A stretch of 64,000 bases of DNA, taken from the NCBI RefSeq assembly GCF_036898465.1, contig NZ_JARUMJ010000001.1:8308001-8372000 (forward strand), in the 5' to 3' direction. Below the pieces are notes generated by a model. The model was not told where the DNA came from. It saw only the letters and a program-made list of their open reading frames with translations, and made no database searches. Of the stretch, positions 1 to 64,000 are shown piece by piece (positions within the stretch are counted from its first letter, which is position 1; each line of letters begins with the position of its first letter). The translations under genes and the position numbers were made by a program. The stretch is from Streptomyces sp. B21-105 (GTDB taxonomy: Bacteria; Actinomycetota; Actinomycetes; Streptomycetales; Streptomycetaceae).

Positions 1-1
1 G

Positions 2-805
2 GCGCAGCCCGCCGCGGACGCCGAGGCGCCGGCCGGCGGTGACCTCGTCACCGAGGGGGTCCGGTACGCGTACCGGGCCGGACACGACGTGCTGCACGAC
101 ATCGATCTGCGGGTCGCCGCCGGTGAACGGCTCGCCGTCGTCGGCCCGTCCGGCGCGGGCAAGAGCACACTCGGCCGTCTTCTGGCCGGCGTGCACGACC
201 CCACGGCGGGCTCGGTCTCCCTCGGCGGCACCGCCCTCCTCGACCTCCCGCCGAGCCGACTGCGCCGGTCCGTGGCACTGGTCACCCAGGAGCACCATGT
301 GTTCCGGGGCACGCTGCGCGACAACCTGCTGATCGCCCGGCCCGACGCGCAGGAGACCGACCTGAGACGGGCCCTCGCGGTCGTGGACGCCGAGGAGTGG
401 AGCGCCGGTCTGGGCGGCCTGGACGCCGAAGTGGGCTCCGGAGCGGCCGCGCTCACCCCCGACCAGGCACAGCAACTCGCCCTGGCCCGCCTGGTCCTCG
501 CCGATCCGCAGACGGTCGTCCTCGACGAGGCCACGTCCCTGCTGTCCCCCCATGCGGCACGCCGCCTGGAACGCACCCTCGCCCGCGTACTGGCCGGACG
601 CACCGTCATCGCCATCGCGCACCGGCTGCACACGGCGCACGACGCCGACCGCATCGTCGTCATGGAGTCCGGAAGGATCAGCGAGACGGGAACCCACCAC
701 GAACTCGTCACGCGCGACGGCCCCTACGCCCGCCTGTGGTCGACCTGGCACACGGCCGACCGCAGCGACACCCCCGCCGCGACGGCAGGCGGCACCCCGT
801 CGTAA
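2..805 (+). CDS. ABC transporter ATP-binding domain, 3' part (5' end outside window)
   Basis: This is the C-terminal nucleotide-binding domain of an ABC transporter, open from the window edge. Visible motifs are Walker A GPSGAGKST, Q-loop VTQEHH, Walker B TVVLDEATS and the H-loop AIAHRL. The ABC signature, usually LSGGQ, reads LTPDQ, which suggests one degenerate site of a heterodimeric exporter. The N-terminal membrane half would lie upstream and cannot be seen. The C-terminus (GGTPS) follows normal spacing after the D/H-loop region, so the 3' end is complete. No terminator hairpin is obvious downstream. The family call is firm and the substrate is unknown. Confidence 0.9.
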   Translation, partial: AQPAADAEAPAGGDLVTEGVRYAYRAGHDVLHDIDLRVAAGERLAVVGPSGAGKSTLGRLLAGVHDPTAGSVSLGGTALLDLPPSRLRRSVALVTQEHHVFRGTLRDNLLIARPDAQETDLRRALAVVDAEEWSAGLGGLDAEVGSGAAALTPDQAQQLALARLVLADPQTVVLDEATSLLSPHAARRLERTLARVLAGRTVIAIAHRLHTAHDADRIVVMESGRISETGTHHELVTRDGPYARLWSTWHTADRSDTPAATAGGTPS

Positions 806-910
806 CGCCGGACGGCATGACGCCCTCGGACCCCACTGCCACCCCGGTCGAGCCGGGGAAAGGGGCATGGACGTCAGCCGTAGGCCGTTGTGGCCAAACA
901 AGGGGAGATG

Positions 911-1080
911 ATGATCGACTACCGCAAGGGGACCGTTCCGGTGTGGATGCTGGCGACCGGTGACGTCCAGATGCCCGCACTGTCGCGGCCAACGGCCGCA
1001 CCACGGACGTGGCGATCGAGATCGTCCGCGACAGGGACGGCTCCGTGGTCGTGTTCCCCACGCTGCCCGCCGAGGCGTAG
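911..1080 (+). pseudogene. Small broken ORF, unknown function
   Basis: From ATG 911 the frame reads MIDYRKGTVPVWMLATGDV and then loses sense. From about 976 another frame reads on in gene-like sequence (GRTTDVAIEIVRDRD, then VVFPTLPAEA and a stop at 1078-1080). Joined, the two pieces would give a protein of about 55 residues with one frameshift near 970. The run AAGGGGAG sits just before the start. I do not recognise the family. It may be a degraded small gene or chance coding-like sequence between the ABC gene and the nuclease. Confidence 0.35.
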
Positions 1081-1240
1081 GCGCGCCGCACTCACGGGGT
1101 GAGTGGTGGGCTCGCACCGTCATCGGCTGTTCTACGCCCGGCGACGATACGACCAGTGCCTTTCAGGGCGTACCCGAACGGGCAGAAAGCGATATGCCGT
1201 TCTGATGACCGATCAGGCGCCACATGCATAGAGTCAAGCC

Positions 1241-2350
1241 ATGGTGAGGCTGGTGACGCTGCGGGGGTACCTTCTCGAAGAGGTCCTCGCCTGGCTGCTG
1301 CGGTCCAGTGGGTACCGTCTGCTGACGGAACGGGACGACCCGGCCCGACCGCCGTGGAAGGTGTTGGAGAAACGCAAACACGGACTGGTGGTGCGGGGGC
1401 GCGGGGCCTGGCATCAGGCGGACGCTCTGGGCGAGTTCCAGTACGTGCCGCCGTTCTCACTCCCGATCCGTCTGTTCGCCGAGGCGAAGTTCACCCGCCT
1501 CAAGGTCGGTCTCCCCACCGTGCGCAACGGCCATGGTGTCGTGCATGACCTCAACGAAAACGTCGTCACCACGCTGAGCGGCGGCTCCGGACCGCGCCGC
1601 CCGAGGGTGCGCTATCACTACAGCTACGCGATCTTCTCGACGTCAGGGTTCACCCAGGATGCCCAGGAGTTCGCACTGGCCCATCAGATCTCCCTCATCG
1701 ACCTGTCGCTGCCCGACTTCCAGCCGCTGTGCGACCTGGTGAGTGTGGCGTCCGAGTCGGTCCACGACGCCATGAGTTCGATGCCGCCTAGTGAGCGGCC
1801 TACCGTGTACGAGATTCGCAACTACCTGCGTCGGCATCTGTTGGAGCTGTGGGACGAGCCCGCAGCCGAAGATCCCTCGGTGACCGATCCGCTCGACGCG
1901 TTGGCGGCGGGCCTGCACCGCCGGTCGTCGTTGGGACTCGTCCTGGGCTTTCCCGCTGCTCCGTTCGTCCTCGGGCTCGTCTCCAGAGATCTCCGTGCCT
2001 TTGTCCGGCACGCCCGGGAGCACCCCACTCACGCCGTCCGCGTGCACAGGAGCCAACGGTCGGTGGGACATCCCGTGTGGCTGATCGAACCGCGCGGAGG
2101 CCATGCCTACAGGCTGACCTTCAGTCTGCCGGAGCAGGTGGAGGCATGGATCCTTGACCAGGAGGAGGGATCACGGTCCCGCACTCACTGGATGACGCGG
2201 AACCTCCTCGCCGCCATCACCATGTACTGGGTCGACGAACACCACACCCACACCTTCCAGCTTCAGTACAGCGCGAGTGAGTTCCGGGAGGTCAGCGGGA
2301 GGCGGGAACCGTCCTTCAACGACTTCGGTGAGGCACCGGACCTCTTCTGA
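1241..2350 (+). CDS. Putative PD-(D/E)XK (Mrr-like) nuclease, orphan
   Basis: A 369-residue protein whose N-terminal third carries a restriction-endonuclease-like core. A conserved Glu sits in the first helix (E13/E14, LLEEVLAWLL). A second strand has HQADALG with Asp61, and a third has FAEAKF with Glu81 and Lys83, which gives the D...ExK arrangement. The remaining ~230 residues are unassigned. There is no methyltransferase, helicase or other defence gene nearby, so it is not an obvious restriction pair. No Shine-Dalgarno precedes ATG 1241, but TAGAGT (1229-1234) would suit a -10 box for a leaderless mRNA. GC is a little lower than in the neighbours. The nuclease call rests on the motifs alone and the biological role is inference. 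Confidence 0.65.
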   Translation: MVRLVTLRGYLLEEVLAWLLRSSGYRLLTERDDPARPPWKVLEKRKHGLVVRGRGAWHQADALGEFQYVPPFSLPIRLFAEAKFTRLKVGLPTVRNGHGVVHDLNENVVTTLSGGSGPRRPRVRYHYSYAIFSTSGFTQDAQEFALAHQISLIDLSLPDFQPLCDLVSVASESVHDAMSSMPPSERPTVYEIRNYLRRHLLELWDEPAAEDPSVTDPLDALAAGLHRRSSLGLVLGFPAAPFVLGLVSRDLRAFVRHAREHPTHAVRVHRSQRSVGHPVWLIEPRGGHAYRLTFSLPEQVEAWILDQEEGSRSRTHWMTRNLLAAITMYWVDEHHTHTFQLQYSASEFREVSGRREPSFNDFGEAPDLF

Positions 2351-2375
2351 TCCCAGGGGCGTGGCCATCCCGGCG

Positions 2376-2620
2376 CCGGCCGCCGTCCCGCGTGGCGGAG
2401 CGCGGAGAGTTGCTCGCGTTCCTGTACGGCCACGTTGGTGGGGAGGGCGTCGGCGAGGGCCCGGGCTCGGCTGAGCACGTAACGCGCCGCGTGCCAGCGC
2501 TTGCTGTTGATCGCGGTGCGGGCCACCCCGATGGTCTGCTGCAACGCCTTGATCTTCGCGGGCTGCCGCCGGGGTATCGGAGACTCCGCCCCGCTGCTCC
2601 GCCGCTGCCCGGCGGCACGG
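2376..2620 (-). pseudogene. Possible gene remnant, minus strand, family unknown
   Basis: Read on the minus strand, this stretch gives a plausible amphipathic segment (KIKALQQTIGVARTAINSKR and RYVLSRARALADALPT) with normal Streptomyces codon choice. It has no convincing start and its frame runs on into the 3' end of the nuclease gene. It looks like the C-terminal part of a helical protein that has lost its N-terminus. I cannot name a family. The rest of 2351-2824 shows nothing else recognisable. Confidence 0.3.
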
Positions 2621-2824
2621 GTCCCCCAGTCAGCACCCGACGTCAGGACGACGGCCGCACGGGGATTACTGCTCTGGCTATGAACACCCGGACACCCGCC
2701 GCGGAGCCCGAGGCGAGATATCCGGCGGGTCGAGCAGTCCCTCTCTTCTGTTCGGATGTGATCGGGCGTGGTCGTTCGTATTCGAGGGTGTTCTGAATCG
2801 TTGACTGCGGGTCCGATCGCGGGA

Positions 2825-2848
2825 TGAGGTGGCCTTTCCACCACCTCA
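2825..2848 (+). promoter_or_regulatory. Perfect 8-bp inverted repeat before the DUF2264 gene
   Basis: TGAGGTGG (2825-2832) and CCACCTCA (2841-2848) are exact inverse copies around an 8-base loop. They end two bases before the GGAGG ribosome binding site of the gene starting at 2860. The site could be an operator, or an mRNA hairpin that affects initiation. The symmetry is directly visible and its function is inference. Confidence 0.45.
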
Positions 2849-2859
2849 CGGAGGAAGCG

Positions 2860-4854
2860 ATGACGCCCAGCGAGGATCGGGGCCGGTCCCCGTACACGGG
2901 ATGGACCAGAGACCACTGGACCGATCTCGCCGACCGGATGCTCGCGGCGGTCGATCCGTACCGCTCCCCACGCGGGGCCCGGATCGAACTGCCCGGTCCG
3001 GCGAGCCGCTACGGCCCGGTCTCCGACGGCCTGGAAGGCTTCGCCCGTACCTTCCTGCTCGCCGGTTTCCGCGTCGCCGGAGAGCACGGCGCCGACCCCG
3101 CGAACCTGCTGGAACGGTATGCACAGGGCTTGGCGGCGGGCACCGACCCCCACTCACCGGAGGCCTGGCCCCGCCCGGACGAACTCGACCAGGCCAAGGT
3201 CGAGGCCGCCTCCATCGCGCTGGTGCTGCAACTGACCAGGCCCTGGCTGTGGGACCAGCTCGACGAAGAGGTGCGGGAACGCGTCGTCGGATGGCTGGGG
3301 GCCGTCGTGAACCAGCCCTATCCGCCCATCAACTGGGTCTGGTTCCGGATCGTGGTGGAGTCCTTCCTGCGCGAGGTCGGCGGACCGTGGTCGGCCGCCG
3401 ACATCGAGGAGGACCTGGCCGTCCACGCCTCGCTGCGCCGCCCCGGCGGCTGGCTCAGCGACGGACAGGAACGGGCCTACGATCACTACACCGGCTGGGC
3501 GCTGCACCTCTACCCGCTGCTGTGGACCCACCTGTTCGACGTCACCGGCACCCTGGTTGCGCCGTCCCTGCGCCGGACCTGGGCCGACGACCTCGCCCGC
3601 TATCTCGACGACGCGGTACGCCTGGTCGGCACGGACGGCTCCCCGCTGTTGCAGGGCCGCAGCCTGATCTACCGTTTCGCCGCCGCGGCGCCCTTCTGGG
3701 TCGGCGCGATCACCGGCACCGGCGGGCAGCCGCCCGGCCTGGTGCGCAGGGTGACCAGCGGCATCGTCCGGCACTTCACCGACCATGGGGCCCCCGACCG
3801 GGAAGGACTCCTCGGCCCGGGCTGGCACGCCGCCTGGCCCGCCATGCGGCAGGCGTACTCCGGGCCCGGCTCGCCGTACTGGGCGACCAAGGGCATGCTC
3901 GGGCTGATGCTGCCCGCGGAGCACCCGGTGTGGACGGCCCCCGAGAGGCCGCTGCCGGTGGAGACCGGGGACGTGGCCCGGGTGATCGAGGCCCCCGGCT
4001 GGCTGCTCGGCGCCCGGCGCGACGACGGCATCGCGCTGGTGCTCAACCACGGCACCGACCACGCGAGCCCCGGCGACCTGCGCGCGGACTCACCGCTGTA
4101 CGCGCGGCTGGGCTACTCCACGGCCACCGTTCCGCCGCTGGTCGGCGCGGGGGTGACGGACCCGGTGGACAACGCGGTCGTGGTGCTCGACGACGCCGGC
4201 CGGGCCGGCCATCGCAGCGGGTTCGAGACCCTGTTCGCCCGTGAGCTCCCCGGCGGAGTCCTCACCGCCGCCTCCCGGGGGCCGGTGCGCTGGGTCGACA
4301 GCGACGCCGACGACGCACCCGACCACGGCTCCGGCCGCAGCGGCCCGACGAGGCCCGGCCCGGTGATCACCGTCGCCTCGGTGCTGCGGGCGGGGACGGA
4401 GATCCGGCTGGTCAGGGTCGACCCGCCGCCGACGCGAACGGACTCCACCTGGCGCTCGGTCCGCCTCGGCGGCTGGCCGCTGGCCGCCGACCTCCAGCCC
4501 CGCACCCGATCGGGCGCCCACGGCTGGCAGGGCCCGTACGCCGAGGCGCGCACGGTGTCCCTGCGCTCGCGGCTCTGCGGCCTTCGCGGGCTGCACCACG
4601 GCGGAGTCGCCGTCACGAAGGACGACAGCCCGCTCGGCAGCCGCACCGCTACGCCGTGGCTGGCCACGGACGGCGTGCCGTACGGCGAGGTGCTCGCCGC
4701 GACGGTGCTCCTCGACCGGGGCTCAGCGGACGTACCCGTCCCTGCCCTCGCCCTCGCCGTGCACCCCACTCCCGACGGCGGCCACCAAGCCGTACTCACC
4801 TGGCCGGACGGTCACACCACCCGCGTCGAACTGCCCGCCGCCGGGGCGCGGTGA
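2860..4854 (+). CDS. DUF2264 domain protein
   Basis: A 664-residue protein of the DUF2264 type, an alpha/alpha-barrel-like family often found in carbohydrate-use loci, with no established reaction. The N-terminal two thirds contain the conserved Trp/Tyr-rich helices (NWVWFRIVVESFLREVG and DGQERAYDHYTGWALHLYPL), and the last ~250 residues form a beta-rich tail. There is no signal peptide. ATG 2860 is chosen over an in-frame ATG at 2824 because GGAGGAAG lies just upstream. It converges with the DeoR/LacI-type repressor gene downstream, with a short tandem repeat between them. A role in oligosaccharide use is inferred from neighbours only. Confidence 0.8.
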   Translation: MTPSEDRGRSPYTGWTRDHWTDLADRMLAAVDPYRSPRGARIELPGPASRYGPVSDGLEGFARTFLLAGFRVAGEHGADPANLLERYAQGLAAGTDPHSPEAWPRPDELDQAKVEAASIALVLQLTRPWLWDQLDEEVRERVVGWLGAVVNQPYPPINWVWFRIVVESFLREVGGPWSAADIEEDLAVHASLRRPGGWLSDGQERAYDHYTGWALHLYPLLWTHLFDVTGTLVAPSLRRTWADDLARYLDDAVRLVGTDGSPLLQGRSLIYRFAAAAPFWVGAITGTGGQPPGLVRRVTSGIVRHFTDHGAPDREGLLGPGWHAAWPAMRQAYSGPGSPYWATKGMLGLMLPAEHPVWTAPERPLPVETGDVARVIEAPGWLLGARRDDGIALVLNHGTDHASPGDLRADSPLYARLGYSTATVPPLVGAGVTDPVDNAVVVLDDAGRAGHRSGFETLFARELPGGVLTAASRGPVRWVDSDADDAPDHGSGRSGPTRPGPVITVASVLRAGTEIRLVRVDPPPTRTDSTWRSVRLGGWPLAADLQPRTRSGAHGWQGPYAEARTVSLRSRLCGLRGLHHGGVAVTKDDSPLGSRTATPWLATDGVPYGEVLAATVLLDRGSADVPVPALALAVHPTPDGGHQAVLTWPDGHTTRVELPAAGAR

Positions 4855-4977
4855 CGTCGGCGTCCTGTCCGCAGCCGGGGCGCGGTGTCGTCCTCGTCCT
4901 GACCGCCGTCCGGGCGCGGTGACGTCGGCGTCCTGATCGCCGTCCGGTCACAGTGACGTCGTTCTCCTGACCGAGGA
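4841..4977. repeat. Imperfect ~34-bp tandem repeat, four units
   Basis: Units begin at 4841, 4875, 4910 and 4944, spaced 34-35 bp apart, with a common core of CCGGGGCGCGGTGACGTCG followed by a GTCCTG block. The fourth unit is the most diverged. The array starts inside the last codons of the DUF2264 gene, supplies its stop codon, fills the intergenic gap and ends inside the 3' end of the convergent repressor gene. Replication slippage is the likely origin. Confidence 0.75.
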
Positions 4978-6060
4978 GTCGCGCAGGATCAGTTCCGGCA
5001 GGATGAGCACGCGCTGCGGCGGACGGCGCCTGCCCTCCTTGAGGCGGGAGACCATCATCTCGACCGCCGTCCGGCCGACACGGGCCTTGGGCGGGCGGAC
5101 GGCCGTGATGGCCGGCTCGGCGAGATGGGCGACCTCGTCGTCGTAGCCGACCAGGGCGATGTCGTCCGGGATGGCGACGCCCTGCTCGGAGAGGTACTGG
5201 GCGATGGAGATGGCGTCGGGGTCGCTGTGCACGATCAGCGCGGTGATCCGGTACCTGCGGCACCGCTCCAGGATGTCCTCGATGGCCTGCCGGTGGCCCG
5301 GCTCGTAGAGGGCCACCCCCGCGCGGACCACGAAGTCGTCGGGCAGACCGAGTTCCCCGCAGGCCTTGTGCCAGCCCTGGACGAGGTGGACCGAGGTCGG
5401 GCTGCCCTTGGACAGCACCAGCCCGATCCGGCCGTGCCCGTGCTCGTGGAGGTGACGCACGGCCATCTCCAGACCGAGCGCGTGGTCGCTGCGCACCCAT
5501 TCCAGCTGGCGCGGGGTCGGCGTCCAGGAGGAGGTCTGCCGCTCCACCAGGACGGTCGGCACCGGCAGATCGCCGATCCAGTCGATCATCTCGTCGACAC
5601 CGTCCCCGTCCTCCAGATTGGGGGCCAGCAGCAGCCCCTGCACCTGCTTGGCCTCGACCAGCCGGCTGATCTGCCGGCGGTCCTCGGCCTGGTCGTAGCT
5701 GGATCCGCGCAGCTGGAGCTGGACACCGAGAACGGCGGCGGCCGCGCGGGCGCCGCTGACCACCTGTGGCCAGTAATAGTCCAACGACGGCACGACCATC
5801 CCGATGGAGAAGGGGGTCGCCGCCGGGCGGGCGCGGCGCGCCTGAGCCTGCGCCGAGTCGAGTTCGGTCGGCAGGGTGGCACCCCCGTGCACCTTCGTCA
5901 GCAGGCCGCGCGCGGCGAGTGCGGCGATGTCGCGGCGGACCGTCAGCTCGCTGACCTCCAGGAGTTGTGCCAGGTCACGAACGCGTACAGCGCCATGCAG
6001 ACGCAGCTCGTCCATGAGTCGCTCTCTGCGTTGAAGAGCGAACGGCCGGTCTTCGGTCAT
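4948..6060 (-). CDS. DeoR-type HTH / LacI-type sugar-sensor transcriptional regulator
   Basis: A 370-residue regulator. Residues ~5-65 form a DeoR-like winged helix (RRERLMDELRLHGAVRVRDL and LTVRRDIAALAARGLL, then KVHGGA). From ~80 on there is a LacI/GalR-type periplasmic-binding-protein fold (FSIGMVVPSLDYYWPQVV through VALVGYDDEVAHLAEPAITA and a C-terminal ELILRDSS). Such proteins normally repress sugar genes and are released by a ligand. ATG 6060 is preferred to upstream in-frame starts because the HTH then begins at the usual distance. It is transcribed away from the hydroxyacid dehydrogenase, so it probably controls the shared 180-bp gap. The effector is unknown. Confidence 0.85.
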   Translation of the reverse strand: MTEDRPFALQRRERLMDELRLHGAVRVRDLAQLLEVSELTVRRDIAALAARGLLTKVHGGATLPTELDSAQAQARRARPAATPFSIGMVVPSLDYYWPQVVSGARAAAAVLGVQLQLRGSSYDQAEDRRQISRLVEAKQVQGLLLAPNLEDGDGVDEMIDWIGDLPVPTVLVERQTSSWTPTPRQLEWVRSDHALGLEMAVRHLHEHGHGRIGLVLSKGSPTSVHLVQGWHKACGELGLPDDFVVRAGVALYEPGHRQAIEDILERCRRYRITALIVHSDPDAISIAQYLSEQGVAIPDDIALVGYDDEVAHLAEPAITAVRPPKARVGRTAVEMMVSRLKEGRRRPPQRVLILPELILRDSSVRRTTSL

Positions 6061-6106
6061 CGACAGCCCCGTCGTGGTCGGCCGGCTTCTGCCGCCGAGA
6101 TGATCT

Positions 6107-6154
6107 GTTCGAGCATGAACTTTTTGGTTCGCTCGCGTTCGGAGTGTAGTGAAC
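6107..6154. promoter_or_regulatory. Clustered GTTC/GAAC half-sites between divergent genes
   Basis: GTTC-N6-GAAC occupies 6107-6120, with further GTTC at 6127 and 6137 and GAAC at 6151. This is the only repeated symmetrical pattern in the gap between the repressor and the dehydrogenase, so it is the best candidate operator for the DeoR/LacI-type regulator. The half-sites are short and could occur by chance. Confidence 0.35.
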
Positions 6155-6241
6155 GTGTGCTTCCGACCACTATCTCTGTTCCCACGGCGCAATCAAGCCA
6201 ACCGGTCGACGCGAACCGTTCACGGGAAGGACCGACGTCCG

Positions 6242-7264
6242 ATGCAGAGGAAGCCCCACGCTCTGATCGTCATGAGCAGCGAGAGCTTCGCCGCGCATTT
6301 CGACTCCGTCCGGCTCGCGCGTCTGGCCGATCTGGTCACCCTCGACGAGCTGCTGTTCACCGACAGCCTCGACGGCCCGGGGGAGCGGGCCCGCCTCGCG
6401 GACGCTGAGGTCCTGATCACCTCCTGGGGCGCCCCCATGCTGACGCCCGAGCTGCTGGCCGCCGCCCCCGCGCTGCGGGCGGTACTGCACTGCGCGGGCA
6501 GCGTGCGCCACCTGGTGGGCGACGAGGTGTGGCGCCGCGGGATCCGGGTGGCCTCGGCGGCGGACGCCAACGCGGTCCCCGTCGCGCAGTACACGCTGGC
6601 GGCCGTGATCCTCGCCGGCAAGAAGGCCCCCTTCCTCGCCGCCGACGAACAGCGCGCCTACCAGGGCTGGGGGCCGGTGATCACGGGCTACGGCGACCTG
6701 TCGAACTTCGACCGCACCGTGGGGATCGTCGGCTTCTCCCGGATCGGCCGCAAGGTCGTCGAGCTGCTCAAGGTCCTGGAGGGCACCACCTGCCTGGTCG
6801 CGGACCCCTACGCGGACCCGGCCGAGGTGGAACAGGCGGGCGCCACCCTCGTTCCGCTGGACGAACTGTTGCTCCGAGCGGATGTGTTGTCCCTGCACGC
6901 GCCCGAACTGCCGGAGACCTGGCACATGATCGGCGCGAAGGAACTCAACCTGTTGCCCGACCACGCCACGGTGATCAACACGGCGCGGGGCAGCCTGATC
7001 GACTCCGAGGCACTGGCCGTCGAGTGCGCCTCCGGCCGCCTCCACGCCATCCTCGACGTCACCGACCCCGAGCCGCTGCCCGTGGACTCACCGCTGCGGA
7101 ACCTGCCCGGAGTGATGATCACCCCGCATATCGCGGGCTCGCTCGGCTCGGAGATCCGTCGCCTCACCGACCACACCCTGGACGAGCTGGACCGGTGGAT
7201 CGCGCGACAACCCCTGCACCACGAGATCACCGCGGAGGACTGGGCCCTCGGCCGTCACGCCTGA
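6242..7264 (+). CDS. D-isomer-specific 2-hydroxyacid dehydrogenase
   Basis: A 340-residue NAD(P)-dependent dehydrogenase of the D-2-hydroxyacid family. The nucleotide-binding motif reads VGIVGFSRIGRKV. The catalytic Arg lies in INTARGSLID, the Glu in TDPEPLP and the His in ITPHIAGS. It would reduce a 2-keto acid or oxidise a 2-hydroxy acid, and the exact substrate cannot be read from sequence. ATG 6242 follows GGGAAGGA at a good distance. It is divergent from the DeoR/LacI-type gene and is followed by a broken sugar-permease gene, so it probably belonged to a sugar or sugar-acid operon. Confidence 0.85.
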   Translation: MQRKPHALIVMSSESFAAHFDSVRLARLADLVTLDELLFTDSLDGPGERARLADAEVLITSWGAPMLTPELLAAAPALRAVLHCAGSVRHLVGDEVWRRGIRVASAADANAVPVAQYTLAAVILAGKKAPFLAADEQRAYQGWGPVITGYGDLSNFDRTVGIVGFSRIGRKVVELLKVLEGTTCLVADPYADPAEVEQAGATLVPLDELLLRADVLSLHAPELPETWHMIGAKELNLLPDHATVINTARGSLIDSEALAVECASGRLHAILDVTDPEPLPVDSPLRNLPGVMITPHIAGSLGSEIRRLTDHTLDELDRWIARQPLHHEITAEDWALGRHA

Positions 7265-7290
7265 GCGCCCCCGACCATCGGCCACCGAAC

Positions 7291-7729
7291 ATCATCATGC
7301 AGCGCCTGGGACTGGTGAACACCCATCTGTCGCTGATCCTGCTCCAGGCGTTCGGGGCGTTCGGCGTCTTCCTGATGCGGCAGTACTACCAGTCCATCCC
7401 GGAGGAGCTGAGCGAGGCGGCCCGCCTGGACGGACTGAGCGAGTACGGCATCTGGGCCCGGATCATGCTGCCGCTGGCCAAGCCCGCGCTGGCCGGACTG
7501 GCGCTGCTCCGTCCTCACCTGGAACGACTACATGGGCCCGTTCATCTACCTGACGGACAACGACCTGTGGACCGTTCAGCTGGGCCTGCGGTCGTTCGTC
7601 GGGGTGTACGACTCCCGGTACGCGATGATCATGACGGGTTCGGTGCTGTCCGTGCTGCCGATCGTGGTCGTGTTCCTGCTCGGCCAGCGCCACTTCGTCC
7701 AGGGCATCGCCACCAGCGGGATGGAGTGA
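7291..7729 (+). pseudogene. MalG-type sugar ABC permease, 5'-truncated and frameshifted
   Basis: The frame from about 7291 reads a typical inner-membrane permease half with the EAA loop (EELSEAARLDGLSEYGIW then ARIMLPLAKPALAGLAL). Near 7510 sense moves to another frame (TWNDYMGPFIYLTDNDLW, then VVFLLGQRHFVQGIATSG) up to the stop at 7727-7729. The first ~150 residues of a normal 280-residue permease are missing. A two-base loss around the CTGCTCC at 7505-7511 would explain the shift. It is the relic of the transport operon downstream of the dehydrogenase. Confidence 0.85.
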
Positions 7730-7737
7730 GCGCCGCG

Positions 7738-7863
7738 ATGAGCACCCGAGTCGACGACCTCCGTCCACGGTTCAACGTCAGCCAGGGCTCCTGGGACCTC
7801 ATCTGGTCCCACGTCCGAACGGCGGACCGCGTAGCTCCCGAGCGACACCGAAACGACATGTGA
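7738..7863 (+). pseudogene. 5' fragment of a truncated gene (41 codons)
   Basis: ATG 7738 lies 8 bases after the permease stop, as expected for the next gene of the operon. It begins MSTRVDDLRPRFNVSQGSW in good codon usage, then becomes poor and stops at 7863, where the SnoaL-upstream sequence starts. It looks like the first ~20 residues of a lost enzyme gene, perhaps a glycosidase, joined to unrelated DNA. The family is not identifiable. Confidence 0.4.
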
Positions 7864-8170
7864 CGTGCGTCACGTCATCCCATTGGTTACGTTGAGGTGC
7901 CTGGATGCCGATGGCGATTATGGAGGCGCAGCAGGAGAACGCGCCGAAGGAGAGCGTCCGTGGATCGAGGGCGTGTGCACCGCGGGGTCTGACTCTTCCC
8001 GGCGGGCCGGCAGTCCAGGGTTGAAATCCGGGGCAGTGCCCGAGGAGCAGGTCTGCCGAAACCTGACTGCGCGTCGTTGATCCGTCCCGAGTCGCGCACG
8101 ACGCGGCTCGCATCCAACCCGTTAACGGTAGTCGTACCGCCTCTGCGGCAGAGGCGTGAGGAGTGTTGTC
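7861..8170 (+). promoter_or_regulatory. Leader of SnoaL-like gene copy 1, with palindrome and extra block
   Basis: The leader starts with the palindrome TGACG-TG-CGTCA (7861-7872). The block CATCCCATTGGTTAC and a TTGAGGTG box follow, and both recur with small changes at 12113-12152 before copy 2. Relative to copy 2, this leader has ~120 extra bases (about 7950-8070) with several GC-rich complementary segments. The last ~70 bases align again with copy 2 up to the start codon. The shared palindrome could be an operator of the nearby HxlR regulator. Confidence 0.45.
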
Positions 8171-8566
8171 ATGACCAGCAAGAACGTCGACATCGCGCGT
8201 GAGTACTTCCAGGCCGTCCGGACGGGTGACCTGGCCAAGGTGGGCGAGCTCCTGGACGAGGAGATCGTCTGGCATCAGCCGGGCGCCAACCGGTTCTCAG
8301 GTGAGCGCAAGGGGCGCGACGCCGTCTTCGCGATGCTCGGCGGGATGATGGAGGCCAGTCAGGGCTCCTTCGCCATCGACGCGATCCACGCCCTCATGGG
8401 CAACGGCGACATGGTGGCCGCCTCGATCCACTTCGCCGGGCGGCGGGAGGACGCGTCCATGAGCATGGACGGCGTGGACGTCCTGCGCCTCGAGGACGGC
8501 AGGATCGTCGAGATGTGGCTGTTCTCCCGCGACCAGGCGGCCGAGGACGCCTTCTGGGGGCAGTAA
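8171..8566 (+). CDS. SnoaL-like (NTF2-fold) protein, copy 1
   Basis: A 131-residue NTF2-like protein. The family motif LDEEIVWHQPG near residue 30 and the terminal MWLFSRDQAAEDAFWGQ are typical of small ketosteroid-isomerase/SnoaL-like proteins, many of which have no known reaction. ATG 8171 is matched by the same start in copy 2, although an in-frame start at 8156 exists. From codon 10 to 8 bases past the stop it is identical to the gene at 12289-12684. An HxlR regulator beside the second copy suggests control by that protein. Confidence 0.85.
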   Translation: MTSKNVDIAREYFQAVRTGDLAKVGELLDEEIVWHQPGANRFSGERKGRDAVFAMLGGMMEASQGSFAIDAIHALMGNGDMVAASIHFAGRREDASMSMDGVDVLRLEDGRIVEMWLFSRDQAAEDAFWGQ

Positions 8567-8574
8567 GCCACCCG
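8199..8574 (+). repeat. 376-bp direct repeat, copy 1 (partner 12317-12692)
   Basis: By eye I found no difference between 8199-8574 and 12317-12692. The sequences diverge abruptly on both sides: three synonymous changes and a two-residue change occur in the first 10 codons, and no similarity remains after the shared TAAGCCACCCG. The copies are in direct orientation with a 4118-bp offset, so recombination between them would remove the fucosidase gene. Confidence 0.9.
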
Positions 8575-8649
8575 TCGCCTTTCGGACGGGAACGGTCGGC
8601 GCCCGGCCTGGCAGCTTCTCGCAGCCCATTTGGTTCTCACCACATACCT

Positions 8650-8971
8650 ATGAACCGCAGGATTACAGCCGTCACGCTGACGCAAAGTATCCAGGACCAT
8701 CTCAAGGGCCTTGCCCACACCGGCACGCTGAGCCCCGGTGACCGTCTGCCGCCCGAGCGGGAACTGGCTGCGAGCCTCGGGGTGACGCGGGTCGGTCTGC
8801 GGGAGGCCATCCGGACAGGCGTGGATGTACGTACCTCAGCCGTCCGGACCGCTGTACGAGGAGGGGGCTCTGGCCGACTCGGCCGCCGAGAGCCCGCTGC
8901 GGGAGGCCGCCCGGCCGCCGGAGAACGCCAGCGCGCTCCGTGCGTCGACAAAAAACTCGCGTGCTCGGTAG
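8650..8971 (+). pseudogene. GntR/FadR-type regulator fragment fused to another gene's tail
   Basis: ATG 8650 opens a clear GntR winged helix (TQSIQDHLKGLAHTGTLSPG, then DRLPPERELAASLGVTR and GLREAIR). The frame breaks near 8815, before the second half of the HTH is complete. Another frame then gives an unrelated acidic tail (WMYVPQPSGPLYEEGALADS) ending at TAG 8969-8971. No FCD or UTRA sensor domain remains. The piece appears to be a deletion junction between a sugar-responsive regulator and the 3' end of a second gene. Confidence 0.6.
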
Positions 8972-9086
8972 AGCGTCGAGGACAAGAAGCGTGCCTTTCG
9001 GACGAGGACAGGGCGGACGCGCCTTCACGGTACGCATCCGCCGCTGTCCTGGCTCACAGCCTGCGGTCAGAGATCAGCAGGCGATT

Positions 9087-9498
9087 CAGTACGAGTACCC
9101 GTTCGACGAATAGTAGGTATGGAGCCGACGGACGGTGGCGTTGGCATGGTTGTTGCTACGCAGGGACCAGGACCAGCGGTGGGCCTCGGCGGTGAACGCC
9201 GGCGCCGGCGCGTCGGCGGCACGGTTCTCCCGTCTGTCGTGCCGGGCCGTTCGGCGGGACGAATCAGGGCGCGGCGGCGGCCTCGCTGGACAGACAGGCT
9301 GTCTCGGCGGGATGGCGGAGCCGGATCCGCGTGACACGGGCCGGTCCGGTGTGGGCGGGGAGGCTGAGGCGAGGTCTTGTGCGATCCGGTGGCCGGCAGG
9401 TGCCAGTCGCCGCCGAGCTTGTGTCCGGCGCCCACGGCTCCCTCGGGTTGCTGGACGGGACGGTCGATGTGACACCTGGTCGGGCGGCGGAGGGCAGG
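9087..9498 (-). other. Gene-free stretch with possible minus-strand C-terminal debris
   Basis: Nothing intact lies between the GntR relic and the fucosidase. On the minus strand, 9087-9205 encodes a peptide ending SLRSNNHANATVRRLHTYYS and then SNGYSY, which has gene-like composition and could be the tail of a lost secreted protein. Around 9370-9440 another frame gives GAGHKLGGDWHLPATGS. Neither could be assigned to a family. I see no terminator hairpin of note for the fucosidase. Confidence 0.3.
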
Positions 9499-11445
9499 TC
9501 AGGAGGGGATGATCTGCCATTGCTGGTGCGTCTGTGACGCGTATGGCTGCTGCTCGATGTTGGCTCCGTTGGTGGTGCTGCCCTCGTCGACGGCGAGGCA
9601 GAGCCCGCTGTAGCGGTTGATGAGGGCGTAGTGACCGTCGCCGGTGGGCGTGACGGCCCAGTGCTGTTGGGGTGCGCTGGCGTCTGACCAGATGCCGACG
9701 TTGCCGCCGTCCTCGCGGGAGAGACCCGCGACCTCCAGAAGCTTGCCGCTGCCCACACCCTTGATCTTGTAGTAGCCGTCGCCGGTGTTGGTGAAGGTCC
9801 ACTTCTGGTTCGCCTGGTTGAGCCATGGCCACTGATCGACGTTGGTGCCGTTGGCGGTGCGCGCGCCCTCGACGTCGGCGACCTTGCCGCTGTGCCGGGC
9901 GCTCAGCCGGTAGACGGTGCCGTTGCCGGGGAGTGTGGTGGACACCAGCGTCGGCTTGACCGACCGGCCGCCGATCCTGACGCCGCTGATGTTGGCGTAG
10001 CCGCCGGTGGCCGCCTCGACCTGGATCCGCACGAAACCCACGTTCCGGTTGGGCCACTCCGCCAGCTTGGTCTTCTGGTTGCCGGCCCAGGTGCCGGTGG
10101 CGACCTGGGTGAAGGTGACCCCGTCGGTGCTGGTGAGAATGGTGTACGAGGTGATGTCGCCGTCGGTGGAGTTGGTGCGGTTCCACTGCTTGGGCAGGTA
10201 CTCGAGGGTGGAGACGTTGCTCCACACGCCGCCCAGGTCGATGGTGATGGACTGTGGCAGCGGCAGGTTCCAGGTCGACCAGCAGGTTTCGTAGCGGACG
10301 TCGCTGAGTCCGTCGATGGCGTTGAGCGGTCCCTCGCCGGTGTGGAAGCCGGTGGCGTACGCGTTGACGGGTGTGACCGGGTGCTCGGCGCGCAGTGGCT
10401 GGGTGGGCAGCGGCGGCCGGGAGGTGTTGGGGCTCCAGGCGGCACCCACGTCGGCGAGCCGGTTGACGATGTTGGTGTCCAGCAGGCCGTTGCGGTTGGG
10501 CGGGCAGTTGAGGATGAACGAGGTGTACTTCGGTTCCAGGTCGGCCAGGTGAGAGAGGATCGCGTCCTTGCTCATGAGGCCCTCGGTCGGGGTGGAGGGG
10601 TGCCAGAACCAGCCGTTGCTGATGGTCTGTCCCTGCATGCCGGCGTAGGTGTTGCCCGCCGGCGCCGTGATGCCCAGCGGCTCCTCGAAGAAGATCGCGT
10701 CGCTGAGGAAGGGCTCCGACAGTCCGCCGATGTCGATCATGACGCAGTCCGGCTGCAGTTGCTTCACCAGCGAACGGATCCTCTGGTAGGAGACGGCTTG
10801 CTGTCCCATCTGCCATGCGTAGCCGTCGGTCATGAACATGTCGATGGTGCCGTAGTTAGTGAGCAATTCGGTGATCTGACCGAGGATGAAGGTCATGTCG
10901 CCGGGCTGGATGGCATCGGTGATTTCGAGCCCGGTCACCTTGTGCCGGCTCTCCCATGCCTCGACGCCGAACGTGCGGTCCCAGATCGAGTAGTAGAAAC
11001 CGACCTTCAGCCCCTTCGCCCGGAAGGCGTCGCAGTACGCCTGGACGACGTCGTGCTTGTAGGAGCTGTTCGCGACGTTCTGGGTGCCATGGGCGCTCGG
11101 CCACAGGGCGAAGCCGTCGTGGTGCTTGGTGGTCAGGATGCCGTAGCTCATCTTCGCGGCGACCGCCGCGTCGGCCCACTGGGCGCAGTTGACGCTAGGG
11201 GGAGCGAAGAGGGTGGGACTCTGGTTGGGTTCGGCCCACTCCTGGTTCGTGAAGGTGCCCAGGCTGAAGTGGTTGAACATGCCGAACCGCATGTCGACCA
11301 TCTTGCTCAGGTTGGTCTGCGTGTCCGCGGCGGCCGCCTGCGGAAGAAGGCCGGAGAAGCCGGGGACGATCGGCAGGGCGGTAGCGGCGGTCGCCGCACC
11401 CGCCGCGCCGAGAAACGTACGGCGAGACATTCTTGATGAGGACAT
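9499..11445 (-). CDS. Secreted GH29 alpha-L-fucosidase with CBM32-like and ricin-type lectin domains
   Basis: A 648-residue exported enzyme predicted to release terminal L-fucose from glycans. It starts with a Tat signal (MSRRTFLGAAGAATAATALP). The GH29 barrel follows at ~45-370, with MRFGMFNHFSLGTF, TTKHHDGFALW and FMTDGYAW, where the Asp of MTDGY fits the GH29 nucleophile region. Next comes a discoidin-like F5/8C domain (~375-520), then a C-terminal ricin-B beta-trefoil with QxW repeats (NQKWTFTNTGDGYYKI and HQQWQIIPS). ATG 11445 is preceded by GGAG. It is monocistronic, between debris on both sides. It fits the fucose catabolic genes at 17-26 kb, but no copy of their shared operator was found upstream. 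Confidence 0.9.
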   Translation of the reverse strand: MSSSRMSRRTFLGAAGAATAATALPIVPGFSGLLPQAAAADTQTNLSKMVDMRFGMFNHFSLGTFTNQEWAEPNQSPTLFAPPSVNCAQWADAAVAAKMSYGILTTKHHDGFALWPSAHGTQNVANSSYKHDVVQAYCDAFRAKGLKVGFYYSIWDRTFGVEAWESRHKVTGLEITDAIQPGDMTFILGQITELLTNYGTIDMFMTDGYAWQMGQQAVSYQRIRSLVKQLQPDCVMIDIGGLSEPFLSDAIFFEEPLGITAPAGNTYAGMQGQTISNGWFWHPSTPTEGLMSKDAILSHLADLEPKYTSFILNCPPNRNGLLDTNIVNRLADVGAAWSPNTSRPPLPTQPLRAEHPVTPVNAYATGFHTGEGPLNAIDGLSDVRYETCWSTWNLPLPQSITIDLGGVWSNVSTLEYLPKQWNRTNSTDGDITSYTILTSTDGVTFTQVATGTWAGNQKTKLAEWPNRNVGFVRIQVEAATGGYANISGVRIGGRSVKPTLVSTTLPGNGTVYRLSARHSGKVADVEGARTANGTNVDQWPWLNQANQKWTFTNTGDGYYKIKGVGSGKLLEVAGLSREDGGNVGIWSDASAPQQHWAVTPTGDGHYALINRYSGLCLAVDEGSTTNGANIEQQPYASQTHQQWQIIPS

Positions 11446-11489
11446 GGTCCACTCCTGTGGATCGATGGCATTGATTACGGTGACGACGT

Positions 11490-11516
11490 CCCAGGTGCAG
11501 TCGACGTCCACCTGGG
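11490..11516 (-). promoter_or_regulatory. 8-bp inverted repeat upstream of the fucosidase gene
   Basis: CCCAGGTG (11490-11497) and CACCTGGG (11509-11516) are exact inverse copies 11 bases apart, 45 bases upstream of the fucosidase start. The spacing suits a dimeric repressor or a 5'-UTR hairpin. The function is inferred. Confidence 0.35.
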
Positions 11517-12288
11517 TGCCGGGAGTTGCGCGGATCGTCAAAGTGGCTGTGAAGCGGTGCTCTGCTGGAACCTGCCGGCCAGGCGGGTATCAACCGGAAG
11601 GTGACGCCCAAGGTTGGCCGCCAGGCCGTCGTGGGGTGGCTCAACCGGCTCGCGGGCAGGAGTGACCGGCCATCCTCGGACGGCGAGCAGGAGAGAGACC
11701 ACCCGTACGGTGTGTGATCCGCCGCAGTGACATCGGACCTATTAAGGAGCTTCAGCGTGGAGTCTGTCCAGAGGATCGACAGAAACTCCGCGATAACAGC
11801 CTGATGGCATGCCCAATCCTTGGGATCAGCTGCCGAAGCGCCGGATGCGGAAGGTCCGATAGATCGGGTGAATGAGGGTGGCTGGGGCCCTGGTGAACGC
11901 GCCTTGGACGCGTCCCCGCTGGGGTCCTCCTCCTGGTTGGCGAACTCGTGGGCGCGCCTGGCCCTGGCCGCGGTGTCACGAGTCCCTTTCACCCAGCGCT
12001 TGTTGCCGTCCACGTTTTCGCGAAAGCAGGTGGTCAGGCTTGAGTGCCCTCTGGCCGGAGGGTGCCGTGAACTGCGGGCCGCGCAACTCCCGGACACCAC
12101 CGAAACGGTGAGTGACGTGCATCACATCACCCCATTGGTTACCTTGAGGTGACTGGTTACCCATGGCGAGTATGGAGGTGCAGCGGGAGAGGGTCGATCC
12201 ATCCCGAGTCGCGCACGTCGCGCCACGCATCCAACCTGTAACAGAAAGCCGTCCTGCCTCCGTGTCGGATGGCGCAGGGAGTGTTGTC
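11517..12288. other. Gene debris and leader between fucosidase and SnoaL copy 2
   Basis: No intact gene is present. On the plus strand, 11559-11717 reads as a possible protein tail (LLEPAGQAGINRKVTPKVGR, then QAVVGWLNRLAGRSDRP) ending at TGA. On the minus strand, roughly 11760-12060, there are gene-like pieces of lower GC (FRENVDGNKRWVKGTRDTAA, and a frame ending LIHPIYRTFRIRRFGS). None matches a family I can name. The last ~175 bases are the leader of SnoaL copy 2. Confidence 0.35.
12113..12152 (+). promoter_or_regulatory. Leader of SnoaL copy 2: conserved palindrome-like block
   Basis: TGACGTGCATCA at 12113-12124 corresponds to the perfect palindrome at 7861-7872 but carries one change that spoils the symmetry. 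CCCCATTGGTTAC and TTGAGGTG follow at the same spacing as in copy 1. This leader lacks the ~120-bp block seen in copy 1. Confidence 0.4.
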
Positions 12289-12684
12289 ATGACCAGTAAG
12301 AATGTCGATATCGCCGGTGAGTACTTCCAGGCCGTCCGGACGGGTGACCTGGCCAAGGTGGGCGAGCTCCTGGACGAGGAGATCGTCTGGCATCAGCCGG
12401 GCGCCAACCGGTTCTCAGGTGAGCGCAAGGGGCGCGACGCCGTCTTCGCGATGCTCGGCGGGATGATGGAGGCCAGTCAGGGCTCCTTCGCCATCGACGC
12501 GATCCACGCCCTCATGGGCAACGGCGACATGGTGGCCGCCTCGATCCACTTCGCCGGGCGGCGGGAGGACGCGTCCATGAGCATGGACGGCGTGGACGTC
12601 CTGCGCCTCGAGGACGGCAGGATCGTCGAGATGTGGCTGTTCTCCCGCGACCAGGCGGCCGAGGACGCCTTCTGGGGGCAGTAA
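12289..12684 (+). CDS. SnoaL-like (NTF2-fold) protein, copy 2
   Basis: A 131-residue protein identical to copy 1 from residue 12 onward, with Ala-Gly in place of Ala-Arg just before that point. The fold and motifs are as in copy 1 (HQPGANRFSGERKGRDAVF). ATG 12289 follows a GGGAG at 12278. An in-frame ATG at 12163 would add 42 residues with poor coding character and is rejected. It converges with the HxlR-family gene, whose own divergent partner is a third, decayed SnoaL piece at 13207. Confidence 0.85.
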   Translation: MTSKNVDIAGEYFQAVRTGDLAKVGELLDEEIVWHQPGANRFSGERKGRDAVFAMLGGMMEASQGSFAIDAIHALMGNGDMVAASIHFAGRREDASMSMDGVDVLRLEDGRIVEMWLFSRDQAAEDAFWGQ

Positions 12685-12692
12685 GCCACCCG
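12317..12692 (+). repeat. 376-bp direct repeat, copy 2 (partner 8199-8574)
   Basis: This block covers all but the first 28 bases of the gene and eight bases beyond its stop. The flanks are similar only at leader level on the left and unrelated on the right. Identical cores with diverged edges point to a gene-conversion tract rather than two independently inherited copies. Confidence 0.9.
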
Positions 12693-12766
12693 CACCGGTT
12701 GGGGTTGCTGCCTCTGGGTGATGCCGGGCGGCTCCCCCCGGACATTTCATTCCCTTTGACAACCAG

Positions 12767-13141
12767 TCACGGTCGCTGGCGGGCGTTGTAGTTCTCGCGC
12801 GCCGCGAGTACCTCGGTGAAGTGTTCCTCGGCCCAGAGTGCCAGTGCCTGAAGTGGGGCATGCAGGGTGCGCCCCAGTGCGGTCAACTCGTACTCGACCC
12901 GGGGCGGGACCTCGCCGTACGCGTGCCGGGTGACGAGCCCGTCGCGTTCCAGGTCCCGGAGCGTCTCGGTGAGGACCTTGGCGCTGATGCCGTCGACGCT
13001 GGTGCGCAGGTCGCGGAAGCGCATGGGGCCTGCGCTGAGCGCGATGACCACCATGGCCGTCCACTTGTTGGCGATGCGGGCGAGCGAGGTGCGGGACGGG
13101 CAGGTCGCCGTCATGACATCGAAGGCCGGAAAATGTGGCAC
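12767..13141 (-). CDS. HxlR-family winged-helix transcriptional regulator
   Basis: A 124-residue MarR-like regulator of the HxlR type. The winged helix covers ~15-105 (RIANKWTAMVVIALSAGPMR, FRDLRTSVDGISAKVLTETL and RDLERDGLVTRHAYGEVPPR). Cys14 lies just before the first helix, in the position used for redox or electrophile sensing in some relatives. It lies tail to tail with SnoaL copy 2 and head to head with a SnoaL remnant, a common HxlR/SnoaL arrangement. ATG 13141 is taken. An internal ATG at 13114 is possible. Confidence 0.85.
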   Translation of the reverse strand: MPHFPAFDVMTATCPSRTSLARIANKWTAMVVIALSAGPMRFRDLRTSVDGISAKVLTETLRDLERDGLVTRHAYGEVPPRVEYELTALGRTLHAPLQALALWAEEHFTEVLAARENYNARQRP

Positions 13142-13206
13142 GTCACACGTCCTCGTGGGTTGGGTCGAGGCGACTATTACCGGCGGTAGGTGCTAGATCC
13201 GGCAGG

Positions 13207-13306
13207 CAGCATTTTTACCGAGGACGTCGTCTGGCACCAGCCCGGTGCTCACCCCGTCTCCGGACGCCACCGCGGTGGGGCGATGTGGGGCGACTCGGGA
13301 GGTTGA
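13207..13306 (+). pseudogene. Third SnoaL-like gene, short remnant
   Basis: The plus strand reads IFTEDVVWHQPGAHPVSGRH, clearly homologous to the EEIVWHQPGANRFSGERKG segment of the two intact copies, then stops at 13304-13306. Both ends of the gene are gone. It stands divergently 65 bp from the HxlR gene, where the original partner gene would be expected. It is not part of the 376-bp repeat and is more diverged. Confidence 0.75.
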
Positions 13307-13479
13307 GGCCCCCTCACCGCCAGACACCGAGGGCCACGGTGTGAGCGCCGGCGAGCGGGGCTTCCCGCACTGCGGAGGCAGTGCGGGGCAGGGACTTGCC
13401 GGCCGACGCAGTTCAGCGCCCGACGCCCACAGGTCTGTGGAAATGGCGAGTTGAGCGAGGGCTGTCCTCGGCGGACAGG

Positions 13480-13683
13480 CTGGGCGGCGCCGTACGCCCC
13501 CTGAAGGACTGCGCGCTGCTCACCCTGGACAGCGCTCAGGCCGTCGAGGCCGCCCGCATCCTGGGCGCCCGGCGGATCGTGCCGGTCCACTTCGACAGAT
13601 GGGCCCACTTCGCCGAGGGGCGCGAGCAACTCGTGGACGCCTTCACCACCGCCGGATTGATCGACCGCGTGGAACTCGCCTGA
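13480..13683 (+). pseudogene. C-terminal fragment of an MBL-fold hydrolase (UlaG-like)
   Basis: The frame ending at 13683 reads LLTLDSAQAVEAARILGARR then IVPVHFDRWAHFAEGREQLV and DAFTTAGLIDRVELA. This is the characteristic end of metallo-beta-lactamase-fold hydrolases of the UlaG/YtnP kind, including the conserved VPVHFDRWAHF block. The metal-binding N-terminal ~200 residues are absent, and the sequence upstream is unrelated. Confidence 0.7.
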
Positions 13684-13789
13684 CCCTGCACGCCCCGGCC
13701 GCTGCGGTGCGTCACCAGCGCACCGCCGGCGGTCCATTCCCCGGCCCGGCCACCCGCGCCCGGCCGGCGCACCGCACAAGGAATCCCCC

Positions 13790-14093
13790 GTGAACGACCC
13801 GATCAAGGGCATGACCCGGCCGGCGCCCAGTACACCCTGTGGCGGATCATCTTCCCCGCTGATGCGGCCGATCGTCGCGACCGTGTTCATCCTGACGCGC
13901 TGAGCGTCTGGAACGACTTCGCCAGCCCCCAGGTCATCCTCGGCCCCGGCAACGACGTCTACACGGTCACGACCGGCGTCTAGGCGGCGGTCGGCGCCTG
14001 CTCGGCCCACTACACGAAGGCATCCTCGTCCTCTTCGTCGTGCTGCAACGCCACGTCATGAGCGGCCTGGCCGCGGGGTCGGTGAAGGGCTGA
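13790..14093 (+). pseudogene. Decayed MalG-type sugar ABC permease
   Basis: Pieces in different frames read LWRIIFP, LMRPIVATVFILT, SVWNDFASPQVILGPGNDVY and TVTTGV, followed by VLQRHVMSGLAAGSVKG and a stop at 14091-14093. Together they are the last third of a carbohydrate permease with at least two frame changes and an internal stop (13981). It is distinct in sequence from the permease relic at 7291-7729, so at least two transport operons have been lost in this area. Confidence 0.75.
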
Positions 14094-14188
14094 CGGGGGG
14101 TTCCAGGGCCCGCTCAGGGTTCTCGGCGCCGAGACGATGCCGCCTGCGCGTTGCCGTACCGCGCGCAGGTCGGCCCGGACATGACGGC

Positions 14189-14229
14189 GCTCCGCGTGCC
14201 GGTGTGGAGGTCACACCGGCACGCGGAGC
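14189..14229. terminator. 18-bp perfect hairpin between convergent units
   Basis: GCTCCGCGTGCCGGTGTG (14189-14206) pairs exactly with 14212-14229 around the loop GAGGT. It lies 33 bp from the stop of the minus-strand beta-helix gene and 96 bp after the permease relic, so it can serve both directions. Confidence 0.85.
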
Positions 14230-14261
14230 TCCTTTCGGAGATCGTGACCCGAACCGCTGCG

Positions 14262-17200
14262 TCAGCTGACGGAGAACTGGCTGAAGTTCGCGGTGCCGAT
14301 GCCTCCGGAGTGGGCCGTGGAGAACATGCCCGCGTCCAGGGTGCTGTTCGCCCCGGTCAGCGTCGCGGTTCCGACAGTGGTCCAGGTGGTGCCGTTGGCG
14401 GAGTAGGAGCCGGTGACCGACGTGCCGTTCCTGACCAGGCGGAGCCAGACAGGGGCGACGGTGGCGCTTCCGGTCTTGATGGTGTTGGTGTCGAGGTAGC
14501 CGTCACCGTTGGAGTCCGACGACAGGGCGATTCCGTTGCCGGGGGTGGTGGCGAGGACGAGGTACCCGGTGGACGAGCCGGCGGAGGCGATGCTGTTTCG
14601 CAGCATCAGGCCGGCTTTGGCCCAGCCGTTGGTGTTGTCCTGGCTGGTGACGCGGACGGTGACGGTCGAGGACGTTCCAGCGGCCCCCGTCTGGTAGGCG
14701 GCGGCGTACTCGTCGTCGTATGCCGTGCCGGAGCGCCATATGTCGATGCCCGCGCCGGTCAGGGAGGTCACTTGGCCGCTTTGGCTGGCTGCGGCCGGGA
14801 TCGGACTGTATGCCTTGTAGGGAGAGGTGACGATTCGCAGGTTGCTGAATGTCGCGCTGCCCGCGGTGGCGCTGTGGGCTGTGTGGATGACACCGGCATC
14901 CTGTGTGGTCGCCATGGACGGCAGGGTCACCGTCGAGCCGATCTGGGTGAAGGCGGATCCGTCGGTGGAGTAGTAGGCGGAAACCTGGGTGGCGGTGCGG
15001 GTGAGCCGCACCCAGACCGGCGCCTTGACGGTGGCAGCGGTGGACGTGAGCTGGTCGAGGTAACCGTCGGCGTTGGAGTCCCACTGGAAGTTGACGCCGT
15101 GGCTCGGGGTCGCCGTGACGACCGTGTATCCGGCAGAGGAGCCGCTGCCGGTGAGGTCGTTGCGCAGGGCGACGCCGGCCTTGGCCCAGCCATTGCTGTT
15201 GTCCAGGTTGTCGACCCGGGCGGTCACCGAGGTGCCGTTGACGGCCGCCCCGGCCCGGAAGACGGTGCCGTAGGCATCGTCGTGCTGTCCGCCGGCACCC
15301 CAGATGTCCGCGCCCGCGTCGGTGATGGTGAAGCGGCCGCCGCTCTGGCCGGTGTTGGCGGGGGTTGAGGAGTAGGCACTGTAGGGGGAGCTGACGGGGT
15401 CGGTGGTCAGCGGACGGTACAACGGCTGGATGCCGGCACTCTCCATGACCGTCTTGGCGGCTGCCGGCCAGTTGCCGTTGCTGACGACGACGGTGCCGCT
15501 CACCGCGTCACCGCGGCCGTTGGTGTTGGTGATGTTCGCGGAACTGTTGTTCGTCCAGTTGTCGGTCAGGGTCAGGGCGCCGGTGTTGTTGGTCGAGCTG
15601 CTGTTCTCGTGGCCCCAACTGCCGGTGTTGCGGAAAACGTTGTTGGTGTCCGTGAAGTTCCGGGAGCCCTCGTCGTGGTAGAAGCCGAACCAGCCGTTGT
15701 TGGTGTGGCAGTAGTTGCGTTCGAAGGTGCTGCCCGGTGACGCCGACAGCGTGTACATGCAGCCGCCGTCGGTCATCTGCTGCATGAGGTCGTGGATGTA
15801 GTTGTCCGTGACGTGGTTGTCGGCGGCGGTGGTCGCCGTCGTGTAGGTGGGCTGGTAGCTGTACAGGCCCCGGTTGACGTAGTCCTGGCTGCCGCCGATG
15901 TCGTTGACGCCCCAGCCGTAGCCGATGGTGAGGCCGGAGTAGGGCAGGTTGTACACCTCGTTGTGCGAGACGGTCGCGCCGCTGACGTAGGTGACGAGGA
16001 TGGCCGACATGTCACGGTATTCCAGCGCCACGTCATGGATGAGGTTGTTGCTCAGCGTGATGTTCTTGTTGGTCATCCGGCTGTCGCCGGGGTGGTGCGC
16101 GTCCGCCTGAAGGCCGCCGGCGACGATGCCGCCGCCCGCGTCCTGGGTGAACACGTTGGCCGTCGCGGTGATGGTGTCGGCGCCGAGTCCCACGCCGGTG
16201 GTGTGGGCGTTGGCGTCGTTGCCGATGCCGAGGCCGACCTGCCCGAGTTGGGTGAACCGGTTACCGGTGAACGTGATGTGGTCGGCGGCCGAGACCTGTA
16301 CGGCGGCGGGCATCTGGTCCCAGTGGGGGCGTGTCGCCTCGAAGAGCGGGCAGCCGCTCTGGCAGGAGGTCAGCGCGTCCGACGGGCGGTCCCAGGTACC
16401 GGAGATGTACGCGCCGGTCTGCTGGCTGGCGTAGCCGTGGGCGGTGGGGTCCAGCCAACTGGTGCCCGAGAACTGCAGCCCTGAGAAGGCGATGTGGGTG
16501 GCGGGGGAGGAGTACGTCCCTCCGACGCCGATGAGTGACTCCAGCTTCGGCACCTCGACGTCGGCCGCGCTCATGTCCTGCCCGGTGAGCGGCTTGTAGT
16601 ACAGGGTGCCGGTGGCGGTGTCGAGGTACCACTCGCCGGCCGTGTCGAGGAATTCGTAGGCGTTCTCGATGTACAGGGGGCCGGCCCGGAAGGGGCTCGT
16701 CAGGGTGTCGTAGCCGAACGTGTTGTTGTCCCACGAGGGCTGGTCCATGGTGATGGCGCCGCTGCTGATGCCGGTCACCGGGGCATAGCGGTCGGTGAAG
16801 GATCCGATGCCGTGGATCTCGGTCCGGCCGGGCTGCGCGAGGCTGTTGAGGTAGCTCAGCGAGCTGTCGGTGAACGTGTAGCCGCTGGTGGTCGCGGTCA
16901 GGTAGGAGCGGTTGACCGAGGAGCGGGCCCTGGTGGCCAGGACGCCGTCGACGAACAGATGGCGCGTGTCGAAGCCGGTGCCGACGTCGGCCTTCCAGAT
17001 GTTCTTGGCCGAGTCCTGCACGGTCCAGCCGGTGGCCTTCTGCGCTCCGGTGATGACGGGATGGGCGCCGAGCGCGGCCTTCCAGGTCACCGTGTAGCCG
17101 CCGGTGCCGGAGTCCGCCGAGGTGAAGGCGAGCGGCGCGGAGAGCCGGTAGACGCCGTCGGCGAGCTCGATGGTGATGTCACCTGTCATGGAGCCGTTGA

Positions 17201-17420
17201 TCGCCCGCACGTTGGTCTTGGCCTGGGTGACGGAGCAGGGCTGGCTGACGGAGCAGGCGGTGCCGGAGCCGTTCGGGGAGGCGTAGAGGGTCGTGCCGGC
17301 CGCGAAGGCGGGGTCGGCCTGGATGAGGACTGCCGCGGTCGAGGCGACGAGGACGGCGGCGGTGGCCAGCCATGATCTGAGGCGGTCAGGGCCTGCGGGG
17401 CGGATGTGGGTTGTTCGCAC
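14262..17420 (-). CDS. Secreted right-handed beta-helix glycosidase (GH141-like) with two C-terminal repeats
   Basis: A 1052-residue secreted protein. GTG 17420 follows GGAAGG, and a Sec signal ends at DPAFAAG. Residues ~35-650 form a parallel beta-helix that opens with TLYASPNGSGTACS, DITIELADGVYRLSAPLAF, VTWKAALGAHPVITGAQKAT and RHLFVDGVLATRARS. That order is typical of GH141-type proteins, whose known members act as alpha-L-fucosidase or xylanase. Two ~185-residue jelly-roll-like modules follow, each with GADIW..., D(N/S)xNGWAKAG and WVRLxR motifs (about 670-860 and 870-1052). The promoter carries the same element as the dehydratase operon. Fucosidase activity is inferred from neighbours; pectinolytic or other activity is possible. 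Confidence 0.75.
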   Translation of the reverse strand: MRTTHIRPAGPDRLRSWLATAAVLVASTAAVLIQADPAFAAGTTLYASPNGSGTACSVSQPCSVTQAKTNVRAINGSMTGDITIELADGVYRLSAPLAFTSADSGTGGYTVTWKAALGAHPVITGAQKATGWTVQDSAKNIWKADVGTGFDTRHLFVDGVLATRARSSVNRSYLTATTSGYTFTDSSLSYLNSLAQPGRTEIHGIGSFTDRYAPVTGISSGAITMDQPSWDNNTFGYDTLTSPFRAGPLYIENAYEFLDTAGEWYLDTATGTLYYKPLTGQDMSAADVEVPKLESLIGVGGTYSSPATHIAFSGLQFSGTSWLDPTAHGYASQQTGAYISGTWDRPSDALTSCQSGCPLFEATRPHWDQMPAAVQVSAADHITFTGNRFTQLGQVGLGIGNDANAHTTGVGLGADTITATANVFTQDAGGGIVAGGLQADAHHPGDSRMTNKNITLSNNLIHDVALEYRDMSAILVTYVSGATVSHNEVYNLPYSGLTIGYGWGVNDIGGSQDYVNRGLYSYQPTYTTATTAADNHVTDNYIHDLMQQMTDGGCMYTLSASPGSTFERNYCHTNNGWFGFYHDEGSRNFTDTNNVFRNTGSWGHENSSSTNNTGALTLTDNWTNNSSANITNTNGRGDAVSGTVVVSNGNWPAAAKTVMESAGIQPLYRPLTTDPVSSPYSAYSSTPANTGQSGGRFTITDAGADIWGAGGQHDDAYGTVFRAGAAVNGTSVTARVDNLDNSNGWAKAGVALRNDLTGSGSSAGYTVVTATPSHGVNFQWDSNADGYLDQLTSTAATVKAPVWVRLTRTATQVSAYYSTDGSAFTQIGSTVTLPSMATTQDAGVIHTAHSATAGSATFSNLRIVTSPYKAYSPIPAAASQSGQVTSLTGAGIDIWRSGTAYDDEYAAAYQTGAAGTSSTVTVRVTSQDNTNGWAKAGLMLRNSIASAGSSTGYLVLATTPGNGIALSSDSNGDGYLDTNTIKTGSATVAPVWLRLVRNGTSVTGSYSANGTTWTTVGTATLTGANSTLDAGMFSTAHSGGIGTANFSQFSVS

Positions 17421-17508
17421 GTGAGACCTTCCGGGAGGTTCAGACGATCTGGGGGTGCTCTTGGTGGGCGGGGGAGCCGGCGACAAGAGGGGAAGGGGTA
17501 ATGGCGAA

Positions 17509-17539
17509 GTAACATTAGACGTCATATGAATTTCGTCAA
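17509..17539 (-). promoter_or_regulatory. Promoter with GntR-type operator for the beta-helix gene
   Basis: On the minus strand TTGACG (17539-17534) is followed, after two bases, by ATTCATATGACGTCTAATG and then TTAC. TAATGT or AATGTT lies in -10 position 16-17 bases on. The 23-bp element matches the one at 18454-18476 at all but five positions and has the same offset from its -35. Binding between -35 and -10 would block transcription. The likely ligand is the GntR protein encoded between the two sites. Confidence 0.75.
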
Positions 17540-17581
17540 TAGGTCGAGCGTCGTCGACCCGGTCGGCCCCGGGCATGCGAA

Positions 17582-17608
17582 CGCCCCCGGCCTGTCGGCT
17601 CGGGGGCG
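17582..17608 (-). terminator. Hairpin downstream of the GntR gene
   Basis: CGCCCCCG (17582-17589) and CGGGGGCG (17601-17608) form an 8-bp stem with an 11-base loop, 19 bp after the stop of the minus-strand GntR gene and before the divergent promoter of the beta-helix gene. There is no T-run, as usual in Streptomyces. Confidence 0.75.
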
Positions 17609-17626
17609 AGGTCGGTGCGGGTGCCC

Positions 17627-18394
17627 TCAGAAGGTGGGGGAGCCTACGTTCGGCAAGCGGCGGCGGCTCCAAGCGGTCTGGATGTGTGCGGCCATGGCCT
17701 GTGCGGCCCCGTCGGGGTCCCGGGCCAGCAGCCGCTCGGCGACTGCGCGGTGCTCTTCGTTGGCCTGGTGGCACGCGGTCTCGTCCGGCGTGCCGTTGTA
17801 CAGGAAGGTCGTGCGCGCCTGGGCGTGGAGGATCCGGATGATGGAACGGCCGAGCCTGTTGTGGGATGCCTGGAGGATCCGGTCGTGGAAGGCCACATCG
17901 GTCTCGATGAAGCGTGCCGGGACGGCGGTCTCCTCGTCGAGCCGGGCGAGCAGCCGCTCGATGGCTCGCAGGTCGTCGTCGGTGGCCAGCTCCGCGGCCT
18001 GGGCGGTCATCTGGGCCTCCAGCGTGGACCGGATGTCGACCAGCTGGTCGAGGACGACGAGCTGGTCGTCGTGCTGGACGGTCGCGGCGAGCACCACGGG
18101 GTCGAGGAGGTTCCATTCCTCGGGCGGGGTGACGGTGGTGCCGTAGCCCTGCCGGGCGAGGACCAGCCCCTTGGCCTCCAGGGACTTGACCGCCTCGCGG
18201 ACGGTGATGCGGCTGACGCCGAACGTCTCGCAGAGCTCGGGTTCCACCGGCAGGGTCGATCCCGGAGGAAGGACGCCCGACACGATCGAGTCGGTCAGGC
18301 TCTCCATGACTGCCTGCGCCAGCCGGGCCGGACGCTTGGGCCAGGGCTTGAGAACGGGAGGCTCTCCTCCTCTGCCGGCGCTGTCCTTGGCCAT
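17627..18394 (-). CDS. GntR-family (FadR/FCD) transcriptional regulator
   Basis: A 255-residue repressor-type protein. The winged helix at ~25-90 shows DSIVSGVLPPGSTLPVEPEL, FGVSRITVREAVKSLEAKGL and a wing at RQGYGTTV. The FCD sensor domain follows with metal- or ligand-site residues in FIETDVAFHDRIL, EEHRAVAERLL and the His of MAAHIQTAW. It sits between two units that share an operator-like element. It is transcribed away from the dehydratase gene, with that element in the 130-bp gap, so it may also control itself. A sugar-acid ligand such as L-fuconate or its dehydration product would fit but is inferred. Confidence 0.9.
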   Translation of the reverse strand: MAKDSAGRGGEPPVLKPWPKRPARLAQAVMESLTDSIVSGVLPPGSTLPVEPELCETFGVSRITVREAVKSLEAKGLVLARQGYGTTVTPPEEWNLLDPVVLAATVQHDDQLVVLDQLVDIRSTLEAQMTAQAAELATDDDLRAIERLLARLDEETAVPARFIETDVAFHDRILQASHNRLGRSIIRILHAQARTTFLYNGTPDETACHQANEEHRAVAERLLARDPDGAAQAMAAHIQTAWSRRRLPNVGSPTF

Positions 18395-18445
18395 GTGTGC
18401 CCCCTTGCTGGTGCGGATGACGGCGAGTCTACTGTGCGGAACTTC

Positions 18446-18476
18446 TTGACAGCATTCGTATGACGACTTACGTTAC
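18446..18476 (+). promoter_or_regulatory. Promoter with GntR-type operator for the dehydratase-transport operon
   Basis: TTGACA (18446-18451) is followed, 17 bases on, by TACGTT (18469-18474). ATTCGTATGACGACT-TACGTTAC (18454-18476) overlaps the spacer and -10. The same element is found inverted upstream of the beta-helix gene at 17509-17531, two bases from its own -35. It therefore probably co-regulates the secreted glycosidase with the catabolic operon. Confidence 0.8.
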
Positions 18477-18523
18477 ACGAAAATTTCGCAGCAGTACTTC
18501 TCCTGTGGCAAGGGGTGCACGCC

Positions 18524-19639
18524 GTGCGCATTACCGAAGTCGAGTGCCATCCGGTCCGGGTGCCCGGGGTCAGTCCGCCCTTCGTCTGGCGGGACGGACT
18601 CCTGGGCAGCCCGTCCGAGGGCGAGGCCGCGGCGCTGCGCATCTGCACGGACGAAGGGGTCGAGGGGGTGGCGATGTCCCCCCGGCGGGGCAGCGGTGTC
18701 ATCCTGGCGGACCTGCTGGACCGCGTCCTGCGCAAGGAGTTGGTGGGTCAGGATCCGCTGCAGCGGGAATGGCTCTGGCACCGCATGTGGGAGCTGGACC
18801 GCACCGAGGAGCTTCCGCTCTACCTGCTGGGTCTGGTCGACACCGCCCTCTGGGACCTGGCCGGACGACTCGCCGACCGGCCCACCTGGCAGATGCTCGG
18901 CGGTTACCGTACCTCGATACCCGCCTACGCCTCCACCGTCACCTACTCCTCGGTCGAGGAGTACCTGGACATCGCCGACCAGGCCCTCGAACTCGGCTAC
19001 CCGGCCATCAAGCTCCACGCCTGGGGCGACGCCCGCCGCGACGCCCGCCTGTCGGTGGCTCTGCGCGAACACGTGGGGGACGACATCCCGCTGATGTTCG
19101 ACGGCTCGGCGGGCTTCGACCTCCCCGACGCGATCTATCTCGGGCACGCCCTCTCGGGCGCCGGGTACCTCTGGTACGAGGAGCCGATGAGGGAGTTCAG
19201 CGTCACCGCGTACAAGCGTCTCGCCGACGCGGTGGCCGTTCCCCTCCTCGTGGCGGAGACGTCCGACGGGGCGCACATGAACTCGGCCGACTTCATCCAG
19301 GCCGGCGCCGCCACCTTCGGAGTCCGCGCCTCCACCCAGCTGCGGGGCGGCTTCACCGGCGCGATGCGCACCGCCCACCTCGCCGACGCCTACCGGCTGC
19401 GCGCCGAGGTGCACGGGCCGGAGATCCCCAACCGGCACCTGTGCATGGCCATCTCCAATACCACCTACTACGAGTCGCTGGTCATGGGCAACCCCATCGG
19501 CCGCGAGAGCGGCATCGACGCCCACGGCCTCGTCCATGCCCCCACCGGTCCGGGCGTCGCCCTTCCGGCGGGCTTGGATTACCCTCCCGTCCTTCAAAGA
19601 TTTGTCGACAAGGAGACCGTCACTCCGCCCCGGGCCTGA
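18524..19639 (+). CDS. Enolase-superfamily sugar-acid dehydratase (probable L-fuconate dehydratase role)
   Basis: A 371-residue member of the mandelate racemase/muconate lactonizing group. The barrel carries the Lys of AIKLHAWGD, metal ligands in MFDGSAGFD, YEEPM and VAETSDG, and a late His in EVHGPEIPN, consistent with a sugar-acid dehydratase. GTG 18524 has AAGGGG 8 bases upstream. A GTG three codons earlier (18515) overlaps that site and is less likely. It is first in the operon that continues with the transporter. Substrate assignment to L-fuconate rests on the neighbouring fucosidase, aldose dehydrogenase and lactonase genes, not on the sequence alone. Confidence 0.85.
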   Translation: MRITEVECHPVRVPGVSPPFVWRDGLLGSPSEGEAAALRICTDEGVEGVAMSPRRGSGVILADLLDRVLRKELVGQDPLQREWLWHRMWELDRTEELPLYLLGLVDTALWDLAGRLADRPTWQMLGGYRTSIPAYASTVTYSSVEEYLDIADQALELGYPAIKLHAWGDARRDARLSVALREHVGDDIPLMFDGSAGFDLPDAIYLGHALSGAGYLWYEEPMREFSVTAYKRLADAVAVPLLVAETSDGAHMNSADFIQAGAATFGVRASTQLRGGFTGAMRTAHLADAYRLRAEVHGPEIPNRHLCMAISNTTYYESLVMGNPIGRESGIDAHGLVHAPTGPGVALPAGLDYPPVLQRFVDKETVTPPRA

Positions 19640-19733
19640 TGACCGGAGCCGCAGGCCCGACCGCCTGTTTCGAACACCCCGAACGCGGCGCCTCTCCCTG
19701 TCGTGCGCCATTTTCCAAGATCTGAGGTCAGTC

Positions 19734-21097
19734 ATGAACGACGACGTTCCGGTTTCCTCCCGCCGCCAGCTCAGAGACGCGGCCGCCGCCGTCCTGGGCG
19801 CGGTCTCCCTGCTCGCGATCGCTGCCTGCGGCAGCGCGGACCCCACACCCACGGCGACTTCCTCCCCCGCCGCCTTCAAGCCTGTCGCGCAGCAGGAAGG
19901 CAGCGAGATCACGGTCTGGGCGGACGCCGCCCGTGTGCCCGGCGTGCAGGCGTACCAGGAGGCGCACCCCGACGTGAAGCTGAAGATCGTCACGTACAGC
20001 GGCGACGCCAACGGGGCCAACGACCTGCAGACCAAGGTGCAGCTGTTCGACCGGACCGGCAGCGGCTGGCCCGACGTCGCCTTCAGCGCCAACGTCAACG
20101 ACGGCAGCTGGGCCGCCCAGGGCAAGTCCCCCTATGCCGCGCCCGTCGACAAGGGCCTGGTCCCGCTGTCGACCCTGAACGGATTCGCGCACGGCGCACT
20201 GAACCCCTGCAAGGTCAACGGCAGCACCTACTGTCTGCGCAACGACCTCGCCCAGAACGTGCTCTGGTACAACAAGGAGCTCATGGGCAAGTGGGGCTAC
20301 TCCGTCCCGACCACCTGGGAGGAGTACCAGGCCCTCGGTGAGCGGGTCGCCAAGGAACACCCCGGGTACCTGGTCGGAACCGCCGGGGACGCCTGGACGC
20401 CGGAGGTGTACTTCTGGGCGAGTCAGTGCACCGCCAGCACCGCGACCGGTGCCAAGAAGGTCACCGTGGACCTGCACGACTCCAAGTGCACCCGGATGGC
20501 CAGGCTGCTCGACACTCTGATCGCCAAGGGATCGGTCGCCAAGGACACCGTCTTCAGTGCCGGCTTCATCAAGAACCAGGCGAGCAAGGTCCTCATGCTC
20601 CCCGGCCCGTCCTGGTACGGGCAGGTGCTCTTCAACTCCACCTTCAAGATCCCCAAGGGGCAGATCGCCGCTGCTTCACCGCTGAAGTTCGAGGGCGATG
20701 ACAAGAACTACACCGGCAACGTCGGCGGCGGCCTGTGGTTCGTCTCCTCCCACAGCAAGAACCTCAAGACGGCCTCCGACCTGGTCACCTGGATGACCAC
20801 CTCCGACGACTACCAGGCCACCGCGGCCACCTACCCCGCCTACAGGCCCGCGGCCACCACCTGGCTCGCCAACCAGCGCAGCACCGGCTACTTCGCCAAC
20901 GACATCAGCCCCGTCTTCGAGGAAGCCGCGGAACTGATCTGGCCGGCTGGTCCGCCACCCAGTACAGCCAGGAAGCGATCTACTCCTCCACCGTGATCCC
21001 GGCCCTGAACTCCGGCAAGACCCTCACCGACACCCTGGACACCTGGCAGAAGGCCATCACCGACAAGGCCGAGTCCCTCGGATACACCGTCAACTAG
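19734..21097 (+). pseudogene. Sugar ABC transporter substrate-binding lipoprotein, frameshifted near the 3' end
   Basis: A family-1 extracellular solute-binding protein with a lipobox (LLAIAACGSAD, Cys32). The body is full length to ~residue 405 (AELIWPAG), where the frame fails. Sense resumes in another frame (GWSATQYSQEAIYSSTVIPA, then TLTDTLDTWQKAITDKAESL) to the stop at 21095-21097. Restoring one G at about 20945 (CCG-GGC-TGG) rebuilds a normal protein. Without it the last ~50 residues are replaced by a Pro-rich tail of ~10. ATG 19734 follows GAGG. It is second in the operon. A sequencing error cannot be excluded. Confidence 0.9.
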
Positions 21098-21109
21098 CGA
21101 AGCGGACCC

Positions 21110-22030
21110 ATGACCACCCACCTCGCAACGGAGCGGAGCGGCCGCCGCGGCGACCGCTCGGCCCGCAACCCGGTCGGACGCGCCGGATACGTCTTCGTCT
21201 CCGGCTACGTCCTCCTCCTGCTCGCCTTCGGCGTCCTGCCCACCGGTTACGCGGTGTGGCTGGCACTGTCCAACTCCCGCAGCCAACTCGTCGGGATCGG
21301 CAACTTCACCCGCACCTTCAGCGACTACCGCTTCGGACCGGCCTTCCTCCACATCGGCCTGTACCTGGTGGTGTGGCTGGCCAGCCTGATGATCCTGGTG
21401 GTGCTGCTCTCCCTGATGCTGCACGGCCGCATGCGCAGGGCCTCCACCAGCCTGCGGTTCCTGTTCTACCTGCCGGGCGCCCTCGCGGGGGTGGCGAGCG
21501 TACTGCTCTTCCTGATCCTCCTCGACCCGGCGGCCAGTCCCGTCGGCTGGCTGCTGAAGGGCTTCGGCTGGAACACCCTCGCCCAGGTCAACGCCCCCGA
21601 CCACCTGCCCGTTCTCTTCACCGTCATCGCCTTCTGGACCGGGGCCGGCGGCTGGATCGTGGTCATGTACGGCGCGCTCAACAGCATCCCCGACGAGATC
21701 CTGGAAGCCGCCCGCATCGACGGCGCCAACACGCTCCAGATCGCCCTGCGCATCCAGATCCCGATGCTCACCAAGTGGATCGCGTACATGCTGATCCTGG
21801 CCTTCGCGGCCGGCACCCAGCTCTTCGTCGAGCCACAACTGGTCTCCCTCGCCAGCTGGGGCATGATCCCCGACAGCTGGTCGCCGAACCAGCTCTCCTA
21901 CCAGTACGCCTTCCAGGCAGGCGACTTCAACGGCGCGGCGGCGCTCTCCGTCGACCTCCTCATCCTGGGCCTCGCCTGCGCGGCGCTCGTCGTCTTCCGT
22001 ACCGGCCTGTTCGACAGGGACGAACGATGA
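21110..22030 (+). CDS. Sugar ABC transporter permease (MalF-type)
   Basis: A 306-residue inner-membrane permease with six predicted membrane segments. The first is GYVLLLLAFGVLPTGYAVWL and the last is LLILGLACAALVVF. The cytoplasmic EAA loop reads EAARIDGANTLQIALRIQIP and contacts the shared ATPase. It starts 12 bases after the binding-protein stop and overlaps the next permease by ATGA. No ATPase gene is in the operon; Streptomyces CUT1 transporters usually share MsiK, encoded elsewhere. Import of L-fucose or a fucosyl oligosaccharide is inferred. Confidence 0.9.
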   Translation: MTTHLATERSGRRGDRSARNPVGRAGYVFVSGYVLLLLAFGVLPTGYAVWLALSNSRSQLVGIGNFTRTFSDYRFGPAFLHIGLYLVVWLASLMILVVLLSLMLHGRMRRASTSLRFLFYLPGALAGVASVLLFLILLDPAASPVGWLLKGFGWNTLAQVNAPDHLPVLFTVIAFWTGAGGWIVVMYGALNSIPDEILEAARIDGANTLQIALRIQIPMLTKWIAYMLILAFAAGTQLFVEPQLVSLASWGMIPDSWSPNQLSYQYAFQAGDFNGAAALSVDLLILGLACAALVVFRTGLFDRDER

Positions 22031-22992
22031 CCACGGCTCACACGACCACAGCCCGCCGAACCCCGCCGCCCCACAACGCCGGCGCCCGCACCAGCCCGAG
22101 GAAACCCATGCGCCGGACGCGCCGCCCCAGCTCACTGGCCGCCCGGCTGGCCTGGCTCATCGTCATGGGCCTGGCCGTGCTGTTCTTCTGTGTGCCGGTG
22201 GCGTGGCTCCTGCTGGCCCCGACCAAGACCGACGGCCAGATCGTGCGGGACAACCCCTTCTCCTTCGGCTCCCTGGGGGCCGTCGCCGACACCTGGCACC
22301 ACCTCTACGCCTTCCAGGACGGCGCCATCCTCACCTGGTTGCAGAACTCGGCGCTCTACACGTTCGGCGCGCTGATCCTCACCCTGGTGACGTCGATCCC
22401 CGCCGGGTACGCGCTGGCGCTCACCCAGTTCATCGGCCGGCGGATGCTGCTGACCGTCACCATGCTCGTGATGCTCATGCCGACCGCCGCGATGGTGCTG
22501 CCCCTGTACCTGGGAATGAACGCCGTGCACCTGGACGGCACGATCTGGTCGGTCATCCTGCCGTTCTCCTTCTTCCCGTTCGGGGTCTATCTCACCTACA
22601 TCTACTTCTCCTCCAACGTCCCCTCCGACCTGCTGTCCGCCGCACGGATCGACGGCTGCTCGGAGTGGCAGGTCTTCCGGCTCATCGCGATGCCGCTGGC
22701 CAAGCCGGTGATCGCCCTGGTCGGCTTCTTCAACTTCGTCGGCAACTGGAACAACTTCTTCCTGCCGTTCGTGATGCTGCCCGACAGCTCCCAGTATCCG
22801 GCGCAGGTGGGACTGAACAACCTGCTCGCCGCCTCACCGCTGTTCAACACCTCCAGCGGCGGGGGAAACCAGATCCTGCGGCCCGAACTGGCCCTGGCCA
22901 CCCTGGTGACCATCGTTCCCGTTCTGATCGTGTTCCTGTTCTCCCAACGCGCTCTCGTGTCCGGCATGCTCGCCGGTGCGACCAAGGAGTGA
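22027..22992 (+). CDS. Sugar ABC transporter permease (MalG-type)
   Basis: A 321-residue partner permease, translationally coupled to the previous gene (ATGA overlap at 22027-22030). A basic cytoplasmic N-terminus of ~40 residues precedes six membrane segments. The EAA loop is SAARIDGCSEWQVFRLIAMP and the C-terminus is SQRALVSGMLAGATKE, typical of CUT1 permeases. It is intact, unlike the binding protein and the following enzymes. Confidence 0.9.
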   Translation: MTTAHTTTARRTPPPHNAGARTSPRKPMRRTRRPSSLAARLAWLIVMGLAVLFFCVPVAWLLLAPTKTDGQIVRDNPFSFGSLGAVADTWHHLYAFQDGAILTWLQNSALYTFGALILTLVTSIPAGYALALTQFIGRRMLLTVTMLVMLMPTAAMVLPLYLGMNAVHLDGTIWSVILPFSFFPFGVYLTYIYFSSNVPSDLLSAARIDGCSEWQVFRLIAMPLAKPVIALVGFFNFVGNWNNFFLPFVMLPDSSQYPAQVGLNNLLAASPLFNTSSGGGNQILRPELALATLVTIVPVLIVFLFSQRALVSGMLAGATKE

Positions 22993-23207
22993 GGCGGCAG
23001 CCACACCCCGGCCCCCTGACGACTCCTTCGTCCGCTCATGGCGCGCTGACAAACGCCCGCCGCACACCGCCGTGCCGAACCGACGTTCCCTGACGTCGAG
23101 GTCGTTCCGAGCAGCGTGTCGTGCGGGCAGAGCCTTCGCCGATGCGCCACCAGGCACGCCCGATCCGGACCGGCCGGCAACGCGGCCTCCCTCACCGAAG
23201 GACCCCG

Positions 23208-23549
23208 ATGAAACGCGTCGCCCAGACGATCCGCCTGCGGCCGGAGCACCGTGACCAGTATCTGCGCCTGCACTGCGAGGTATGGCCGGCTGTCGAGGCC
23301 GCACTGCGGGCCGCGAACATCCGCAACTACAGCATTTTTCTGCGCGAGGACACGCTGTTCGGCTACTTCGAGTACCACGGCGACGACTTCGAGGCGGACA
23401 TGGCCGCTATCGGCGCCGACACGGCCACCCAAGCCTGGTGGAAGCTCACCAGCCCCTGTCAGGAGTCCTGGGCCGACAGCGGCACAGCGGGCAACTGGTC
23501 GGACCTGACCGAGATCTGGCATCTGACCCCTTCGGCGACAGCCACCTGA
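23208..23549 (+). CDS. RhaM-type sugar mutarotase (L-rhamnose/L-fucose)
   Basis: A 113-residue small ferredoxin-fold protein of the L-rhamnose mutarotase family, which interconverts alpha and beta anomers of 6-deoxy sugars. The His of LRLHCEVWPAVEAAL, the NYSIFLRED segment, the Tyr of LFGYFEYHGDDFE and WWKLTSPCQ match the family active-site arrangement. ATG 23208 follows GAAGGA. It comes 215 bp after the permease genes and before the oxidative genes, so supply of the right anomer to the aldose dehydrogenase is a reasonable role. Confidence 0.85.
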   Translation: MKRVAQTIRLRPEHRDQYLRLHCEVWPAVEAALRAANIRNYSIFLREDTLFGYFEYHGDDFEADMAAIGADTATQAWWKLTSPCQESWADSGTAGNWSDLTEIWHLTPSATAT

Positions 23550-23576
23550 CAACCACCCCACGCGAGGAGACGCTCA

Positions 23577-24049
23577 GTGAAACTGCTACGAGTCGGCGCG
23601 CCCGGCGAGGAGCGGCCCGCCGCCGTGCGTACCACCCGCGCCGCCCTGCCGTATCTGCGGCCCTCGTCCCACGCGGCGGTCGTCAACACCTGCTCCATCG
23701 CTGCCACCGCGGGCCCTTCCCACCGCGCCCTGTACTCCGCCAGCAAGGGCGAGGTGCTGTCGCTGACCCTGGCGATGGCAGCGGACCACGTCCGTGAGGG
23801 CAACCGCGTCAACCCCGGCACCGCCGACACCCCTGGGTGACCCGGCTCCTGGACGCCGCGGACGACCCGGAGGCCGAACGTGCCGCCCTCGACGCACGCC
23901 GGCCCCTGGACCGCCTCGTCACCGCGGACGAGGCGGCGGCGGCCGTGGTCCACCTGGCGAGCCCCGCCGCGGCCTCCGTCACCGGCATCGCCCTGGCCGT
24001 CGACGGTGGCCTGCAGGGACTCCGGCTGCGCCCGGCGGCCGGCTCATGA
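23577..24049 (+). pseudogene. Deletion chimera: FAH-hydrolase start fused to an SDR dehydrogenase, plus frameshift
   Basis: GTG 23577 with GAGGAG upstream begins KLLRVGAPGEERPA, the usual opening of fumarylacetoacetate-hydrolase-family proteins. After ~15 codons (near 23622) it becomes the second half of a short-chain dehydrogenase (VNTCSIAATAGP, then YSASK with the catalytic Tyr and Lys). A one-base loss in the C-run at ~23834 shifts the frame. The restored end reads DRLVTADEAAAAVVHLASPA and ALAVDGGLQ. The Rossmann N-half and the whole FAH body are gone. In the L-fucose pathway these would be the 2-keto-3-deoxy-L-fuconate dehydrogenase and the final hydrolase. Confidence 0.8.
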
Positions 24050-25115
24050 GAACGACCGCGCTGGGCACCACCGACGTCAGAGTCACCGAGCTGTCCTTCG
24101 GGCCGCCGGCATCGGAAACCTCTTCCGCCCGGTCACCGACGAGGCCGCGTCCGCCGCGGTGGAGGCGGCCTGGGACGTGGGCATCCGCACCTTCGACACC
24201 GCCCCGCACTACGGACTCGGGCTGTCCGAGCGCCGCCTGGGTGCCACGCTGCGCGGACGCGACCGCGACACGTACACCGTCTCCACCAAGGTCGGGCGGC
24301 TGCTCGAACCCGCCCCGGAGGGCGGCCGCGGTGACGATCTCGCACACGGCTTCGCCGTGCCCGACACCCACCGCCGCCACTGGGACTTCAGCTCCGACGG
24401 CGTCCTGCGCTCCCTGGAAGCGAGCCTGGACCGCCTCGGCCTGGACCGGGTGGACATCGCCCTGCTGCACGACCCGGACCACCACGCCGAGCAGGCCCTC
24501 ACCGAGGCGTACCCGGCGCTGGAACGGCTGCGCGGCGAAGGCGTCGTCAAGGCGATCGGCGTCGGAGTGAACCGGTGCGCGCTCCCCGCCCGCTTCCTGC
24601 GCGAGACCGACATCGACGTGGTGCTGCTCGCCGGCCGCTACACCCTGCTGGAACAGGAAGGGCTGGCGGAAGTACTGCCCGAGGCCGCCGCCCGCGGCAG
24701 GAGTGTCATCGTCGGCGGGGTTTTCAACTCGGGTCTCCTCACCGACCCGAAACCCGGGTCCATGTACGACTACGCGCCCACCCCACCACATGTGCTGGAC
24801 CGGGCCCTGCGCATGAAGGCGGTCACCGAACGCCACGGCGTACCGCTGCGCGCAGCCGCTCTGCGCTTCCCGTTCGGCCATCCGGCGGTCGCGAGCGTAC
24901 TGTCCGGTGCGCGTTCCGCCGAGGAGGTCCGCGACACGGTGGACCAGCTGCGGCGAACGGTACCGGCCGCGGTCTGGGACGGAATACGCGCCGAGGGGCT
25001 GCTGCCCCCACACGTCCCTGTCGCCCTCGCCGCCTCACGGGTCGACGAAGCCGATCGGCCGCAGGGCGAGTCGAGGAGTCGTGGGGGTGACCGCCATGGA
25101 GGGGAACACCGCTGA
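24046..25115 (+). pseudogene. D-threo-aldose 1-dehydrogenase (L-fucose dehydrogenase) with one-base frameshift
   Basis: An aldo-keto reductase overlapping the previous gene by ATGA. The first 17 codons read MRTTALGTTDVRVTELSFG, then sense moves to another frame with AAGIGNLFRPVTDEAA and runs to the stop at 25113-25115. Restoring one G at about 24102 (GGG-GCC-GCC) rebuilds ~355 residues. The AKR tetrad is visible: Asp in RTFDTAPHYG with Tyr, Lys in VSTKVGRLL and His in ALLHDPDHH. In the NAD(P)-dependent pathway it would oxidise L-fucose to the lactone. Its 3' end overlaps the lactonase gene. Confidence 0.9.
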
Positions 25116-25998
25116 GGGCGTCATCGACGCGCACCACCACGTGTGGGACCTCTCCGTCCGCGACCAGGACTGGATCACCGGACCGGAACTCGCCCCGCTG
25201 CGCCGCGACTTCCTGCTCGCCGACCTGGAGTCCGAGGCCCGGGCCTCCGGCGTCACCGCGACGGTCCTGATCCAGACGATCGACGTGCCGGAGGAAACGC
25301 CCGAGTTCCTGGCGTTGGCCCAGGACAGCGACCTGGTGGCCGGCGTCGTCGGCTGGATCGACCTGACCTCCTCAGATGCCGCCCGCGCGCTCGCGGTGCT
25401 GCGGGAGGGACCGGGCGGCGAGTACCTGGTGGGCATCCGACACCAGGTGCAGGGCGAATCCGACCCTCGCTGGCTGATGCGGCCGGACGTACGACGTGGG
25501 CTCGCCGCGGTGGCCGAGGCGGGGCTCGTGTACGACCTGGTCGTCAGGCCCCACCAGCTCGCGGCCGCGTATGAGACCGCCCGACTGCTTCCCGGCCTCA
25601 CCTTCGTACTCGATCACGCGGGCAAGCCCCCCATCGCCTCGGGCGAGCTGCGGCCGTGGGCGGACTCAGTTCGTCTGCTGGCCTCGCTGCCCAACACCGT
25701 CTGCAAGCTCTCCGGCATGGTGACCGAGGCCGACTGGGACCGGTGGAGCGTCGAGGACCTCCGGCCATACGCGGACACGATGCTGGACGTCTTCGGCCCG
25801 CGGCGGCTGATGTTCGGATCCGACTGGCCCGTCTGCCGGCTGGCCGCCACATACGCCGAAGTCATCTCCACCGCACGGGAGTTGATGGCCGCTCTCCGTC
25901 CCGACGAACAACACGAGGTCTTCACCGGAACCGCTCTGAGGACCTACGGCCTGACGTTCACCGGCTCACCGGCCGCTCAGGAAGCACCATGCGCATAG
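25087..25998 (+). CDS. Amidohydrolase-type sugar lactonase (probable L-fuconolactonase)
   Basis: A 303-residue metal-dependent hydrolase of the amidohydrolase/lactonase group. The metal-binding DAHHHVWDLS motif is at ~15, followed by GIRHQVQGESD, TFVLDHAGKPPIASG and MFGSDWPVC with the late Asp. These enzymes open sugar-acid lactones made by aldose dehydrogenases. GTG 25087 has GAGGAG at 25073-25078; ATG 25096 is the alternative. It overlaps the upstream dehydrogenase by 29 bases and the LutA-like relic by 10, so the genes were one operon. A close paralogue lies at 45447-46271. Confidence 0.9.
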   Translation: MTAMEGNTAEGVIDAHHHVWDLSVRDQDWITGPELAPLRRDFLLADLESEARASGVTATVLIQTIDVPEETPEFLALAQDSDLVAGVVGWIDLTSSDAARALAVLREGPGGEYLVGIRHQVQGESDPRWLMRPDVRRGLAAVAEAGLVYDLVVRPHQLAAAYETARLLPGLTFVLDHAGKPPIASGELRPWADSVRLLASLPNTVCKLSGMVTEADWDRWSVEDLRPYADTMLDVFGPRRLMFGSDWPVCRLAATYAEVISTARELMAALRPDEQHEVFTGTALRTYGLTFTGSPAAQEAPCA

Positions 25999-26223
25999 TT
26001 CCCTCCATCACCTGTTTCAACGACGTGATGTTCCCCCGCACCGGCCGCGCGGTGACCGAACTGCTGGAACGGCTCGGCCACCGTGGAGTTCCCGCAGGAC
26101 CAGACCTGCTGCCGCCAGACGCACTTCAACACCGGCTACCGCCCCGAGACCCTGCCCATGGTGCGCCGATTCGCGGAGGTCTTCGACGGCTACGACGCCG
26201 TGGTCACCCCTTCCGGCTCCTGA
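25989..26223 (+). pseudogene. LutA-like (CCG-domain) lactate-utilization gene, frameshifted and truncated
   Basis: ATG 25989 overlaps the lactonase stop. The frame gives ITCFNDVMFPRTGRAVTELL, typical of the N-terminus of the LutA/GlpC Fe-S oxidoreductase subunit. One base is missing near 26083, and the other frame continues EFPQDQTCC, HFNTGYRPETLPMVRRFAEV and TPSGS, then stops at 26221-26223 where the next Cys block should follow. About 70% of the protein and the usual LutB and LutC genes are absent. L-lactate oxidation would complete the fucose route, which ends in pyruvate and L-lactate. Confidence 0.75.
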
Positions 26224-26683
26224 CAGAGTCCGGCCACCTGAGCCACGTTGCGCGCCCAGATCGCCGACGGTCCTGCGACATCGGCGGGTTGTTCGCCGAC
26301 CGCAAGGAACAGTGGTTCTGACGAGGTGACTTCCCGGCCGGCTGAGATGACCCCGGCCAACGAGCTCTACGCCCGATGACTGCAGTTCGCCGCGTTCCGG
26401 CCGATAGGTCGCCGATCAGTCCGCGGCGGAACCGCCGAGCGCGGACAGCTCGGGCCCGAGACCGCCGGGACGCTGGACCGCCGGCCGGCGCCGGGCCGAG
26501 CGGTGAAGTCTCGGGCGGTGTTCGGCACCGGGCTGCCGTGCCGTCTTCGTCGACACCTCGGGAAACCGCCGCCGCGCATACTGCTCACGCCTGTGCGCCA
26601 TGCGGGTCCACGTGTCCGCGCACCGCGATCGCAAGCGGCGGCCGCAAGGCCATCCACGTCGACCGTGCCGTTCCCGCCGGAGT
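26224..26683. other. Gene-free stretch after the fucose island
   Basis: No intact gene is seen. One plus-strand frame ends DIGGLFADRKEQWF at TGA 26320-26322 and may be the tail of another lost gene. The rest, up to the end of the minus-strand deacetylase, has no recognisable motif, hairpin or repeat. Confidence 0.4.
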
Positions 26684-28141
26684 TCAAAGGGTTGCGCGCA
26701 GGTGGCTGACGGTGACGAAGTGGTAGCCGCGGGCGGTGAGGGTGCGCAGGATCTCGGGGACGGCGGCGACCGAGGTGGGGTGGATGTCGTGGATCAGGAC
26801 GACGTCGTTGGGTTCGGCCTGGGAGATGACGGTCCGGGCGACCTTGGCCGGGTCGTGGGTCTTCCAGTCCAGGGTGTCCATGTCCCACAGGACGGGGGAG
26901 AGGCTGGTGGCCGCCTTGACCTCGTCGTCGATCGCGCCGTACGGCGGGCGGAACAGTGTCGGCTCCTTGCCGGTCGCGTCCTTGATCGCCGTGGTGGTGC
27001 GCTCCAGCTGGGAGCGGATCTGGGCTGGGGTGAGATTGGTGAGGACCGGGTGGTTCCAGGAGTGGTTGGCGACCTCGTGGCCGGACTTCATCTCGGCGCG
27101 GACGATGTCCGGGTGGGTGGCGACGTTCTGGCCGACGACGAAGAAGGTGGCGCGCGCCTTGTACTGGGCGAGGTTTTTGAGCAGCGTTCCCGTCTCGGGG
27201 GCGGCGGGGCCGTCGTCGAAGGTCAGGGCGATGCACTTGGCCTTGGAGCAGTCCGTGGTGTCCTCGCCCGGGTCCGGCTGGGCGGCGACGGCCGGGGCGG
27301 GTGTGCGGGTGCCACCGAGGTCGAGCTTGTCGTCCGGGTCGGTGGTCTCCGCCTGGGCGCGGCTGCCGAAGTCGGACAGCCACGGGGTGACGATCGCCCT
27401 GGGGAGGGTGACAGAGATGCGGCCGGCAGGGGGGAGGCCGACCGTGTCCCGGTCGAAGTCCACCCTCAGATCTCCGTCGGCGGTGAAGGCCATGTCGTCC
27501 AGGTAGGAGTCCCGGTACTCCCGGTCGCCGAGCGCCGCGTCGACGCTCTCGGGAGTGACCCCTTCCCGCTTCTCCAGGCCCTTCTTCAGGGCCGAGACGA
27601 AGGTGTCACGGGAACCGTCCGCGATGAGCCCGGGGGAGGGCCGGTACTTCTTGGCGGCGCCGTCGTACCAGTACGTCCTGGTGCCTATGCCGTCCGCGTT
27701 CGACGTACGGTCGACTGTCGTCAGCCGGACGCCCAGCACGTCGCCGGAGGCCACGAGGAACGAGAAGCTGACGTTCAGCTCGGGGCCCTCCGACCCGTCC
27801 GCGCCGCCGCAGCTCGGCGGGCCGCCGATGTCCTCGCCGAGGAAGCCCGCGAGGCGCACCTCCACGTCCCTTTTCATCGCGGCCGTCATCGCCCCGGCGC
27901 CGGGGACGTCCGGGTAGCTCGTAGCCCAGGGGCACGAACGGTCGGTGCTGCTGTCGCTGACGATGTTCACGCCCTTGAGCTTGCTCAGGTCGACCTGGGT
28001 GCCGGTGCCGTTGCCTCGGGTCCGGGACGGGTTGTCCGCGGAGGGCGCGGAGTCCGCCGGGGAGGAGCCGGTGGAGCAGGCGCCCGTGAGGGCGAGCGAG
28101 CCGAGCAGGAAAAGCACGGGGGCGAGGGCGTGTCGAGGCAT
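26684..28141 (-). CDS. Polysaccharide deacetylase lipoprotein (NodB domain)
   Basis: A 485-residue lipoprotein with a lipobox at LALTGACSTG. Residues ~50-270 form an RsiV/DUF3298-like region (SFSFLVASGDVLGVRLTTVD). A NodB deacetylase domain follows: LTFDDGPAAPETG, ATFFVVGQN, the metal-binding HSWNHP, FRPPYGAID, WDMDTLDW and VLIHDIH. It would remove N-acetyl groups from peptidoglycan or another cell-wall glycan outside the membrane. The start at 28141 is chosen because it begins the signal sequence. It is a single gene, divergent from an apparently empty stretch. Confidence 0.9.
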   Translation of the reverse strand: MPRHALAPVLFLLGSLALTGACSTGSSPADSAPSADNPSRTRGNGTGTQVDLSKLKGVNIVSDSSTDRSCPWATSYPDVPGAGAMTAAMKRDVEVRLAGFLGEDIGGPPSCGGADGSEGPELNVSFSFLVASGDVLGVRLTTVDRTSNADGIGTRTYWYDGAAKKYRPSPGLIADGSRDTFVSALKKGLEKREGVTPESVDAALGDREYRDSYLDDMAFTADGDLRVDFDRDTVGLPPAGRISVTLPRAIVTPWLSDFGSRAQAETTDPDDKLDLGGTRTPAPAVAAQPDPGEDTTDCSKAKCIALTFDDGPAAPETGTLLKNLAQYKARATFFVVGQNVATHPDIVRAEMKSGHEVANHSWNHPVLTNLTPAQIRSQLERTTTAIKDATGKEPTLFRPPYGAIDDEVKAATSLSPVLWDMDTLDWKTHDPAKVARTVISQAEPNDVVLIHDIHPTSVAAVPEILRTLTARGYHFVTVSHLRATL

Positions 28142-29041
28142 ACGTGAACCTGGGTCCGTGAGGTGCCGGGGGCATGAGTGCGGGCGTGCGGTGCACGAGC
28201 TGTCGCGGCGCTGCGACGTCCCGCTGCGGGTGCCTTGCGATGGGCAAGAGCTTTCTTTTTGCCGGGTCAAGCTATGTTTTCGGCCGGTCTCCCGCAATCC
28301 TCTTGGCCGCCGCCGGAGCGGATGTGACCACTCTCTCTCCGGCCAAGCTGCCGGGCGCCCCATGCATCGCGCGAGGAGACGCCCGAGTCGTGCTGTGGGA
28401 GCGGCCCACGCACGGGTTCAGCGGTCCGGTGGAGCTGCTGACCGGTCCGTGGACGCCCAAGACTCTGACGCAGTCCGATGGGCCCCCCGTCACCGTGCCC
28501 CCGATCGCTGCCCGAGGTCCTCCCACCCCCGGGCCTGCGGTCGGGCTCACCACCGCCACACTCGTGGTGCGACGGCCACCGATCGACACGTCACACCGTC
28601 CGGGGCCATTTCGTCATTCCGTGCGGACGCGGTGAAGCTGCCGAACGGCGACTGGCTGGACCGCCGACTGTCAGCCATCACACAGCTCGTCGCCGGCGGC
28701 CACCACGACGCGCACCGCGAGTCTCTGCCGCCTGTCGTGCCGTAGTCGGAAAGGCGGGCCGGGCCTGTTGGAGCGAAGCCGAGAGGGGCGGGGGAGGCGT
28801 AGACCCTGCCGGTCCGCTGGTTGACGGCGAGACCCGCCGGCCGGGCACCCTCGACGGTGCCCGCTCCTTCTCCTTGCAGATACGCATCCCCAGCCCCCCA
28901 TGGTGGTCGGCGAGGCTGGGAGTCTGGTCCGCACGTGGAGAGGGCCGCGACCGGGTGTCGTGACCCTCGCTCGGGGCCCTGCGTGGAGCAGGCCCTGTTT
29001 CCACCGGGGTGGCCGGGGGACTCAGCGGGATCCGCTGTTGG
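28142..29041. other. 900-bp stretch without a recognisable gene
   Basis: Open frames here lack coherent codon usage or motifs. AT-rich patches at 28250-28290 (CTTTCTTTTTGCC) could be promoter elements for the deacetylase on the minus strand. GGGCACC and GGTGCCC (28844-28863) form a 7-bp hairpin. A plus-strand segment (AAGADVTTLSPAKLPGAP) has some gene-like character but no family could be named. Confidence 0.35.
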
Positions 29042-29320
29042 TCAGTCCTTGCCGGTGAGCCGCCAGATCTTGTTCTTCTTGGTGGTCAGGGTGCTGCCGG
29101 TGTCGCATGTCCATTGGTGGATGAGGGTGCGGGGCGCGGTGGAGATGGTGCTGACGTCGACGCACTCGCTGCTGTTCACGGCGACGAGCTGGTGGTCGTG
29201 GCTGTTGCCGAGCGCGGTCACCGTGCTCAGCTTGAACCGCTGGTTGGTGCCCCCGTGGCAGGTCCACTGCTGGACGGCGGCGCCGTTGGCGGTGGAGTAG
29301 TAACCGGCGATCCGCCGCTA
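29042..29320 (-). pseudogene. Ricin-B lectin domain remnant
   Basis: The minus strand reads GYYSTANGAAVQQWTCHGGT, NQRFKLSTV, NSSECVDVST and IHQWTCDTGSTLTTKKNKIW, with a stop at 29042-29044. These are QxW-type repeats of a CBM13/ricin-B beta-trefoil. The upstream catalytic part of the secreted enzyme is missing: beyond ~29320 the frames are unrelated. It is a relic of a second secreted glycoside-binding protein near the island. Confidence 0.7.
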
Positions 29321-29729
29321 TGTTGCCGCGCTGCTTCGGCCACTCGAATTCATGGAGCTGTGGGCGCCTCCTCCTTTGAGACGGGATACGAGGGGCCTGG
29401 GCCGGCTGACCCATGGCGGTGCGTAGTCCGACTTCCGGTCGAGCGCCTTCGCTGCTGACTGCCGTCCAGACCGTCCGCGTGACGGTGATCACGGACGTCC
29501 TTCGGGGGGTGCTGCGTAGGCTTGGGCCGTCGCCACGGCGGGGTCCGCGAGAGGTGGCGAAGCCCTCCTCCAGTCACCTGACGAGGCGTCAGGAAAGTCA
29601 GCGAGTGGTCAGCATGAGTCCTGAATAACCTTTGGACAGCTGCCCGAACATGCGACTCGTTGTAGGGTGTCGAAACAGCCCTTGACCTGCAAAAACGCAG
29701 GCAGGGAGCCTACTTGTGGGAGTGCCCCG
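29321..29729. other. Intergenic region upstream of panD
   Basis: No gene is seen. The 100 bases before panD contain TTGACC (about 29681) and CCTGC-AAAAAC-GCAGG (29685-29700), a short inverted repeat that may be a promoter or leader element for panD. The rest is unassigned. Confidence 0.35.
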
Positions 29730-30149
29730 ATGTTGCGTACCATGTTCAAGTCCAAGATCCACCGTGCCACCGTCACCCAGGCCGACCTGCACTACGTGGG
29801 ATCGGTGACCATCGACGCCGACCTGTTGGACGCCGCCGATCTGCTGCCGGGCGAGCTCGTGCACATCGTCGACATCGCCAACGGGGCGCGGCTGGAGACG
29901 TACGTCATCGAAGGGGAGCGCGGCTCCGGTGTCGTCGGCATCAACGGCGCCGCCGCGCATCTCGTGCACCCCGGTGACCTGGTGATCATCATCAGTTACG
30001 CTCAGGTGACCGACGCCGAGGCGCGGGCACTGGAGCCGCGGATCGTGCACGTGGACGGTGACAACCGGATCGTGGCCCTGGGGGCCGACCCCTCGGAGCC
30101 GGTACCGGGCACCGACCAGGAGCGCAGCCCGCACGCGGTGTCGGTCTGA
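29730..30149 (+). CDS. panD: Aspartate 1-decarboxylase
   Basis: A 139-residue pyruvoyl-dependent enzyme that makes beta-alanine from L-aspartate for pantothenate and CoA. It starts [20 protein letters not shown]. The self-cleavage site is Gly-Ser in HYVGSVTID, where Ser25 becomes the pyruvoyl group. [20 protein letters not shown] and [11 protein letters not shown] complete the double-psi barrel. The length is normal for actinobacteria, with a short charged tail. It is followed by the acetyltransferase gene 40 bp downstream. In some bacteria a GNAT protein promotes PanD maturation, but this neighbour is of a different small type. Confidence 0.95.
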
Positions 30150-30188
30150 CCGAAGCCGTCAGCGCAGTCACCGCACCGGGAGAGCCCC

Positions 30189-30536
30189 ATGAGCGACATC
30201 GAGATCCGCGACGACCGGGCGGCGGGCCGCCTCGAAGCCGTCGGCGACGGCGGTGAAGTCGTCGGCCGTATCGAGTACTTCGTCCTCGACTCGCCCGCTG
30301 CCGCCCTGGTGCCGGTGCACACCGTCGTCGAACCCGCGCACGAGGGCAAGGGCATCGCGGGGTCGCTGGCGCGCGAGCTGTACGCCCTGGCCGCGCGCGA
30401 CGGCGTCCCGGTGGCGCCGCTGTGCCCGTACGTCGTGAAGTGGGCCGCACGCCACCCCGAGGAGGCTCCGGCCGCGGACCCCGGGCTGCTGAGCGCCGCG
30501 AAGGACTGGCTGCGCGCCCACCCCGGCAGGCTCTGA
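30189..30536 (+). CDS. Small GNAT-type N-acetyltransferase (YjdJ-like)
   Basis: A 115-residue minimal acetyltransferase of the COG2388/YjdJ group. VGRIEYFVLDS and VPVHTVVEPAHEGKGIAGSL carry the acetyl-CoA pyrophosphate-binding loop, and VAPLCPYVVKWAARHPE is the conserved Cys/Tyr-containing end. The substrate is unknown. ATG 30189 follows GGGAG. It is likely co-transcribed with panD. Confidence 0.85.
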   Translation: MSDIEIRDDRAAGRLEAVGDGGEVVGRIEYFVLDSPAAALVPVHTVVEPAHEGKGIAGSLARELYALAARDGVPVAPLCPYVVKWAARHPEEAPAADPGLLSAAKDWLRAHPGRL

Positions 30537-30867
30537 CCTTCGCGCCCAGGCCCCGTCGGTCTGTCCTTCGGCGGCTCGCGAGCCGGGCGCGCCCGCGATG
30601 CGGGTGGCCTGCCGTCGCACGGCGATCGCGGCGATCGGGGCGTGGGCGGCGATCGGGGCTTGGGTGGCGTCACCGGTGGTCCGAGCCGAATGCGGTCCCC
30701 GATGGGGCGGCCTGCGCACGGCCTCCGCCGGCCGTGGGCCCCGTCGTCCGCTCGGGCGCCGTAGGGGTGACGGTCGGGCGGGGCCGGCCGGGTGAGTGTG
30801 CGGGGCGGGCCCGGGTACGCGGGGGAGTAGTTCCACAGCCAAGCCCCGCAAGCGGCCGGAGGACACG
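30537..30867. other. Intergenic region with short direct repeats
   Basis: No gene is seen. GGCGATCGGGGC(G/T)TGGG is repeated in tandem at about 30629-30670, preceded by a related GGCGATCGC unit. No strong promoter or terminator stands out before the small proline-rich gene. Confidence 0.4.
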
Positions 30868-31107
30868 ATGAGCGACCCGTACCCCGACCCCGTCCCGCCC
30901 GGGCCGACGCCAGGCCCCGACCCGGTACTTCCGGATCCCTTCCCGAGCCCGGTGCCCACGCCCGAACCGCAGCCACCCGGCCCACAACCGCCCGGCCCGG
31001 ATCCGGCACCGCCCCCGCGGCCCGGGCCGCCGGACCCGTCGCCGTCCCCGATCCCGCCGGGGCCGGAGCCGGTCCCCAGCCCGGAACCCGGGCCGCCCCT
31101 GACCTGA
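30868..31107 (+). CDS. Proline-rich small protein
   Basis: A 79-residue protein, roughly half proline, beginning MSDPYPDPVPPGPTPGPDP and continuing with repeated (P/G)PxP units and acidic residues. There is no signal peptide or membrane segment. GGAGGA lies six bases before ATG 30868, which supports translation. Similar short Pro-rich proteins are common in Streptomyces, with no known function. The composition alone could mislead, but the ribosome site and clean stop favour a real gene. Confidence 0.65.
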   Translation: MSDPYPDPVPPGPTPGPDPVLPDPFPSPVPTPEPQPPGPQPPGPDPAPPPRPGPPDPSPSPIPPGPEPVPSPEPGPPLT

Positions 31108-31111
31108 CGCG

Positions 31112-31147
31112 GCGGCGGTGGGCGGCCCCGGCGCCGCTCACCGCCGC
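31112..31147 (+). terminator. Hairpin after the proline-rich gene
   Basis: GCGGCGGTG (31112-31120) pairs with CACCGCCGC (31139-31147) around an 18-base, itself GC-rich, loop, directly after the stop codon. Confidence 0.55.
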
Positions 31148-31157
31148 CACCCGACGG

Positions 31158-31186
31158 GCCGTTCCCGCACTGCTCCCGGGAACGGC
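31158..31186 (-). terminator. Hairpin after gnd
   Basis: GCCGTTCCCG (31158-31167) pairs exactly with CGGGAACGGC (31177-31186), two bases beyond the gnd stop codon on the minus strand. Confidence 0.75.
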
Positions 31187-31188
31187 GT

Positions 31189-35445
<4,257 letters not shown>

Positions 35446-35672
35446 GAGCTGCTCCTCTGCGTGAGGCGGGGGCACTCGGCCCGGCGCGGCGAACGGTCGG
35501 CTCTCATAACCAACACGATGCCTTGTCGATCTGTTCCCGTCGTCGTCCCTGAGCACGCATTGGGTCCTACTGCCGATGGAGTACGACGGGCCCTGCGTCC
35601 TCCCTCAGGCGGGTGACGGACCAGGGATCCCCCTGACCCCGGCCCCTACCCGCCTTGGTACTACTGCACTTC

Positions 35673-36482
35673 GTGGACCTCGACCCCGAACTCGCCCTGC
35701 TCCGCCCGCTGGGCGGCTTCTTCACCCTGCGCACCCCACTAGGGAGCCCAGGAGAGCCCGACCGGCCCCTGCCCACCCTCGAGCAGGCCTACGTGCTGGC
35801 TCCTGCGCAGGCCCTGACAAAAGCTCCAGGTCGTTCCGGAGCGGGCCTTCACGACGATCCGCTGGCCTTTCGTGTCCGAAAGGTGACCCGCGCGCTGCGG
35901 GCCCCCGAGGAGCGGATCGGCGCGTCGGTGGCGCAGCAGGGGCTGGCGGCCCGGCTGTGGTCGGTCGCCCTGGGCTGTGCCGCCCTGTACGGGCGCGTTC
36001 CCGACCTCGCCCCCGGGTTGCTGCGCTGGGACCCGGACGCGGGCGCTCCGGACGACCTGTGGCTGACGCGGGTGCGGGCCCGTCCCGAGGGCCCGGCGGG
36101 CGTGCCTCGCACCGTGGCCGAGGCCGTGGCGGTGACCGTCCTGGAGGATCACCTCGAACCCCTCGCCTCGGCCCTGCGCGCCCGCTGTCCGGTCGCGCCC
36201 GGCCTGCTGCGCGGCAACGCCGCCTCCGCCCTGGCCGCGACGGCCCGTCTGCTGGGCCGGTGGGCGGACGAGCACAGCCGTCCCGACGTCGCCGCACGCA
36301 CGCGTGCTCTCACCGCGGCGCTCCTCGCCCACCCCCTCCTCGCGGACACCGGCACGCTGTCCGACGGCGTCTTCCGCCGCCGCAGCTGCTGCCTGTACTA
36401 CCGGGTCCCCGGCGGTGGCCTCTGCGGCGACTGTTGCTTCACACGGCCCCCGCGCTCTTCCCCGCGCCACCCGTCTGGGTGA
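35673..36482 (+). CDS. FhuF-like (2Fe-2S) iron-reductase family protein
   Basis: A ~269-residue protein with the C-terminal FhuF cluster motif CCLYYRVPGGGLCGDCC, whose paired cysteines bind a [2Fe-2S] centre. The family includes ferric-siderophore reductases. The body (VRKVTRALRAPEERIGAS, SVAQQGLAARLWSVALGCAA) is typical of Streptomyces relatives. The start is uncertain: GTG 35673 begins VDLDPELALLRPLGGFF, TTG 35655 would add six residues, and a stop at about 35637 limits further extension. No ribosome site is clear. It lies just upstream of the glycogen genes but need not be linked to them. Confidence 0.8.
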   Translation: MDLDPELALLRPLGGFFTLRTPLGSPGEPDRPLPTLEQAYVLAPAQALTKAPGRSGAGLHDDPLAFRVRKVTRALRAPEERIGASVAQQGLAARLWSVALGCAALYGRVPDLAPGLLRWDPDAGAPDDLWLTRVRARPEGPAGVPRTVAEAVAVTVLEDHLEPLASALRARCPVAPGLLRGNAASALAATARLLGRWADEHSRPDVAARTRALTAALLAHPLLADTGTLSDGVFRRRSCCLYYRVPGGGLCGDCCFTRPPRSSPRHPSG

Positions 36483-36544
36483 CCATGAAGGGAGTCGGCT
36501 GCCGAGACCGGCCGCCGAGACTGGCCTGAGACTGGGGGTTCCGG

Positions 36545-37696
36545 GTGCGAGTAGGCCTGCTGACCCGGGAGTATCCCCCGGACGTGTACGGCGGCGCGGG
36601 CGTCCATGTGGAGTTCCTCGCCCGCGAGTTGCGCCGGCTGATCGACCTCGACGTGCACTGCTGGGGCGAGGGCCGCACGGACGGGGTACGGCGCCACCGG
36701 CCGTGGTCCGCGCTGGACGGCGCCAACGACGCGCTGCGCACCTTCTCGGTCGACCTCGCGATGGCGGCCGCCCTCGAAGGGCGTGAACTCGTCCACTCCC
36801 ACACCTGGTACGCGAACCTCGCGGGTCATCTCGCCAAGCAGCTGTACGGCGTCCCGCACGTGGTGACCGCGCACTCGCTGGAGCCGCTGCGGCCCTGGAA
36901 GGCCGAGCAACTCGGCGGCGGCTACGCCTTGTCGAGCTGGGCCGAGCGGACCGCGGTGGAGGCCGCCGACGCGGTGATCGCCGTCTCCGGCGCGATGCGC
37001 GAGGACATCCTCGCCTGCTATCCCTCGCTCGCCCCGGACCGGGTCCACGTCGTGCACAACGGCATCGACACGGTGCTCTACCGGCCCGACCGGGGCACGG
37101 ACGCGCTCACCCGGATCGGCCTCGACCCGGACCGGCCGTTCGTGCTGTTCGTCGGCCGGATCACCCGGCAGAAGGGCGTGCCCCATCTGCTGCGCGCGGT
37201 ACGGGACATCGATCCCGCGGCGCAGGTCGTGCTGTGCGCGGGGGCCCCCGACACCCCCGAGATCGAACAGGAGTTCCGCGACCTCTTCGCCGAACTGCGC
37301 GCATCCCGCGACGGGGTGCACTGGATCCCGAAGATGCTGCCGCGCCCCGAGGTGATCCAACTCCTCACGCACGCCGCCGTGTTCGTCTGCCCGTCGGTGT
37401 ACGAACCGCTGGGCATAGTCAACCTGGAGGCGATGGCCTGCGGGACCCCGGTGGTCGCCTCCCGGGTCGGCGGGATCCCCGAGGTCGTCGAGGACGGGGT
37501 GACGGGCCGGCTCGTGACCGTCGACGAGGATTTCGAGGCGAACCTCGCGGGCGCGCTGGACGAGATCCTCGGCGACCCGGCGGCCGCGGCGCGGATGGGC
37601 GAGGCCGGGCGGGCCCGTGCGGTGGGGGAGTTCGGCTGGGACGCAGTGGCCCGGCGGACGGTCCGGTTGTACGAGGAGATCGTCGAACAGGCGTAG
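36545..37696 (+). CDS. glgA: Glycosyltransferase GT4, glycogen synthase GlgA / maltose-1-phosphate synthase GlgM
   Basis: A 383-residue GT-B glycosyltransferase. The N-domain starts RVGLLTREYPPDVYGGAGVH, with the Lys/Gly-rich acceptor loop and HSHTWYANLAGHLAK. The C-domain has FVGRITRQKGVPHLLRA and the nucleotide-sugar motif CPSVYEPLGIVNLEAMACGT. The actinobacterial form of this protein uses ADP-glucose and is now thought to make maltose 1-phosphate (GlgM). The glgC gene, which supplies ADP-glucose, follows 54 bp downstream in the same direction. The start is GTG 36545. Confidence 0.9.
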   Translation: MRVGLLTREYPPDVYGGAGVHVEFLARELRRLIDLDVHCWGEGRTDGVRRHRPWSALDGANDALRTFSVDLAMAAALEGRELVHSHTWYANLAGHLAKQLYGVPHVVTAHSLEPLRPWKAEQLGGGYALSSWAERTAVEAADAVIAVSGAMREDILACYPSLAPDRVHVVHNGIDTVLYRPDRGTDALTRIGLDPDRPFVLFVGRITRQKGVPHLLRAVRDIDPAAQVVLCAGAPDTPEIEQEFRDLFAELRASRDGVHWIPKMLPRPEVIQLLTHAAVFVCPSVYEPLGIVNLEAMACGTPVVASRVGGIPEVVEDGVTGRLVTVDEDFEANLAGALDEILGDPAAAARMGEAGRARAVGEFGWDAVARRTVRLYEEIVEQA

Positions 37697-37750
37697 GGAG
37701 CCCCGCGCCGGGGCAGCCATGGGTATCCGACCAGGGTGAGGAGAGCGGCC

Positions 37751-38971
37751 ATGCGGCGTGGAGGACCTTCGGTGCTCGGGATCGTGCTGGCGGGCGGTGA
37801 GGGCAAACGGCTGATGCCGCTCACCGCGGACCGGGCCAAGCCGGCGGTCACGTTCGGCGGCACCTACCGGCTCGTCGACTTCGTCCTGTCCAACCTCGTC
37901 AACGCCGACATCCTGCGCATCTGCGTGCTGACGCAGTACAAGTCGCATTCGCTGGACCGGCACATCACGACGACGTGGCGCATGTCGAGCCTGCTGGGCA
38001 ACTACGTCACCCCGGTGCCGGCCCAGCAGCGGCTCGGGCCGCGCTGGTACCTCGGCAGCGCCGACGCCATCCTGCAGTCGCTGAACCTGATCTACGACGA
38101 GCGGCCCGAGTACGTGGCCGTGTTCGGCGCCGACCACGTCTACCGCATGGACCCGCGGCAGATGCTCGCCCAGCACATCGAGAGCGGCGCGGGCGTCACG
38201 GTGGCGGGGATCCGCGTGCCGCGCGGCGAGTCCTCCTCGTTCGGGGTGATCACCCCCGGTTCGGACGGCCAGACGGTCGAGCGTTTCCTGGAGAAGCCGG
38301 CCGACCCGCCGGGGCTCGCCGACGACCCGGAGTCGGTGTTCGCGTCGATGGGGAACTACATCTTCACCACCAAGGCCCTCATAGAGGCGCTCCAGCGGGA
38401 CGCCGAGGACGAGTCGTCGGTGCACGACATGGGCGGCTCGATCCTGCCCCAGCTCACCGAACGCGGCGAGGCCGGGCTGTACGACTTCAGCGAGAACCAC
38501 GTCCCCGGCGAGACCACCCGGGACCAGGGCTACTGGCGCGACGTCGGCACGCTCGACGCGTACTACGACGCCCATATGGACCTGATCGCCGAACGCCCCG
38601 CGTTCAACCTGTACAACCGCAGCTGGCCGATCTACACCCACTCGGGCCAGCTCTCCCCGGCGCGTTTCAACGCGGGCGGCATCGCCGGTGAGTCGATCAT
38701 CAGTTCGGGGTGTCTGATCCGCGGTCAGGTGACCCGGTCGGTGCTGTCGCCGGGCGTGGTGGTCGACCCGGGGGCGGTCGTCCAGGGCTCGATCCTGCAC
38801 GACAACGTGCACATCGGCCGGGGGGCCGTGGTGCGCGGGGCGGTCCTGGACAAGAACGTCGAGGTCCCCCCGGGTGCGACCATCGGCGTGAATCCGGAGC
38901 GGGACGCGGAGCTGTACACCGTGTCCCCGGGCGGGGTGATCGCCCTGGGCAAGGGCTGCCAGGTGTCATGA
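37751..38971 (+). CDS. glgC: Glucose-1-phosphate adenylyltransferase
   Basis: A 406-residue enzyme making ADP-glucose from ATP and glucose 1-phosphate, the committed step of glycogen synthesis. [20 protein letters not shown] is the catalytic P-loop-like motif. [15 protein letters not shown] carries the metal Asp, FLEKPADPP the substrate Lys, and the last ~110 residues form a left-handed beta-helix ([20 protein letters not shown]). ATG 37751 follows GAGGAGAG. It is probably in an operon with glgA. Confidence 0.95.
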
Positions 38972-39086
38972 ACTTAATCGGATGTTAACTGTGCGTAGCC
39001 TGATCGTGCTTGACCGTAATCACCTCCGAGGGGTTGACTGACTCCACACCCGTCCTCCACACCCGTCCTCGACGCGAGGCAAGTCC

Positions 39087-40409
39087 GTGACTGCTGATGA
39101 TCTGCTGGCCCCCCTCGACCTGGCGTTCTGGAACCTCGAGTCGGCCGAGCACCCCATGCACCTGGGCGCGCTCGGCGTCTTCTCGGCGCACTCGCCCGCC
39201 GCGGGCGCCCACGCGGCCGACCTGCTCGCCGCCCGGGCGGCGACCGTCCCCGGGCTGCGGATGCGGATCCGGGACGTGTGGCAGCCGCTCGCCTTCGGGG
39301 GAGCCGTGCGTGAGGCCGACCCGGACTTCGACCCCCGCCACCACGTCCGTCTGCACGCCCCCGCCGCCGACTTCCAGAGCGCCGCCGGGCGCCTCATGGA
39401 GCGGCCCCTGGAGCGCGGCCGTCCGCCCTGGGAGGCGCACGTCCTGCCGGGCGCGGACGGCGCCTCGTTCGCCGTCCTCTTCAAGTTCCACCACGCCCTC
39501 GCCGACGGTCTGCGCGCCCTGACGCTGGCCGCGGCCGTCCTCGACCCGATGGACCTGCCCGAGCGCCGGCCCCGCCCGACCGAGCCCGCCCGGGGATTCG
39601 TCCCCGACGTGGACCGGCTGCGCGGGCTGCTGCGCGGGGCCGTCTCCGACGTGGGCCGCGCCCTCGACATCGGGGCCTCGCTCGCCGTCTCGGGCCTCGG
39701 CGTGCGCTCCAGTACGGCGCTCACCGCCGCGCCCAGCGGCACCCGCCGCACCGCCGGCGTCGTCATCGACCTCGACGACGTGCACCGGATCCGCAAGGTC
39801 GCCGGCGGCACCGTCAACGACGTCCTGATCGCGGTCGTCGCCGGAGCGCTGCGCCGCTGGCTCGACGAGCGCGGCGACGGCAGCGCGGGCGTACGGCCGC
39901 GCGCCCTGATCCCGGTCTCCCAGCGCCGCCCGCGCACCGCCCACCCGCAGGGCAACCGGCTCTCCGGGTACGTGGTGCGGCTGCCGGTCGACGACCCGGA
40001 CCCGCTCGGCCGGCTCGCCCACGTCCGCACCACCATGGACCGCAACAAGGACGCCGGGCCGCACAGGGGCGCGGGCGCCGTCGCCCTGCTCGCCGACCAC
40101 GTCCCGGCCCTCGGCCACCGGCTCGGCGGGCCGCTCGCCGGCCAGGCCGCCCGGTTCTGGTTCGACATCCTCGTCACCAGCGTCCCGCTGCCCAGCCTCG
40201 GCCTGAAGCTCGGCGGGAACCCGGTCGACGAGGTCTTCCCCTACGCGCCGCTGGCCCGCGGCCAGGCCCTCGCCGTCGCGGTCTCGACCTACCGCGGCAG
40301 CGTCCACTACGGGCTGGTCGCCGACGCCGAGGCGGTCCCCGACCTCGACCTGTTCGCCCACGCGCTGACCGCCGAGGTGGAGACGCTCATCACGGCCTGC
40401 GGCCCTTGA
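39087..40409 (+). CDS. WS/DGAT-type acyltransferase
   Basis: A 440-residue bifunctional wax ester synthase/diacylglycerol acyltransferase-like protein. The catalytic HHxxxDG motif is HHALADG (His135, His136, Asp140). PPWEAHVLPG precedes it, and the C-terminal domain has NDVLIAVVAGALRRWLDE and NRLSGYVVRLPV. It would transfer acyl-CoA to diacylglycerol or an alcohol, forming storage lipid. GTG 39087 follows GAGGCAAG. It is a single gene between glgC and the atypical SDR. Confidence 0.9.
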   Translation: MTADDLLAPLDLAFWNLESAEHPMHLGALGVFSAHSPAAGAHAADLLAARAATVPGLRMRIRDVWQPLAFGGAVREADPDFDPRHHVRLHAPAADFQSAAGRLMERPLERGRPPWEAHVLPGADGASFAVLFKFHHALADGLRALTLAAAVLDPMDLPERRPRPTEPARGFVPDVDRLRGLLRGAVSDVGRALDIGASLAVSGLGVRSSTALTAAPSGTRRTAGVVIDLDDVHRIRKVAGGTVNDVLIAVVAGALRRWLDERGDGSAGVRPRALIPVSQRRPRTAHPQGNRLSGYVVRLPVDDPDPLGRLAHVRTTMDRNKDAGPHRGAGAVALLADHVPALGHRLGGPLAGQAARFWFDILVTSVPLPSLGLKLGGNPVDEVFPYAPLARGQALAVAVSTYRGSVHYGLVADAEAVPDLDLFAHALTAEVETLITACGP

Positions 40410-40513
40410 CGGGAACGCGTTTGGAGGAGAGGCGCGGCGCTCCGTAAAATTCCCCCTTCGTACGGCGGGCGCGGTCGGAGCGCCGCCCGGGTGAGCAGGG
40501 AAGCGGCAGCGCG

Positions 40514-42022
40514 ATGACGGTGACAGAGGACAACTCGGCGGCGATCACCGAGGAGGCCGTGGACACGGTCGTGCACGGGCCCGGCGTCGATCCCGAGCGG
40601 CTCGCCGTCTGCCTCGGGGTGCTGGAGGAGCTCGACAAGCTCGACGTGGACCACCCGGACGCCATCGCCGTGCGCCGGGCCACCGCGGGCGTCTACCGCA
40701 CGGTCAAGCAGCGCCGCCGCCAGGAGCGCCGGGCCGCCAAGACCGCCCACGACAAGACGGTCACCGAAGCCACCGCGACCGGCTCCGCCCAGCGCATCGA
40801 CGACGAGACCGAGGGCATCCTGCCGTCGTCCGTCACCGAGGAGGGCCGGATCGCCGGGATACTCCAGCGCCCGCGCTCCTGCTACACCTGCAAGACCCGG
40901 TACGTCGAGGTCGACTACTTCTACCACCAGCTCTGTCCCGAATGCGCCCGCCTGAACCGCGACAAGCGCGACGTGCGCGCCGACCTCACCGGCAAGCGCG
41001 CGCTGCTCACCGGCGGCCGCGCCAAGATCGGCATGTACATCGCGCTGCGGCTGCTGCGCGACGGCGCGCACACCACGATCACCACGCGCTTCCCGAAGGA
41101 CGCCATCCGCCGCTTCAAGGCCATGGACGACTCGGCCGACTGGATCCACCGCCTGGAGGTCGTCGGCATCGACCTGCGCGATCCGGCGCAGGCCGTGGCC
41201 CTCGCCGACCAGGTCGCCGCGGCGGGTCCGCTCGACATCCTCATCAACAACGCCACGCAGACCGTGCGCCGGCTGCCCTCCGCGTACGCCGCTCTGGTGG
41301 GCGGCGAGAGCGCCCCGCTGCCGGCCGGCGAGCTGCCCGCCCACCACGTCATCGGCGCGTTCGGCTCCGGCGCCGTCGACGGACTCGCCGCTCTGCCGGT
41401 CGGGGCCAGTGCCCTGGACGCGCAGAAGGTCGCCGACCTCGCCCTGGTCGCGGGCAACGCCAGCGTCGCCCGGCATCTCGACGGCACGGCCATCGACGCG
41501 GGCGGTCTGGTCCCCGACGTCGTCGACACCAACACCTGGGTGCAGACCATCGAGCAGATCTCCCCGGTGGAGCTGCTGGAGACCCAGCTGTGCAACTACA
41601 CGTCGCCGTTCATCCTGATCAGCAAGCTCCGGCCGGCCATGGCAGAGGCCGCCGCGAAGGCCGGGAGCGGGCGCGCGTACGTCGTGAACGTCTCCGCGAT
41701 GGAGGGCGTCTTCGGCCGCGGCTACAAGGGCGCCGGGCACCCGAACACGAACGCCGCCAAGGCCGCCATGAACATGGTGACCCGCACCAGCGCCCAGGAG
41801 ATGTTCCAGACCGACGGCATCCTCATGACCTCCGTCGACACCGGCTGGATCACCGACGAACGCCCGCACTACGACAAGCTGCGCCTCGCCGAGGAGGGCT
41901 TCCACGCCCCGCTCGACCTGGTGGACGGCGCGGCCCGGGTCTACGACCCTGTCGTGCGGGGCGAGGCCGGCGAGGACGTGTACGGGGTCTTCCTCAAGGA
42001 CTACGCGCCGGGCAAGTGGTGA
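40514..42022 (+). CDS. Atypical SDR with N-terminal zinc-ribbon-like segment
   Basis: A 502-residue protein. A helical, charged N-terminus (~1-115) leads to CYTCKTRYVEVDYFYHQLCP with a second CxxC (Cys123, Cys126, Cys141, Cys144), probably a zinc site. The SDR fold begins at ALLTGGRAKIGMYIALRLLR and has LDILINNATQT, but ~100 residues are inserted after it. At the catalytic site Ser394 is present, while the YxxxK tyrosine is replaced by Thr in TNAAK (412-416). The family is conserved in actinobacteria and the reaction is unknown. It may be non-catalytic or use another residue. Confidence 0.8.
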   Translation: MTVTEDNSAAITEEAVDTVVHGPGVDPERLAVCLGVLEELDKLDVDHPDAIAVRRATAGVYRTVKQRRRQERRAAKTAHDKTVTEATATGSAQRIDDETEGILPSSVTEEGRIAGILQRPRSCYTCKTRYVEVDYFYHQLCPECARLNRDKRDVRADLTGKRALLTGGRAKIGMYIALRLLRDGAHTTITTRFPKDAIRRFKAMDDSADWIHRLEVVGIDLRDPAQAVALADQVAAAGPLDILINNATQTVRRLPSAYAALVGGESAPLPAGELPAHHVIGAFGSGAVDGLAALPVGASALDAQKVADLALVAGNASVARHLDGTAIDAGGLVPDVVDTNTWVQTIEQISPVELLETQLCNYTSPFILISKLRPAMAEAAAKAGSGRAYVVNVSAMEGVFGRGYKGAGHPNTNAAKAAMNMVTRTSAQEMFQTDGILMTSVDTGWITDERPHYDKLRLAEEGFHAPLDLVDGAARVYDPVVRGEAGEDVYGVFLKDYAPGKW

Positions 42023-42042
42023 CCGGGGGAACGTGCCGGTGA

Positions 42043-42094
42043 GGCGGAGCCGGTGGTCCGCGGTCCGCGTAAGCGGAGGGTCACCGGCTCCGCC
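42043..42094 (+). terminator. Long hairpin after the atypical SDR gene
   Basis: GGCGGAGCCGGTG (42043-42055) pairs exactly with CACCGGCTCCGCC (42082-42094). The 26-base loop can form an inner GTCCGCG/CGCGT structure. It lies 20 bp after the stop. Confidence 0.75.
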
Positions 42095-42180
42095 GGGCGG
42101 CTGGATGCGCGGTACGGCGCGGGCACGGGGTGCGGGCGGGGCGTGGGTGACCGTTCGGGCCGGGCGGCACGCGCCGGACG

Positions 42181-42969
42181 TCACCCGGGCTCGGGCCCGG
42201 CCCCGGGTTCCTGATGTGCGGTGCGTGCCGCCCGCACCCGCGTGCCGCCGTCCACCAGCAGGTCCGCGCCCGTGATCCACCGGGCGTCGTCCGAACACAG
42301 CCACAGCACCGCCCGGGCCACGTCCTGCGGCTCGCCGATGCGTTGCAGCGGAAGCTCCCGTGCGACGGCCCGCTCCCTCGGCTCCCACACGAACCGTGCC
42401 ATCTCGGTGCGGACGAGGCCGGGGGAGACGGAGTTCACCCGCACCGCCGGGCCCAGCTCGCCCGCCAGCTGCTGCGTGAGGTGCAGCAGGGCCGCCTTGC
42501 TGGTGCCGTAGGCGCCGACGCCCGGTCCCACATGGCCCGCGCCCTCCGTGCAGACGGTGACCACGGCCCCGCCGTGCTCGCGCATCCAGCCGTGCCACGC
42601 GCACTGCACCAGCCGCAACGGGGCCTCGACGTTGACGGCGAACGCCTCCCGCCAGACGTCCGGGTCGGCGTCCATGAGGGGGCCGTACGGCTGATTGGTC
42701 GCCGCGTTGTTCACCAGGACGTCCAGCCGCCCGAACGTGCGCAGGCACAGGTCGGTGAGCTCCTCGGGATGGCCGGGATCCGCGACGCTCCCGGCCAGCC
42801 CCACCCCGCCCAGCTCGGCGGCGGCGCGCCGTACCTCGTCGGGGTCGCGTGCGCTCACGCACACCCGCGCCCCGGCGTCGCGCAGCGCCCGGGCCACCGC
42901 CCATCCGATGCCCCGAGTGCCCCCGGTGACGAGGGCGGCCCTGCCGCGCAACCCGTACGACGACGTCAT
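42181..42969 (-). CDS. SDR-family oxidoreductase
   Basis: A 262-residue classical short-chain dehydrogenase. The cofactor motif is ALVTGGTRGIGWAVARALRD, the conserved NNAA is in LDVLVNNAATNQPYG, and the catalytic Tyr and Lys are in GVGAYGTSKAALLHL. The C-terminal end is VLWLCSDDARWITGADLLVD. It resembles 3-ketoacyl-ACP reductase-like enzymes. The substrate is unknown. It converges with the atypical SDR; the two are not otherwise alike. Confidence 0.9.
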   Translation of the reverse strand: MTSSYGLRGRAALVTGGTRGIGWAVARALRDAGARVCVSARDPDEVRRAAAELGGVGLAGSVADPGHPEELTDLCLRTFGRLDVLVNNAATNQPYGPLMDADPDVWREAFAVNVEAPLRLVQCAWHGWMREHGGAVVTVCTEGAGHVGPGVGAYGTSKAALLHLTQQLAGELGPAVRVNSVSPGLVRTEMARFVWEPRERAVARELPLQRIGEPQDVARAVLWLCSDDARWITGADLLVDGGTRVRAARTAHQEPGAGPEPG

Positions 42970-43465
42970 CGGCGTACGGTCTCACGGCCCGCGCTCAACC
43001 GACAGGCCCAGGAGGGGAGTTGCACGTCGTGCGCCCCCGCCGCCGCCGGGCGGCGCGGGAAGCGTGCCGCCTCCGACTGGCATCCGGCCGGTGCGAGGGT
43101 CCGGGAGGGGTGTTCGGCGACATACGCCGTCCGGGTGAACTCAAAGGGCGTGCCGGCGGTGAAAAGGGTTCAAATCACTTGCGAGGGCTCGGGGGTGGAG
43201 CGCCACGGTTGTGTCAAATCTTGGGGCCCTATCGAGCGGCACCCCGCTCATTTGGTTAATGTGTAGCGGACGGACAGCAGGACGGAGTGCCACCCACACC
43301 CATCGTCCGTCTGGGACAAGCCGGTTCACCACGGCCAGCTCTCCTGGGAGTCACCGGCGCCACCGTGTCGCCACCGACTCCAGCAAGACCCGAGGGAGCG
43401 TTCAGCGCCGGACCGCAGACTGGCCGGCACGCCCCGAGGGTGACCCGACACATAAGGAGTGCGCG
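42970..43465. other. ~500-bp leader region upstream of the 57-residue gene
   Basis: No gene is seen. A lower-GC patch at 43160-43265 (AAAAGGGTTCAAATCACTT; GTGTCAAATCTTGGGG; CATTTGGTTAATGTGTAG) is the likely promoter zone, with TTAATG or TAATGT near 43256 in the style of a -10 box. TTCAAATC and GTCAAATC are near repeats about 40 bases apart. The region from 43265 to the start would form a ~200-base untranslated leader. Confidence 0.4.
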
Positions 43466-43639
43466 GTGACACCGGAGAAGACGAATCGCGAGCAACGCCC
43501 CAAGGAACGCACGGAGCGGGCCGGCCGCAGGCCCGGCGAGATCGGCAGCCTCGACGTGTGGGCCCGCTCCGCCCCCATCCGCCTGGCCGGCTACGAGGAC
43601 GACCTGGCCGAGGACCACATCCTGCCCAGCGTCGACTGA
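43466..43639 (+). CDS. 57-residue protein of unknown function, possible peptide precursor
   Basis: GTG 43466 has a perfect AAGGAG six bases upstream. The N-terminal half is very polar (TPEKTNREQRPKERTERAGR). A GEIG step leads to the distinct segment SLDVWARSAPIRLAGYE and an acidic end closing HILPSVD. A charged leader with a sharply different, aromatic- and Ser-containing C-terminus recalls precursors of modified peptides, but there is no modification enzyme or transporter beside it and no Cys. It could equally be a small regulator or binding partner. I do not recognise a named family. Confidence 0.7.
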   Translation: MTPEKTNREQRPKERTERAGRRPGEIGSLDVWARSAPIRLAGYEDDLAEDHILPSVD

Positions 43640-43753
43640 CCCCACGGGCCGCGCTGTCGCGCGACCGCCGCCGCATGGGCGTGCGCCCACACCCGAGCCA
43701 CGCCCATGCCGCCCCGCCCCGCCCGTCACGGCCCGCCCCGGGGCGCGACCTGG

Positions 43754-45097
43754 TCAGTCGAGCGGGGCCGTGCGTCGCCAGGGGCGCAGGTTCTCCAGCT
43801 GCTCCGCCACCCGCAGCAGCTCCGCCTCCGAGCCCGGCCGTCCGACCAGCTGCACGGCCGCGGGCGCACCGGACGGCAGCGTGCCGAACGGAACCGCCAT
43901 CGCCGGCCAGCCGGTCAGGTTCCACGGCGGGGTCAGCGGCGAGTAGTTCGTGTTCGCCGCGACGTTGCGCAGCCAGCCCCGCTCGTGCCACGCCGCCGCC
44001 TTCGGCGACCGCCGCGCCAGCGCCGGGGTGAGCAGCACGTCGTACTCCGCGAAGAACGGCTCCAGCCGCCGCCGCAGCTCCTCGCGCGCCGAGCCCCGGC
44101 GCACCCCGTTCAGGAACCGCCTGCCGAGCGCGGCGTGCACCCGGGTGCGGCGGGTCAGCAGGCGGGCGTCCAGGGCGGCCGCGTCCACGGCCGTGCCCGC
44201 CGTCCAGTGGGCGAGCGAGGTCACGCCCAGCGACAGCGGATAGGGCGGATCGGCCCGCCGCACGGGGTGCCCCGCCTTCATCAGCACCCCGGCCGCCTCC
44301 CGGGCCGCGCCCGCGTAGGGAGCGCTCACCGTGACCCCGGCCAGCGGACTGCGCACGGAGACCGCGATCCGCAGCGACCCGGGCTCGTCGGCCGCCGTGA
44401 CGTCGGCGCCCGCGAGCACGGACAGCATCAGCCGCACGTCCGCCACCGTGGTCGCCAGCGGACCGTTCTCCGACATCCCGAACCAGTCGCCGTCCCCGAT
44501 CCCGGCCGGCACCACCCCGTGCCCCGGCTTCACGGTCACCAGGCCGCAGTTGGCCGCCGGGATGCGCAGCGAGCCCATGCCGTCGTTGCCGAGCGCGATC
44601 GGCGTCATCCCCGCGGCGACCGCGGCCGCGCTTCCGCCGGAGGAGCCGCCTGCCGTGCGCGAGACGTCCCACGGATTGCGGGCGGTGCCGTGGACGCCCT
44701 CCGTGGTGCCGAACACGCACAGCTCCGGCACGTTCGTCAGCCCCACGACCACCGCGCCGGCCGCGCGCAGCCGGGCCACGGTGACGTGGTCGGCGTCGGC
44801 CGGGGCGTCGGGCGTCGCCGCCGAGCCGACGCGCATGGTCTCGCCCCGCACGCCGAGGTTGTCCTTGACCGCCACCGGCACCCCGGCCAGCGGAAGTTCG
44901 CCCAAGTCGGGCCGGGCGGCCACCTCGTCGGCCTCTGCGAGCGCGGCCTCGGCCCGCACCCTGCGGAACGCGCCGACGCGGCCGTCCAGCCGCTCGATCC
45001 GCGCGAGGTGCTCCGCCACCACCTCCCGGGGCGTGACCTGCTTCTCCCGCACGGCGGCGGCGATCTCGACGGCGGTCCGGCCGACCCAGGCAGCCAC
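43754..45097 (-). CDS. Amidase-signature family hydrolase
   Basis: A 447-residue amidase. The Ser-cisSer-Lys triad is visible: Lys78 in VAVKDNLGV, the cis-Ser in TAGGSSGGSAAAVAAG (~152) and the nucleophile Ser176 in GNDGMGSLRIPA. The position of a Ser two thirds through GGSSGGS and 24 residues before the nucleophile is as expected. The C-terminal NYSPLTPPWNLTGWPAMAVP is typical. The substrate is unknown. There is no tRNA amidotransferase partner (GatB/C) nearby. A perfect palindrome sits 17 bp upstream of the start. Confidence 0.9.
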   Translation of the reverse strand: MAAWVGRTAVEIAAAVREKQVTPREVVAEHLARIERLDGRVGAFRRVRAEAALAEADEVAARPDLGELPLAGVPVAVKDNLGVRGETMRVGSAATPDAPADADHVTVARLRAAGAVVVGLTNVPELCVFGTTEGVHGTARNPWDVSRTAGGSSGGSAAAVAAGMTPIALGNDGMGSLRIPAANCGLVTVKPGHGVVPAGIGDGDWFGMSENGPLATTVADVRLMLSVLAGADVTAADEPGSLRIAVSVRSPLAGVTVSAPYAGAAREAAGVLMKAGHPVRRADPPYPLSLGVTSLAHWTAGTAVDAAALDARLLTRRTRVHAALGRRFLNGVRRGSAREELRRRLEPFFAEYDVLLTPALARRSPKAAAWHERGWLRNVAANTNYSPLTPPWNLTGWPAMAVPFGTLPSGAPAAVQLVGRPGSEAELLRVAEQLENLRPWRRTAPLD

Positions 45098-45113
45098 GGC
45101 AGCTCCTCTGCAC

Positions 45114-45125
45114 TACTCGCGAGTA
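45114..45125. promoter_or_regulatory. 12-bp perfect palindrome upstream of the amidase gene
   Basis: TACTCGCGAGTA lies at 45114-45125, 17 bp before the minus-strand amidase start. Its position fits a repressor site, or a symmetric element covering the ribosome-binding region. No regulator is adjacent. Confidence 0.4.
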
Positions 45126-45360
45126 CGTAGGGAGAACTGTGCCCCGGCGAACGCCCCGAGTCGAGAGGCCCGGGGCGGGACCGAGTGGATCACGGCGGGC
45201 TCGCGGCGTTACGGTCGAAGGGGCGCCGAACCTCGAGCGGACGCGGTGTGCGGCCGCGCCGTACAGTTCACCGTGCCCGTGCCCGTCCCCGCCGCCTCGG
45301 CCGCCGTCTGGCCGGAGGCGCGGGACACCGGCCCGCTTTCGCCCTCCCCGAGGAGCCGTC

Positions 45361-45450
45361 ATGAGCACCGCCCAGTCCGCCGTGAGCTGCGCGTCCGGCG
45401 TCGCCGTGCCCGCGTACGCGCCCGCGCTCGTCGTGCGGAGGCCGGCGTGA
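45361..45450 (+). CDS. 29-codon ORF coupled to the lactonase gene
   Basis: ATG 45361 has CGAGGAG eight bases upstream. The peptide starts MSTAQSAVSC and ends VVRRPA, and its stop overlaps the next start as GTGA (45447-45450). This arrangement suggests translational coupling, so it may be a leader peptide or a remnant of an upstream gene whose body was deleted. There is no Cys-rich or regulatory amino-acid run. It is too short to classify. Confidence 0.45.
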   Translation: MSTAQSAVSCASGVAVPAYAPALVVRRPA

Positions 45451-46271
45451 CCGTCGACGCGCACCACCACGTCTGGGACCTGTCGGTGCGCGACCAGGAC
45501 TGGATCGCCCGATGCAACCCGCTGCGGCGGGACTTCGGCGTCGGCGACCTGGCGCCCGAGGCCCGCGCGGCGGGGATCGACCGCACGGTCCTCGTCCAGA
45601 CGATCACGGTGGCCGAGGAGACGCCCGAGTTCCTCGCCCTCGCGGCCGGGAGCGACCTGGTCGCGGGCGTCGTCGGCTGGACCGACCTGACCCGCCCGGA
45701 CGTCGCCGACGAACTGGCCAGGCTGCGGGAGCTGCCCGGCGGGCGGTACCTCAAGGGGATCCGGCACCAGGTCCAGGGCGAGAGCGACCCGGAGTGGCTG
45801 CTGCGGGCCGACGTACGGCGAGGGCTCGCCGCAGTCGCCGACGCCGGTCTCGTCTACGACCTGGTGGTGCTGCCCGGCCAGCTGCCGGCCTGCGTCCGTG
45901 CGGCCGACGCGCTGCCCGGACTCACCTTCGTGCTGGACCACCTCGGCAAGCCACCCATCGCCTCCGGCGCGCTGGAGCCCTGGGCGCGCGACGTCCGGGC
46001 GCTCGCCGCCCTGCCCAACACCGTCTGCAAGCTCTCCGGCATGGTGACCGAGGCCGACCCCGCGTCCTGGACCGTCGACGACCTGCGCCCCTACGCGGAC
46101 ACGGTGCTGGACGCGTTCGGCCCGGCCCGGCTGATGTTCGGCTCGGACTGGCCGGTATGCACGCTGGTCGCGTCGTACGGCGAAGTCGTCGCAGCCGCTC
46201 GGCAGTTGACCGGCCCGTCCGACCACGACCAGATCTTCGAGGCCACCGCCGCCCGCGTCTACGGCCTCTGA
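45447..46271 (+). CDS. Amidohydrolase-type lactonase, paralogue of 25087-25998
   Basis: A 274-residue amidohydrolase with the same landmarks as the fucose-island enzyme: VDAHHHVWDLSVRDQDWI, VQTITVAEETPEFLALA, GIRHQVQGESDPEWLL and MFGSDWPVC. Most residues match along the whole length. It lacks the ~10-residue N-terminal extension and the C-terminal tail. GTG 45447 is coupled to the 29-codon ORF. No sugar genes adjoin it. It overlaps the convergent lipase maturation factor gene by 13 bp. It is intact and might replace the island enzyme. Confidence 0.9.
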   Translation: MTVDAHHHVWDLSVRDQDWIARCNPLRRDFGVGDLAPEARAAGIDRTVLVQTITVAEETPEFLALAAGSDLVAGVVGWTDLTRPDVADELARLRELPGGRYLKGIRHQVQGESDPEWLLRADVRRGLAAVADAGLVYDLVVLPGQLPACVRAADALPGLTFVLDHLGKPPIASGALEPWARDVRALAALPNTVCKLSGMVTEADPASWTVDDLRPYADTVLDAFGPARLMFGSDWPVCTLVASYGEVVAAARQLTGPSDHDQIFEATAARVYGL

Positions 46272-47680
46272 GCCGCGCCCGCGAGACGGGTCGGCGGCAG
46301 GTACTCGCGCACATACGTGCGCTCCCAGCACGCGCCCGTCTCCCGCAGTTCGGGCCAGGTCGTGAACCGGTAGCGGAACAGGCGGGCGCGGACGTGGCGC
46401 GGGGGCTCGCCGGGCGGGAACGGGCAGTGGCGGAGCAGCTTCAGCGTGTCCCGGTCGTTCTCCAGCAGCCGTTCCACCAGGGCGCCGAACCACGCCCCGG
46501 CGTAGGCGGGGGAGAGCGCCGCGAACCACATCATCCAGTCCAGCCGCAGATGGTAGGGGGCGAACTGGCGCGGCCAGCGCCGCGGATCGCCCGGCTTGCC
46601 CTTGAACTCGTACTCCCGCCAGTCGGAGTCCTCGCGCGGCACGGCGTCGAGGGTGCCCTCGACCACCACCTCGTAGCGGATCCGGCTGACGCTGCCGAAC
46701 GCGCCGTAGGTGTTGACCAGGTGGAGCGGATCGAAGGACCGGTTCATCACCTGCCGGCGGGAGAGCATGTTGAGCACCGGGCGGTGGCTGAGGAACAGCA
46801 GCAGGGCGGCCACGGCGAGGACGGTGACCTCGTACCAGAGCGGGGCGCCCGGACCCGGTCGGTGGTCGGAGGGGAGCGCCAGCGCAGGGACGGCGAGGAC
46901 GACGGTGATCCAGTTCAGCCAGGAGAAGTTGCCCGACAGCACCAGCCACAGCTGGGTGAGGATCATCAGCGCGGCGGCCGCCGACGCCACCGGCTGCGGG
47001 GCGAACAGGGCGAACGGCACGACGAGTTGGGTGACGTGGTTCGCCGCCGCCTCGACGCGGTGCAGCGGCTTCGGCAGGTGGTGGAAGAACCAGCTCAGCG
47101 GGCCGGGCATCGGCTGTGTCTCGTGGTGGTGGTAGAGGCACGTCAGCTTCCGCCAGCAGGCGTCCCCGCGCATCTTGATCAGGCCCGCACCGAACTCGAC
47201 CCGGAACAGGATCCAGCGGATCAGGAAGAGCACGACGACCGGCGGGGCCACCTCGTCGTTGCCCAGGAACACCGCGAGGAAGCCGGTCTCCAGCAGCAGG
47301 GACTCCCAGCCGAACCCGTACCAGGTCTGGCCCACGTTGACGATCGACAGGTACAGCGCCCACGGCACCAGCCACAGCGCCATCGCCCCCCAGAGCGGCA
47401 GCAGCCCGTCGACCCCGGCCAGCAGAGCCGCCGACACCGCGCACCCCGTCCACGCGCAGAGCGCGAACAGCCGGTCGGAGTAACGCAGCTGGAACAGGCT
47501 GGGCGCCTGCCGGAAGGGCACCCGCTCGACGAACCGGGGCACCGGCAGCATGCCCCGTTCCCCGAGCAGCGCCCGGAACTGCAGCGCCGTGGCCAGGAAC
47601 GCGACCACGTACAGGCCGGCCAGGGCGCGCTGGAAGACCAGTCGGCTCAGCCAGTAGTCGGGTGCGGTGAACCACTCCAC
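46259..47680 (-). CDS. Lipase maturation factor family membrane protein
   Basis: A 473-residue polytopic protein of the LMF1-like family. It has hydrophobic segments such as LYVVAFLATALQFRALLGER, LWGAMALWLVPWALYLSIV and PVVVLFLIRWILFR. The conserved blocks are GLIKMRGDACWRKLTCLYHH, NTYGAFGSVSRIRYEVVVEG and LDWMMWFAALSPAY. Eukaryotic LMF1 helps fold lipases, while bacterial members have no proven role. There is no lipase gene next to it. ATG 47680 lies at the edge of a ~170-bp divergent promoter gap. Confidence 0.85.
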   Translation of the reverse strand: MEWFTAPDYWLSRLVFQRALAGLYVVAFLATALQFRALLGERGMLPVPRFVERVPFRQAPSLFQLRYSDRLFALCAWTGCAVSAALLAGVDGLLPLWGAMALWLVPWALYLSIVNVGQTWYGFGWESLLLETGFLAVFLGNDEVAPPVVVLFLIRWILFRVEFGAGLIKMRGDACWRKLTCLYHHHETQPMPGPLSWFFHHLPKPLHRVEAAANHVTQLVVPFALFAPQPVASAAAALMILTQLWLVLSGNFSWLNWITVVLAVPALALPSDHRPGPGAPLWYEVTVLAVAALLLFLSHRPVLNMLSRRQVMNRSFDPLHLVNTYGAFGSVSRIRYEVVVEGTLDAVPREDSDWREYEFKGKPGDPRRWPRQFAPYHLRLDWMMWFAALSPAYAGAWFGALVERLLENDRDTLKLLRHCPFPPGEPPRHVRARLFRYRFTTWPELRETGACWERTYVREYLPPTRLAGAAQRP

Positions 47681-47848
47681 GGCCGTGCGCTCCTTCGTTC
47701 AGGACCTCTCGGTTCCGGCACGGGCCCACCTCGGTGGCGAATCGTCACTGTGCGCGTCCGTCCGCTCCGCTTGCGTGACCTGTGCAGGCCCGGCAGACAA
47801 TAGTGGGCGAACCACTTCGGTTCGATCCGTTCGGACGATGCGGAGTAC

Positions 47849-48337
47849 GTGGTGCGACTACCCATGGCCACTCTCCTCACCGCCTGCGCGCTCTCGGCGG
47901 CGCTCGTCGTCGCCGGCCGCGGCGGCGGGGCGGCGGACCACACGATGCCGGGCTCGGAGCTCGTCCTTCCGGCCGCCGAGGGCCGCGTCCTCTTCGGCAC
48001 CCCCTTCACGGGCGGCTCGGGTCCTGGGTCGGGCTCCGGCTCCGAGTCCCAGGCCCACGCCGGTACGGACGCGGACGGCTCGGAACTCGACCGCGGTCTC
48101 GACCCCGGCGTTCTCGACCCCGACGCGATCGGCCCCGAGACCGTGCCGGAAGTGCCCGACCTGCCCGACGGCGGCGGACTGATCCCGGACGGACCCGACG
48201 AGTCCGGTGAGCTGGGCGAGTCCGCTGAGCACGGTGAGCCGGCCGACCCGGACCGGTCCGGCGGCCTCGAGCCGTCCGGCGTCCGCGACCGGTCCGGCGC
48301 GATCTTCGCCGGCCCCGTCGACGTCGCCCTGGGCTGA
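47849..48337 (+). CDS. Small secreted acidic protein, unknown
   Basis: A ~162-residue protein with a signal-like N-terminus (LPMATLLTACALSAALVVAG). A low-complexity mature part rich in Gly, Asp, Glu, Pro and Ser follows (LDPGVLDPDAIGPETVPEVP, DESGELGESAEHGEPADPD). GTG 47849 follows GGAG. GTG 47852 is equivalent. There is no recognised domain. It is probably an exported, disordered protein, and the gene is likely real because of its start signals and codon bias. Confidence 0.6.
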   Translation: MVRLPMATLLTACALSAALVVAGRGGGAADHTMPGSELVLPAAEGRVLFGTPFTGGSGPGSGSGSESQAHAGTDADGSELDRGLDPGVLDPDAIGPETVPEVPDLPDGGGLIPDGPDESGELGESAEHGEPADPDRSGGLEPSGVRDRSGAIFAGPVDVALG

Positions 48338-48400
48338 CCGTGGTCGCAGGCCCGGCGCTTTCCGGTCGAATAATCGGGCAAATGCTGGCAAGGTGGGCCC

Positions 48401-50488
48401 ATGGCTGATCGGGGAGCGAGCGCCCTGTCACTCCCGGACGACTGGCCCGCCCACCCGGATCCGATCCTGGCGCTCAATCGCATGGGCGGCTTCGACTGGG
48501 ACCTGGACTCCGGTGTGTTCCAGATGGACGCCAGGGCGCACGAGATCTTCGACCTGCGGCCCGACGAGTACGACGGGAACCCGGCCTCGCTCGCCGTGCG
48601 CGTCCCGCCGAACGAGGCCATCCGCCTGGACGAGCTGGTCGCCCAGGCCATCAAGGACGGCAGCGAGAACTACGGCGCCTACTTCCGCCTGCGGCTGCGT
48701 GACGGCACCCTGCGCTGGACCCACACCCAGGGCCACATCCGGCGTGACGGCACCGGCCGGCCGCGCCGGATCGTCGGCATCGTCCGCGACGCCACCGACG
48801 AGCTGCACGACCTCGCCGACCGCCACGAGGCGGCCGCCCTCGACGACGCACGCCGGGAGCAGACCAACGTCGTCCAGCTCACCACGGCGGCCCTCGCACA
48901 CGCCCGCACCGTCCAGGACGTCATCGACGTGCTCAAGGACACCCACGGCCTCACCCACCTCGGGGCGACCAGTCTCGTCATGGGCCTGGTCGAGGCCGGC
49001 CGGATCCGGCTGATCGCCGAGGGGCCCGAAGGCAGCTTCGTGCCCGGCACACTCGTCACCCGGATCGACGAGCCGTACCCGATGAGCGAGGTCGTGCGTA
49101 CCCTCACCCCCCGCTTCATCGAGTCGCCCGAGGAGTTCGCCGGCGGCTACCCCGTGCTGTGGCCGCATCTCACCGACCTGAGGATCACCTCGGCGGCCTA
49201 TCTGCCGCTCATCGTGCAGGCCCGTCCGATCGGCGCGATGGGGTTGCTCTACAGCGACCGGCACGGCTTCACGCCCGAGGAGCGCAACATCCTCGTCGCC
49301 CTAGGCTCCAGCATCGCGCAGAGCCTGCAGCGGGCCATGTTCTACGAGCAGGAGAAGGACATCGCCCAGGGCCTCCAGCAGGCCATGCTGCCGCGCACCA
49401 TCCCCAGCGTGCGCGGCGCCGAGGTGGCCGTCCGCTACCGCGCCGCCACCATAGGCGGCGCGAACGGCCGGGACATCGGCGGCGACTGGTACGACGTGAT
49501 CCCGCTGCCCGGCGGCCGGGTCGGCGCGGTCATCGGCGACGTCCAGGGCCACGACACGCACGCGGCGGCCGTCATGGGCCAGCTGCGCATCGTGCTGAGG
49601 GCGTACGCGGCCGAGGGCCACACCCCGGCCGCCGTGATGGCCCGGGCCTCCGTCTTTCTGCACGAGCTCGACACGGACCGCTTCGCGACCTGCCTGTACG
49701 CCGAGGCGGACCTGTCCACCGGTGTCGTCCAGCTGGTGCGCGCCGGGCACATCGAGCCCCTGCTGCGCGGCCCGGACGGGAACTGCCGGCGTGTTCCGGT
49801 GCCCGGGGGACTGCCGCTCGGCCTGTCCGCCGAGTTCGGCAGTCTCGGGTACCCGGTCGGCACGGTGGAGCTCGATCCCGGGCACACCCTGCTGATGTGC
49901 ACCGACGGCCTGGTGGAGCAGCCCGGCACCGATCTCGACGACGGCATGCGGACGCTCGCCGACTTCATCGCCGCGGGCCCCGAGGACGTACGCGAACTCG
50001 CCGACCGGCTCATCGAGATCGCCGAGGAACGCGGCGGGGACGACGACGTGGCCGTGCTGCTGCTGCGCAGGCGGGGCCCGGACAACGGCCGGTCCGGCAA
50101 CCGGCTCCAGCAGCATGTGGCGCCGGGCGACCCGGAGGCCCTCACCGAGGCCCGGCACATGATCCGGGCCGCCGTCCGCTCCTGGGGGGCCCGTGACCGC
50201 TCCGACGAGATCGAGCTGGTCGCCGACGAACTGGTCACCAACGCCCTCATGCACACCGAGGGCGCGGCGATCGTCACCCTGCGCGCGCTGACCGGCGGCG
50301 ACCGCCGGCTCCGCGTGGAGGTCGAGGACTCCTCCAGTGCGCTGCCCCGCCGCCGCGATGCCGGCGAGTCGGGCGTGTCCGGCCGCGGTCTGCTCCTGGT
50401 GGACCTGCTCACCGACGGCTGGGGAGTGGAGGCGCGGGGCGGCGGAAAGTGCGTGTGGTGCGAGTTCGTCGTGCACGAGCACCACTGA
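48401..50488 (+). CDS. PAS-GAF-SpoIIE phosphatase with C-terminal ATPase (RsbW-like) domain
   Basis: A 695-residue cytoplasmic signalling protein. A PAS fold (~20-130, GGFDWDLDSGVFQMDARAHE) and a GAF domain (~155-310, YLPLIVQARPIGAMGLLYSD) are joined to a SpoIIE PP2C phosphatase (~330-545). Its metal-binding residues are in DIGGDWYDVIPLPGG, GDVQGHD, LLMCTDGLVE and GGDDDVAVLLL. A histidine-kinase-like ATPase domain follows (VADELVTNALMHTEGAAIVT, SGVSGRGLLLVDLLTDGWG). Such proteins set anti-sigma/anti-anti-sigma switches. No partner gene is adjacent, so the pathway is unknown. Confidence 0.9.
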   Translation: MADRGASALSLPDDWPAHPDPILALNRMGGFDWDLDSGVFQMDARAHEIFDLRPDEYDGNPASLAVRVPPNEAIRLDELVAQAIKDGSENYGAYFRLRLRDGTLRWTHTQGHIRRDGTGRPRRIVGIVRDATDELHDLADRHEAAALDDARREQTNVVQLTTAALAHARTVQDVIDVLKDTHGLTHLGATSLVMGLVEAGRIRLIAEGPEGSFVPGTLVTRIDEPYPMSEVVRTLTPRFIESPEEFAGGYPVLWPHLTDLRITSAAYLPLIVQARPIGAMGLLYSDRHGFTPEERNILVALGSSIAQSLQRAMFYEQEKDIAQGLQQAMLPRTIPSVRGAEVAVRYRAATIGGANGRDIGGDWYDVIPLPGGRVGAVIGDVQGHDTHAAAVMGQLRIVLRAYAAEGHTPAAVMARASVFLHELDTDRFATCLYAEADLSTGVVQLVRAGHIEPLLRGPDGNCRRVPVPGGLPLGLSAEFGSLGYPVGTVELDPGHTLLMCTDGLVEQPGTDLDDGMRTLADFIAAGPEDVRELADRLIEIAEERGGDDDVAVLLLRRRGPDNGRSGNRLQQHVAPGDPEALTEARHMIRAAVRSWGARDRSDEIELVADELVTNALMHTEGAAIVTLRALTGGDRRLRVEVEDSSSALPRRRDAGESGVSGRGLLLVDLLTDGWGVEARGGGKCVWCEFVVHEHH

Positions 50489-50510
50489 GCCCACGTGGCA
50501 CTCTGGACGT

Positions 50511-51374
50511 ATGCCGGAACTTCCCGAGGTGGAGGCGCTCAAGGACTTCCTGACCGAGCATCTGGTCGGTCACGAGATCGTGCGCGTGCTGCCTGTCGCG
50601 ATCAGTGTGCTGAAGACGTACGACCCGCCCGTCACCGCGCTGGACGGGCAGGAGGTCACCGCCGTGCGCCGGCACGGCAAGTTCCTCGACCTGACGACCG
50701 CGGACGGCCTGCACCTCGTCACCCACCTCGCCCGCGCGGGCTGGCTGCACTGGAAGGACCGCCTCCCCGACGGCCCGCCCCGCCCCGGCAAGGGCCCCCT
50801 CGCCCTGCGGGTCGCCCTGGAGACGGGGGAGGGTTTCGACCTCACCGAGGCCGGCACCCAGAAGCGGCTCTCGGTGTACGTCGTCCGCGATCCGCAGGAG
50901 GTTCCCGGCGTCGCCCGGCTGGGCCCCGATCCGCTCGCCGCCGACTTCGACGAGGCCCGTCTCGCCGCCCTGCTCGCGGGGGAGCGGCGTCAGCTCAAGG
51001 GCGCCCTGCGCGACCAGAGCCTGATCGCCGGCGTCGGCAACGCCTACAGCGACGAGATCCTGCACGCCGCGAGGATGTCCCCGTTCAAGCTGGCGGCCTC
51101 CCTGACGCCTGACGAGACCCACACCCTCCACGAGGCCCTGCGCACGACGCTCACGGAGGCGGTCGAGCGCTCGCGGGGCGTGGCGGCGGGGCGGCTCAAG
51201 GCGGAGAAGAAGAGCGGCCTGCGCGTCCACGGCCGTACCGGTGAGCCGTGCCCCGTCTGCGGCGACACCGTCCGGGAGGTCTCCTTCAGCGACTCCTCGC
51301 TCCAGTACTGCCCCACCTGCCAGACGGGCGGCCGGCCACTGGCGGACCGGAGAATGTCCCGGCTGCTGAAGTAG
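50511..51374 (+). CDS. Fpg/Nei-family DNA glycosylase
   Basis: A 287-residue base-excision repair enzyme. The N-terminus is PELPEVEALKDFL with catalytic Pro2 and Glu3. The beta-sandwich Lys57 is in RRHGKFLDL, the helix-two-turns-helix is LKGALRDQSLIAGVGNAYSD, and the zinc finger is CPVCGDTVREVSFSDSSLQY with a second CPTC. It would remove oxidised purines or pyrimidines and nick the strand. Alpha-F-loop details that separate Fpg from Nei are not decisive here. ATG 50511 lies 22 bp after the upstream stop. Confidence 0.9.
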   Translation: MPELPEVEALKDFLTEHLVGHEIVRVLPVAISVLKTYDPPVTALDGQEVTAVRRHGKFLDLTTADGLHLVTHLARAGWLHWKDRLPDGPPRPGKGPLALRVALETGEGFDLTEAGTQKRLSVYVVRDPQEVPGVARLGPDPLAADFDEARLAALLAGERRQLKGALRDQSLIAGVGNAYSDEILHAARMSPFKLAASLTPDETHTLHEALRTTLTEAVERSRGVAAGRLKAEKKSGLRVHGRTGEPCPVCGDTVREVSFSDSSLQYCPTCQTGGRPLADRRMSRLLK

Positions 51375-51641
51375 ACCGCCGCGCGCCGCCGTCCGCCGTG
51401 TGCTTCGCAAATCCCGCGCGGCGTACGGCAGATCGGCGGAAGGGGTCGACTTGCGGAACGGTCGTCGGGGCAAGACGCTGGAATCATCCGCTCGGACGAA
51501 TCCTCGGAATCGAGCACGGTCCGTAGGACATGTTCCCCGCGGGAAAGCAGGCGTGCGCCCTCGGCTGTCCTCGTAGTCCGGCGTCGAGGGCGATGCGGCT
51601 TCCCGCCCGCGTCTCGGACTGTGCCGAGAAGGAACATCACC

Positions 51642-52703
51642 ATGGACACACCAGTCGAGTACGAGACGAAGATTCCCCGCTACTGTGCCCAACCGGCGCA
51701 GACGCAGCCTGTGTTGCGCCCCGACCTCGGTCCCGACCGGGTGGCCGCGATACAGATGGTCGGGACGAAGTGGGTCAACGGCACCGTCCTGCACTACGCG
51801 TTCCTCGACCGGGGCGGGGACATCGGCGGTCCGGAGCAGTTGGACGAGGTGCGGCACGCCTTCGACAAGTGGAAGTCCCTCGGCATCGGGCTGGAGTTCA
51901 GAGAGGTGGACGACCCGGCCGACGCCGAGATCCGGATCGCCTTCATCGAACGGGAGGGCTCCGCCTCGTTCGTGGGCACGGACGCCCTGACCATCGCCAC
52001 GACCGAGCACACGATGACCTTCGGGTGGAAGCTGAACACCCCGTACGGCAGGGCCACGGCCCTGCACGAGATCGGTCACGCGATCGGCTTCGCCCACGAG
52101 CACCAGAACCCGTTCGCGGGCATCGTGTGGGACGACGAGGCCGTCTACACGGAACTGGCGGGGCTGCCCAACGAGTGGCCGCGGGAGGTCACGTTCCACA
52201 ACATCCTGCGCAAGCTCTCGAAGACGCAGGTGGCCGGTTCCGCCTGGGATCCGGAATCGATCATGGAGTACGGCTTCCCGCCCGGGCTGATCCGCAAGCC
52301 GGAGAAGTACGGCCGTGAGGGCATCGAGTCTCCGCTCGACCTCTCCGCCGTGGACAAGGACCACGTGCTCCGCTGGTACCCGGCGCTGGTCGCCAGGCCG
52401 GCGAGGCTCGAACCGTTCCAGTCGTACCCGCTCCAGCTGTCCTCCGGTGAGCAGGCGGACTTCGAGATCGTCCCCACCGAGACCCGCAAGTACGAGATCG
52501 GCACCTTCGGACAGGCGGACGCCAATCTGGTCCTCTTCGAGGAGCGCGACGGAGAACCGCGCTATCTGACCGCCGAGAACGACAGCGGACAGGACCGCAA
52601 CAGCCGCATCGGCGTCCGGCTCGTCAAGGGGCGCCGGTATGTGGCGCGGGTCCGCCTGTACTCCGCCTGGGGCGGCGGCGGAGCGGCTCTCATGTACTGG
52701 TGA
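51642..52703 (+). CDS. Astacin-like zinc metallopeptidase without an obvious signal peptide
   Basis: A 353-residue metzincin. The zinc site is ALHEIGHAIGFAHEHQNPF (His142, Glu143, His146, His152) with the astacin-type Glu153, and the Met-turn is ESIMEYGF (Met208, Tyr210). The C-terminal ~120 residues form a beta-sandwich resembling pre-peptidase C-terminal domains. The N-terminus (MDTPVEYETKIPRYCAQ) is polar, with neither signal nor pro-domain that I can recognise. Family members are normally secreted. ATG 51642 follows AAGGA. The 267-bp gap upstream contains no gene. Confidence 0.85.
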   Translation: MDTPVEYETKIPRYCAQPAQTQPVLRPDLGPDRVAAIQMVGTKWVNGTVLHYAFLDRGGDIGGPEQLDEVRHAFDKWKSLGIGLEFREVDDPADAEIRIAFIEREGSASFVGTDALTIATTEHTMTFGWKLNTPYGRATALHEIGHAIGFAHEHQNPFAGIVWDDEAVYTELAGLPNEWPREVTFHNILRKLSKTQVAGSAWDPESIMEYGFPPGLIRKPEKYGREGIESPLDLSAVDKDHVLRWYPALVARPARLEPFQSYPLQLSSGEQADFEIVPTETRKYEIGTFGQADANLVLFEERDGEPRYLTAENDSGQDRNSRIGVRLVKGRRYVARVRLYSAWGGGGAALMYW

Positions 52704-52722
52704 GACGGGCGCCGGAAATGAC

Positions 52723-52769
52723 CTGAACTCACTCCGGCTGAACTCACTCCGGCCCGGTCACTGGGCCGG
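52723..52769. terminator. Hairpin with 15-bp tandem duplication between convergent genes
   Basis: CTGAACTCACTCCGG occurs twice in perfect tandem (52723-52752). The end of the second copy forms CCGGCCC (52749-52755), pairing with GGGCCGG (52763-52769). The 7-base loop contains the stop codon of the minus-strand anti-sigma gene. It can end both that gene and the metallopeptidase gene. Confidence 0.6.
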
Positions 52770-53429
52770 GAGCGTCACCAGGTGCTCGCCGCCGGCCGTG
52801 CGCAGCTCGTAGCGGGCGATCTCGTCGGGGTGCCAGGCCGCCGCGCCCTGCATGGTGTTGGGGCGGGCGTCGTGCAGCGGGACGGTCCAGCTGGTGACGG
52901 TCTGCTCGGAGCCGTCGCGACCGACGGCGATCAGCCGGCAGGAACGCGGGCCCGCGCCGTCCTTGACCTCCAGCTGCACATGGCTGCCCCAGTTCTCGTC
53001 CTCGGTGGTCACCTGGGCCCACACCCCGGACTTCTCGTCCGTCGCGGCGGTGACCCGAACGGCGTTCGAGCCGTCGTCGCCACCGCTGCCGCCGCCCGCC
53101 GTCATCGCGAGCACGGGACCGGCGAGGGCCACCACCACGGAGGCGGCCACGGCGTACAGCACGCGCCGGCGCACCGCCCGGTGCCGGGCCGCCACCTCGG
53201 CGAGCAGCCGGTCCAGGAACTGGGGACCGGGCCCGGCGAAGGGGTGCACGGCGCGCGGGGTGGCGCGCCGGTAGAGCATCATCTGCCGTGCGGTGGGGCC
53301 GAACTCGGTGACCTGTGCCGCACACTGAGGACACTCCATGAGGTGGTCCTCGAAGCGGAAAGCCTCTGCTTCGTCCAGCACGCCGAGCGCGTACGCGCCG
53401 ACGTCGCGATGCCTTTCCAGGGACCTCAT
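52758..53429 (-). CDS. Anti-sigma factor with zinc-finger (ZAS) domain
   Basis: A 223-residue single-pass membrane protein. The N-terminal ZAS motif is FEDHLMECPQC (His-x3-Cys-x2-Cys), the membrane segment is VLYAVAASVVVALAGPVLA (~95-115), and the outside domain is a beta-rich RskA-like sensor (WAQVTTEDENWGSHVQLEVK). It would hold the ECF sigma factor encoded at 54243-54791 at the membrane until a signal triggers release. Both genes, and the 171-residue gene between them, lie on the minus strand. ATG 53429 follows GAGG. Confidence 0.9.
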   Translation of the reverse strand: MRSLERHRDVGAYALGVLDEAEAFRFEDHLMECPQCAAQVTEFGPTARQMMLYRRATPRAVHPFAGPGPQFLDRLLAEVAARHRAVRRRVLYAVAASVVVALAGPVLAMTAGGGSGGDDGSNAVRVTAATDEKSGVWAQVTTEDENWGSHVQLEVKDGAGPRSCRLIAVGRDGSEQTVTSWTVPLHDARPNTMQGAAAWHPDEIARYELRTAGGEHLVTLPAQ

Positions 53430-53570
53430 GCCGAAACCTCGTGCCGTTGAGTGCCAGTGGGGTTACTCGTTGCTCCCACCGGTACGCACCTGGTCGGCGA
53501 ATCACTCAAGCCGCGTACCGAATCGTGACCCAGATGTTCGGAGTGATCCGGCCCGCGGATTGGTGGGAAT

Positions 53571-54086
53571 CTAGAAAAGATGAATGGCCAGGTGGCCGAG
53601 CGGCAACCCGAGCTGCCAGGCCGGCGTCCAGACCTTGGGTCCGTCGTCCTCGCCGGCGCCCGTGGAGCCGCCCGGCACCGCGTTGAGGTCGGGAGCGAGC
53701 AGCTCCGTCTCCTCCAGCCAGCGCCAGGCCGCGGCGGCGAGTTCCAGATCGGGCGCGGGCCCCTCCGACTTCGACGCCTGGGCCGTCAGTTGTGACATAC
53801 GTGCGCCGACCCAGTCCTGCCACGGCTGGTCGTACGCCGTGAGCGAAAGCCAGGTCTCCAGCTGGGTGACGACCCGGATGCCGGGCAGCTCGCCGTCGGT
53901 GTCGGACAGGAAGATGGTCAGTGCCAGGGCATCACGCCCGGCGCGGAACTCGAAGGACGTCGGCGGCATCAGATCGCCGGTCCGCAGCAGTTCGTCGGCG
54001 ATGTACTCGGCGTACAACCAGGCCATGGGGACGGTCAGTTCGCCGCCGCCGGTGCCGTCCGTGCTCTGGTGCCCTCTGTGCAGCAT
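53571..54086 (-). CDS. Conserved hypothetical protein between sigma and anti-sigma genes
   Basis: A 171-residue soluble protein without a signal or membrane segment. PMAWLYAEYIADELLRTGDL, LPGIRVVTQLETWLSLTAYD and PWQDWVGARMSQL are its best conserved-looking parts, rich in Trp. ATG 54086 is preceded by AGGAAGG. It lies between the ECF sigma factor and its anti-sigma factor in one direction, so it may modulate the switch or be a target gene. I know no family function. Confidence 0.7.
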   Translation of the reverse strand: MLHRGHQSTDGTGGGELTVPMAWLYAEYIADELLRTGDLMPPTSFEFRAGRDALALTIFLSDTDGELPGIRVVTQLETWLSLTAYDQPWQDWVGARMSQLTAQASKSEGPAPDLELAAAAWRWLEETELLAPDLNAVPGGSTGAGEDDGPKVWTPAWQLGLPLGHLAIHLF

Positions 54087-54242
54087 CCCTTCCTGCCTTC
54101 CTCCGGTGCGTGCGCTTCGCCCGTCGCCGGGACGCTGGAGACCCGCTTCCCGGACCCGTCCGGAACACGGATAAGGACACCCGATTACCCAACGGGGGTC
54201 CTCGGCAAGGCGCTTTGCGAAGGCTTGACCCGACCGTGGGTT

Positions 54243-54791
54243 TCAGCGCAGGTCGGCCGCGTATCCCGGAAGTACCCGGCGCAGGGCGCGCAGCGCGTAG
54301 TACGCGCGGGACTTCACGGTACCGGGCGGGATGCCGAGCGTTTCGGCGGCCTCCGCCACACTCGCCCCTCGGAAATACACCAGCACCAGGACTTCACGGT
54401 GCTCCGGAGTGAGAGTCTTCACAGCCTCGCGCACATCGAGGGTCGCGGCCGCCCGCTCGGCGTGGTCGGCGCAGACGGGCGCGTTCTCCAGCACCGCGTC
54501 GCCGACCTCGGCGGGCCGGGCCTGGCGGGCCCGCCGCGCGTCGATCGCGAGCCGCCGGCCGACGGTGAGCAGCCAGGGCCGTACGGAGTCGAAGGCGTCG
54601 GCGCGCAGCGCCTCGGGGTGCTGCCAGGCGCGGACCAGGGTCTCCTGGACCAGGTCCTCGGCGCGCTGGCGGTCGCCGTCGCACAGCCGCAGCAGCAGCG
54701 CGAAGAGCGGCCGGCCGTGTTCGCGCTGGAGCGCGGCGAGCTCGTGTTCGGCGGTCGTCGTCCGGGCGTTGAGGGCGGCGGTGGCGGTCAT
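54243..54791 (-). CDS. ECF-type RNA polymerase sigma factor
   Basis: A 182-residue sigma-70-family factor. Region 2 (~30-95) reads LFALLLRLCDGDRQRAEDLV, QETLVRAWQHPEAL and RPWLLTVGRRLAIDARR. Region 4 (~120-175) reads LTPEHREVLVLVYFRGASVA, EAAETLGIPPGTVKSRAYYA and LRALRRVL. ATG 54791 is chosen because it places region 2 normally. An in-frame GTG 54836 would add 15 residues. The gene is upstream of the hypothetical and anti-sigma genes, and its promoter would share the 54837-55013 gap with the CapA gene. Confidence 0.9.
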   Translation of the reverse strand: MTATAALNARTTTAEHELAALQREHGRPLFALLLRLCDGDRQRAEDLVQETLVRAWQHPEALRADAFDSVRPWLLTVGRRLAIDARRARQARPAEVGDAVLENAPVCADHAERAAATLDVREAVKTLTPEHREVLVLVYFRGASVAEAAETLGIPPGTVKSRAYYALRALRRVLPGYAADLR

Positions 54792-54949
54792 GGGCGTATG
54801 GCACCGCAAGGGGAGGATTTCAGACAGGGCGTGCACAGGGGTCTGCGGCGGACGGTCGATCGCGTCGGCGAACGGTTCGACGAACGGTCCCGGCTACGCC
54901 GATCGCAGGCATCGCCCGTGGACGACGGGTGTGCCGCGGTGGCCGGCCG

Positions 54950-55010
54950 CCACGTATCGACTAATAGTGACACATGCATAAATATGACAATTTGACTGAA
55001 CGGGGGTGAC
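54950..55010 (+). promoter_or_regulatory. AT-rich promoter zone of the CapA gene
   Basis: An unusually AT-rich block (CATGCATAAATATGACAATT) with TGAC at three places 12-16 bases apart lies just before the GTG start at 55014. Candidate -10 boxes are TAATAGT and TAAATA. It sits in the divergent gap with the ECF sigma gene, so that sigma factor could act here, but no matching consensus is known. Confidence 0.4.
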
Positions 55011-55013
55011 CCG

Positions 55014-56165
55014 GTGATCGCGCGCAGACATCAGGTGGCCCTGGCCCTGACGGTCCTTCTCACCGCGGCCGCCGCCTGCCAGGCCCAGGACGACCGGCCG
55101 GGAGAACGACCCGGACGCCCGGCGCCCGCCGGCGCCCGCGGCTTCACCCTCGTCGCCTCCGGCGACGTCCTCCCGCACACCACCGTCATCGACCGCGCCC
55201 GCTTCGACGGCGGCGGCGTCGCCTACGACTTCCGCCCCATGCTCGCGGGGATCGCACCCGTCGTCTCCCGCGCCGACCTGGCCCTGTGTCACATGGAGAC
55301 GGTGTACGGCGCGAACGGCGACTACACCGGCTACCCCGTCTTCAAGTCCCCGCCGGAGATCGCCGCCGCCCTCGCCGCCACCGGCTACGACGGCTGCTCC
55401 ACCGCCTCCAACCACAGCCTCGACGACGGAGCCGCCGGCGTGCAGCGCACCCTGGACGCGCTCGACGCCGCCGGCGTGCGGCACGCGGGAACCGCGCGCA
55501 CCGAGGCCGAGGGCAACTCGGTCACCCTGCTGCGCGCCGGCCCGGCCCGCGTCGCCCACCTCGCCTACACCTACGACACCAACGGCTACCCCCTCCCGCC
55601 CGGGCAGCCCTGGACCGTCAACCTCATCGACGAGAACCGCATCCTCGCCGACGCCAAGGTCGCCCGGAAGGCGGGCGCGGACGTGGTCGTCGTCTCCGTG
55701 CACTGGGGCACCGAATGGCAGGACGCCCCGGACGACCGCCAGCTCACCCTCGCCCGCACGCTCACCGCCTCCCGCACCGACGGCCGCCCCGACATCGACC
55801 TGATCCTCGGGACCCACGCCCACGTCCCCCAGGCCTACGAGAAGGTCAACGGCACCTGGGTCGTCTACGGCATGGGCGACCAGATCGCCGGCGAGATGTT
55901 CAACCACCAGGGCGCCCAGGACGCGCGTGGCAACCAGTCCACCGTCGCCCGCTTCACCTTCGCCCCGCCCGCCCGGGCCGGCGGCCGCTGGGAGGTGCGC
56001 AGGGCCGAGTTCGTGCCGCAGATGTTCGACGTCGACGCGGGACGGGTCGTCGACCTGAACAAGGCCCTCGCCCAGGGCGCCGGCGTCCGGGGCGTGCGCG
56101 ACCGGATCAGGGACGTCGTCCTGAGCCGGGGCGCGGCCAAGGACGGGCTGGTGATGGGGGAGTGA
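55014..56165 (+). CDS. CapA-family (PgsA-like) metallophosphatase lipoprotein
   Basis: A 383-residue exported protein with a lipobox (LLTAAAACQAQ, Cys22). The CapA/poly-gamma-glutamate-type phosphoesterase core shows FTLVASGDVLPH, ALCHMETVYG, the Asn-His of ASNHSLDDG, VSVHWGTEW and ILGTHAHVPQ, together binding a dimetal centre. Its role outside polyglutamate producers is unknown, and no cap genes adjoin it. GTG 55014 follows GGGGG. A hairpin follows directly after the stop. Confidence 0.9.
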   Translation: MIARRHQVALALTVLLTAAAACQAQDDRPGERPGRPAPAGARGFTLVASGDVLPHTTVIDRARFDGGGVAYDFRPMLAGIAPVVSRADLALCHMETVYGANGDYTGYPVFKSPPEIAAALAATGYDGCSTASNHSLDDGAAGVQRTLDALDAAGVRHAGTARTEAEGNSVTLLRAGPARVAHLAYTYDTNGYPLPPGQPWTVNLIDENRILADAKVARKAGADVVVVSVHWGTEWQDAPDDRQLTLARTLTASRTDGRPDIDLILGTHAHVPQAYEKVNGTWVVYGMGDQIAGEMFNHQGAQDARGNQSTVARFTFAPPARAGGRWEVRRAEFVPQMFDVDAGRVVDLNKALAQGAGVRGVRDRIRDVVLSRGAAKDGLVMGE

Positions 56166-56170
56166 CGAGC

Positions 56171-56188
56171 GGCCCCGGCGGCGGGGCC
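56171..56188 (+). terminator. Hairpin after the CapA gene
   Basis: GGCCCCG (56171-56177) pairs with CGGGGCC (56182-56188) around GCGG, six bases after the stop. Further on, CGGGACGGCGGGG occurs twice (56214-56226 and 56263-56275), and CCGGTCCGGACCGG (56299-56312) is a palindrome near the end of the convergent stress-protein gene. Confidence 0.7.
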
Positions 56189-56330
56189 GAACCACCGGCG
56201 GACCGCGCCGGACCGGGACGGCGGGGCTGCGGCGCCACCGCCCGGACCGGTCGGGACGGGATCGGGACGGCGGGGCAGGTGGGATGCAACGCCACCCTCC
56301 GGTCCGGACCGGACCGGACCGCAAGGCGGG

Positions 56331-56804
56331 TTACGGCACCACCGTCACCGGCCACCGCCCCGCCTTCACCAGCCGCACCGCGACCGACCCCACGATCCGG
56401 TGGCCCGCCTGCTCGGAGGCGCCCACCACCACCGCGTCCGCCTTCAGCTCGTCCGCCGCCTTCGCCAGGCCGCTGTAGGGGTCGCCGGGGAAGGTGTGGA
56501 ACTCCCAGCGCACGTCGAACGTCCCGCGGGTCCGCTCGGCGGCCTCGCGGATCTGGGCGACCAGCTCCTCGGCGACGGCGTCGGTCGTCTCCGCGACCGG
56601 CACGCCCAGCGCGGCGCCCGCCGTCATCACCGGCTGCACGTACACCACGGCGAGCAGCGCGTGCTGGCGGCGGGCCAGCCCGCCGGCGTAGGCCGCCGCA
56701 CGCAGCGAGGAGTCCGATCCGTCCACGCCCACGAGGACGACCTTGGGACCGTCGGTCCCCCGCTCGAACCGGTGCGCGGGCTGCTGCGCGTGTTGTTCCG
56801 TCAC
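56331..56804 (-). CDS. Universal stress protein (UspA family)
   Basis: A 157-residue single-domain Usp. VVLVGVDGSDSSLRAAAYAG carries the conserved Asp. The ATP loop is VVVGASEQAGHRIVGSVAVR, matching Gx2Gx9GS, and the end WPVTVVP is typical. It probably binds ATP and acts in stress or dormancy, with no defined reaction. ATG 56804 is taken. The gene is convergent with the CapA gene and divergent from a deacetylase. Confidence 0.9.
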   Translation of the reverse strand: MTEQHAQQPAHRFERGTDGPKVVLVGVDGSDSSLRAAAYAGGLARRQHALLAVVYVQPVMTAGAALGVPVAETTDAVAEELVAQIREAAERTRGTFDVRWEFHTFPGDPYSGLAKAADELKADAVVVGASEQAGHRIVGSVAVRLVKAGRWPVTVVP

Positions 56805-56955
56805 GCCCCGAGGCTATCGGAGCCCCCGGGACCGGCAGCCGTCGGGCCGTCGGCGCAGGGGCGCGGCGCCGGCGCTGCGCCGGGCGGGTGGAATCATGCC
56901 GCCGGTCCGGTGTCGGCAGGGTGCGCCGGGGCCCGGTCGGGCGACTGATGACTGC

Positions 56956-57795
56956 ATGAAGAAGGAGCAGTTGTTCACGCGACGCCGGGCGTTGTTCGCC
57001 GGCGCAGCCGCCGTCGGAGCGGTCGGCACGGCCGGGGTGTTCGCATGGGGCGACAAGGGCGAGCCGGTCAGGGCCGCCGCCTCCGCCGCGGGAGCCCCGG
57101 CGCGCAGCCTCCCGCTGAAGCCCTCCGCCTACCGCCTCCAGCCGCTGACCGGCTACGGCCCCCCGCACGCCGCGCCCGCCCGCACCCCGGTGCGCCACGA
57201 GCCGCTGCTGCGGATGACCGGCCGCGGCCGCACCATGGTGCTGACCTTCGACGACGGACCCGACCCCCACTACACCCCCGGCATCCTCGACACGCTGGGT
57301 GAGTACGACGTGCGCGCGACGTTCTTCGTGTGCGGGGAGATGGCCGTCGACAACCAGGACCTGCTGGCCCGGATGGCCGACGAGGGCCACGTCGTCGGCA
57401 ACCACACCTGGTCCCACCCGCTGCTCACCAGGCTGACCCGCGCCAAGATCCGCTCCGAGATGTCCCGCACCAGCGACGTCATCGAGGAGGGCTACGGGGA
57501 GCGGCCCCGCTGGTTCCGCGCCCCCTACGGCGCGTGGAACCGCGCCGTCTTCCAGTTCGGCTCCGAACTGGGCATGGAGCCGCTCGCCTGGACGGTCGAC
57601 ACCCTCGACTGGACCACCCCCGGCACCGGAGTGATCGTCGACCGGGTCGAGAAGGGCGCCGCCCCCGGCGTCGTGGTGCTCTCGCACGACGCCGGGGGCG
57701 ACCGCACCCAGAGCGTCAAGGCGCTGCGCAGGTATCTGCCGCAACTGCTGGACTCCGGCTACCACCTCACGCTGCCGCACGCGCAGCGCGCCTGA
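56956..57795 (+). CDS. Secreted polysaccharide deacetylase (NodB domain)
   Basis: A 279-residue exported deacetylase with a twin-arginine-like signal (FTRRRALFAGAAAVGAVGTA). The NodB motifs are LTFDDGPDPHYTPG, ATFFVCGEMAV, the metal pair in NHTWSHP, WFRAPYGAWN, WTVDTLDWTTPG and VLSHDAGG. It would deacetylate peptidoglycan or chitin-like polymers outside the cell. ATG 56956 has only a weak ribosome site. It is distinct from the lipoprotein deacetylase at 26684. Confidence 0.9.
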   Translation: MKKEQLFTRRRALFAGAAAVGAVGTAGVFAWGDKGEPVRAAASAAGAPARSLPLKPSAYRLQPLTGYGPPHAAPARTPVRHEPLLRMTGRGRTMVLTFDDGPDPHYTPGILDTLGEYDVRATFFVCGEMAVDNQDLLARMADEGHVVGNHTWSHPLLTRLTRAKIRSEMSRTSDVIEEGYGERPRWFRAPYGAWNRAVFQFGSELGMEPLAWTVDTLDWTTPGTGVIVDRVEKGAAPGVVVLSHDAGGDRTQSVKALRRYLPQLLDSGYHLTLPHAQRA

Positions 57796-57825
57796 CGCGG
57801 GCCCGCCCGCCCGGCCGGCGTCCGC

Positions 57826-58497
57826 TCAGCGGACCTCGACCAGGCGGGCGAAGGCGACGACGTTCCCGTCGTACCCGTTCGCCTTGGAGAAACCGCCGCC
57901 GCAGGTGATGACCCGCAGTTCCGGGGATCCCTTGGAGGCGTAGACGCGGTCGCCGGGGAAGTTGTTCTTCGCGAACACCTCGATGCCGTAGATCTCGAAC
58001 ACCGCCGTCTTTCCGTCCTTGCGGGACACCTCGACGCGGTTTCCCTTTTTCAGCGCGCCGAGGCCGTAGAAGACGGCGGGGCCGAGCTTGTTGTCGACAT
58101 GGCCGACGACGACCGCCGTCCCCTTCTCGCCCGGCGAGACGCCGCCGGTGAACCAGCCGGCCAGGTTCGGGTCCTCGGGCGGCGGCGCACCCACCCAGCC
58201 GTCCGTGTCGAGGCCGACCGCCATGACCGGCGCGTCGACCCGGATGGCGGGGATCCGCACCCGGTCCGGCTCGGCGAAGGGCAGGGCGGCGGCGGTCCGT
58301 CCGAAGACGTCGCCGACGGTCCGGCCGTCCGCCGCCGCGGCCGAGGCCGGCTGCGGCGGGCCGATGTCGAACTCCCCCGACCCGTTGCGGATGAGCGCGA
58401 GACCGGTCAGCAGAACAAGCGCTATCACGCCCCAAGGGGCGCGCTTCCTCCGCCGCTCCTCCTCTTCCGCCGCCTCGGACAGCTCGTACGCAGACAT
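57826..58497 (-). CDS. Class F sortase
   Basis: A 223-residue membrane-anchored transpeptidase. A charged N-terminus (EAAEEEERRRKRAPW) precedes a membrane helix (GVIALVLLTGLALI). The sortase barrel has RVRIPAIRVDAPVMAVG, the catalytic His133 in VVVGHVDNK, Cys199 in LRVITCGGGF and a late Arg in VAFARLVEVR. It would attach or cross-link surface proteins. ATG 58497 is the first start in good sequence. It is divergent from one of two small exported proteins that may be its substrates. Confidence 0.9.
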   Translation of the reverse strand: MSAYELSEAAEEEERRRKRAPWGVIALVLLTGLALIRNGSGEFDIGPPQPASAAAADGRTVGDVFGRTAAALPFAEPDRVRIPAIRVDAPVMAVGLDTDGWVGAPPPEDPNLAGWFTGGVSPGEKGTAVVVGHVDNKLGPAVFYGLGALKKGNRVEVSRKDGKTAVFEIYGIEVFAKNNFPGDRVYASKGSPELRVITCGGGFSKANGYDGNVVAFARLVEVR

Positions 58498-58830
58498 TCG
58501 CCATCCCCTTTCGACGCGGCCGTCGCCGCGTCCTTTCGCGCATACGAGAACGCTAAGTGCCGCGACGTGAACCGGCGACGGGGCAACGGCGAACGGGTGG
58601 CCCCGGCTTCGTCCGGTGCGCCATCCGAGTTGACGACGACAGATATTTTCTGACGGTCCGTGACCTGCGGCGATATCCGATTGTGTGCATATCGCTCGGC
58701 GTGTCCTCTCACCAGGACGGACCATTCCCGAAATGCGGGCGCCCGCGCGGCGTCCGAGGGTCGGTCCGGGAGGCGCTTTCTCGCCGACATGCCGGGGACG
58801 GGACCCGGGGCGCCTTCCGCGGAGGATCAC
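58498..58830. other. Divergent promoter region between sortase and surface-protein gene
   Basis: No gene is seen. AT-rich islands at about 58640-58690 (GACAGATATTTTCTGACGG and CGATTGTGTGCATATCG) are the likely promoters. There is no strong inverted repeat. Confidence 0.4.
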
Positions 58831-59337
58831 ATGCGTACCACTCGTGCTCTGGCGGCTTCGGCGGTCTCCGCCGCCGCGGCCGCCGCCATCGCCCTCACCG
58901 CCCCCGCCGCTGTCGCCCGGGACGGCATGGGCGCCAACCCCAGCAACATCGTCGTCCTGCCCGGCGTCATCGCCCGCGGCGGGCAGCTCACCATCACCGT
59001 CGACGGCTGCCCCGGCGGCGGCGCCGCGACCTCGGCCGCGTTCCCGCAGACCCAGCTGACGCCGATCACCGGCGCCAACCAGACCGCCAGGGGCACCGCC
59101 ACCGTCAACGACACCGCCCGCCCCGGCGCCTACGACGTCACCGTCAACTGCTCCGGCCGTACCCTCACCCGCCCGGCCGCCTTCACCGTCATCGGCGGTG
59201 TCCGCGGCGGCCTCGGCGGCAGCAGCACCAGCGGCGCCACCCCGACCGACGTCGCGATCGGCGGCGGGCTCGTCGCCGCGGCGGCGGTCGGCGGCGGTCT
59301 GTTCTGGATGCGGCGCCGCGCCGAGCGCCGCATCTGA
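58831..59337 (+). CDS. Small exported surface-protein candidate A
   Basis: A 168-residue protein. A Sec signal (SAAAAAAIALTAPAAVA) is followed by an immunoglobulin-like beta domain (VVLPGVIARGGQLTITVDGC, two Cys that could pair). A Gly/Ser/Thr linker then leads to a C-terminal hydrophobic helix (AIGGGLVAAAAVGGGLF) and a positive tail WMRRRAERRI. That layout matches a sortase substrate or membrane-anchored protein, but I see no LPXTG-type motif before the helix. It stands beside a class F sortase. ATG 58831 has GGAGG upstream. Confidence 0.75.
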   Translation: MRTTRALAASAVSAAAAAAIALTAPAAVARDGMGANPSNIVVLPGVIARGGQLTITVDGCPGGGAATSAAFPQTQLTPITGANQTARGTATVNDTARPGAYDVTVNCSGRTLTRPAAFTVIGGVRGGLGGSSTSGATPTDVAIGGGLVAAAAVGGGLFWMRRRAERRI

Positions 59338-59422
59338 CGTCCGCTCCTGCGCGGACCGCGGACCGCGCAGGAGCGGACGTGACACCGGACTTCGCCCCGG
59401 ACCTGCTGGGTTCCGGGGCGAA
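59337..59422. terminator. Two back-to-back strong hairpins between convergent genes
   Basis: The first is an 18-bp perfect stem: ACGTCCGCTCCTGCGCGG (59337-59354) pairs with 59363-59380. The second is TTCGCCCCGGA (59391-59401), pairing with TCCGGGGCGAA (59412-59422). They probably serve the plus-strand and minus-strand surface-protein genes respectively. CCCGTGTGCGGCGA is repeated directly at 59425-59438 and 59442-59455. Confidence 0.85.
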
Positions 59423-59459
59423 GCCCCGTGTGCGGCGAAGTCCCGTGTGCGGCGAGCCG

Positions 59460-59990
59460 TCAGCCGCCGTCCTCGCCCGTGCGGCGCCGCGCGACGCGGT
59501 AGGCCGCGGCCACGGAACCCGCGATGAGCGCCGAGCCCAGCCCGATCTCCCGGAGGTCGAACCCGGCGGCGCTGCCCCCCTCACCGGCGTGCACGCCCCG
59601 TGGCGGCTCGGGGCGCACGGGATCCGGACGGGCGGCGGCGATCGTCAGTTCCTTGACGGCGCTGACGCCGCCGCAGCCGAACGTCACCCGGTACGAGGCG
59701 CCCGGCTCGGCGTGCCGGTCGACCACCGCCACCGCCGACGTGGAACCCTTCGGGACGACGACGGCGTCGAACACGCCCGAGGTGACCCTCACGGAGCTGC
59801 GGCAGCCGCTGGTGACACGGTCGACCTCGAGGACGACCTCGCCGCCCGCGGCGACCGTCGAGGGCAGCACCCGGTAGCCGTTGGACATGACGTAGTGGTT
59901 GTCGTCGTCGCTCGCGACGGCGGCCGGTGCGAAGCAGGTCAGGGCGGCGACGCCCAGAAATGCGGCCGAAGCGACGCGTATCGCGCCCAT
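59460..59990 (-). CDS. Small exported surface-protein candidate B
   Basis: A 176-residue protein with the same plan as candidate A: a signal peptide (AAFLGVAALTCFAPAAVASD), then a beta domain (PSTVAAGGEVVLEVDRVTSG, with a Cys pair CRSS...FGCGG), a Pro/Gly linker, a C-terminal hydrophobic stretch (IGLGSALIAGSVAAAYRVA) and a basic end. Sequence identity to A is low but domain order is shared. No LPXTG-like motif is clear. ATG 59990 follows GGAGGA. It is convergent with A across the double terminator. Confidence 0.7.
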   Translation of the reverse strand: MGAIRVASAAFLGVAALTCFAPAAVASDDDNHYVMSNGYRVLPSTVAAGGEVVLEVDRVTSGCRSSVRVTSGVFDAVVVPKGSTSAVAVVDRHAEPGASYRVTFGCGGVSAVKELTIAAARPDPVRPEPPRGVHAGEGGSAAGFDLREIGLGSALIAGSVAAAYRVARRRTGEDGG

Positions 59991-60209
59991 GATGGATCCT
60001 CCGGTCCCCGAGGAGCGGCTGCGGACCTGTTCCGCTCGTTGCCGACAACGCACCTCGATGACCGAAACGCTAGGAACACGTGTGCGCTCCCGCGATCGCT
60101 GTCGTACGAATGGGGCATGCCTGTGGGTCGCTCGGGGGACGTCGTTCCCGCACCCGGGTGACGGCGGCGGCGTGGCGGCCGCCCTCCGGGGCGTGTGTGT
60201 GGGACAGCC

Positions 60210-60223
60210 CGGGGCCGGCCCCG
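60210..60223. terminator. 14-bp GC palindrome after the DUF4239 gene
   Basis: CGGGGCCGGCCCCG lies at 60210-60223, six bases beyond the minus-strand stop, and can extend with GCCC/GGGC arms on either side. Confidence 0.5.
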
Positions 60224-60229
60224 AGGGCC

Positions 60230-60994
60230 TCAGCTCCCGATTCCCGGGAACAGCCGGAGGAACGGTTCGGCCGACGCGGAGACACCGCGGCTGTAGGGCG
60301 CGTCGAAGTCCCAGATGAGGAAGAGCAGGAAGGCGATGAGCGCCGAGAACAGCCCGGCCAGGACCAGTTCGCGGGTGGTGCGCCGGATCTGCAGCGCGAA
60401 CACCATGCCGATGGTGATGACGGCCCCCGCCAGCAGCCCGAACCACACCACGCCGGGCATGGTCGCCCCCGTCGAATCGGCGCGGGCGTTGCGTGCCTGG
60501 TCGGCCGCCGCCAGTTGGTCCAGCAGCGGCTGGTAGGCCTGTGCCTGGAAGTCGGAGGCCGGTTGGTAGTCGGTGACGTCCACCCGGACCTGCTGGAGGA
60601 GCTCGTCGCCGCGCCGGCTGACGTCGCCGCCGTCGGCCATCTCCTTCCATTCCTTGGTGACGACGTGTCCGACATAGGCGTTGACATCCGCTCGAACACG
60701 GTCACGGACGTCCGCCGGATAGACGCGCACCCGCTCGGAGATCTCGTGCAGCGCCTGCGCCTCGGCCTGCACATGGTCCTGGGCGGTACTCCGCGCCTCC
60801 CAGACGCCGGCGATGGCCAGACCGAGGACGATGGCGTACACCACGCCGATCCACATCGTCATGTACTCGATGACGTCCGGGGTCTCGGAGGGGTCCTCGT
60901 CCTCGGGTGCCCTGCGGTGCCGTACGAGGGTGATGACGACCACCACCGCACAGGCGGCGAGCATCGCGAGGGTGAGAACAAGCCATTCCGGCAA
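60230..60994 (-). CDS. DUF4239 (bestrophin-like) membrane protein
   Basis: A 254-residue protein with membrane segments LVLTLAMLAACAVVVVITLV, IGVVYAIVLGLAIAGVWEA, VVWFGLLAGAVITIGMVFAL and LVLAGLFSALIAFLLFLIW. A long helical, partly charged stretch lies between the second and third. The DUF4239 family is distantly bestrophin-like, which hints at anion transport, but no member has a proven role. ATG 60994 is taken. It lies 21 bp upstream of nothing else on its strand and downstream of the Pro-rich protein gene boundary. Confidence 0.8.
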   Translation of the reverse strand: MPEWLVLTLAMLAACAVVVVITLVRHRRAPEDEDPSETPDVIEYMTMWIGVVYAIVLGLAIAGVWEARSTAQDHVQAEAQALHEISERVRVYPADVRDRVRADVNAYVGHVVTKEWKEMADGGDVSRRGDELLQQVRVDVTDYQPASDFQAQAYQPLLDQLAAADQARNARADSTGATMPGVVWFGLLAGAVITIGMVFALQIRRTTRELVLAGLFSALIAFLLFLIWDFDAPYSRGVSASAEPFLRLFPGIGS

Positions 60995-61015
60995 GGAAAG
61001 CCTCCAGGATCGGCA

Positions 61016-61663
61016 TCAGCGCGGTCGCAGCGCGGCGACGGCGATCAGCGCGGGCACGGTGACGAGCAGGACGTAGGTGACCGGCGACCGGCGCCCGCGG
61101 GCAGGTCGCTGACGTGCCTTCGCGTGGTAGGCGGGGTAGGTCACCGGGGCCGCCGAGGGGCGCGGGGCGGGCGTCGGGGCGGGCGTGGGGGCCGGCGGGG
61201 GTGTGGGGGCCGGCGGGGGTGTGGGGGCCGGCCGCGGCGCGGCGCGGCGCGGCGGCGCAGGGGCCGGTGGCTCGGGGCGCGGTTTCGGCGCCGGGGGCCG
61301 GGGCGCGTAGGGAGGCGGCTTCGGGGCCGGCGCCGGTGACCGGGGCGGGGTGGGCGCAGGGGTGGGTGTGGGCGGCGGGGGCGGGGTCGGTTCGGGCGGT
61401 TCCGGCTTCGGCGGCTCGGGCGGTTCCGGTGGCTCGGGCGGCGGGGTGGGCTGCGGGCAGACAGGGGAGGCCTGCCACCCGTGGCTCCCCGCGACGGCCA
61501 CCGCCTCGGTGCCGTCCTGGCCCGTCGAGGCGTACGCGCACGCGTCGGCCGTCGCCACGCCGGCCGGGACGGCCGCGAGGATCCAGACCGCGGTCACCAG
61601 GGCCAGACCTCGTGTGACGAGGGCGGATCGGGTCGGTTCGGGTCCATGCACGTCGGAGATCAT
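61016..61663 (-). CDS. Exported proline-rich protein with C-terminal membrane anchor
   Basis: A 215-residue protein. The signal-like segment is GLALVTAVWILAAVPAGVAT, followed by a short Cys-containing domain (DACAYASTGQDGTEAVAVAG, then QASPVCPQP) and ~110 residues of PPEPPEP and PAPxPAP repeats. It ends in a hydrophobic helix (TYVLLVTVPALIAVAAL) and RPR. The layout fits a wall-spanning surface protein and again suits sortase or simple membrane anchoring. ATG 61663 has a weak GAGG upstream. The repeats at the DNA level (61190-61240) are coding. Confidence 0.7.
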   Translation of the reverse strand: MISDVHGPEPTRSALVTRGLALVTAVWILAAVPAGVATADACAYASTGQDGTEAVAVAGSHGWQASPVCPQPTPPPEPPEPPEPPKPEPPEPTPPPPPTPTPAPTPPRSPAPAPKPPPYAPRPPAPKPRPEPPAPAPPRRAAPRPAPTPPPAPTPPPAPTPAPTPAPRPSAAPVTYPAYHAKARQRPARGRRSPVTYVLLVTVPALIAVAALRPR

Positions 61664-62013
61664 GCGGCCTCGCGCGGCGAGGGGAGTCCTCGCCCGGCGG
61701 GGATTGCCCCGAACGGGGGAAGAACGGTTCCCCAGGTTTGCCGGGCGGTGCGTTCGCTTATGCGGCCCGTCGTCCGTCTGTGCGATCGTCGCGTTCCGTG
61801 CAGGTGGGGACGTCCGACGGGGGCGTGCGGTGAGGGCGTCCGGCGGGGACGTCGTGAGCGGCCCGGGGCGGCCGGGGACGGCCCGCGTCACAGGTCGTGG
61901 AAAGAAATTTGTGCCGCTGTTGAACACAACGGACCTCCGCATGCGTACCCAGTGTCGTGCGGTGGCGCAGCAGGGCGCCGCAACACCTTGGGAGGATCGG
62001 GGAGTTGTTGACG
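61664..62013. other. Divergent intergenic region
   Basis: No gene is seen. The segment at 61890-61950 (GGAAAGAAATTTGTGCCG and TTGAACACAACGG) is AT-richer and is the likely promoter of the lipoprotein gene. No long inverted repeat was found. Confidence 0.4.
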
Positions 62014-63006
62014 ATGAAGACCACCTGGCGGAGCGCCTCACTCGCGGCTGGCACCGTGGCCGTACTGGCGCTGACGACGGCGTGCGGATCGGAAAGCGGC
62101 ACGTCAGCGTCGAGCCAGAACGTCGGGGCCACGGCTCCGGCCGGTGGCATCGGGGGCGTCGGCAGCGGTTACGGCCAGGTCGGCGCCAGTGCGAGCCCGG
62201 CGCCCGGCGGCGTCGGCGCGGGCACCGGAGCACAGGGCGGATCGACGGGCGAGCTGGCCGTCAGCGCGAACGCGGAACTGGGCAAGATCCTCACCGACGG
62301 CACCGGCAAGACCCTCTACCGCTTCGACGCGGACACCGCTGAACCCCCGAAGTCGAACTGTGAGGGCGACTGCGCGACCGCCTGGCCGCCGGTGTCCGCC
62401 GACGACGCGAGCGCCGGCGACGGCATCGACAAGTCGCTGCTCGGCGAGATCACCCGCTCCGACGGCAGCAAGCAGCTCACCGTGGGCGGCTGGCCCGCCT
62501 ACTACTACGCCAAGGACGCCAATCCCGGCGACACCACCGGCCAGGGCGTGGGCAACAAGTGGTTCGCGCTGACCCCCGAGGGCAAGAAGGCCAAGGGCGG
62601 CGGCGCGAGTGGCGGGGGCGGAGGCGGCGATGCCGCCCTGGCCGGGCTGTCCGTCCGCAAGGACCCCAATCTCGGTGACATCGTCGTCGACAAGAACGGC
62701 ATGACCGTCTACCGGTTCCTGAAGGACAAGGCGTGGCCCAAGCCGGTCTCGAACTGCAACGGCCCGTGCCTGGAGAAGTGGCCGGCGGTGGAGCCGGTCG
62801 AGCCGAACGACACCAAGGGCGTCCAGAAGAAGGGCCTGATGAGCTTCACCCGGGGTGACGGCGTCAAGCAGCAGACGGTCAACTGCTCGCCGATCTACAC
62901 CTTCTCCGGTGACAAGGCTCCCGGCGACATCAACGGTCAGGGCGTGGGCGGCACCTGGTACGCCGTCGCGCCCGACGGAAAGCTGGTCGGAGCGCCGGGG
63001 CAGTAG
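62014..63006 (+). CDS. Lipoprotein with two Yx(F)xxD-type repeats
   Basis: A 330-residue lipoprotein (LALTTACGSES, Cys24). A Gly/Ser-rich linker leads to two homologous ~100-residue repeats: GKILTDGTGKTLYRFDADTA with SNCEGDCATAWPPV, and GDIVVDKNGMTVYRFLKDKA with SNCNGPCLEKWPAV. The paired Cys and Trp-Pro motifs mark the COG4315-type repeat found in Streptomyces lipoproteins such as SCO0930-like proteins. Its function is not established. ATG 62014 has GGGGAG upstream. A strong terminator follows. Confidence 0.85.
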   Translation: MKTTWRSASLAAGTVAVLALTTACGSESGTSASSQNVGATAPAGGIGGVGSGYGQVGASASPAPGGVGAGTGAQGGSTGELAVSANAELGKILTDGTGKTLYRFDADTAEPPKSNCEGDCATAWPPVSADDASAGDGIDKSLLGEITRSDGSKQLTVGGWPAYYYAKDANPGDTTGQGVGNKWFALTPEGKKAKGGGASGGGGGGDAALAGLSVRKDPNLGDIVVDKNGMTVYRFLKDKAWPKPVSNCNGPCLEKWPAVEPVEPNDTKGVQKKGLMSFTRGDGVKQQTVNCSPIYTFSGDKAPGDINGQGVGGTWYAVAPDGKLVGAPGQ

Positions 63007-63060
63007 GAACGCCTCCCCAGGGCCGGTTCCCGAAAGCCGCCCCCTCGCGCACGACCCGTT

Positions 63061-63097
63061 GGTCCGCCCCCTCCGCGCCGCACGGAGGGGGCGGACC
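63061..63097 (+). terminator. 15-bp perfect hairpin after the lipoprotein gene
   Basis: GGTCCGCCCCCTCCG (63061-63075) pairs exactly with 63083-63097 around a 7-base loop, 55 bp after the stop. The 63098-63335 gap holds no gene. TCGCCCG-TTTGG-CGGGCGA at 63268-63286 is a small inverted repeat in the promoter zone of the next gene. Confidence 0.85.
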
Positions 63098-63335
63098 GCT
63101 GTGCTTGTCGGGCCCCCGCCTCGTGTGCGTAGAATTCGGCCGCCCTCCGGGCCGCTTCCGGAACTCTCCGGAGCGTCCCGGACACTTTTCGTGGCCCCGC
63201 GGGGGTCGTCGGTCCGGCACGTGCCGGAGGCAGTGACCGGGAACGGACGGTCAATTTCCGTTTCCCCTCGCCCGTTTGGCGGGCGATCAGTAGCCTCAGC
63301 TCGAACACCGGATCGCCTACGCCTTGGAGAGATAG

Positions 63336-64000
63336 ATGGAGCGTCCCGCCTGGGCCCCTCGGAGCATCGACATCTCGGTGCCGAGCGTCTCGCGGATCTA
63401 CGACTACTACCTGGGCGGATCGCACAACTTCGAGGTGGACCGGGAAGCGGCCCGCAAGGCCATGGAGTTCATCCCCGGACTGCCGAAGATCAGTCAGGCG
63501 AACCGGGCGTTCATGCGCCGTGCCGTGCGGTACGCGGTCGCCGAGGGCGTCACCCAGTTCCTCGACATCGGCTCCGGGATCCCCACGTTCGGCAACGCGC
63601 ACGAAATCGCCCGGGCGGCGAGCCCCGGCGCGCGCGTGGTCTACGTCGACCACGACCCGGTGGCCGTGGCGCACAGCGAGGCGGTGCTGGCGGACTGCGA
63701 CGGCGTCGACGTCGTGGCCGCCGACCTGCGCAAGCCGCGGGAGATCCTGACCAGCCCGCAGGTGGGGCAACTGCTCTACCTGGAGCGGCCGGTGGCCCTG
63801 CTGCTGGTCGCCGTGCTCCACTTCGTCGAGGACGCCGACGACCCGTACGCGGCGGTCGCCGAACTCGGCGCCGCGCTCGCGCCCGGCAGTCTGCTGGTGC
63901 TCACGCATGCCTCGTACGAGGGAATCCCGCAGCTGTCGCAGCGGGCCGAGGGCGCCGTCGACGTATACAAGGACATTCGCAATCCGCTGGTCATGCGCTC
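63336..64000 (+). CDS. SAM-dependent methyltransferase, DUF574 family (3' end outside window)
   Basis: The first 221 residues of a DUF574-type methyltransferase, an abundant Streptomyces family. The start MERPAWAPRSIDISVPSVSR leads to the diagnostic RIYDYYLGGSHNFEVDREAA. The cofactor loop is TQFLDIGSGIPTFGNAHEIA, and VVYVDHDPVAVAHSEAVLAD carries the acidic end of strand 2. The substrate is unknown; family genes often sit beside Cvn regulatory systems. ATG 63336 follows GGAGAGA. The gene runs off the window. Confidence 0.9.
   Translation, partial: MERPAWAPRSIDISVPSVSRIYDYYLGGSHNFEVDREAARKAMEFIPGLPKISQANRAFMRRAVRYAVAEGVTQFLDIGSGIPTFGNAHEIARAASPGARVVYVDHDPVAVAHSEAVLADCDGVDVVAADLRKPREILTSPQVGQLLYLERPVALLLVAVLHFVEDADDPYAAVAELGAALAPGSLLVLTHASYEGIPQLSQRAEGAVDVYKDIRNPLVMR

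Follow-up and report, generated by a model that had tools for sequence, protein, structure and literature searches.

A GntR regulator may control a secreted GH141 glycosidase gene and an enolase/ABC transporter operon through a predicted operator in the promoter spacer

Local GntR repressors that act on adjacent target genes are a well-known kind of system. For the FadR subfamily, the operator consensus is TNGTNNNACNA (Rigali, as quoted in the section considered from PMC2230225), and the sections considered from PMC4494728 describe TKGT and ACMA boxes in which GT and AC are typically separated by 3 nt, as in the case of DgoR, FadR, LldR and PdhR; the word "fucose" is absent from the main text of PMC4494728. 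In Streptomyces coelicolor, HypR is described (PMC6608401, in part) as an FCD GntR repressor whose site in its own promoter covers the -10 and whose regulon holds a catabolic operon and a putative collagenase. According to the same sections of PMC6608401, the HypR motif, CTNTGC(A/C)ATGTCAC, has no clear symmetry and is found at diverse positions, and the system concerns hydroxyproline, not a deoxysugar. Among the titles and abstract openings covered, no Streptomyces GntR fucose regulon and no GH141 operator were named; subscription papers lie largely outside this coverage, which makes it weak evidence of absence.

The locus considered here lies in a window of 64,000 nucleotides (the whole stretch of DNA that was analyzed), which corresponds to positions 8,308,001-8,372,000 of a 9.2-Mb genome whose named close relatives are Streptomyces. 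The GH141 gene and gntR, both on the minus strand, are followed by the enolase/ABC operon on the plus strand, and two 23-bp elements flank the FCD-type gntR gene, one located 5' of the GH141 gene and the other 5' of the enolase/ABC operon (Table 1). A sequence-only reading of the window had placed both elements 2 bp after TTGAC(A/G) and had reported no third copy. Their coordinates and the 2-bp offset are borne out by the sequence, and a scan of the window with the degenerate 23-mer at no more than 3 mismatches returned only these 2 matches, compared with 0 in 100 dinucleotide shuffles. The two elements are also the sole exact matches to the 17-bp core in the 9.2-Mb genome.

Table 1. Positions (window coordinates) of the genes and of the predicted promoter and operator parts at the locus
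Feature	Position	Strand	Basis or remark
GH141-type secreted glycoside hydrolase, 1053 aa	14262..17423	-	GH141 region and C-terminal DUF1349 domains; signal peptide by eye
GH141-side 23-bp element	17531-17509	-	ATTCATATGACGTCTAATGTTAC; 2 bp after TTGACG
Predicted -10, GH141 promoter	17511..17516	-	AATGTT at 17-bp spacing, TAATGT at 16 bp; sequence and conservation
Predicted 15-bp operator, GH141 promoter	17517..17531	-	ATTCATATGACGTCT; core TCATATGACGT at 17519-17529; TNGTNNNACNA fit 4/6
-35 box TTGACG, GH141 promoter	17534..17539	-	Sequence; among 27 distinct GH141-side sites, TTG invariant and AC almost invariant
GC-rich inverted repeat GCCCCCG...CGGGGGC	17583..17607	.	Between gntR stop and GH141 promoter; sequence
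FCD-domain regulator of the GntR family (255 aa), predicted to repress both units	17627..18394	-	PF00392, PF07729
Possible -10 TAGACT of gntR promoter	18427..18432	-	Points away from enolase operon; inference
-35 box TTGACA, enolase operon promoter	18446..18451	+	Sequence; TTGAC invariant in 26 distinct sites
Enolase-side 23-bp element	18454-18476	+	ATTCGTATGACGACTTACGTTAC; 2 bp after TTGACA
Predicted 15-bp operator, enolase promoter	18454..18468	+	ATTCGTATGACGACT; core TCGTATGACGA at 18456-18466; dyad centre 18461; exact TNGTNNNACNA
Predicted -10 TACGTT, enolase promoter	18469..18474	+	Exactly 17 bp past -35; TAYGTT conserved
Possible second, weaker operator	18470..18480	+	ACGTTACACGA; 11-bp FadR-like dyad, 5/6; centre 14 bp downstream; overlaps -10
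Enolase-superfamily protein, probably sugar-acid dehydratase	18524..19639	+	MR_MLE_N, MR_MLE_C; start 18515 also possible
ABC sugar-binding protein (SBP)	19734..20996	+	SBP_bac_1
ABC permease 1	21110..22030	+	BPD_transp_1
ABC permease 2	22027..22992	+	BPD_transp_1
L-rhamnose mutarotase-type gene	23208..23549	+	TIGR02625 51.3 bits, cutoff 99.6
FAH/SDR remnant	23577..24047	+	FAH-type hydrolase start fused via internal deletion to SDR second half, with frame change; compared with intact L022
Aldo/keto reductase (AKR) gene, putative L-fucose dehydrogenase	24043..25049	+	Frame change near start
Amidohydrolase, L-fucono-1,5-lactonase-like	25099..25998	+	NF052480 229.6 bits, cutoff 400; PF04909
Broken, shortened LutA-type gene	25989..26220	+	Disrupted in the window

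The regulator belongs to the FadR subfamily by both of its domains: its N-terminal GntR winged helix-turn-helix scores 72.9 bits against PF00392 (cutoff 27) and its C-terminal FCD domain 86.4 bits against PF07729 (cutoff 24.3). The top PDB match is 7c7e (E 1.4e-29), labelled "putative DNA-binding transcriptional regulator" in the match table, and the next is 9jpj, a pyruvate dehydrogenase complex repressor. We take 7c7e to be DgoR, the D-galactonate regulator of E. coli, presumably a sugar-acid regulator encoded beside an enolase-type dehydratase. By the curated NCBIfam cutoffs, the protein is not assigned to the named equivalogs NanR, PdhR, LldR, GlcC, ExuR, UxuR or FadR; the 25 families listed of 28 are all below cutoff, the best being the NanR model (118.3 bits versus a cutoff of 260).

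The earlier treatment of the 23 bp as one uniform operator is revised here, while the sequence itself stands. Two base pairs plus a 15-bp operator make up a 17-bp spacer, after which TAYGTT takes the place of a -10, so that the 23 bp amount to an operator plus a -10; the whole 23 bp as a single operator was dropped because distant loci keep only the 15-bp part and a -10. The suggestion that the elements overlap the -10 has a reasonable position in its favor (TACGTT and AATGTT, both at 17 bp), but the hexamers stay predicted; a sigma-70 consensus scan reported no promoter. It had also been said that the motif is not a standard FadR consensus, which is incorrect: the enolase-side core, TCGT-ATG-ACGA, is an exact TNGTNNNACNA. 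The predicted operator thus agrees with the FadR-subfamily consensus, and we infer that the GntR protein is what binds these sites.

Sites for alignment, column identity and TNGTNNNACNA scoring were collected with a degenerate pattern at no more than 2 mismatches, and identical sequences were dropped from the column-identity and TNGTNNNACNA counts (L038/L135 and L041/L136 are apparently the same records). The core fits TNGTNNNACNA at 6/6 in 25 of 26 distinct enolase-side sites; among the 27 distinct GH141-side sites, the fit is 6/6 in one, 5/6 in 17, 4/6 in eight (including the window) and 3/6 in one. The two sites of the window share their register but are not equal (6/6 on the enolase side versus 4/6 on the GH141 side). 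A Kutzneria site and the site of a gntR paralogue in genome G183 are the perfect 15-bp palindrome ATTCGTATTACGAAT. The possible second, weaker dyad is a feature of the enolase promoter only, with 5/6 in 20 of the 26 distinct enolase-side sites and at most 4/6 on the GH141 side. Within the 15-bp operator, mean column identity reaches 0.97 on the enolase side, against 0.54 upstream of it and 0.71 over the 20 bp that follow; the GH141-side values are 0.90, 0.44 and 0.59, respectively. Selection of the sites with the 2-mismatch pattern somewhat inflates the operator figures. GH141-side flanks vary by group, and TTGAC, the operator and AAYGTT are kept in nearly all, with the exception of L041 (TTGCAG and GTAAC). 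At the candidate gntR -10, a GAGTCTAC-type block is present in most of the relatives aligned. The GC-rich inverted repeat may separate the gntR and GH141 transcripts; a terminator scan, which demands a T-run, reported none there.

An exact search for the core in 295 genomes of the genus was positive in 18, with 0 for the reversed-pattern control. A search of the same 295 genomes for the regulator (E ≤1e-60) matched 25, of which 18 were at least 70% identical, and these are the same 18 genomes that bear the core. The case that the sequence-only reading had named as contrary to its proposal, an element missing where the GntR gene is kept, thus did not occur among regulators of at least 70% identity. 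Shared descent links these species, and the result is therefore a strong association, not a series of separate events. Fourteen of the 18 genomes have a single pair of exact sites, on opposite strands and 0.8-1 kb from each other. The others are G107 (a pair separated by 2.4 kb, with an additional gene between), G013 (three sites), and G222 and G062 (one exact site each, the second site of G062 appearing with one more degenerate letter). When the 18 site-bearing genomes were scanned with the 23-mer at no more than 2 mismatches, extra sites were found in G013 and G183 only, in both cases close to the locus. In G183, an operator pair surrounds an apparently decayed gntR (L132; read from the sequence, the gene caller giving no gene there), and an intact gntR paralogue of 72% identity with its own operator is located about 7 kb off.

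Both sites were found in 21 of 23 named loci chosen by regulator homology (52-94% identity) and one site in the other 2; in three remote loci (27-38% regulator identity), the element was found in none. Where a site is missing, its target was not found either: the stretch read of G222 (L038/L135) yielded no enolase, and that of Kutzneria L042 no GH141. Additional GH141 copies bear their own site, either in tandem (L030) or about 9 kb away (L150), and in L033 and L034, which have no enolase, the site precedes a binding-protein gene. A simple GC3 script supplied the gene calls in relatives, so starts and some gene calls may be wrong, and loci with an incomplete flank were counted as scanned. The claim that one FCD-type GntR controls both units gains support from the co-occurrence of site and regulator and from the 21 of 23 loci with both sites. 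On these comparisons, one repressor very probably controls a secreted sugar-releasing enzyme together with the operon for uptake and breakdown of the released sugar.

In the genome, the 17-mer core at no more than 3 mismatches occurs at 22 places; the next best after the two elements are two places with 2 mismatches, and the check for third regulon members covered these two. Both were rejected, one (L137) lying inside a called ORF and the other (L138) at or just before the porphobilinogen synthase start without a TTGAC box. A genome scan for the cassette found one further place, at 9,023,045 (L190; TTGACGTTATTCATGGGATGTCTAGCATT), 5' of a secreted lectin-GH62 gene; it is without the TATGACG core, two similar sequences exist in G264, and it was read as a different operator type. 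The promoter-like TTGACGTYATTMATGGGATGYCTAGCATT seen at L190 and in G264 (C104:99703 and C127:15477) has a similar layout and a different core, and is perhaps the operator of another regulator. In the Kutzneria genome, a further 2-mismatch place (L145, G297 C24:41968-41990) lies away from the regulator locus, and the cassette scan found no TTGAC-type cassette there.

As for the sugar, the GH141 assignment by PF21231 (GH141_M) is positive and marginal, at 27.3 bits versus a cutoff of 27 (run on a longer ORF), and the protein matches PDB 5mqp, BT_1002 (E 2.6e-40), which we take to be the founding GH141 member and an alpha-L-fucosidase. In intact relatives, for example L022, the operon comprises enolase, SBP, two permeases, mutarotase, FAH, SDR, AKR, lactonase and LutA. 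The gene kinds of an L-fucose operon are present in L022, but the window lactonase and the L022 FAH fall below equivalog cutoffs and the dehydratase is without a named family. The nearest PDB entries to the enolase are 1rvk/4hcd, and neither NCBIfam nor PDB comparison assigned it to a named dehydratase. A second fucose-type set (FAH, a 445-aa enolase, SDR and AKR) is located at 8.89 Mb (L156, 8,880,000-8,899,000), with its own, different GntR gene and a LacI-like gene (by eye) and without the element; its FAH and SDR are 87% and 82-85% identical to those of L022, its AKR is 78% identical, and its enolase is 26% identical to that of the window operon. At 45447-46271, the window has a second L-fuconolactonase-like gene, which shares 73% identity with its L022 counterpart.

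L-fucose is our best guess for the substrate, and a moderately favored one. A regulon for a different sugar, such as another 6-deoxyhexose or a uronate or aldonate from plant or algal glycans, is a possibility to be kept in mind, although we doubt it. It would accommodate the low identity between the two enolases, the best matches of the L022 FAH to an L-rhamnonate pathway model (311.8 bits, below the cutoff of 500) and of the mutarotase to an L-rhamnose model, the different enolases that accompany regulators of 46-54% identity, and the fact that GH141 includes a xylanase. Against it, the top match of the lactonase is L-fucono-1,5-lactonase, the FAH and SDR of L022 are close to those of the second set, a GH29 gene adjoins nearby in the window, the GH141 protein matches BT_1002, and GH141 is listed among the families with fucosidase activity in the section considered from a review (PMC10154630). 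The GH29 gene is flanked by two near-identical small ORFs (391/396 bases; window 8171-8566 and 12289-12684), and the repeat around them is about 500 bp long at 95% identity.

In the window strain, the operon is disrupted between 19734 and 26220: the SBP tail that corresponds to the final 50 residues of the L022 SBP is in another frame (to 21094), a deletion affects FAH and SDR, the SDR and AKR genes have frame changes, and LutA is shortened. FAH is largely or wholly absent too in L023, L024, L031 and L133, among others. It could be argued that the locus is decaying and that its operators, as remnants, now control little, particularly as FAH and SDR are intact at 8.89 Mb without the element. 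We consider this unlikely, since the regulator, GH141, enolase, permeases, mutarotase and lactonase genes have open reading frames and the consensus is preserved at both sites; some of the disruptions, moreover, look like single-base frame changes and are possible assembly errors. With the operon damaged and a second set elsewhere, coupling to full catabolism may run via the second set, or be lost. The proposal that release is coupled to uptake and catabolism is weakened in this strain by the disrupted distal genes.

The register of the operator persists in more distant relatives. Within the genus, six of seven loci with homologues of 48-51% identity have TTGACG-NN-ATACGTCATACGAGT in the same register, and the seventh has no cassette in the stretch scanned; the locus of a 64% homologue (L094/L134) has CTGACA and a related sequence, with no enolase gene called nearby. 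In a set of 394 genomes of the class, regulator homologues of 46-54% identity were found at 21 loci in other genera. Fifteen of these carry a TTGACR-like box (5/6) and the operator in the same register, compared with 0.2 of 21 on average over 20 rounds of shuffling, and in the other six the cassette is absent from the stretch scanned. The core in 13 of the 15 is ACGTCATACGA, the reverse complement of TCGTATGACGT, at unchanged coordinates, and these thirteen loci also preserve TA(C/T)(G/C)TT as the -10; L171 retains the ATG orientation (ACGTATGACGA), and L158 has ACATCATACGT. Such an inversion would make no difference to a symmetric dimer, and it puts position 8 of the element on the dyad axis.

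The same loci bear on another reading of the site, namely a longer even-symmetry dyad, CRTATGAC|GWCTWAYG (or two overlapping half-operators 7 bp apart), with the -10 conserved through binding. Mean pairing at centre 11.5 is 0.63, the same as at centre 8, and the L134 locus has CGTATG-N4-CATACG, but the distant loci invert the core about centre 8, not 11.5, the Kutzneria site and that of the G183 paralogue are perfect about centre 8, and in FadR-type sites GT and AC are typically 3 nt apart (PMC4494728, in part); we regard this reading as improbable and retain the 15-bp dyad centred at position 8.

Wider stretches were read for nine of the 21 other-genus loci. In L179-L183 and L187, the site is located 5' of an ABC transporter/enolase operon, followed in L180, L181 and L182 by lactonase-, AKR-, SDR- or FAH-like genes, and L179 shows the window layout again, with a GH141-domain gene and two sites around gntR. 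In L184, the site is 5' of a GH141-like gene (GH141_M 22.3, below the cutoff of 27) that heads transporter genes. A GH141-like gene is in line with enolase genes on the same strand in L185 and L187; L185 has a core without a -35, and no site was found in L186. No cassette was found with the GH141-like genes near regulators of 48-49% (L152 and L154) and 52% identity (L140). At L140 (G226), where the 52% regulator lies beside the GH141 gene, the upstream TTCATCATATGAATGACATAAT forms a TTCAT-N3-ATGAA dyad outside the usual register. That the 23 bp chiefly serve as a strong promoter common to both units, or are recognized by some other regulator or a sigma factor, with the adjacent GntR not binding, is very improbable: the element does span the -35 and -10 positions, and conserved hexamers are common in many promoters, but the best-conserved columns include the spacer, for which we know of no conservation in ordinary promoters, the occurrence of the element coincides exactly with that of the regulator gene in 295 genomes, and the core is inverted at the same spacing in the loci of distant regulators.

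Repression of both units via the 15-bp dyad in the spacer, relieved by a sugar acid, is the best explanation as a whole, and one in which we have considerable confidence. A GntR dimer would bind the dyad (core TCGT-N3-ACGA), whose 15 bp and the 2 bp before them take up the whole 17-bp spacer from -35 to -10, and RNA polymerase would be excluded from both promoters. Once a sugar acid made from the incoming sugar (L-fuconate, probably, or its 2-keto-3-deoxy form) binds the FCD domain, the protein would leave the DNA, and the gene for the secreted GH141 enzyme would be switched on along with the enolase/ABC/catabolic operon. With the GH141 gene under the weaker of the two operators, leakage or earlier induction would be expected for the secreted enzyme.

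The promoter layout recurs in other actinobacteria and, as far as the genomes compared suggest, is a class-wide cassette. More tentatively, it may be an old actinobacterial cassette in which the 17-bp spacer serves as the exact dimer operator, inverted about its own dyad with the register kept, that joins new GH141 copies, each time bringing extracellular deoxysugar release under the same repressor, and in which the glycosidase operator is deliberately weaker than the uptake operator. The analysis provides a specific, testable operator and regulon for an FCD-GntR branch that is found in several actinobacterial genera and lies outside the named NCBIfam families listed. Through it, GH141 glycosidases are connected with a sugar-acid pathway, and a single repressor is predicted to coordinate release, uptake and breakdown. 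In distant relatives, the inverted operator offers a natural test of dimer symmetry within a promoter spacer, and the weaker GH141 operator predicts an ordered induction.

Compared with known systems, the window system resembles the L-fucose oxidative pathway (NF052480 lactonase, BT_1002) in that lactonase, FAH, SDR, AKR and mutarotase occur together in L022-type relatives, and differs in a dehydratase without a named family, a lactonase and FAH below model cutoffs, and genes partly broken in the window strain. DgoR (7c7e) is the closest solved relative of the regulator by sequence, but the window system is predicted to cover a secreted glycosidase as well, and its half-site is different. HypR is likewise a Streptomyces FCD GntR protein, whereas its motif has no clear symmetry and is at varied positions, in contrast to the fixed-register dyad of the window system. 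With FadR-subfamily repressors in general, the system shares the winged helix-turn-helix plus FCD, the dyad with 3 nt between GT and AC, the promoter-overlapping operator and the catabolic operon next door; unlike theirs, its predicted operator is fixed in one register, fills the 17-bp spacer, and has the half-site TCGT instead of TGGT.
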